A DNA stretch of 26,055 bases from a virus. The translations under genes were made by a program, and so were the position numbers. Position 1 is the first letter of the stretch; every line of letters starts with the position of its first letter. A model generated the notes under the pieces. That model was not told the DNA's origin. It did no database searches and was given only the letters and a program-made list of their open reading frames with translations. This document shows positions 1 to 26,055 of this stretch, piece after piece. The DNA is taken from the IMG/VR virus record IMGVR_UViG_3300027899_000933, positions 1-26,055 of that record; one strand, written 5' to 3'.

Positions 1-2
1 CT

Positions 3-182
3 CGGCCTGCGGCTCGGGATGCCATCTTGGCACTCATCACCTACGATGACAGTGCCCAGTATCTTGATATGCCCAGTGACAAACTAGAGGTGTGGGCAAT
101 ACTCAGCGAAAACTCAGCAGCCGTACTATTGTTGCCAGCAGTTATTGCTTTTGAGCAGATTGCTGAATTGGAGTTAGCATGA
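3..182 (+). CDS. C-terminal end of an unknown protein (5' partial)
   Basis: An open frame runs in from the left edge and ends at TGA 180-182, leaving the last 59 residues. The visible part is acidic then hydrophobic, with an Ala/Leu-rich tail, and shows no recognisable motif. Its stop overlaps the ATG of the TilS-like gene (ATGA, 4 nt), the usual sign of translational coupling, so it is probably a real upstream gene in the same operon. The missing N-terminus prevents assignment. Confidence 0.6.
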   Translation, partial: RPAARDAILALITYDDSAQYLDMPSDKLEVWAILSENSAAVLLLPAVIAFEQIAELELA

Positions 183-817
183 AAAAATGGACTTATGCCA
201 AGACTGTGCCTAAAAAAATCTACGTGGCATGCAGTGGTGGAGTTGATAGTGTAGCTGCTGCCGCTATTCTCAGTGAGTGGCGCGATGTTACATTGGCTCA
301 CTTTAGCCATCAAGACCATGCCGCCGAGCAAGAACTTGAAACTGTGTCAGCATTAGCGCAAAAACTTAATCTTCCTTTGGTCGCAGGATTTCAATCTGGA
401 ACTATACAATGGTATCGCAATGCCGAAGCAAATTGGCGTCTAGCACGATACCAGTGGTTTCATTCTCTTGATGCACCTGTGGCCACTGGTCATACACTAG
501 ATGATGCGGTAGAATGGTATCTAATGACCTGTCTTAGGGGGCGTGGTGAATACATGCCACATCGAAACCGAAATGTTTTTCGTCCCTTTTTATTAACTGA
601 CAAACCACAGCTGATTAAATACTGTGAGCAAAAATGCTTGTCCTGGTGGGAGGATCCTGGCAATCATGATCCTGAGTTTAGCCTGAGAAGTAAGGTCAGA
701 TCATCATTGCTGCCAGCGGCCCTAGAGTGTGAGCCGGGATTACGACGCATGGTTCACCGCCGATTGGTTGATAAAATCAGAGAAGAAAAATTAACAGCAA
801 TACGTGATCATGATTAA
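179..817 (+). CDS. tilS: TilS-like tRNA(Ile)-lysidine synthetase, short form
   Basis: TilS joins lysine to C34 of the CAU-anticodon tRNA-Ile using ATP, so that it reads AUA. Seen here: a PP-loop SGGVDS at residues 19-24, a GHTLDDA motif at 104-110 matching the family's GHxxDD, and a later segment with RPFLL (135-139), WEDPGN (157-162) and R170/R174 matching the TilS RPLL...EDxSN...RNxxR signature. At 212 residues it holds little beyond the catalytic N-terminal domain; bacterial TilS is often more than 300 residues with extra C-terminal domains. It overlaps the upstream gene by ATGA and the downstream gene by 8 nt. A tRNA-Arg lies 0.8 kb downstream, but no tRNA-Ile(CAU) is in the window, so the substrate is unknown. 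A related PP-loop modification enzyme is the alternative. Confidence 0.8.
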   Translation: MKKWTYAKTVPKKIYVACSGGVDSVAAAAILSEWRDVTLAHFSHQDHAAEQELETVSALAQKLNLPLVAGFQSGTIQWYRNAEANWRLARYQWFHSLDAPVATGHTLDDAVEWYLMTCLRGRGEYMPHRNRNVFRPFLLTDKPQLIKYCEQKCLSWWEDPGNHDPEFSLRSKVRSSLLPAALECEPGLRRMVHRRLVDKIREEKLTAIRDHD

Positions 818-1184
818 ACAGTTTTACATTGATGAAAGTTTTATTTGCGATGTATCTATTCATCTTGAATGGGGCATGTTCGATTGTATAGATCAGAATC
901 AGTTAACACCTGATCAACTACTAACCATGCTCAAAGGTGAGGACCGATGTTCCAGCTACCATAATAAAGATCATACTGAATTTACCAAGTTGCGTAATCT
1001 ATTGGAGCAAGACGGTTATATTGTGACGCAACGAAATTATTGGAACGGTGATAGAGTAATTAAATCGTTCAGGCTAAACGAGTGGAAATTTAACAAGGGC
1101 CACAGATTCCCCTCGGCAGCAGCAATGCAGAATAGCATTAAATGTGCAAAAAAATATGGTTGGCCCAACATTTCTGGTTTATAA
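810..1184 (+). CDS. Conserved-looking phage protein of unknown function
   Basis: This 124-residue protein begins at ATG 810, inside the last codons of the TilS-like gene (8-nt overlap). A GTG at 804 in the same frame is a weaker alternative start. It is a soluble-looking mixed protein with a HNKDHTEF segment near the middle, a NGDRVIKSF segment and a basic Lys/Arg-rich C-terminal third. No signal peptide or membrane segment is visible. The tight overlap with tilS and the short gap to the next gene put it in the same transcription unit. I do not recognise a named family. Confidence 0.75.
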   Translation: MIKQFYIDESFICDVSIHLEWGMFDCIDQNQLTPDQLLTMLKGEDRCSSYHNKDHTEFTKLRNLLEQDGYIVTQRNYWNGDRVIKSFRLNEWKFNKGHRFPSAAAMQNSIKCAKKYGWPNISGL

Positions 1185-1192
1185 GGACGCTG

Positions 1193-1408
1193 ATGAATAT
1201 TATAATTGTTCGAAGTGACATTGCACAACAGCGATACGATGTCTGTAAAGGGTGTGCTGATTTCACTGCACTAAAATTGTGTCGATATTGTAATTGCTTT
1301 ATGCCAGTAAAAGTCAAATTTGCACTTGCAGATTGTCCCAAGGGTAAATGGGTTATGACCACTAATCCTCAAGAACATCAGCATGATGCGTACAAAGATC
1401 TAGAATAA
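1193..1408 (+). CDS. Small Cys-rich zinc-ribbon-like phage protein
   Basis: This 71-residue protein starts at ATG 1193, 8 nt after the preceding stop and with AAGGA at 1183-1187 as a plausible ribosome binding site. A longer in-frame start at 1142 would overlap the upstream gene and is not favoured. It carries a CKGC knuckle, then CRYCNC, then a later Cys in a DCPKGKW-like end, giving four or more spaced cysteines that could hold one zinc ion. Small proteins of this layout are common in T4-like phages and have no settled function. It could bind nucleic acid or protein. Confidence 0.8.
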   Translation: MNIIIVRSDIAQQRYDVCKGCADFTALKLCRYCNCFMPVKVKFALADCPKGKWVMTTNPQEHQHDAYKDLE

Positions 1409-1433
1409 ACATACATTAACTCAAGGAGCGGTC

Positions 1434-1625
1434 ATGAAAACAGACACTATTATAATGAAAAATGCCGTTAATGGTGAGCAATGGATTTGTGACGATTCAA
1501 AAAAGATAAAAGTTATTGAAGGCATTGTCTATCTCACCGTACATAAGCCAGGTTCTAGTAGGCACATGCTAATGCGCAAAGACAGTCTGGTCCCAATCAA
1601 AGATAAAACTCTTGCATTAAAATAA
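1434..1625 (+). CDS. Small protein of unknown function
   Basis: This 63-residue basic protein is preceded by a clear ribosome binding site (AAGGAG, 1422-1427). It has Lys-rich segments and a short beta-like stretch, with no membrane segment or cysteine motif. The last codons contain the -35 box of the promoter that serves the tRNA gene, so it is the last protein gene of this leftward block. Function unknown. Confidence 0.7.
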   Translation: MKTDTIIMKNAVNGEQWICDDSKKIKVIEGIVYLTVHKPGSSRHMLMRKDSLVPIKDKTLALK

Positions 1626-1640
1626 AAATCTAGTTATAAT
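1612..1640 (+). promoter_or_regulatory. Sigma70-type promoter for tRNA-Arg
   Basis: TTGCAT (1612-1617) and a perfect TATAAT (1635-1640) are separated by exactly 17 nt. The spacer starts with TAAAAT and ends with GT, the same pattern as the promoters at 9119 and 9439. The predicted start is about 12 nt upstream of the tRNA. Confidence 0.65.
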
Positions 1641-1658
1641 TAAGGAAGTAAACAGAGC

Positions 1659-1735
1659 ATCACCGTAGTTCAGCTGGATAGAACAACAGCCTTCTAAGCT
1701 GTGGGTCGGGGGTTCGAGCCCCTCCGGTGATACCA
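1659..1735 (+). tRNA. tRNA-Arg (anticodon UCU) with encoded CCA
   Basis: A full cloverleaf can be drawn. Acceptor ATCACCG (1659-1665) pairs with CGGTGAT (1725-1731), followed by discriminator A and CCA (1733-1735). The D stem is GTTC/GAAC. The anticodon stem ACAGC/GCTGT closes the loop CTTCTAA, placing TCT at 1693-1695. The T stem GGGGG/CCCTC (one G-U pair) closes the loop TTCGAGC. It reads AGA (and possibly AGG), often under-supplied by bacterial hosts relative to phage demand. It sits behind its own sigma70-type promoter. The kinase gene downstream could be relevant to tRNA repair, but that is inference. Confidence 0.95.
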
Positions 1736-1738
1736 AAT

Positions 1739-1903
1739 TTACATGCGATCAATATATGCCAATGCTTGCACAATGCTGGTAAAGTATCTGATTGAAAAAT
1801 TCGTGTGATCAAAAATATCTTGCACAATCATACAGCATACACCGTTGTACAGACACAGATGAAATCTTATGCCCTGCTTGGTGATGTTGTTGTAGGTGTA
1901 CAC
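1739..1903 (-). CDS. Possible small minus-strand gene (GTG start)
   Basis: The complement of this otherwise empty stretch holds an open frame ending at TAA (1741-1739). With a GTG start at 1903-1901 it gives 54 residues with protein-like content: a Cys-containing beta-like middle (HLCLYNGVCCMIV) and a C-terminal SIRYFTSIVQALAYID helix-like end. An exact T4 late octamer lies just upstream on the same strand. Weak points: no ATG, no clear ribosome binding site, and the promoter would place the transcript start almost on the GTG. An antisense or leader RNA is the alternative. It would run convergent to the tRNA. Confidence 0.4.
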   Translation of the reverse strand: MYTYNNITKQGIRFHLCLYNGVCCMIVQDIFDHTNFSIRYFTSIVQALAYIDRM

Positions 1904-1908
1904 AAAAA

Positions 1909-1916
1909 TATTTATA
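1909..1916 (-). promoter_or_regulatory. T4-type late promoter octamer, minus strand
   Basis: The plus strand reads TATTTATA, so the minus strand reads TATAAATA, an exact match to the T4 late consensus recognised by the phage gp55 sigma factor. Transcription would run left across 1739-1903. A chance match in this AT-rich gap is possible. Confidence 0.4.
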
Positions 1917-1935
1917 TTCTTATCAAAAGTTAATT

Positions 1936-2400
1936 ATGCCAAAATTATACGTATTAGTCGGTGTGCCGGGTTCGGGTAAAAGCACTTGGGTGGCCCATCA
2001 GGAATGGGCAGATCAGTGTGCGTATATCAGCACTGATATTCATGTTGAGCGTTATGCAAGAAATGAAGGTAAGACATACAATCAAGTGTTTGATGAATTC
2101 ATGCCCAAGGCTGTGGAACTCATGGCAGATGATGTAGTCCAAGCCCGCGAAGAAGGCAAGGACATTATCTGGGATCAGACCAGCTGTACCATGGTCAGTC
2201 GTCGGAGAAAATTCAACATGTTGCCTGATTATTATGCCATTGCTGTGGTGTTTAAAACTCCACCTGCGGGTGATCTGATGAAACGGTTGGCCAGCCGTCC
2301 CGGAAAAGGTATTCCGTGGAACGTTGTTTCCAGTATGATTAACAATTTTGAAATGCCCACAGAAGATGAAGGCTTTAAAGAAATTTGGTATGCAGTTTAA
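1936..2400 (+). CDS. Polynucleotide kinase, kinase domain only (T4 Pnk-like)
   Basis: This enzyme would move phosphate from ATP to a 5'-OH of RNA or DNA, as T4 PseT does in repairing tRNAs cut by host nucleases. Seen: P-loop GVPGSGKST at residues 9-17, a STD with Asp34 matching the catalytic Asp35 of T4 Pnk, an IIWDQT strand, and an RLASRPGKGIPW segment matching the Arg-rich lid. At 154 residues it lacks the 3'-phosphatase half that makes T4 Pnk about 300 residues. A nearby tRNA gene fits a tRNA-repair role, but no RNA ligase or phosphatase is in the window. Other small P-loop kinases of the zeta-toxin/AAA_33 group are the alternative. Confidence 0.75.
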   Translation: MPKLYVLVGVPGSGKSTWVAHQEWADQCAYISTDIHVERYARNEGKTYNQVFDEFMPKAVELMADDVVQAREEGKDIIWDQTSCTMVSRRRKFNMLPDYYAIAVVFKTPPAGDLMKRLASRPGKGIPWNVVSSMINNFEMPTEDEGFKEIWYAV

Positions 2401-2441
2401 ATTTATTGCATAATTACGGTATATCAATAGGCAAAACTAAC

Positions 2442-3404
2442 ATGAGTAGCAAACAAGAAATATTAAAATATAGTCGTCAAGAAAACATGGCCCCACTGTC
2501 CAACTGGTTTGACGGTTCACTGAATCGACTGATCGAACAGGAAGTCTATCATGATGTGAATGCACTTGAGGACATTGGGCAAAAGCTGGTCAGTGGACTG
2601 ATCAGCTATGCAAAAAAGTTCAATGTCTACGACGCAGTGATTGGCATGAGTGGTGGGGTTGATAGTGCCCTGACTGCGGCCCTGTTCAAGCAAGCTGGCT
2701 GGCATGTAACTGGATTGACCTTGCCCATACATCAGAATCCCCAGGAGACTGATCGCGGTGTTGAGGCATGCCGTGCACTGGGGATTAAACACAAGCATAT
2801 TGATCTGACTAAAAATTATGACACTCTGTTAAAGAGTGTCAGGACACATGATCCAGAAATACTTGATGAAACTCAATCACTGCGCCGTGGAAATCTGCGT
2901 GTTAGATTGCGTATGATGACCCTGTACAATGAAGCCAGCGCAGTCAAGGGCCTAGTGGCCAGCACTGATAATTTCAGTGAGTTAGCTGCGGGGTTCTGGA
3001 CTCTGCACGGGGATGTGGGCGATGTGGCTCCGATTCAGAGTCTGTTAAAAAGCTGGGAAGTACCCAAGCTGGCTGAAATTTACGGAGTGCCATCGAGTAC
3101 AGTATTTGCCACACCCACTGACGGGCTGGGGATCAGCAAGGGTGACGAGGACCAATTTGGCTTTAGCTACTTGGAATTTGACACAGTGCTCATGCAACTG
3201 TGCACGGAGTCATTTCCCACCCGAGCTGAAATGCTAGCATACTTGGATGTGCCCGATACCGACCTGGCCAAGGTAAATACAATCCTGGACAGAATTAAAA
3301 ACAGTACATTTAAACGCAGCAACCCATATAATTTACAACATCCCCTGCAACAGAATAGATATCTGGGGTTAAGAAATGTTGATTATGGATTGTGGAACCT
3401 GTAG
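2442..3404 (+). CDS. nadE: NAD synthetase, ammonia-dependent type
   Basis: NadE amidates nicotinic-acid adenine dinucleotide to NAD using ATP and ammonia. Seen: SGGVDS PP-loop at residues 70-75, then NLRVRLRMMTLY matching the family's GN.kaR.RM..qY helix, STDNFSELAAGFWTLHGD matching the NadE T/GN..E...G..T.yGD motif, and a C-terminal TPTDGL...DEDQFG matching the conserved acidic loop. The 320-residue length is slightly more than typical bacterial NadE (about 275), with a longer N-terminal helix region. No glutaminase domain is present. The start at ATG 2442 is preferred to one at 2385, which lies inside the kinase gene. It could keep the NAD pool up during infection. Confidence 0.88.
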   Translation: MSSKQEILKYSRQENMAPLSNWFDGSLNRLIEQEVYHDVNALEDIGQKLVSGLISYAKKFNVYDAVIGMSGGVDSALTAALFKQAGWHVTGLTLPIHQNPQETDRGVEACRALGIKHKHIDLTKNYDTLLKSVRTHDPEILDETQSLRRGNLRVRLRMMTLYNEASAVKGLVASTDNFSELAAGFWTLHGDVGDVAPIQSLLKSWEVPKLAEIYGVPSSTVFATPTDGLGISKGDEDQFGFSYLEFDTVLMQLCTESFPTRAEMLAYLDVPDTDLAKVNTILDRIKNSTFKRSNPYNLQHPLQQNRYLGLRNVDYGLWNL

Positions 3405-3406
3405 AT

Positions 3407-3414
3407 TATAAATA
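3407..3414 (+). promoter_or_regulatory. T4-type late promoter octamer
   Basis: TATAAATA, an exact consensus match, lies 3-10 nt after the nadE stop and 24 nt before the ATG of the GNAT-like gene. It could start late transcription of 3439 and perhaps the following sugar cluster. Confidence 0.5.
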
Positions 3415-3438
3415 AATTGAATATCAATTTATACTGCA

Positions 3439-3882
3439 ATGATTTACACTATTCTTAATTTAAATGATCCTTTGGCTGCTTTTCTTAAAGACGATCCAGT
3501 GCGGCCGCATATTCCACACGATCAGCGTTTTGGTACCAATCGAACAGTTTTGGCATTAACTGATGGCGACCGGGTGACTGCGTTGGTATGTGCAAGATTA
3601 TGTGATATTGTGCCCAGGGATGAGCAAGAATTACTGGAAAATCAGACTGAAGCTCCCAATACTGTGGTTTTTTATACCATATGGAGTTATAATCCCGGCG
3701 CTGGGCAGAAGTTAATTCAGGAAGGGCTGGCGCAGTTAAAAGAGCAATTACCCATGGTTACTAGATATGTCACACTGAGCCCTATGACAGAAATGGCCAA
3801 GCGATTTCATATTCGCAATGGTGCTCAGGTGTTTAGAATCAATGACAGTAGTGTAAACTACGAATACAAAATAACTAATTAA
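3439..3882 (+). CDS. GNAT-like N-acetyltransferase family protein
   Basis: This 147-residue protein resembles small acetyltransferase-fold proteins common in T4-like marine phages. It has a central VFYTIWSYNPGAGQKLI segment, which could be the acetyl-CoA-binding loop and helix, then a strand VTRYVTLSP and a helix MAKRFHIRNGAQVFR. The latter is typical of the GNAT C-terminal helix-strand, with a basic RFHIRNGA turn. The substrate is unknown. It lies between nadE and the sugar cluster behind a late-type octamer. The GNAT call rests on the shape of these motifs, since the exact R/QxxGxG/A signature is only loosely matched. Confidence 0.6.
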   Translation: MIYTILNLNDPLAAFLKDDPVRPHIPHDQRFGTNRTVLALTDGDRVTALVCARLCDIVPRDEQELLENQTEAPNTVVFYTIWSYNPGAGQKLIQEGLAQLKEQLPMVTRYVTLSPMTEMAKRFHIRNGAQVFRINDSSVNYEYKITN

Positions 3883-3890
3883 TATTAACG

Positions 3891-4661
3891 ATGACTATCA
3901 AAAATTATGTGGTGTGTGCTCACCGCCGCATCAAAAGCACAAAATGGATCTGGAAAGACACCCGGGACGAGGGTGATATCTATGAATTGTACAAGCAGAT
4001 GTGTTTGCACAGTCTGAGCAGTGCTCGTCAATTCCTCCAGGGTGACTGGGAATACATCTTATTTGACGATGATGTAGAACATATTAATTTTGCCATGCCA
4101 CGTAACAACGATCTAATCCATGACCTCTGGCATCGTGAACCCTGCAATATTCTATGGGTTGGTCCCGACGTTCAGTTTGTCAAACCCACTGCAATTTTTG
4201 GGAAATTTAAGGATTTTCGATTGTTTAATTGGACTGACCCCAAAAGCTGGCATGAGCCCAATCAGTACAACGTGGGTTTTGATAATTTGTTTAACAACGA
4301 TCTACAATACTATCCGCACACCATGGATCCCGCGCTATGGGTCAAAGAACGTGAGATGCGAGCGGCTTGGGATGTTACCGAAGGGATGAACAGTTATAAT
4401 AATCAACAGATTGTGCATAACTCCATGTTCTGGATGCAGAATATTCCCTGGACTGATGCCCATCGTCCCGATTTATTCTATCAGGCACAGTGGTTGCCCG
4501 GCTGGGCTACCATGGAAGTTCAGAATGACTGGAATGGTTGCAACTATGAAGATGCCCAGGTCATCCACTGGCATAGCAGTCGCCACGCGCCCACCAAACT
4601 GGAATGCATGCGGCAGGTAAATGAAGCACTGGGTGTCCCTCTGGTCACCGAGCTGAAATGA
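3891..4661 (+). CDS. Putative glycosyltransferase-like protein
   Basis: This 256-residue protein looks like a family of putative GT-A glycosyltransferases in T4-like phages. Seen: a strand and turn WEYILFDDDVEHIN at about residues 53-66, a NILWVGPDVQFVKPTAIFGKF segment at about 87-107 where such enzymes carry the metal-binding D-x-D then a KP, a FRLFNWTDPKS segment, and a C-terminal NYEDAQVIHWHSSR. The first Asp of the expected DxD is replaced by Gly (GPD), so activity with metal is uncertain. It overlaps the next gene by ATGA and heads the sugar cluster, so it may attach the sugar made by the genes after it. The acceptor is unknown. Confidence 0.55.
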   Translation: MTIKNYVVCAHRRIKSTKWIWKDTRDEGDIYELYKQMCLHSLSSARQFLQGDWEYILFDDDVEHINFAMPRNNDLIHDLWHREPCNILWVGPDVQFVKPTAIFGKFKDFRLFNWTDPKSWHEPNQYNVGFDNLFNNDLQYYPHTMDPALWVKEREMRAAWDVTEGMNSYNNQQIVHNSMFWMQNIPWTDAHRPDLFYQAQWLPGWATMEVQNDWNGCNYEDAQVIHWHSSRHAPTKLECMRQVNEALGVPLVTELK

Positions 4662-5464
4662 AAATAGCTGTTTTGGGCGCCGGAGGATTTTTGGGTAAGT
4701 ACTTGTCTGCTACACTGAATGTCACACACACTGTGATTCCAGTTACCAGGGATACACTTGATCTATTGGACTTCTATCAGGTGACGCAATGGTTGGCCAA
4801 CACTGGCCCGGATGTGATTATTAATTGTGTATCCAGCAGCGGAAGTACCCGAGTAGACGATATAAATTACTCTGACGTCCAAAAAGATCTGGCAATTTTT
4901 TTAAATTTTTTCAATAGTACACAGAATTTTAGATTCATTAATATCGGCAGCGGGGCTGAATTTGATCGCAGACAGCCCATTCACATGGCCAAGGAGAGTG
5001 ACATATTTCGTTGTCGTCCTCTTGAAAGTTATGGCTTTGCAAAAAATATCATATCTCGGTTATGCCTGGAAAAAAATAACTTTTATACACTGCGGCTATT
5101 TGGCTGTTTTAATAATCAGGAACCAGAATCTCGACTGTTCAAGCGTTTTTTAAATGACAAAATCGACATCATCAACAATAAATGGTTTGATTATATTACC
5201 ATTGAGGATTTTGCCATCATAGTCGAGCACTACTGCGCAATTGAACAACCAACGCACCAGGACATCAATTGTGTCTATCAGGATAAATTTTTAATTAGTG
5301 ACATTCTGGAGTTGTTGGTAAAAACGCACCAGCTGAATAAACAGATTCAAGTAAACTCATCGACATCGAGTACCTGGGCATATTACACTGGGGATGGCAC
5401 CAAGTTGGCTGGTCTGAATTTAGCCCTGGGTGGGTTAGAAGAAGGAATTAGAAATTATGTCTAA
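4658..5464 (+). CDS. NAD(P)-dependent sugar epimerase/reductase (RmlD-like SDR)
   Basis: An extended short-chain dehydrogenase of 268 residues. The N-terminus has the Rossmann glycine motif GAGGFLGKYL (residues 7-16), then a PDVIINCVSSSG segment equivalent to the INC/AA motif, an INIGSGAEFD strand, and the catalytic Y-x-x-x-K in ESYGFAKN. It would reduce or epimerise a nucleotide-linked keto-sugar, as RmlD or GDP-fucose synthase does. It overlaps the upstream gene by 4 nt and the downstream gene by 8 nt, so the cluster is read as one transcript. The exact substrate is not clear; with an RmlB-type and an RfbH-type enzyme next to it, a 4-keto-deoxyhexose is likely. Confidence 0.75.
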   Translation: MKIAVLGAGGFLGKYLSATLNVTHTVIPVTRDTLDLLDFYQVTQWLANTGPDVIINCVSSSGSTRVDDINYSDVQKDLAIFLNFFNSTQNFRFINIGSGAEFDRRQPIHMAKESDIFRCRPLESYGFAKNIISRLCLEKNNFYTLRLFGCFNNQEPESRLFKRFLNDKIDIINNKWFDYITIEDFAIIVEHYCAIEQPTHQDINCVYQDKFLISDILELLVKTHQLNKQIQVNSSTSSTWAYYTGDGTKLAGLNLALGGLEEGIRNYV

Positions 5465-6410
5465 AAAAATTGTCTATGTTACTGGCTGCCTGGGATTTAT
5501 TGGTAGTCATGTGACCGAATCCTGCTTGGCTCTTGGCTGGTACGTGATTGGAGTGGATAAATGCACTTATGCCAGCAACACTGCCTGGCTTGATAGTTGG
5601 GATATTCGATACCCTGCACAATTTAATTTTATTAAGTCTGACATTAATGATCTGGACCGCCTGTACGACTGTGATTATATCATTAACACCGCAGCAGAAA
5701 CACATGTTGACAACAGCATAGAAGACAGCGACGCATTTGTACACAGTAACGTGGTTGGTGTGCATCATCTGCTGAAACTGATCAATCGTAAAAAATATAA
5801 AAGACCAATTTTCCTGCATTTTAGCACTGACGAAGTCTATGGAGATATCGCGCATGGATCACACACTGAAACTGACCTGCTACGGCCCAGCAATCCATAC
5901 AGTGCAACCAAGGCTGCTGCTGATCATCTGATCACCAGCTGGGGCAGAACTTACGGGCTGCCATATGTGATTGTTCGTCCCACTAATAACTATGGTATTG
6001 GCCAGTATGTGGAAAAACTAATTCCCAAGACAGTAAAATACATGAGTGTTGGTAGAAAGATTGATCTACACAATAATGGTACACCCATTAGAACCTGGCT
6101 ACATGCGAGCGACACCGCCAACGCAGTCATAGACATAATACACGCTGGTGCCATTAACGAAACTTACAACATCAGTGGTAATTGCGAGATGCCGAACATT
6201 GAAGTTGTTAAAAAAATTATCAACATGATGGTACCAGGTCAAGAAGTAGATATAGAGAATTATATCGAGCATATGACACGCATAGGTCAGGATGTCAGAT
6301 ACAGCATTGATGACACAAAATTAAAAAATCTGGGCTGGATTCCACTGGCAAACTTTGACACTGAGCTGGCAAAAATAGTAGAATATTACAAAGAAAATTT
6401 TATTTGGTAA
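5457..6410 (+). CDS. rmlB: dTDP-glucose 4,6-dehydratase type enzyme (RmlB-like)
   Basis: It would convert an NDP-glucose to the 4-keto-6-deoxy form with bound NAD. Seen: TGCLGFIGSH (residues 9-18) for NAD binding, VDKCTYASN matching the RmlB DxLTYAGN nucleotide-sugar site, AAETHVDNSI, HFSTDEVYGD with the catalytic Thr-Asp-Glu triad, YSATKAAAD for the Tyr/Lys pair, RPTNNYGIGQYVEKLIPK, and RTWLHASD near the sugar site. The 317-residue length is near the family's 330-360. These features favour a dTDP-type enzyme over the CDP-glucose dehydratase RfbG. That is odd, because the next gene is of the CDP-pathway RfbH type. Confidence 0.85.
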   Translation: MSKKIVYVTGCLGFIGSHVTESCLALGWYVIGVDKCTYASNTAWLDSWDIRYPAQFNFIKSDINDLDRLYDCDYIINTAAETHVDNSIEDSDAFVHSNVVGVHHLLKLINRKKYKRPIFLHFSTDEVYGDIAHGSHTETDLLRPSNPYSATKAAADHLITSWGRTYGLPYVIVRPTNNYGIGQYVEKLIPKTVKYMSVGRKIDLHNNGTPIRTWLHASDTANAVIDIIHAGAINETYNISGNCEMPNIEVVKKIINMMVPGQEVDIENYIEHMTRIGQDVRYSIDDTKLKNLGWIPLANFDTELAKIVEYYKENFIW

Positions 6411-6413
6411 CAC

Positions 6414-7733
6414 ATGGACAACATTCTTCAACAAGTACGTGAATACATCGAACAAAAACAACAATCTAAAACCTGGGTACCGGGTCGAGATTTTGTCAAC
6501 TATGCAGGTGCCTATTATGATGCCGACGAATATGTAGCCGGCGTGGCCAGTCTGCTCAATGGCTGGCTAGCCATGGGCAACGACGGTCTTAAATTTGAAC
6601 GGGAATTTCCAAAACAGTTTGGAAAAACCAAGGGCATTGTGACCAACAGCGGTAGTTCAAGCAACCTACTGATGATGAGTGCACTGACCAGTAAGCGTGG
6701 CCACAATCTACCACGTGGCACCAAGGTTCTGATGCCCATTGCTGGATTCCCCACCACACTGAATCCCACTTTACAGGTGGGATTTACTCCGGTGTTCGTG
6801 GATATTGAACTGGAAACACTCAATCTAGATGTGGGTAAATTGGAATCCATGCTGGCCGCTGATCCAGAGATTCGTGTGATTACATTCGCGCATGTGTTGG
6901 GAAATCCCCCCAACATGGACGAAGTCATGGCAGTGGTCAACAAGTACAAATTAATCCTCCTGGAAGATTGCTGTGATGCACTGGGTAGCACCTACGATGG
7001 TAAACCACTGGGTTCATTTGGGCTCATGGCGTCCTGTAGTTTTTATCCAGCACATCACATGACCATGGGCGAGGGCGGTTATGTTGCCACCAACGATGCC
7101 AACATTGATGTTATTCTGCGTAGTTTCCGTGAGTGGGGGCGTGGTTGCTATTGTGTTGGTCCCGAGGCAAATAAACTAAAGTGTGGTACCTGCGGCAATC
7201 GTTTTAAAAACTGGATTCCCACTCTGCCGGATCAGATATTTGATCACAAGTACGTCTATGACGAAATCGGTTATAATCTAAAGCCAATTGAACTACAGTG
7301 TGCCATGGGCATGGAGCAACTTAAAAAGTTGGACACTATTCATGCTTTGCGCCGCCGCAACTATCAATTACTATTCAACATCTATGAAAAATACGAAGAG
7401 TTTTTCTATCTGCCAAAGGCGACCCACAAGAGTGATCCTAGCTGGTTTGCTTTTCCTCTTACTATTCGCCCCGGTGCTCCTTTTACCCGTGCTGATGTTG
7501 TGGATTATCTGGAAGAAAACCTAATACAAACTCGTCCCTATTTTGCTGGTAACATCATGTTGCAACCTGCATACAGTCACCTAATGGATCCACAGCTGGC
7601 CAAGGATAATTTCCCCAATGCCACACATGCCATGACACACACATATTTTCATGGAACTAGTCCAGTGATAACCCCAGAGCAGATTGCCTACATTGACTCA
7701 ATCGTAACTGGATTCATGAGCCTTTATGTATGA
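6414..7733 (+). CDS. rfbH: RfbH/E1-type NDP-4-keto-6-deoxyhexose 3-dehydratase
   Basis: This is a PLP-fold protein of the DegT/DnrJ/EryC1 group, but of the dehydratase branch that uses PMP and an iron-sulfur cluster to remove the C3 hydroxyl. The usual PLP-binding Lys position holds His214 in SFYPAHHMTMGEGG, as in the Yersinia/Salmonella E1 enzymes. Cysteines at 187, 245, 247 and 257 give C-X57-C-X1-C-X9-C, nearly the E1 [2Fe-2S] pattern C-X57-C-X1-C-X7-C; Cys260 is a spare. A following DHKYVYDEIGYNLKP also fits RfbH. The 439-residue length is typical. E1 needs a partner reductase (E3/RfbI), which is not in the window. It overlaps the next gene by ATGA. Confidence 0.85.
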   Translation: MDNILQQVREYIEQKQQSKTWVPGRDFVNYAGAYYDADEYVAGVASLLNGWLAMGNDGLKFEREFPKQFGKTKGIVTNSGSSSNLLMMSALTSKRGHNLPRGTKVLMPIAGFPTTLNPTLQVGFTPVFVDIELETLNLDVGKLESMLAADPEIRVITFAHVLGNPPNMDEVMAVVNKYKLILLEDCCDALGSTYDGKPLGSFGLMASCSFYPAHHMTMGEGGYVATNDANIDVILRSFREWGRGCYCVGPEANKLKCGTCGNRFKNWIPTLPDQIFDHKYVYDEIGYNLKPIELQCAMGMEQLKKLDTIHALRRRNYQLLFNIYEKYEEFFYLPKATHKSDPSWFAFPLTIRPGAPFTRADVVDYLEENLIQTRPYFAGNIMLQPAYSHLMDPQLAKDNFPNATHAMTHTYFHGTSPVITPEQIAYIDSIVTGFMSLYV

Positions 7734-8353
7734 TTACTGCACAGGATCTTATTGATTTTGAAACTGATATTGCTGTGCTGTTCAATGCTGCAAGTATAAA
7801 GGCGCCGGTACATTTGTACGCAAACAATGAAGACAACATCATGCGTGTCTTTGAAAAAATTGACATTAAAAATGATTGGGTATGCTGTACCTGGCGAAAT
7901 CACTATCAGGCATTGCTCAAGGGCATTCCCAGCGACTTGCTCAGAGAAAAAATCATACAGGGCAAAAGTATGGTTATGAATTTACCCGAATATAAATTTG
8001 TAAGTTCCAGCATTGTGGGTGGCATTCCCAGCATTGCCACTGGGCTGGCGCTGGCAGCTAAACTCAAGCATTCCTCAGAGCATGTATGGTGCTGGACCGG
8101 AGACATGAGTGCAGAGACTGGTGCCTGGGGCGAAGCATACCGTTATTCGGTGGCTCATGAATTGCCCATAACTTTTGTAGTTGAAGACAATGGCCTGAGT
8201 GTGCTCACCCCGACCAGTAAAGTATGGGGGGAAGAAAAATGGTATCTACCGCATCAGAATCGCAATTGGTATGAAGGACCAAATTTAATCTATTACAAGT
8301 ACAGTAATAAAAAATATCCGCATGCGGGTGCAGGGATAAGGGTACAATTTTAA
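7730..8353 (+). CDS. Thiamine-diphosphate enzyme, E1 alpha-like subunit (shortened)
   Basis: This protein matches the TPP-binding subunit of two-oxoacid or acetoin dehydrogenases. Seen: RNHYQALLKGIP (about residues 56-67), SSIVGGIPSIATGLALAAK (93-111), and the TPP motif starting GD at 124-125 and ending EDN at 152-154, about the 30-residue spacing of GDGx(25-30)N. At 207 residues it is far shorter than a usual E1 alpha (about 330-370). It overlaps RfbH by ATGA and the beta-like gene by TAATG, so the two subunits are made together. In a sugar cluster it may move a two-carbon unit rather than serve central metabolism. That role is inference. Confidence 0.7.
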   Translation: MITAQDLIDFETDIAVLFNAASIKAPVHLYANNEDNIMRVFEKIDIKNDWVCCTWRNHYQALLKGIPSDLLREKIIQGKSMVMNLPEYKFVSSSIVGGIPSIATGLALAAKLKHSSEHVWCWTGDMSAETGAWGEAYRYSVAHELPITFVVEDNGLSVLTPTSKVWGEEKWYLPHQNRNWYEGPNLIYYKYSNKKYPHAGAGIRVQF

Positions 8354-8895
8354 TGACATCCAATCAACGATATAATCAGTGCTTAAAAGACGCAATGAAT
8401 TGGCTGGGAAGCCAGCCTGATGTGATTATTCTGGGGCAGGCAGTCTGCTATGCAGGTACTGGATGCTATGAAAGTCTAACCGAAGTTCCCCCTGACAAGA
8501 AAATGGAATTCCCTGTGGCAGAAAACTTTCAGATTGGGGTCAGTACTGGGCTAGCACTCAATGGATTTGTTCCGGTGAGTGTGGTTCCACGCTGGAACTT
8601 TTTACTATGTGCAACGGACCAGGTGATCAATCATCTGGATAAGTTATCCAAGATGAGCAATGGTGGATATGCACCCAAGGTAATTATTCGTGTGGCAGTT
8701 GGATCTGAAGTACCAGTGGATCCACAGGATCAGCATCGTGGTAATTTTTCTGATGCTTTTAGAAAAATGTGTGCAACCATTGACATCATTGAATTAACTG
8801 ATCCAGAATCCATAATGCCAGCCTATCAACATGCATATAGTAGAACCGACGGCCGCAGCACCATTGTAGTTGAGTTTCCTGATTACGGCAAATAA
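8353..8895 (+). CDS. Thiamine-diphosphate enzyme, E1 beta-like subunit (pyrimidine domain only)
   Basis: This matches the pyrimidine-binding half of E1 beta or transketolase. Seen: PVAENFQIGVSTGLALNG, with Glu57 in the place of the conserved Glu that activates the thiamine aminopyrimidine, then FLLCATDQVINHLDKLSKMSNGG, matching the beta-subunit F..a.DQi.n...K...ms.G pattern. At 180 residues it has no room for the C-terminal transketolase domain of normal beta subunits (about 325 residues). It is coupled to the alpha-like gene by TAATG, and together they could form a compact TPP enzyme. It is the last gene of the cluster; a new promoter starts at 8900. Confidence 0.7.
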   Translation: MTSNQRYNQCLKDAMNWLGSQPDVIILGQAVCYAGTGCYESLTEVPPDKKMEFPVAENFQIGVSTGLALNGFVPVSVVPRWNFLLCATDQVINHLDKLSKMSNGGYAPKVIIRVAVGSEVPVDPQDQHRGNFSDAFRKMCATIDIIELTDPESIMPAYQHAYSRTDGRSTIVVEFPDYGK

Positions 8896-8899
8896 CAAT

Positions 8900-8928
8900 T
8901 TGACTTAATTATTGGTTAATGTTAGTAT
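8900..8928 (+). promoter_or_regulatory. Sigma70-type promoter
   Basis: TTGACT (8900-8905), 17 nt, then TAGTAT (8923-8928). The spacer begins with TAAT and ends with GT like the other promoters of this set. The small gene at 8956 follows 27 nt later. Confidence 0.6.
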
Positions 8929-8955
8929 GCAGCTACATTAACTTAGGAATCTATT

Positions 8956-9111
8956 ATGTTTGAATCTATTGAAATCCGCAAAGTGGCCAACGGTTTTGTA
9001 CTAACAGTGCATACTGAAGAAGAAACCAAAGAATACGTTTACGACAGTTCACGCAAGGCCATGCGTGTGATTAAACAATACATTGACGCTGACCACAAGA
9101 GCACAGAATGA
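8956..9111 (+). CDS. Small conserved-looking protein of unknown function
   Basis: A 51-residue protein starts at ATG 8956, with TAGGAA at 8944-8949 as a ribosome binding site. It has alternating charged and beta-type residues (EIRKVANGFVLTVHTEE, then EYVYDSS) and ends in a basic helix. No cysteine motif or membrane segment. It has its own promoter upstream and another directly after it, so it is probably made early and separately. Small proteins of this look are common in T4-like phages; function unknown. Confidence 0.7.
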   Translation: MFESIEIRKVANGFVLTVHTEEETKEYVYDSSRKAMRVIKQYIDADHKSTE

Positions 9112-9118
9112 TTTTTGG

Positions 9119-9147
9119 TTGACGTAAAATACGACTTCGGTTATAAT
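9119..9147 (+). promoter_or_regulatory. Strong sigma70-type promoter
   Basis: TTGACG (9119-9124), exactly 17 nt, then perfect TATAAT (9142-9147). The spacer starts TAAAAT and ends GT, shared with 1612 and 9439. It precedes the gene at 9180 by 32 nt, and TTAGGAGT at 9168-9175 is the ribosome binding site. Confidence 0.75.
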
Positions 9148-9179
9148 ACCAACATCGCGTAACAACTTAGGAGTCGAAA

Positions 9180-9437
9180 ATGTCCACAGTACATAGCATT
9201 TGGAAAACCGGATACGCAGTGCATACAGCATTGGGTGTTGAGCTTGTTGGTGAAACAGAAAAAGCCATGAAGTTCAAGGTTCTGAATTCTAGCAAAGGGT
9301 ATACTTTTTACATGCCCAAGAAAGCATTGGCCGCCGACAAGACCACTGAAGGTATCCTTAATCTTGCACCCTGGTACAAAATCGAAGGATTTATTGAATA
9401 TCTTTTTGATCAGTACGCCAATCATTACGCTCGCTAA
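9180..9437 (+). CDS. Small protein of unknown function
   Basis: An 85-residue soluble protein behind a strong host-like promoter and a good ribosome binding site (AGGAG). It has a beta-type N-terminal half (TGYAVHTALGVELVGE, then FKVLNSS), a YTFYMPKKAL segment and an aromatic C-terminus (LAPWYKIEGFIEYLF). No catalytic motif seen. It stands alone between two promoters, so it is likely an abundant early product. I do not recognise the family. Confidence 0.75.
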   Translation: MSTVHSIWKTGYAVHTALGVELVGETEKAMKFKVLNSSKGYTFYMPKKALAADKTTEGILNLAPWYKIEGFIEYLFDQYANHYAR

Positions 9438-9438
9438 T

Positions 9439-9467
9439 TTGGCATAAAATCGTATTTCTGTTATAAT
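9439..9467 (+). promoter_or_regulatory. Sigma70-type promoter for the AAA+ ATPase gene
   Basis: TTGGCA (9439-9444), exactly 17 nt, then perfect TATAAT (9462-9467). The spacer starts TAAAAT and ends GT. The -35 box lies immediately after the previous stop codon. AAGGAA at 9489-9494 is the ribosome binding site. Confidence 0.7.
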
Positions 9468-9499
9468 TTGTACTTCACGTTAACTACCAAGGAATCAAA

Positions 9500-10537
9500 A
9501 TGTCAGCAACTATCCGTATCCGCAAGGGCAACTATCGTGGCACTTCTGTTAAAAACAAAGTGTTTGAATTGGTAAAGCAATACAAGAAGACACCCAACGG
9601 TGGGCATGTAACTGTGCGCAACGGCGGAAATTTTGAAAATTGCCCCGAGGTTGTGCGCATCAAAGTTTCTGGAATTTCCGACTATGAATTTATCAGTGGG
9701 CAAGAACTGCATGAAGCACCTCTGCTGGATCAACCCAATGACGAACCTGTTGATGAAGTTTCCACCGAGACCGACGAGCAAGTTATGACCCGTATCCGTG
9801 AACGTTTTGAAATCCTAACCGAAATGACCAAGGCAGCAACCACTGGCGACATTCGTGCCATGATTGTGTCCGGCCCCCCGGGTGTGGGCAAGAGTTTTGG
9901 TGTCGAGCAAGAAGTTGAAAAGGCATGCTTGTTTGATCAGCTGGCCGGTAAGAAAATTCGTGCCGAAGTGGTCAAGGGTTCAGCGACTGCACTGGGTCTG
10001 TTCTCCACACTGTACAAGTACAGCGATGCAAATTCTGTGCTGGTATTTGATGACTGTGATGGCATCCTACTTGATGATGTTTCCCTGAATCTGCTCAAAG
10101 GTGCTTTGGATTCTGGAAAAAAACGCAAGATCAGCTGGTTGAGCGATAGTTCCATGTTGCGCCGTGAAGGCATCCCTGATCAGTTTACTTTTAACGGGTC
10201 TGTGATTTTTATCACAAACCTGAAGTTTGACAAGATGCGTAGCCAGAAACTGCGTGACCACTTGGATGCACTCCAGTCACGTTGCCACTATCTGGATCTG
10301 ACTCTGGATACCATGCGTGACAAGATCCTGCGCATCAAGCAGATTGCCAAGGATGGGGAACTGTTCAAGGACTACGGTTTTGATGCTGATGCTCAGCACG
10401 AAATCCTGGATTTTATGACTGACAATCAGAATCGTCTGCGTGAAATGAGTCTGCGCATGGCACTGAAAATTGCAGATTTGCGCAAGAGCTTCCCACTCAA
10501 CTGGAAGCGCATGTCTGAAACGACCTGTATGCGTTGA
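9500..10537 (+). CDS. AAA+ family ATPase
   Basis: A 345-residue protein with a central AAA+ core. Walker A GPPGVGKS is at residues 125-132, Walker B VLVFDDCD at 180-187, and a sensor-1-like strand IFITNLKF follows. The first ~90 residues are a basic, beta-rich extension (RIRKGNYRG...) ending in an acidic linker, and the C-terminus is a basic helical region. The role cannot be fixed: AAA+ proteins with such short cores act as remodelling factors, helicase or clamp loaders, or defence-linked motors. It is driven by its own strong promoter and closed by an intrinsic terminator, so it is a single-gene early unit with its two small neighbours upstream. Confidence 0.85.
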   Translation: MSATIRIRKGNYRGTSVKNKVFELVKQYKKTPNGGHVTVRNGGNFENCPEVVRIKVSGISDYEFISGQELHEAPLLDQPNDEPVDEVSTETDEQVMTRIRERFEILTEMTKAATTGDIRAMIVSGPPGVGKSFGVEQEVEKACLFDQLAGKKIRAEVVKGSATALGLFSTLYKYSDANSVLVFDDCDGILLDDVSLNLLKGALDSGKKRKISWLSDSSMLRREGIPDQFTFNGSVIFITNLKFDKMRSQKLRDHLDALQSRCHYLDLTLDTMRDKILRIKQIAKDGELFKDYGFDADAQHEILDFMTDNQNRLREMSLRMALKIADLRKSFPLNWKRMSETTCMR

Positions 10538-10560
10538 TGCCCAGCTAACATAAATTAATA

Positions 10561-10587
10561 ATCCCTGCCCGTGCAGGGATTTTTTTT
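10561..10587 (+). terminator. Rho-independent terminator
   Basis: A perfect 8-bp stem, ATCCCTGC (10561-10568) with GCAGGGAT (10573-10580), closes a 4-nt loop CCGT and is followed by seven Ts (10581-10587). It lies 23 nt after the AAA+ gene and insulates the heme oxygenase gene. Confidence 0.95.
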
Positions 10588-10615
10588 GACACGTTGATTT
10601 CAGATAAGTAAGAGC

Positions 10616-11155
10616 ATGAGCCTCAAAGAAATTACTCAGGATTTACATCGAGCAGCGGAGGCCACTGACTTTATGAAATCAGTTTTTGATGGATCACTTG
10701 ATCCTGATTGCTGGATGGATTTTGTACATCAGAAATTTTTATTTTACAGTGCCATAGAAGGTGCAGCAACTCCGCTGGGCCTGCTGGTTGATTTACCTGA
10801 TATACAGCGATCATTTAAATTAAAACATGATTATATGACCATGACCGGTGGTCAATTGCGTCACCGCCATAGGGCAGTGACCATTGAGTACTACAACTAC
10901 GTATGGTCTATTTCCCAAGACCCTGACAAAATCATGGCACACCTGTATGTCTGGCACCTGGGTGATTTATTTGGTGGGCAGATGATCAAACGTATGATAC
11001 CAGGTTCCCATGAATCACTGGAATTTGAGGGCAGGGATAAATTAATTAGCACCATCAGAAATAAATTGGATGATGCCATCATGGGCGACGAAGCTCGTGT
11101 GGGATTTGAATGGGCTATAAGGATATTAAAACAATATGACAACACCTCTACTTGA
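10616..11155 (+). CDS. ho: Heme oxygenase (biliverdin-forming)
   Basis: It would open heme to biliverdin IX-alpha, CO and iron using O2 and electrons from a ferredoxin. Seen: the N-terminal helix ITQDLHRAAEATDF, with His11 in the place of the proximal heme ligand, then FLFYSAIEGA, and the distal-helix motif HLGDLFGGQ (residues 114-122) matching the family's RYLGDLSGGQ. The 179-residue length suits small bacterial/phage forms rather than the ~240 of cyanobacterial HO1. It overlaps the bilin reductase gene by 20 nt, so product and substrate are coupled. The start is ATG 10616; the ribosome binding site is weak. Confidence 0.9.
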   Translation: MSLKEITQDLHRAAEATDFMKSVFDGSLDPDCWMDFVHQKFLFYSAIEGAATPLGLLVDLPDIQRSFKLKHDYMTMTGGQLRHRHRAVTIEYYNYVWSISQDPDKIMAHLYVWHLGDLFGGQMIKRMIPGSHESLEFEGRDKLISTIRNKLDDAIMGDEARVGFEWAIRILKQYDNTST

Positions 11156-11807
11156 ACGTGTACTTAAAGTGGGACGGTATTTTGAGCAACGCTTAAAAGA
11201 AACCGGGCAGATTATACCAGATGCTGCCACTGGATATGATTGGTATAATCATCTGTACTCCAGCGCTACCTATCGACGGGCCCATGTGGAGATTGTGGAC
11301 AAGATGCAAAGCCATAAAATTCTGGTTCTGCATTGTACCATATTCCCCCATTATAACGATCCCAGCCCAATCTGGGGATTTGATGCAGTGTGTGGGCCAA
11401 ACAAAATTACCGGGGCGTTCCATGACATGAGTAATGGTGGCGACCCCGGCCATTTTATGATTGAGCATTTTGCTCACACTGTTAAAGATCTAAATTGGAA
11501 AAAAGAACGTCAATTACCACCCTGGGCCCAGGAAATCTTCAGCGAACATATTGTGGCTGCGGGGAACATAAACGACCAACAAGAGCTTGAAAAGCTATGC
11601 AGTCTGGCTGAAAGTAATCTGGATTATTATCTGAGTAACGTGGGAAAAACAGCAAACGCTGATCATGATTTTTATGAAATACAACGAAAATATAATGCCA
11701 ACAACAAGCAAAATCCGCATGTTGCACGTAGCATGATCAGCATGGGTGTTCCCGAACCCACCATAATGAAATTTATCGACGAAGTATTATATTCAGAAAA
11801 CCGTTGA
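11136..11807 (+). CDS. Ferredoxin-dependent bilin reductase (PcyX/PebS/PcyA family)
   Basis: It would reduce biliverdin in ferredoxin-fed steps. Seen: YRRAHVEIVDKMQSHKILVLHCTIFPHYNDPSPIWGFDAV-like core (residues 46-85), with Glu52, His66 and Asp83 in roughly the places of PcyA Glu76, His88 and Asp105, then HDMSNGGDP. The length of 223 is close to PcyX and PebS. The ho gene directly upstream overlaps it by 20 nt, the arrangement known for phage ho-pcyX and ho-pebS cassettes. PcyX and PebS make phycoerythrobilin in a four-electron reduction. From motifs alone PcyX cannot be separated from PcyA or PebS, so the symbol is left blank. Confidence 0.88.
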   Translation: MTTPLLERVLKVGRYFEQRLKETGQIIPDAATGYDWYNHLYSSATYRRAHVEIVDKMQSHKILVLHCTIFPHYNDPSPIWGFDAVCGPNKITGAFHDMSNGGDPGHFMIEHFAHTVKDLNWKKERQLPPWAQEIFSEHIVAAGNINDQQELEKLCSLAESNLDYYLSNVGKTANADHDFYEIQRKYNANNKQNPHVARSMISMGVPEPTIMKFIDEVLYSENR

Positions 11808-11831
11808 CGTCTGTGTAAATACTGCTAAAAT
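11804..11831 (+). promoter_or_regulatory. Likely sigma70-type promoter
   Basis: TTGACG (11804-11809, overlapping the bilin reductase stop) and TAAAAT (11826-11831) are 16 nt apart. The ATG of the next gene is only 7 nt after the -10 box, so the transcript would be nearly leaderless. That lowers confidence. Confidence 0.45.
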
Positions 11832-11838
11832 ATGCAGT

Positions 11839-12912
11839 ATGAATAAGGCGCCCACGTTTAAATATCTGGAGGAATACATTGAGTTTATTGGCGGATATCG
11901 AAGCGCCACGGGAAAAGTGCATTCAATGTTTGATCACCTTCCTGTACCAATTAATTTGGCCCGCTATGACGTAAATTTTATACAGAATGTAAGCGAACAG
12001 ACTACCAATATCTATGGATATGGTTCAAAGAATGTTGCTGCCTACACTGATAGGCAGGCTGAGTTGGCTTATGCCATAGTAGACAAATACAGAAAGCAAC
12101 TTTTAAATTTGAAACCTCCTGTGATAGTTCCCGAGCGAGTCAGAGACCTGCAATTAAAACATGGCCTTAGGCAGGTGGATCGTACCAAGTCAGTGACCAT
12201 CGCCGATGGAAATTTTGTGCTTAAATTCCCCTATGATCGAACTTTAATTGAGCTGATAAAAACCCAGATGAAAGAGGGAAACGGTGCGGCAAAGTTTGAC
12301 GGGGAAAAAAAAGTGTGGGTCATGGCCATGACCGAAGACATGTTAAACTGGATCATGGCTATATGTCCAGGTAGGGAGTTTGTCATTGACGAAGAAATTC
12401 ACTTGCTGTATCGTAACTTGCAAGACATGGAACAAACACCGTTTGCCATAGAGCTGGGTATTGTCGTGGATCAGCCTGTGATATTAAATGCTCCCAGTAG
12501 TATGCTGGATTATATTAATACCAATCTTGGGGGGTTGTCATTGGATAATTTGCTCGTACTGGTTGATAATGGTCCTGTATTAGGATATAATGTCAGCAGT
12601 GCAGTAACTGAACGTATTAAAGCGCAATATCCCCAATACTGGGATCTAGTTAGATTTAGAAAAAGTAAATTCTCTAAATCCAGTATTGGGCTAAATGATA
12701 TTGTAGAGTATGCTCGATTAACTAATCGTCTACCAGTACATGTTTATGAAAATGGACTTCCCAAAGAAAGCACTGATGGGGTGATATATCTGAATCGTGG
12801 CATTAGTTATAATGTACATCCAAAGTTATTGGTGACCACTACAAATTTAATGATTGGCAGCAGAAAAGAAAGCTGGGTCATGAACTCAGAAAAGATGATT
12901 TACCTTGAGTAA
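11839..12912 (+). CDS. HARP-domain-like protein next to UvsW
   Basis: A 357-residue protein with a middle segment (about residues 120-175) that reads as a HARP-type fold: VTIADGNFVLKFPY, then TLIELIKT, then AAKFDGEKKVWVMAM. In eukaryotic SMARCAL1 a HARP domain precedes an SF2 annealing helicase. Here a UvsW helicase follows as a separate gene. The rest is helical with no catalytic motif. The promoter may lie at 11804-11831, leaving little or no leader. HARP is a motif-level guess. Confidence 0.45.
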   Translation: MNKAPTFKYLEEYIEFIGGYRSATGKVHSMFDHLPVPINLARYDVNFIQNVSEQTTNIYGYGSKNVAAYTDRQAELAYAIVDKYRKQLLNLKPPVIVPERVRDLQLKHGLRQVDRTKSVTIADGNFVLKFPYDRTLIELIKTQMKEGNGAAKFDGEKKVWVMAMTEDMLNWIMAICPGREFVIDEEIHLLYRNLQDMEQTPFAIELGIVVDQPVILNAPSSMLDYINTNLGGLSLDNLLVLVDNGPVLGYNVSSAVTERIKAQYPQYWDLVRFRKSKFSKSSIGLNDIVEYARLTNRLPVHVYENGLPKESTDGVIYLNRGISYNVHPKLLVTTTNLMIGSRKESWVMNSEKMIYLE

Positions 12913-12935
12913 CAGTTAACACCGAATTATACTAA

Positions 12936-14429
12936 ATGACAACCACTGTAACAATTGAAATTAAAGATGAAGTTAATTGTAAATTTCACAATATTGATCT
13001 AACTGATAGAAAAAAGTTAGTTGAAAAATTTAAATTTGATATTCCTGGTGCAAAATATCAGCCCAGTGTCAGGCTGGGTCGTTGGGACGGTAAAGTACCG
13101 TTCTTCAATCTGGGTGGTGCCACCTACATTAATTTATTGCCCAATATTATACCCATGTTAGATTCCTGGGGATATCATGATATTGTGGTAAACGATCTCC
13201 GGGAATATAACACTTCTTTTAAATTTAATCAGGTCAACGAACTTAGTTTCTCAGCCACCAACTGGCCCGTGGGGCATACCATGGCAGGTATGCCCATACA
13301 GCTTAGAGACTATCAAATTGATATCATTAATCGGTTCCTAGAAAATCCACAATGTATTCAGGAGGTTGCTACCGGAGCAGGTAAGACTCTGATCACAGCC
13401 GCATTGAGTTTAAGTGTGGAGCAATATGGCCGTAGTATTGTGGTAGTTCCCTCCAAGGATCTGGTAAGACAAACCGAAGCAGATTACATTAACATGGGGC
13501 TGGATGTGGGGGTGTTGTTTGGTGACCGTAAAGAATATACCAAGACTCATACGATATGTACCTGGCAGAGTTTAAATTCTCTATTAAAGAATTCCATCAA
13601 TTACGAAGCCGATGTCACAATTCAGGATTTTATACAGGGTGTGGTCTGTGTGATGATCGATGAAGCACATAGTGCAAAAGCCGATGCTCTAAAAACATTG
13701 TTGAGCACAGTATTTTCTCAGATTCCCATTCGCTGGGGATTAACTGGCACAGTGCCCAAGGAAGATTATGCAGCACAGGCATTATTTTGTTTTATTGGGC
13801 CACTGGTGGGTAAACTCAGCGCCAGCGAATTACAGGAAGCCGGACATCTTGCAAACTGCCATGTGAATATTGTACAGCTAGAAGACTACGTGGAATATAA
13901 AGACTATCAGAGTGAACTTAAATATTTAACAGCCACTGCCGAGCGGATTGCCCACATTGCAAAACTAGTGGATAAAATTAAAGAAACTGGAAATACATTA
14001 GTATTAGTGGATAGAATTGAAAGTGGTAAAATGTTACAAGTGGAATTAAGCACACTGTTCAGTTTGCTTGGAGATAAACCTGATGTCAGTTTTGTTTCGG
14101 GAAATACAAAAAGTAAAGAACGCAAAGAAGAATACGACGAAATATCCACTGCAACCAACAAGGTTGTGATTGCTACCTACGGCGTGGCCGCTGTGGGAAT
14201 TAATATTCCACGGATTTTTAATCTTGTGTTGTTTGAGCCTGGTAAGAGTTTTGTTCGTGTTATACAGAGTATTGGTCGTGGCATTAGAAAAGCGCAGGAC
14301 AAGGATCACGTAGAGATCTGGGATATAACTAGTACCTGCAAATTTGCCAAACGGCATCTGACCAAGCGCAAACAGTTTTATAAAGATGCCAACTATCCGT
14401 TTAGCGTGGAGAAGGTTAAATGGCAATAA
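12936..14429 (+). CDS. uvsW: UvsW-type DNA/RNA helicase
   Basis: UvsW is the T4 SF2 helicase that unwinds branched DNA and R-loops and helps move replication from origins to recombination forks. Seen: a N-terminal domain with VRLGRWDGKVPFF, a Q-type motif IQLRDYQ (121-127), Walker A ATGAGKT (145-151), DEAH at 242-245, LTGTVPK (269-275), and the C-terminal motif VI QSIGRGIRK. The 497-residue length matches T4 UvsW (about 503). The start is ATG 12936. It overlaps the small gene after it by 10 nt. Confidence 0.92.
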   Translation: MTTTVTIEIKDEVNCKFHNIDLTDRKKLVEKFKFDIPGAKYQPSVRLGRWDGKVPFFNLGGATYINLLPNIIPMLDSWGYHDIVVNDLREYNTSFKFNQVNELSFSATNWPVGHTMAGMPIQLRDYQIDIINRFLENPQCIQEVATGAGKTLITAALSLSVEQYGRSIVVVPSKDLVRQTEADYINMGLDVGVLFGDRKEYTKTHTICTWQSLNSLLKNSINYEADVTIQDFIQGVVCVMIDEAHSAKADALKTLLSTVFSQIPIRWGLTGTVPKEDYAAQALFCFIGPLVGKLSASELQEAGHLANCHVNIVQLEDYVEYKDYQSELKYLTATAERIAHIAKLVDKIKETGNTLVLVDRIESGKMLQVELSTLFSLLGDKPDVSFVSGNTKSKERKEEYDEISTATNKVVIATYGVAAVGINIPRIFNLVLFEPGKSFVRVIQSIGRGIRKAQDKDHVEIWDITSTCKFAKRHLTKRKQFYKDANYPFSVEKVKWQ

Positions 14430-14623
14430 GAATAGCCAGTATAGAAAAAAGAGAAAATTACATCATGGTACGTGTCAACGGCTCCAGGGATGAACTCAGG
14501 AATGCCAATAGGTGGTGTACACAAACTGAGTGCGGCAAACAAGTGAACATACATTCGTTCAGCTTTAAACGAGAAGAGGAACTAACCATGTTCAAATTAA
14601 AATGGGAACACAATAACACATGA
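14420..14623 (+). CDS. Small basic protein of unknown function
   Basis: A 67-residue protein that overlaps the end of uvsW by 10 nt and the next gene by ATGA (4 nt). It is basic, with two cysteines (CTQTEC) and a KREEEL helix near the end. No clear family. It belongs to the same run of overlapping genes. Confidence 0.6.
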   Translation: MAIRIASIEKRENYIMVRVNGSRDELRNANRWCTQTECGKQVNIHSFSFKREEELTMFKLKWEHNNT

Positions 14624-15123
14624 GACTTTTAACCCTAGAAAATACCAGCTATGAACTAAATGAAATACCAGAGGAGATTGATGACATCAGATTCTGTGTG
14701 CTGGATAATTCTGACCCCAAGGAGCCTGATTATTTCTTCATACCTTTAATATTTCTAGAAAGCTTTAACAGTCCGGCCCTGGTGCTTAAAATTGGTAATA
14801 GCATAATTAAAATGCCCATTGATTGGCAACTGTTGATTGGGGAGCCCGATCTGGGAGACTTAGAAGTAGTGCCACTGACCAGTATCAACGATCGGGGATT
14901 TAGCGTTTTTGCCTTTAATCCCATGGCCAGTTTTAGACCCGAATTTTTTCCCGTGGAGGTCATTGATATCTATCAGGATGTTAAATGGTACTTCCCCAAA
15001 TTAAAACCCGGGCAGTTATTGGCTGTGCCTCTGGAGACTGGTAAACCCAAACCACTGTGTGTTTATTTTGTCAAAGACATAAGCAGACAGAGTGAAGTGG
15101 TTAATTATACAAAATGCTGGTAA
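14620..15123 (+). CDS. Conserved-looking T4-like phage protein of unknown function
   Basis: A 167-residue acidic protein. It opens with a short strand and IPEEIDDIRF, has a central PLIFLESFNSPALVLKIG segment, a PLTSINDRGFSVFAFNP segment, then a DVKWYFPKLKPGQLLAVPLE C-terminal part. Similar proteins occur widely in T4-like marine phages as uncharacterised genes; I recall the pattern but cannot give a function. The surrounding genes suggest a replication or virion-assembly role. It follows the small gene by ATGA. Confidence 0.7.
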   Translation: MRLLTLENTSYELNEIPEEIDDIRFCVLDNSDPKEPDYFFIPLIFLESFNSPALVLKIGNSIIKMPIDWQLLIGEPDLGDLEVVPLTSINDRGFSVFAFNPMASFRPEFFPVEVIDIYQDVKWYFPKLKPGQLLAVPLETGKPKPLCVYFVKDISRQSEVVNYTKCW

Positions 15124-15139
15124 ACAAAGGAAAAATTAT

Positions 15140-15295
15140 ATGACAAAATATTCGGAAACTGAATTATTTCAGACATTTATGCGACTGGCAAACATCTATC
15201 TGGAGAGCTATCCGGATGATCGTGCATCTGTTGAACGATTTATGCGGTGGGCACACCACCAATATGGATACATGTATGGGAAATCTGACACCTAA
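15140..15295 (+). CDS. Small protein of unknown function
   Basis: A 51-residue protein. A start at 15092 exists but lies inside the previous gene; ATG 15140 follows AAAGGA (15126-15131), which decides it. Helical, with many Tyr and acidic residues. It overlaps the next gene by 20 nt. Function unknown. Confidence 0.6.
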   Translation: MTKYSETELFQTFMRLANIYLESYPDDRASVERFMRWAHHQYGYMYGKSDT

Positions 15296-15539
15296 TACCG
15301 TCTACATATATGAACGAGTAAACGGTACAGTGTACCGACGAGAATCGGGGGCAGACCCTAGTTCTAGACAAGTTGTGGGGTATAACTATCACGAATTGGA
15401 TTATCACGAAGATGATGCGTTATGGAGAGAGATATTGGCAACGTCGAAAAGAAATGAAACCTTGCGCTCTGAAATAGAACGTGTTAAAATTCTGTATCTT
15501 CTTCTTAAAGAAGAAAGCAATAATTTAGTAAAGTGGTAG
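15276..15539 (+). CDS. Conserved-looking phage protein of unknown function
   Basis: An 87-residue protein. A longer frame opens at 15216, but ATG 15276 gives the better N-terminus, followed by TVYIYERVNGTVYRRESGADPSSR, a pattern I recall from T4-like marine phages (YERxxGxxYxRExGAxPxxR). The C-terminus is a charged helix of the type used for coiled coils. It overlaps the previous gene by 20 nt. Function unknown. Confidence 0.65.
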   Translation: MGNLTPNTVYIYERVNGTVYRRESGADPSSRQVVGYNYHELDYHEDDALWREILATSKRNETLRSEIERVKILYLLLKEESNNLVKW

Positions 15540-15544
15540 CTAGT

Positions 15545-16156
15545 ATGAAAAATTTAATAGTATTTGGTGATAGTTGGCCCGCAGGTGCTGACTTGCAGCA
15601 TCCACATCAAGATTCTTTCCCCACAATATTGGCTCAAAAATTAAACTTAAATTGTAAAAATTTAAGCCAAAACGGATCAAGTATAGATCATGCAGTGGTT
15701 AAATTTTTAGAAACAGACATCACCAATGCTATTATACTGTTCTGTGCAACGGGTTATGCAAGAACAATGAAAATTGATCGAGGAAATTTATTTGAAGTAC
15801 ATCCACAAGATCCTGCTATGGAATGGTATTACACAAAATTATACTCGGATGAATTAGGAAATCTTAACAGAATTAAAAACTGTCTGTTGGTACAAGAAGT
15901 TTGCAAAAATAAAGGAATCCCTGTATACTTTGTGTCTAACTGGGATCCAGTACCGTCTCACGCCCTATTAAATCATGCTCAATGGTCACCAAAAACATTT
16001 ACGCAAATGATAAGTACTGGCCCTTGTAATCCAGACTACGAAGTAGACTGGTCAAAAGTAAATCGAAAATATATGACACAGCGCAGTTCTCATCCAAATA
16101 AAGAAGGGCACATGTTAATAGCAGAAGAATTATACAGATGGATAAACTCTCAATAA
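15545..16156 (+). CDS. SGNH/GDSL-like hydrolase
   Basis: A 203-residue protein. A GTG start at 15533 would add four residues; ATG 15545 is preferred. It has the N-terminal GDSW (residues 8-11), where the serine nucleophile of SGNH hydrolases sits, an NLSQNGSSIDHA block, and a C-terminal SSHPNKEGH that gives the histidine. The usual Asp three residues before this His is not there (an Arg is), so activity is uncertain. Such proteins remove acyl or acetyl groups from polysaccharides or lipids. The DNA is visibly richer in A/T than its neighbours, which may mark a recent insertion. It overlaps the next gene by 19 nt. Confidence 0.7.
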   Translation: MKNLIVFGDSWPAGADLQHPHQDSFPTILAQKLNLNCKNLSQNGSSIDHAVVKFLETDITNAIILFCATGYARTMKIDRGNLFEVHPQDPAMEWYYTKLYSDELGNLNRIKNCLLVQEVCKNKGIPVYFVSNWDPVPSHALLNHAQWSPKTFTQMISTGPCNPDYEVDWSKVNRKYMTQRSSHPNKEGHMLIAEELYRWINSQ

Positions 16157-16602
16157 ACAATGAAATGGCGCAACTCGATCTTAAAAATCGAGCCTTTATG
16201 GAAGAACTGACTGAAGAAGAACGAAAAAAATTCAGCACATTTTTAATGATGAAATACAGTGCCAATGTGGAAGGTAGCACTGAAATGCAGGCCTGGTATC
16301 TACTAGCCAGCAACGAGCGGGTAAATAAAAACTTTTTCGATCTAGGTAAGCATCCCAAGTTACAATGGTTACTGTGTACCACAGTGAGTCCATCCCTGGG
16401 TCGTCAACGTCACTACTGGCTATCAACAAAAAAGAACGAAGGCCCCCGGGCCAAGATACTTAAATTTTTGAGCAACCTGTATCCATACATGAAATCTGAT
16501 GAGATAACTCTGTTGGCCGAGGTTAACAGTGAGAAAGAAATAAAAATTCTAGCACGAGATCTGGGCTACTCGGACAGCGATATAAAGAAAGAACTGGGAT
16601 GA
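16138..16602 (+). CDS. Possible clamp-loader small subunit (gp62-like)
   Basis: A 154-residue helical protein. Its central KHPKLQWLLCTTVSPSLGRQRH resembles the cyanophage clamp-loader small subunit gp62 as I recall it; gp62 works with gp44 to load the gp45 clamp at primer ends. The rest is acidic helix with an ending of LARDLGYSDSDIKKEL. The gp44 and gp45 genes are not in the window. A nearby zinc-finger and DnaE-like gene fit a replication neighbourhood. The call is from motif memory only. Confidence 0.5.
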   Translation: MDKLSINNEMAQLDLKNRAFMEELTEEERKKFSTFLMMKYSANVEGSTEMQAWYLLASNERVNKNFFDLGKHPKLQWLLCTTVSPSLGRQRHYWLSTKKNEGPRAKILKFLSNLYPYMKSDEITLLAEVNSEKEIKILARDLGYSDSDIKKELG

Positions 16603-17288
16603 ATCACGTTTGCAGGTTTTGTGGAAAATCCTACGTCAAGGAAAGTACGCTGGCTGCGCATCTGTGTGAGCCCAAACGCAGGCATCAACAACAAAATGAC
16701 TGGGGAGTTCAGCTGGGATTCAAGGCCTATTTGAGATTCTATGAAATAACACAGGGCAGTGCTAAGTTAAAAACCTACGAAGATTTTTCAAGCAGTCCGT
16801 ATTACACAGCATTTGTCAAATACGGATGGCACACCATGGCCATACGTGTGGTTAATTTTAGCAGTTACACTGAATGGTTATTAAAAAACAATAAAAAATT
16901 AGACAACTGGTGCAAAGACTCCCTGTACCTTGAATGGTTATGCGAATATATTAAAAAAGAGTCAGTGCAAGATGCCCTGGAACGGGCCCTAAGGGAGATG
17001 CAGGATTACGCAGACAATGATAAAAATAGTAAAATCCAGGGCAATTTTTCAGAATATTTTAGTCTGGGCGCACCTAATAGGATAGTGCATCATATCTCCA
17101 CTGGGCGTGTCAGTCCCTGGATTGTTTATAATTGTGGCAGCGGCCAGGGATTCTTGAGTAAGCTAAACGAGGAACAGGTATCCATGATTATGCCCTGGAT
17201 TGACCCCGACCATTGGCAGCGCAAATTCAAAGACTATGCCGCAGACACTGAATGGATCAAGGATATCTTGCTGGGAGCAGGCCTATGA
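16599..17288 (+). CDS. Zinc-finger phage protein of unknown function
   Basis: A 229-residue protein opening with a C-x2-C finger (CRFCGKSYVKESTLAAHLC, Cys5/Cys8 then His21 and Cys23), a form that suits DNA or protein binding. The body is helical with aromatic clusters (KYGWHTM, NWCKDSLYLEWL) and a SGRVSPWIVYNCGSGQGFLSKL-like block. I recall similar proteins in T4-like marine phages without a known role. It begins inside the gp62-like gene (4-nt overlap) and ends in an ATGA with the next gene, so it is part of one transcript with them. Confidence 0.65.
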   Translation: MNHVCRFCGKSYVKESTLAAHLCEPKRRHQQQNDWGVQLGFKAYLRFYEITQGSAKLKTYEDFSSSPYYTAFVKYGWHTMAIRVVNFSSYTEWLLKNNKKLDNWCKDSLYLEWLCEYIKKESVQDALERALREMQDYADNDKNSKIQGNFSEYFSLGAPNRIVHHISTGRVSPWIVYNCGSGQGFLSKLNEEQVSMIMPWIDPDHWQRKFKDYAADTEWIKDILLGAGL

Positions 17289-17503
17289 CTGAGGTTATAA
17301 TTGAAAATATAAATTATCGTCGCATATATGAAATTCTGCACGATCTGCAATTGTTTGGACTTGAAGTAAATCAGGATTACGAATTCCGACATCAGCCGGC
17401 CTGGTCAAGAACTGAACCTTCAGTTGTACAGAGAAAAATGACCATATTTTCATTTGAAAATGACAGCATGGCCAGCTGGTTTTCATTAAAATACGTAAAG
17501 TAA
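17285..17503 (+). CDS. Small protein of unknown function
   Basis: A 72-residue protein whose ATG (17285) overlaps the previous stop (ATGA). A longer frame opens at 17252 inside the upstream gene and is not favoured. It has a helical N-terminus (YRRIYEILHDLQLFG), a QPAWSRTE turn and a beta-type end. No motif. The mini-DnaE gene starts 4 nt after its stop. Confidence 0.6.
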   Translation: MTEVIIENINYRRIYEILHDLQLFGLEVNQDYEFRHQPAWSRTEPSVVQRKMTIFSFENDSMASWFSLKYVK

Positions 17504-17506
17504 TCT

Positions 17507-18085
17507 ATGAAATTTACTTCAGATATTGACATAGACTTTGGTGATCGAACAAAAATATTGTCCATTATTAAACATATTCCGGCCAGTATTGCCAAAGATA
17601 GTGGGTTGATCAAACACAACACTGGTGTATATTTTACCGAGGTTCCAGTGGATCCATTTACTGGCCAGGCCAGTTTAGATTATAAATCTGCTGAAAATCG
17701 TGGTTATGTAAAGTTGGACTTTCTTAATGTGGGAATCTATAATCAGATTAAATCCGAATCTGATTTAGTAGAAATGATGAATGCTGATCCAGATTGGCCA
17801 AAACTTTACGATAGAGAATTTTGCAGTCAATTAACACACATAGGTGATCATTACGAAACTTTAATCAGGATGCCCGAGGCTGTAAACAGTATTCCGCGGA
17901 TGATGATGTTTTTGGCCATTATTAGGCCAGCAAAACGACATTTAATTGGACTTCCCTGGCAAGAAGTTGCCAAGACCATTTGGGCTAGATCCGACGATAG
18001 CGGATATGCATTTAAGCAGTCGCATTCCTGTGCCTATGCACACCTGGTTGTGGTGCATATGAATTTGTTAAGTCGTGGTGTATAA
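17507..18085 (+). CDS. Miniature DnaE (DNA polymerase III alpha)-like protein
   Basis: This 192-residue protein carries, in the same order, short versions of several DnaE core motifs: SDIDIDF (residues 5-11) matching the palm PDFDIDF with two catalytic Asp; VKLDFLNV (68-75) matching VKFDFLGL with the third Asp; FLAIIRPAKR (135-144) matching the ALFRPG loop; and YAFKQSHSCAYA (167-178) matching YGFNKSHSAAYA. It lacks the PHP domain, most of the palm and fingers, and the clamp-binding and OB parts of the ~1,100-residue bacterial enzyme. It could be an accessory polymerase, a nucleotide sensor or a decoy. The fold is inferred, not shown. Confidence 0.7.
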   Translation: MKFTSDIDIDFGDRTKILSIIKHIPASIAKDSGLIKHNTGVYFTEVPVDPFTGQASLDYKSAENRGYVKLDFLNVGIYNQIKSESDLVEMMNADPDWPKLYDREFCSQLTHIGDHYETLIRMPEAVNSIPRMMMFLAIIRPAKRHLIGLPWQEVAKTIWARSDDSGYAFKQSHSCAYAHLVVVHMNLLSRGV

Positions 18086-18088
18086 TTT

Positions 18089-18481
18089 TTAAATAACTCT
18101 ACGAACCAGCGTAATGCTTCTTCGTTTTGATCTTTTTTGTGCTGATTCTTTTAAACTGATAGCAGGGCCGTATTTTAGATCCACATCCTTGCTGTTGAAT
18201 GTTTTCAATATGGGTCTAAACTGAACCCAGTCTGATTTTAAAAAAATATTAATAGGTATCATCCTATTACTTTCCCACCACCAGGACTCGCCCAATTCCA
18301 AATATAGCAATTTTTGGTCGTTATTTTTTAACATTCCAAAATCATAGACGCTGGTAATAACGTCATCTATATTTTGTATGATGCCTATGTATTCATTCCC
18401 GCCATAAGTTAAAAAACTTAAAAACGGGTACTGATTTAGTAATTCTTGTAAATTTATACTCACAGGAATATTTATGATCAA
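18089..18481 (-). CDS. Conserved-looking phage protein, minus strand
   Basis: This 130-residue protein is the one sizeable minus-strand gene with good protein character. It has a helical start (LQELLNQYPFL), a YDFGMLK segment, then LELGESWWWESNRMIPINIFLKSDW and a LKTFNSKDVDL stretch. The C-terminus is very basic (KRSKRRS). I recall a WWWESNR-type pattern in T4-like marine phage proteins of unknown role. Its stop is 3 nt from the mini-DnaE stop (convergent), and its start is 40 nt from the start of the next plus-strand gene (divergent). Confidence 0.75.
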   Translation of the reverse strand: MIINIPVSINLQELLNQYPFLSFLTYGGNEYIGIIQNIDDVITSVYDFGMLKNNDQKLLYLELGESWWWESNRMIPINIFLKSDWVQFRPILKTFNSKDVDLKYGPAISLKESAQKRSKRRSITLVRRVI

Positions 18482-18487
18482 AAATTG

Positions 18488-18502
18488 CTATATTAAATAT
18501 AG
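18488..18502. repeat. AT-rich palindrome between divergent genes
   Basis: A perfect 7-bp inverted repeat with one central base, CTATATT-A-AATATAG, sits in the 40-nt gap between the minus-strand gene and the BppU-like gene. It includes ATTAAATA, which could act as a weak late-type -10 box on the plus strand (and TATTTAATA on the minus). It may be a shared promoter or operator. Confidence 0.35.
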
Positions 18503-18521
18503 ATTCTTAGCTAAATAGGTG

Positions 18522-19058
18522 ATGCAAACGGTTACAAGCTATTACTACGATAACATAGTGAATGTCCAATTCGACATTGGCGATACTTGCCTTATACCGG
18601 ATATACCGCAAAGGAATAGAGTTGTGTACACAAGACCAATACAAATATATCAGGGTGTTTCTAATGTTCTAAAGATAGAAATTAAAAATTCTGATCAGAA
18701 ACCCATAGATGTAACGGGGCATAGGTTAGTTTTTAACATAGTAGACGACTACGTTTATGCAAATGCCACGACAGTGCTGTCAGCCAATGTGGAGCCCTTG
18801 GATTATAGTATAGGCACTGGTTATGTGGTGTTACCAGCGGCAGATTTGACGCAATTATACCGAGAGCAGTATCTGTATAATATTAAAATTGAAACATGCT
18901 GGGGTAATGTGGCCAGCTATGTGGATGATAACTATGGTGCTGCGGGCCAATTACATATTAGTAATTCTGCTTATCCTGTGCCACTGCCGGCTAATTTAGA
19001 TTTTGGCCCAGTCGCAGATGGCATTACTAGTTCTATAACCGATTTAGGAACAATATAA
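18522..19058 (+). CDS. BppU-like baseplate/tail protein
   Basis: A 178-residue protein starting at ATG 18522 (a GTG lies one codon upstream at 18519), with an AGGTG next to it. It reads as the immunoglobulin-like N-terminal domain common in baseplate upper proteins: RPIQIYQGVSNVLKIEIKNSDQKPIDVTGHRLVFNI-type strands, then LYREQYLYNIKIET. The context, upstream of two collagen fibres and an Mtd-like fibre, supports a virion role, anchoring or adapting a fibre. It opens the structural cluster. Confidence 0.65.
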   Translation: MQTVTSYYYDNIVNVQFDIGDTCLIPDIPQRNRVVYTRPIQIYQGVSNVLKIEIKNSDQKPIDVTGHRLVFNIVDDYVYANATTVLSANVEPLDYSIGTGYVVLPAADLTQLYREQYLYNIKIETCWGNVASYVDDNYGAAGQLHISNSAYPVPLPANLDFGPVADGITSSITDLGTI

Positions 19059-19067
19059 GGAATTTAC

Positions 19068-20069
19068 ATGCCAGATAGTCTATTAGGAATTCCATGCCCT
19101 CAAGGCCCCACTGGTCCACAAGGGCCACGCGGTCCACAGGGTGCGCGAGGACCACAAGGGCCCCGCGGTCCACAGGGTCCACAGGGGCCCAGTGGCATTC
19201 GTGGTGCCACAGGGCCACAAGGCCCACAGGGCGCTCAGGGCCCACAAGGCCCACAAGGTCCACAGGGAGTGGGTGCACAAGGCCCTCAAGGCGTTCAGGG
19301 ACCACAGGGCCCCATTGGCCCCATTGGATTAAATGGACCACAGGGCCCACAGGGACCAACCGGAGCAGAAAGTATTGCACCAGGACCACAAGGCCCCAGT
19401 GGCCCACAGGGCCCACAGGGAGATCTTGGTCCACAAGGCCCCAGTGGCCCACAAGGCCCCAGTGGCCCCGATGGTCCACAGGGATCACAGGGACCAACTG
19501 GTCCAGTTGGGTTTACTGGCAGTCCAGGAGCCAGCGGCCCACAGGGGTCACAAGGGCCCCAGGGTATAGGATCACAGGGACCACAAGGACCACAAGGTCC
19601 CAGCGGCCCATCAGGTCCCAGCGGCCCAGCTGGTGCCAGCGTTGAAATACAAGATAATGGGACCACTATAACCTATGACGTAGTGTCCATGAATTTTACT
19701 GGACGTGGTGTTGCAGTATCTGGAAACACCAGCGTCATAGTGTCTGTGCCCGGCATGGTAGACACTATTGGAAACCTGGGCAATATTTCAGGAAGTTTTA
19801 CACCCAACAGATCAAATTCCAGTGTGCAACTTGGTACATTGATTGGTAACATAACCCTGAATCCCATCGCAAACATGGCAGTTGGTGACAGTGTCACTCT
19901 TATACTGAAGCAGGACACAGTGGGGGTCAGGAGAATGACGGCCAACAGCGCTTACTTATTTGCTGGAAATTTTAGAACACTAAGTACCGCAGCGAGCTCC
20001 ATTGATATGATCAACATATTCTATGATGGCACTAAATTTTATGCTGCATTGACCTCGGGATATTCCTAA
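19068..20069 (+). CDS. Collagen-like tail fibre protein
   Basis: A 333-residue protein with AAGGAA just before its ATG. Residues ~13-190 are nearly pure Gly-X-Y triplets (mainly GPQ, GPS, GPT), which fold as a trimeric collagen-like stalk. The C-terminal ~140 residues, from [16 protein letters not shown] on, are beta-rich and have no Gly-X-Y, so they are the likely tip or assembly domain. It is coupled to the next gene by TAATG, so the following protein may be a tip partner or chaperone. Long minus-strand frames over the repeat are artefacts. Confidence 0.85.
19104..19640 (+). repeat. Gly-X-Y coding repeat of the first collagen-like fibre
   Basis: Nine-base-based repeats with the ground pattern CCACAGGGCCCA encode Gly-Pro-Gln triplets. 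Low-complexity GC-rich DNA in an otherwise AT-rich genome, open to unequal crossing over and assembly error. Confidence 0.85.
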
Positions 20070-20809
20070 TGTTTGGAGCTAGCACACTGGGATTTAGATT
20101 CCAATCAGACCGCGGAGCCAGGAAAAAAGATGTACTGGTATTTTTCGACCCGTTGACTGATGCACCTGGTGGTAACACTAATTACTATGTTACATCTGGT
20201 GACGTAAATCCAGCGACTGAGCTTTGGCCAAAAATACGGGACAGGGAAATTGCGCTGGGATTCACGCCTACTCTGGTCTCAAGTTATTCAGCACTGGCTG
20301 CGTTAAATCTGGACGACTATGCACATGCCTGGGACATTGGTTATGCAAGTCCCTATCTGACCAATCCCAACGATCCAACCTTACTGTTGACCAGTTATTT
20401 GCAAAATAATGGTGCTCTTTTATTATTGGGGGAAAATGCCTATTTTGGTGTGCGAGACAATGCTATAGATGATTTTGTCACTGGGCTAGGTGGTGGTTCA
20501 ATTTCAAGAAGTAGTAATAACTATTACTGGGCTGTTGACAGCACAGTGGCACCGGCGTTCCTGCAGGCCAACTTAAACGACTTAGTGACATTCAGCAGAC
20601 CGGGCACTTTTGACACCTACGGAACTGGAACCCCGATTACTACCCCGTTTGTGGACAATGAGTATGTGGCAGTGATGTGGGAAACATCGTCTCTGGCAAG
20701 TGCGACCAGGGGAGCTGTAATATCTATCTTGGATATTAATTTTGTCACCGACACCTATTATGATCCCGATTTTATTGATAACATGTGTGTTTGTTTAAAT
20801 CGGAAATAA
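20069..20809 (+). CDS. Putative virion protein of unknown function
   Basis: A 246-residue protein with no clear signal peptide. It has an N-terminal VLVFFDPL strand, a ENGALLLLGENAYFG-like block (about residues 112-127; NNGALLLLGENAYF), a GGGSISR turn and a C-terminal RGAVISILDINFVTDTYYD. The strand-turn layout suggests an alpha/beta, glutaminase-like (class I GATase/ThuA) fold, but with no catalytic Cys triad visible. It is coupled to the collagen fibre by TAATG overlap, so it may be a tip or assembly protein. Confidence 0.65.
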   Translation: MFGASTLGFRFQSDRGARKKDVLVFFDPLTDAPGGNTNYYVTSGDVNPATELWPKIRDREIALGFTPTLVSSYSALAALNLDDYAHAWDIGYASPYLTNPNDPTLLLTSYLQNNGALLLLGENAYFGVRDNAIDDFVTGLGGGSISRSSNNYYWAVDSTVAPAFLQANLNDLVTFSRPGTFDTYGTGTPITTPFVDNEYVAVMWETSSLASATRGAVISILDINFVTDTYYDPDFIDNMCVCLNRK

Positions 20810-20838
20810 AATAAGTATTAAAAACAGGATTTAAAATA

Positions 20839-22434
20839 ATGAGTAAAGTAGTGCAATGGAAAAGGGGAAATACAGCGGCAGTTTCAAGCTATACTGGGCT
20901 TGATGGCGAGATTGTTATTAATTCTGAAGATCATACTCTTACACTTCACGATAACTTAACGCCCGGAGGCTGGACAGTGGGTGGCATAGCTACCAATATT
21001 GGTAATCTTTATGTAATTGACAATACTATATATTCCGCTAATACAGCCAATACCAGAATACAGATATCCACTGGTACTTATGCAGTTCATATAGATGGGG
21101 TGGCTATAGTTGTTGGGACAGACGATGGGCTCTTAATGCAACATTCAGCTAATAGTAATATTGCCACTCTGAGTACATCAGGGCGTGGCAATGGTAACAT
21201 ATCTATTGCTATTTCAGCAAATAGCAGTGCTCCTGGATTTGCAGTATCTCCACAGAACCAGGTGGGAATTCGTTCAGGTGTTATCAATGGTTTGGATATT
21301 GCCTATGGTGGCAATCTAGTACCAACCCAGTCAAACGTGCATACTATCGGAGACCCAAGCCATCTGGTCAGTGACATATTCATTGGTAACTCGATGTTCG
21401 TCAATGGCAGCACTGTTACCACGGTGGGCAATGCGTTAACTGTGAACGGCAACGCAATATATCCTTCAAATTTGAATATACAAAAAGTACTGGCCAACAA
21501 CACCACCACAGTCACCACTCTGGGTAACACAGATTTGAAAATCACCGCAACCAACGGAATTGAAGAATCCACTGTTAGGATGTGGGCCAACAGTGGAAAA
21601 ATGAGCTTTAACACACTGTCTGACGCTTTTGACTACAATTTCAACGGCTACGTCAGTAGTATTGGGTACATAGCTAGCGCAAGTGATCCTTATGGATATA
21701 GTTTCTATGATCCCGCAGAAGGATATTCGGGGTTAAGAAGTGTCCCGGCAGATGGGGTAACATACCTTTATTCGTACATTGCTATAGCACATGCAAACGT
21801 CGAAGTTGTAAAATTCATAGCCAACGGGATCACAGAGATGTACGGTGGGTTAGTTGTTTCTGTTGTGGGAAATGAGCACGGTACATTCCCCACAGCACCT
21901 GTGCAGTTCTACGATAATGTCGCATCTTACAGTCAGATAGTGCATCAGAATTTAAGCAATAGTCCTTTTGCTTCGACTGATATAGTGTTAACGGCAGACA
22001 ACGGCTCAGATACATCAGTGTACTTTGACCTGGGGATAGCTAGCAGCAGTTATGAATATCCCGGTGATACTGCATATTTTCCTAACGATTCATATCTACT
22101 AGCAATAGATGGTAACATATTAATTAATTCTGGCTCGGCTGGGAAAACGGTTAAAGTTGCAGTCGAAGGTCTAGCATTAGAAAATATTGTAGCAGAATTC
22201 AGTCCTGCCGTGTTCACTGTAAATAATATACAGACTGCCAACGTTACTGCCACAGGGTATGTTAAAACTGTTGTTGACACAGTGGGCAATTTGATCCCTG
22301 CTGATGATGTTGGTGTAGGTGCCAGAGCTTTTGTTACAGACGCAAACACCACGACCTTTGCCAGTGAGGTCAGTGGTGGCGGCGCGAATGCAGTTCCAGT
22401 GTTTTCAAATGGCACTGTGTGGTGCGTGGGTTAA
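20839..22434 (+). CDS. Large tail fibre protein with Mtd-like N-terminal domain
   Basis: A 531-residue protein. The first ~45 residues (VQWKRGNTAAVSSYTG, LDGEIVINSEDHTLTLHD, LTPGGW) match the short N-terminal domain found in the phage major tropism determinant and many tail fibres, which fixes the fibre to the baseplate. The rest is Ser/Thr/Asn/Gly-rich beta-type repeat, typical of trimeric fibre shafts, with a NGLDIAYGGNLVP segment. CAGGA at 20825-20829 is a distant ribosome binding site. It likely binds the host surface, together with the collagen fibres. Confidence 0.75.
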   Translation: MSKVVQWKRGNTAAVSSYTGLDGEIVINSEDHTLTLHDNLTPGGWTVGGIATNIGNLYVIDNTIYSANTANTRIQISTGTYAVHIDGVAIVVGTDDGLLMQHSANSNIATLSTSGRGNGNISIAISANSSAPGFAVSPQNQVGIRSGVINGLDIAYGGNLVPTQSNVHTIGDPSHLVSDIFIGNSMFVNGSTVTTVGNALTVNGNAIYPSNLNIQKVLANNTTTVTTLGNTDLKITATNGIEESTVRMWANSGKMSFNTLSDAFDYNFNGYVSSIGYIASASDPYGYSFYDPAEGYSGLRSVPADGVTYLYSYIAIAHANVEVVKFIANGITEMYGGLVVSVVGNEHGTFPTAPVQFYDNVASYSQIVHQNLSNSPFASTDIVLTADNGSDTSVYFDLGIASSSYEYPGDTAYFPNDSYLLAIDGNILINSGSAGKTVKVAVEGLALENIVAEFSPAVFTVNNIQTANVTATGYVKTVVDTVGNLIPADDVGVGARAFVTDANTTTFASEVSGGGANAVPVFSNGTVWCVG

Positions 22435-22439
22435 GATAA

Positions 22440-22447
22440 AATAAATA
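22440..22447 (+). promoter_or_regulatory. Late-type promoter octamer (AATAAATA)
   Basis: AATAAATA, fitting NATAAATA, lies just after the large fibre stop and 20 nt before the ATG of the gene at 22468, which has its own AGGA. A TATAAT at 22451-22456 is present without a matching -35 box. Confidence 0.4.
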
Positions 22448-22467
22448 AGATATAATAGGACTCAGAC

Positions 22468-22776
22468 ATGACATCGTATACCGTCGTAACTTCAACAGCA
22501 GTGAATGTGGCAGGTGCAACTACTAATATTAACAGCACAAAAGTCAAGGTAGTAGCAAATAACTCTTGTGTGTATGCAATTAATGCACCAGCAACATTAA
22601 CATCCAATGTTGGGCCCTTAATTCCTCAGAATATACCCACATACATTAATATGAATGGGTTAAATAATAAATTGAGTGTGCTACCGGCAGCTGGATTAAG
22701 CACAATAATCACTGTAACTGAAATGGGCACAGTGAGTAACAGCGGAGTGACTGGTTCGACTTATCGGCCAACATAA
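22468..22776 (+). CDS. Small Ser/Thr-rich virion protein
   Basis: A 102-residue beta-type protein rich in Thr, Val and Asn. Ala/Thr-rich strands repeat about every 10-12 residues, and the end is SGVTGSTYRPT. It lies in the fibre cluster behind a late-type octamer. Likely structural, such as a small head or fibre part, but the function is unknown. Confidence 0.6.
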   Translation: MTSYTVVTSTAVNVAGATTNINSTKVKVVANNSCVYAINAPATLTSNVGPLIPQNIPTYINMNGLNNKLSVLPAAGLSTIITVTEMGTVSNSGVTGSTYRPT

Positions 22777-22782
22777 TACATC

Positions 22783-24102
22783 ATGGCTAATCCAACAGAA
22801 ACAAATTATCGTCATCCATACCCAAATTATCAGCTGGGCGACCTAACCCAGGCCATGGACTATAACAATGCTGGTCAGCCTATACTCCGTGTCGGGGTCA
22901 ATTATGGTTCAAGTATAAACGGTGCTGGTAATACCAACGGGCAAATCGACGCATTTGGCCGTATGCGAGTAAGTGAACCATACACGTTGTTTGATACTAA
23001 AGCACGATATTACGATCATAACCAGTTTAGCAATAGTACTAGCGGTACCGCCACAATCACATATAATTCTAACTCTAGTACATATACTCTGACTGTGGGC
23101 TCTGGGCCCACAGATTCTATAATACGGGAGACCAAAAGAGTATTCCCATATCAGCCAGGTAAAAGTTTATTGATTCTAGCTACGTTTGCTATGAATACCC
23201 CCACTGCCAATCTTACACAACGAGTTGGGTTTAGCAGCAGAGATAACGGTATCTATTTTGAAGCAAATGGTACTATTTTGAACATGGTCATACGAAGTTC
23301 TAGTACTGGTGTGCTAACTGAAGAACGCATCCCACAGACTAGTTGGAACGTGGATACCCTTGACGGAACAGGGACCAGCGGTATTACTTTAGATGTTAGC
23401 CGAACACAAATATTTTACACTGATTTAGAATGGTTGGGAGTGGGTAGCGTTAGGACTGGGTTTGTTATAGATGGGCAATTTATCGTATGCCATATCTTCA
23501 ATCATGCCAACCAGGTGGGTAATACAACTACCTATATGGGAACAGCTACCTTGCCCATACGATACGAAATTTTTAACACTGGTACGGTCAGTGGCCCCAG
23601 TACTATGCGTCAAATTTGTTCAACAGTCATGAGTGAGGGCGGGTTTAATGAGCAGACAAATACAGAAACAGCGGGCACAGGTATTACACCCAAACGTTTA
23701 ACCACTGGTAACATTTCTTATCCAGTAGTTAGCATACGTTTGTCTAGTACACGGCTTGATAGTGTAGTTTTGCCAAGACAAGTTGACATCTTGAGTCCTT
23801 CTGTAAACTACTACCGTTGGGCATTGGTATTAAATCCTTCATTAACCAATGCTAATTGGACTGGAAATAGCAGTACAGGGGCTGTTCAGTTTGATACAAA
23901 TGCAACCGCAATCAGCGGAGGGTTAGAAGTAGCCAGCGGGTATGCCACTTCAAGAGACAGCTTGGAGCTAGGAGCAGGTCTATTTGCCCTACAACTGGGT
24001 CGTACATTGGCAAATGTCAGCGATGTTGTAACGCTCACGTTATCTGCAACTAATAACAATGCAGATGTATTGGCACAGATAGGGTGGCAGGAACTTACAT
24101 AA
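22783..24102 (+). CDS. Conserved-looking virion structural protein
   Basis: A 439-residue beta-rich protein. It includes a GQIDAFGRMRVSEPYTLFDTKARYYD-like block (about residues 50-75), a segment SIIRETKRVFPYQPGKSLLILATFAM, and a C-terminal LGRTLANVSDVVTLTLS block. I recall proteins with this N-terminal pattern as uncharacterised structural proteins in T4-like marine phages. Its stop overlaps the next late-type octamer. It could be a tail or neck fibre. A ribosome binding site is not obvious. Confidence 0.65.
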   Translation: MANPTETNYRHPYPNYQLGDLTQAMDYNNAGQPILRVGVNYGSSINGAGNTNGQIDAFGRMRVSEPYTLFDTKARYYDHNQFSNSTSGTATITYNSNSSTYTLTVGSGPTDSIIRETKRVFPYQPGKSLLILATFAMNTPTANLTQRVGFSSRDNGIYFEANGTILNMVIRSSSTGVLTEERIPQTSWNVDTLDGTGTSGITLDVSRTQIFYTDLEWLGVGSVRTGFVIDGQFIVCHIFNHANQVGNTTTYMGTATLPIRYEIFNTGTVSGPSTMRQICSTVMSEGGFNEQTNTETAGTGITPKRLTTGNISYPVVSIRLSSTRLDSVVLPRQVDILSPSVNYYRWALVLNPSLTNANWTGNSSTGAVQFDTNATAISGGLEVASGYATSRDSLELGAGLFALQLGRTLANVSDVVTLTLSATNNNADVLAQIGWQELT

Positions 24103-24105
24103 ATA
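24098..24105 (+). promoter_or_regulatory. Late-type promoter octamer (CATAAATA)
   Basis: CATAAATA fits NATAAATA and overlaps the stop codon of the gene before it. The next ATG is at 24129, 23 nt downstream, as in T4 late genes. Confidence 0.45.
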
Positions 24106-24128
24106 AAAGAATAACAGTAAGATAGTAC

Positions 24129-24551
24129 ATGAAAATTTCGGATTTAATTGGGAATTTGGTTGATATTTTTGGCGATCCCACGACTATGCCTGTGCAATCT
24201 CACATGAATATTAAAAATAGACCCAACGTCCAAGTCGAAAATCCAGAGTTAAACGATAATGCAGATACTACCACCATGGTAGGGCCTCTGCAACAAAAGT
24301 TAGAATTGCTAAAAAAAGCAGTGGATGTGGATAACATATATGATGAAGAATCCGCAGTTCAGCTACCCAAGGAATCTAATGCTGTCAATGTGACACTAAA
24401 TGTGCCTCCGGGAAAAAGCAATACCAAGATAGAATTAACGTTGAACAGTCCACCCGGAGAGATTGATGAGCTGGATCGTATCAAACGTATAGCAGGTGTG
24501 CCTACTGCTTCAATCTTTGACGCTGGTGATGACGAGCCATTAGACTCTTAA
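24129..24551 (+). CDS. Acidic protein of unknown function, likely virion-related
   Basis: A 140-residue acidic protein rich in Asp, Glu and Asn, with an N-terminal amphipathic helix (LIGNLVDIF), a central coiled-coil-like QQKLELLKKAVD and a C-terminal IDELDRIKRIAGVPTAS helix. No catalytic motif. It lies behind a late-type octamer between structural genes, which fits a scaffolding, assembly or fibre-linked protein. The role is inferred from position only. Confidence 0.55.
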   Translation: MKISDLIGNLVDIFGDPTTMPVQSHMNIKNRPNVQVENPELNDNADTTTMVGPLQQKLELLKKAVDVDNIYDEESAVQLPKESNAVNVTLNVPPGKSNTKIELTLNSPPGEIDELDRIKRIAGVPTASIFDAGDDEPLDS

Positions 24552-24562
24552 GGGAGTGGACA

Positions 24563-24943
24563 ATGGCAGGTAACGATTACACACAGGATTTTTTTACTAG
24601 TAGGCGTAATTTCGGGGACGGTGCTACCCGTGTGGGCGACACAGACCGTCTCTGGTATGATCCTCAGACTAACACCATACGAGTGGGCGACGGAAACCCC
24701 GGTGGCCGAATTGTCAGCGGCGGTGGCGGCTCGGGTGCTGCAAATGTGTCAGTTTATGGGCAGGGAGTTTTACTAACACCCACTGTGACCAGTTTAAATT
24801 TTGCAGGCAACGGTATAGTTGCAAATGCCGCAGGAAACGCAGTGACAGTCACAGTGGCTATATCATCTTATATATTTGACGGGGGTAATCCTTCGAGTGA
24901 TTACAGTGTCGGTCCGGCATTCGATTGCGGAGGAGTAACTTAA
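24563..24943 (+). CDS. Small fibre-like virion protein
   Basis: A 126-residue protein with a GGGAG ribosome binding site. The first half contains [22 protein letters not shown] and IRVGDG, the kind of short beta-fold used at the base of phage fibres; the second half is Gly/Val/Asn-rich beta. It sits directly before the second collagen-like fibre (one base apart), so it may be a base or adaptor for it. Confidence 0.6.
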
Positions 24944-24944
24944 C

Positions 24945-26055
24945 ATGCCATTTATTCAACTACAATTTAGACGAGGGACTGCCGCAGAGTGGTCAGCAGC
25001 CAACCCAACACTAGCTTCTGGCGAAATGGGTATTGAAACTGACACTGACAAATTTAAACTAGGTGATGGCACTACACCATGGAACAGCCTAGCCTACGGT
25101 GGCATCGAGGGACCACAAGGGCCACAGGGTCCCATAGGAAATGTTGGCCCACAGGGGCCGCAAGGGCCATCAGGTGGACCACAGGGACCAACTGGTCCTC
25201 AGGGATCACAGGGCCCAACTGGTCCTCAGGGATCACAGGGCCCTCAAGGCATTCAGGGATCACAAGGTCCACAAGGTCCACGGGGCCCTACTGGTGCCGA
25301 TAGCACAGTACCAGGACCGCAGGGATCACAAGGACCACAAGGTCCACAAGGCCCACAGGGCATTCAGGGTTCACAGGGCCCTCAAGGCATTCAGGGATCA
25401 CAAGGACCACAAGGACCAACTGGGCTGCAAGGACCACAAGGACCACAAGGACCAATCGGGCCTATAGGTAATACTGGCGCACAAGGTCCACAAGGCCCAC
25501 AGGGCATTCAGGGTTCACAGGGCCCTCAAGGCATTCAGGGATCACAAGGTCCACAAGGTCCACGGGGCCCTACTGGTGCCGATAGCACAGTACCAGGACC
25601 GCAGGGATCACAAGGCCCACAGGGCATTCAGGGACCACAAGGACCAACTGGTCCGCAGGGCATTCAGGGACCACAAGGACCACGTGGCCCACAAGGTCCC
25701 CAAGGCCCACAGGGGCCGCAGGGCATTCAGGGATCACAGGGCCCACAGGGGCCGCAAGGACCAATTGGAATTCAGGGGCCGCAAGGACCAACTGGTCCGC
25801 AGGGCATTCAGGGATCACAAGGGCCACAGGGCCCGCAAGGACCAATTGGAATTCAGGGGCCGCAAGGACCAACTGGGCCGCAGGGCATTCAGGGATCACA
25901 GGGCCCACAGGGGCCGCAAGGACCAATTGGAATTCAGGGGCCGCAAGGACCAACTGGTCCGCAGGGCATTCAGGGATCACAAGGGCCACAGGGCCCGCAA
26001 GGACCAATTGGAATTCAGGGGCCGCAAGGACCACGTGGCCCACAAGGGCCACAGG
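24945..26055 (+). CDS. Second collagen-like tail fibre protein (3' partial)
   Basis: The frame opens at ATG 24945 and has no stop before the window edge (at least 370 residues). The N-terminal ~55 residues ([39 protein letters not shown]) read as an Mtd-type fibre base domain. From residue ~56 on it is Gly-X-Y triplets ([12 protein letters not shown]), i.e. a long trimeric collagen-like shaft, interrupted by GADSTVPGP (twice) and GNVGPQ/GNTGAQ. The end and any tip domain lie outside. It carries 101-bp and 81-bp DNA repeats, so its length may vary between strains. Confidence 0.85.
25233..25333 (+). repeat. 101-bp exact direct repeat, copy 1
   Basis: Identical to 25515-25615, 282 bp downstream (94 codons), so the frame is kept. 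It encodes a GADSTVPGP break in the Gly-X-Y pattern. The exact match suggests a recent duplication or gene conversion inside the fibre gene. Confidence 0.8.
25515..25615 (+). repeat. 101-bp exact direct repeat, copy 2
   Basis: Identical to 25233-25333; see that entry. The pair brackets a 282-bp unit. Confidence 0.8.
25731..26054 (+). repeat. 81-bp tandem repeats, four copies, alternating variants
   Basis: Units start at 25731, 25812, 25893 and 25974 (81 bp, 27 codons, nine Gly-X-Y triplets). Units 1 and 3 share one spelling of the shaft (GGATCACAGGGCCCACAGGG) and units 2 and 4 another (GGATCACAAGGGCCACAGGG), so the true period is a 162-bp pair. Unit 4 changes near its end. This points to duplication of a two-unit block. 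Confidence 0.85.

Follow-up and report, generated by a model that had tools for sequence, protein, structure and literature searches.

A viral gene cassette pairing an RfbH-type dehydrase with exchangeable ThDP enzymes, and its putative branched deoxysugar

Described branching systems and the phage cassette

Branched (tertiary-alcohol) sugars are described mainly from Gram-negative O-antigens, mycobacteria and antibiotics, and the literature that we searched contained none attributed to a phage. In the yersiniose pathway (AscC/RfbH and YerE) of Yersinia and other Gram-negative O-antigens, an RfbH-type dehydrase is followed by ThDP carboligation on a 4-keto-3,6-dideoxy sugar; YerE acts on CDP-3,6-dideoxy-4-keto-D-glucose, which is the product of RfbH. 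The alphaKADH2 pairs of actinobacterial antibiotic clusters (AviB1/AviB2, Pau11/Pau12 and KbDH) have been implicated in the C2 branching of keto-sugars (PMC12247030, PMC4425429), and knock-out of pau11 abolished paulomycin (PMC4425429).

The window, by which we mean the whole stretch of 26,055 nucleotides of viral DNA analysed, holds at 3891-8895 (+) six ORFs, all on the plus strand, that make up one nucleotide-sugar gene set. These ORFs and two neighbours are:

3439-3882, +, small acyltransferase-like protein (PF05292 match), upstream of the cassette
3891-4661, +, putative glycosyltransferase, 256 aa, predicted GT-A fold, no Pfam family
4658-5464, +, NAD(P)-dependent short-chain dehydrogenase (SDR), RmlD/epimerase-like, 268 aa
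5457-6410, +, RmlB-type NDP-glucose 4,6-dehydratase, 317 aa
6414-7733, +, predicted RfbH/E1-type C3 dehydrase, 439 aa
7730-8353, +, ThDP enzyme subunit alpha, 207 aa, E1-alpha PP domain only
8353-8895, +, ThDP enzyme subunit beta, 180 aa, PYR domain only
9500-10537, +, AAA-type ATPase (phrog_1250), bounds the exchangeable slot on the right in sibling phages

The dehydratase is RfbG (CDP) in the yersiniose pathway and RmlB (dTDP) in the phage cassette, and YerE is a single-chain acetolactate-synthase-type flavoprotein whereas the phage enzyme is a minimal E1-like two-gene pair. RmlB also lies beside RfbH in dTDP-sugar clusters of Streptomyces. The first-pass annotation had cited YerE as a precedent from a different TPP family; the window's pair indeed lacks the single-chain TPP_enzyme_N/M/C architecture of YerE, but E1-like precedents with two subunits exist too (AviB1/AviB2, PMC12247030). 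The alphaKADH2 pairs share with the phage pair a two-gene E1-like alpha/beta organization and a link to deoxysugars, with C2 addition proposed or shown for them. They differ in size, Pau11/Pau12 having 325 and 345 aa (PMC4425429) against 207 and 180 aa in the phage, where the C-terminal parts are absent, and in context, the phage pair being linked to RfbH outside any antibiotic cluster. A bacterial polysaccharide cluster on the Methylovirgula plasmid pHY1 (rfbF-rfbG-SDR-rfbH-transketolase N-transketolase C) likewise has a two-gene ThDP enzyme directly behind rfbH, but with full-size transketolase halves and the CDP-glucose genes rfbF and rfbG. The 'transketolase central region' proteins of cyanophages S-SM2 and P-TIM68 (phrog_34187) are minimal E1-like domains about 35% identical to the phage pair; they differ in that PP and PYR are fused in one chain, RfbH is absent and the neighbourhood is GDP-heptose-like (kinase, nucleotidyltransferase and phosphoheptose isomerase).

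Conservation and enzymes of the cassette

The first-pass annotation had described six overlapping genes for a glycosyltransferase, an SDR, a 4,6-dehydratase, an RfbH-type 3-dehydratase and an alpha/beta TPP enzyme. The six ORFs were confirmed; neighbouring genes overlap at four of the five junctions (by 4, 8, 4 and 1 nt), and only RmlB and RfbH are set apart, by a 3-nt gap. It had also proposed looking for the same gene order in other phages. Homologues of the alpha subunit (59-82% identity) were found in 80 viral contigs, with the beta gene directly behind in all 80, the RmlB of the cassette within 8 kb in 76 and RfbH in 62. Because alpha/beta, RmlB and RfbH recur together across these contigs, the gene grouping at 3891-8895 is not due to chance. 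A nucleotide search of phage records with 3400-9400 as the query gave zero matches.

The RmlB-like protein scored 301.5 bits (E 6e-90) against TIGR01181, below the equivalog cut-off of 365.1 bits, yet this is clearly its best family: a CDP-glucose-type profile gave 72 bits and its ten top PDB matches are all dTDP-glucose 4,6-dehydratases. Its catalytic residues TDE and YxxxK are present (STDEVYG and YSATK in the translation). The 6414-7733 product exceeds the curated cut-off of the RfbH profile NF011936 (454 against 423 bits) and matches structure 3bcx with an E value of 2e-97. Its H214 aligns with H220 of E1 (3bcx), which replaces the PLP-binding Lys, and the motif SF[YF]..H was found in 212 of 221 homologues. 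Four cysteines conserved across the family (C187, C245, C247 and C260) align with C193, C251, C253 and C261 of E1, which we take to be the [2Fe-2S] ligands. Judged by its profile score and these residues, the protein is a true RfbH-type C3 dehydrase, as the first-pass annotation had proposed. Among 20 related phage records no ferredoxin-type or NAD-binding reductase domain (PF00175, PF00111) was found as a reductase (E3) partner, so that RfbH reduction must lean on the host; since the host may supply this reductase, its absence says nothing about RfbH itself.

The alpha subunit matches PF00676 (E1_dh, E 1.5e-12), keeps the ThDP motif GDM..N and, in alignment with full-length E1 alpha, lacks the C-terminal ~110 aa. 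Its model (pLDDT 91.7) has the fold of human PDH E1 alpha (TMq 0.67-0.71). The beta subunit matches PF02779 (E 3.6e-5) and NF006667 (PDH E1 beta, E 8e-11), and the catalytic Glu57 (FPVAE) and His128 (QH) are invariant in the family alignment. It is without Transketolase_C, as there is no PF02780 match and the alignment with full-length E1 beta stops before that domain. On these sequence features the pair is an E1-like enzyme reduced to its two catalytic domains, PP and PYR, which agrees with the earlier description of a cut-down thiamine enzyme: at 207 and 180 aa it has shed the non-catalytic domains and kept the ThDP motif, the Glu and the His. We found no counterpart among characterised E1-like enzymes that consists of two domains without the C-terminal ones. 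Homologues in named phages were limited to the fused proteins of ~35% identity, and a plasmid search with the alpha subunit returned ordinary E1 alpha.

The SDR matches PF01370 (E 2e-13) and PF04321 (E 2e-7), and reached 29.7 bits against the RmlD equivalog TIGR01214 (cut-off 224). Its earlier designation as RmlD-like therefore holds for the SDR superfamily only, RmlD identity being unproven. An SDR match was found in 73 of the 80 alpha-seeded contigs, and in most related contigs the homologue comes after the ThDP pair; it could be the enzyme that reduces the branch ketone or a ring ketone. A Pfam profile search gave no family for the glycosyltransferase at 3891-4661. The best Foldseek matches of its AlphaFold model (pLDDT 83.4) were glycogenin, GT6, GT8 and other GT-A enzymes (E 3e-6, TM 0.5-0.56), and a 16-row alignment of the family showed an invariant GxD (G91, D93). 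As modelled, the product has the GT-A fold of a glycosyltransferase.

Among the 18 alpha-seeded contigs without the cassette RfbH, nine carry a His-type DegT dehydratase instead and the other nine have no C3 dehydratase in the available sequence, some despite long flanks. A transaminase in these RfbH-less contigs was considered and rejected for most, because the DegT protein has an active-site His in place of Lys and no Fe-S cysteines.

Exchange of the ThDP enzyme behind RfbH

When viral contigs were seeded by RfbH, a ThDP enzyme was found inside the 6-kb flanks in 76 of 80, and in 71 of those 76 loci it lies one or two genes downstream of RfbH; control loci seeded by another sugar gene (an epimerase) had one in 3 of 80. 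Four architectures occur: split acetolactate-synthase (ALS) type (28 loci), full-length ALS type (18), minimal E1 alpha/beta (18) and minimal split transketolase (12). In sibling phages the flanks are constant (NadE, acyltransferase, GT, SDR, RmlB, RfbH and, on the far side, AAA) and the slot between them holds E1 alpha/beta, an aminotransferase with split ALS, split ALS alone or the full-length ALS type. The last is exemplified by a 587-aa single-chain TPP_enzyme_N/M/C protein (L122:7343-9106) that shares its domain architecture with YerE. Named phages had no genuine homologue of this full-length enzyme; the matches, many of them from short unannotated records, resembled bacterial acetolactate synthases. 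For the more distant phage RfbH proteins (S-H68, L003, L005), no ThDP enzyme of this kind lies close by.

Our data support the view that RfbH and the ThDP pair are parts of one set, the strongest evidence being that enzymes of YerE architecture, split versions and minimal transketolases fill the same slot. The RfbH tree requires the ThDP type to have changed 32 times or more, in some cases between near-identical RfbH proteins, and such repeated exchange of the putative branch-forming enzyme beside a nearly constant RfbH suggests selection on side-chain structure. Some slot variants bring extra genes, an aminotransferase before split ALS and a NeuB-like synthase before full-length ALS, which could make longer 2-oxo-acid donors; the side chain may for this reason be read as a switching trait. 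We tentatively suggest, at somewhat short of an even chance, that phages keep the RmlB-RfbH-GT-SDR core and exchange the carboligase, so that the side chain switches rapidly as hosts or competing phages select on it.

Proposed product and its use

The cassette probably builds a 4-C-branched 3,6-dideoxyhexose of the yersiniose type, which the phage glycosyltransferase would put on an acceptor. We infer the substrates, product, order of steps and acceptor as follows. RmlB would dehydrate host-made dTDP-glucose to the 4-keto-6-deoxy sugar, and RfbH would remove the C3 hydroxyl using PMP, its [2Fe-2S] cluster and electrons from a donor of the host. The minimal E1-like alpha/beta pair would then decarboxylate a 2-oxo acid (pyruvate is the likeliest) and join the two-carbon acyl anion to the keto group at C4 of the RfbH product. 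The SDR would reduce the new side-chain ketone (or a ring ketone), and the GT-A glycosyltransferase would load the sugar onto its acceptor within the infected cell. Sibling phages would run the third step with three other ThDP types, which makes the side chain the exchangeable part. If this is true, phages would be a large untapped source of ThDP carboligases that accept ketones, among them the smallest of E1-like and transketolase-like type met in this analysis, and phages differing in this one slot would make the role of phage sugars directly testable by following a single trait.

The branch could instead be a hydroxyacetyl or dihydroxyethyl group, if the pair transferred a C2 ketol as transketolase does rather than decarboxylating pyruvate. 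Transketolase/DXS-like minimal pairs do fill the slot in 12 of 80 loci, full-size transketolase halves follow rfbH on a bacterial plasmid, and transketolases are proposed for the miharamycin and amipurimycin branches (PMC12247030); yet profile and fold both place the window's pair with the E1-like enzymes, and known E1-like carboligases take pyruvate (PMC12247030), making this unlikely for the present locus. Still less probable is a plain 3,6-dideoxy sugar beside a ThDP pair with a separate role in carbon metabolism, where it would count as an auxiliary metabolic gene close to PDH or transketolase. Cyanophages carry pentose-phosphate genes. The distant phage RfbH proteins have no ThDP neighbour, and lists of viral auxiliary genes already include RfbH by itself (PMC10653327, PMC11295528). 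Against this, each of the four ThDP architectures adjoins RfbH (76/80 versus 3/80 in the control), no E2/E3 partners were found within the window, and the pair lacks the E1 C-terminal domains. The first-pass annotation had left the choice between a branched and a dideoxy sugar; the same 76/80 against 3/80 makes a branched 3,6-dideoxy sugar, as a predicted product, the best reading.

As uses, virion or DNA decoration or a change of the host surface had been put forward. T4 DNA carries glucose, and a comparable decoration here, with the swapped enzyme tracking restriction systems, would fit a T4-like genome, a soluble GT-A enzyme and a strongly diversified sugar enzyme. We regard it as very improbable: no base-modifying gene was recognised within the window, and PF00303 (thymidylate synthase/dCMP hydroxymethylase) is absent from 13 of 20 related records, among them a 167-kb relative having the window's flanking genes, because of which T4-type decoration is not favoured. 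We see about an even chance that the acceptor is either the lipopolysaccharide core of the host or a virion protein, for example the tail fibre, and that adsorption, superinfection or recognition is altered as a result. Glycosyltransferases go with the cassette (GT-A here; GT34, GT10 and GT-D-like in relatives), tail-fibre genes lie ~10 kb downstream, and the O-unit flippase family PF01943 is absent from the 20 related records, so that the phage itself does not encode a route of polymer export. We rejected a complete O-antigen pathway encoded by the phage, as these records have no such flippase and a PF00483 nucleotidyltransferase occurs in 3 of 20 only.

A lipopolysaccharide or virion target concerns what the sugar is used for and can hold together with the branched-sugar explanation. 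The small acyltransferase-like neighbour (3439-3882) is kept upstream in sibling contigs L021, L099, L101, L104, L106 and L113.

The cassette and its sugar enzymes

The window is a 26-kb virus record of a T4-like phage with a UvsW-type helicase, tail fibres and a virion structural protein whose nearest relatives are in marine cyanophages (about 47% identity). On its + strand a tightly packed cassette of six genes (3891-8895) encodes a protein with no Pfam match, an SDR, an RmlB-like dehydratase, an RfbH-like dehydrase and a pair of thiamine diphosphate (ThDP) proteins, with overlaps at four of the five junctions and a 3-nt gap between RmlB and RfbH. The first protein is, judging by its model, a glycosyltransferase (GT) of GT-A fold: the model (pLDDT 83) matched glycogenin and GT6 in Foldseek (E 3e-6, TM about 0.55). 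In profile searches RmlB scored 301 bits with the dTDP-glucose 4,6-dehydratase model versus 72 with the CDP-glucose model, and its ten best PDB matches were all dTDP-glucose 4,6-dehydratases. RfbH exceeded the curated profile cut-off and its alignment with Yersinia E1 (3bcx) spanned its length (E 2e-97), placing His214 at the position of E1 His220 and cysteines 187, 245, 247 and 260 at E1 positions 193, 251, 253 and 261, which we take to be the Fe-S cluster ligands.

The ThDP pair is strongly reduced. Both profile and fold identify alpha as an E1-alpha PP domain, its model (pLDDT 91.7) matching human PDH E1 alpha (E 7e-11, TMq 0.67-0.71), and beta is an E1-beta PYR domain. Alignment with full-length relatives showed that about 110 C-terminal residues are missing from alpha and the whole Transketolase_C domain from beta; the ThDP motif and the beta glutamate and histidine are all retained despite this loss. 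Pau11 and Pau12, which form an E1-like pair in the pathway to a branched sugar, have 325 and 345 residues (PMC4425429).

Sibling phages, which share the window's flanking genes, keep an NAD synthase gene (2445-3404 in the window) 5' of the cassette and, upstream of the GT, a protein (147 aa, 3439-3882 in the window) that hits the acyltransferase-like model for the C-terminal part of malonyl-CoA decarboxylase. At 10616-11807 the gene of a ferredoxin-dependent bilin reductase adjoins a heme oxygenase gene; among named phages the reductase has its closest homologue in Pelagibacter phage Mosig (36%), which suggests a host other than a cyanobacterium.

Distribution of the minimal pair

The search confirmed relatives of alpha in 94 stretches of viral DNA, 80 of which were kept (59-82% identity, contigs up to 453 kb). 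Beta lies directly behind alpha in all 80, while RmlB (at least 50% identity) is present in 76 and window-type RfbH in 62. Nine of the 18 contigs without window-type RfbH carry a DegT protein with the active-site Lys changed to His, and most of these nine proteins are devoid of the Fe-S cysteines, like ColD-type C3 dehydratases; no DegT-type C3 dehydratase was found in the searched DNA of the other nine. L058, L064, L071 and L085 have RmlB, alpha/beta and SDR together and no C3 dehydratase in up to 8 kb of DNA to each side; there the branch may be put directly on the 4-keto-6-deoxy sugar. Contig L063 carries the pair twice, at 8001-9200 (64% identity to the pair of the window) and at 15324-16500 (49%).

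A small number of genome bins from bacteria and archaea have minimal pairs too (Pelagibacteraceae, Omnitrophota, Desulfobacterales, one Parcubacteria and one Nanoarchaeota bin). Minimal or fused E1-like ThDP proteins with no RfbH are found in L091 and L093 (Pelagibacteraceae), L092 (Omnitrophota) and the cyanophages L001 and L002, in several cases beside nucleotidyltransferase and sugar-kinase genes and in some also with GDP-mannose-dehydratase-like or phosphoheptose isomerase genes; they perhaps make a branched heptose. Radical SAM/SPASM genes adjoin the minimal pair in L094 and L096 (Nanoarchaeota bin, Desulfobacterales bin).

The exchanged slot behind RfbH

A second search, seeded by RfbH rather than alpha, gave 80 viral contigs. 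A ThDP enzyme lies within the 6-kb flanks in 76, and in 71 of those it is one or two genes 3' of RfbH; among 80 control viral loci seeded by another nucleotide-sugar epimerase, 3 had one. Four architectures occupy the slot.

ThDP architectures behind RfbH in RfbH-seeded viral loci
Minimal E1 pair: 18 loci
Single protein of about 587 aa, TPP_enzyme_N/M/C, acetolactate-synthase (ALS) type, YerE architecture: 18 loci
Split ALS type, N+M domains and C domain on two genes: 28 loci
Minimal split transketolase/DXS-like pair: 12 loci

ThDP-binding motifs and the catalytic Glu are kept in the consensus sequences of all four. Siblings carry differing ThDP enzymes within common flanks (NadE, acyltransferase-like, GT, SDR, RmlB and RfbH, with the AAA protein downstream), and a quick tree of 101 RfbH sequences with many weak nodes gave a rough number of at least 32 changes of ThDP type. 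The transketolase/DXS-like pair (L164:4835-5443, L169:5594-6139) is a second minimal pair that also has no C-terminal domain, apparently by independent shrinkage within one genomic slot.

Of the 28 loci with a split ALS-type enzyme, 18 have an aminotransferase 5' of it, which is of class I/II and immediately adjacent in L141 (6348-7514), L099, L100, L101, L104 and L214; speculatively, it could supply another 2-oxo-acid donor. A NeuB-like synthase directly 5' of the full-length ALS type in five loci (e.g. L170:3704-4816) might, equally speculatively, provide a long one.

Proposed chemistry and acceptor

YerE transfers pyruvate-derived activated acetaldehyde to CDP-3,6-dideoxy-4-keto-D-glucose, the sugar that RfbH makes, and the donors of ErwE are hydroxylated 2-oxo acids of greater length; keto-sugars receive C2 branches from E1-like pairs of the alphaKADH2 class, and transketolases have been proposed for hydroxyacetyl branches (PMC12247030). 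The same phage RfbH precedes all three classes (ALS/YerE type, E1-like pair and transketolase type), and the simplest reading of these gene orders is that the slot would provide an enzyme for carboligation to the sugar made by RfbH. Gene content, residues, fold, the loss of domains and the exchange of enzymes are established by the analysis, and the substrates, product and step order that we infer for the window follow from this reading: its ThDP pair would form a 4-C-acetyl 3,6-dideoxyhexose, which the SDR would then convert to the 4-C-(1-hydroxyethyl) 3,6-dideoxyhexose, both as dTDP sugars. Streptomyces clusters show the dTDP pairing of RmlB with RfbH, and in a bacterial locus rfbH is followed by full-size transketolase halves.

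Chemistry of this kind is known; what is new is to find it in a phage, with minimal enzymes and in a slot open to exchange. Catalogues of viral auxiliary genes already list RfbH by itself (PMC10653327, PMC11295528), and for phages our literature search found no paper connecting it with a ThDP enzyme. The cassette, with its two-gene enzyme, lies outside the YerE pathway as defined, in which YerE is a single chain, and alphaKADH2 enzymes have full-length subunits, unlike the window's pair; even so, the cassette probably works like both.

We searched 20 longer related records, which may be incomplete, for families bearing on the fate of the sugar. None of them had a reductase or ferredoxin domain (PF00175/PF00111) and only three had a PF00483 nucleotidyltransferase, so electrons and nucleotide sugar must be supplied by the host; PF01943 flippases were found in none of the 20 and there is therefore no phage-encoded polymer export. 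T4-style DNA glycosylation is not favoured because the thymidylate synthase/dCMP hydroxymethylase family is absent from 13 of these possibly incomplete records, including a 167-kb relative with the window's flanks. The likeliest acceptor is either a glycan on the surface of the host or a protein of the virion.
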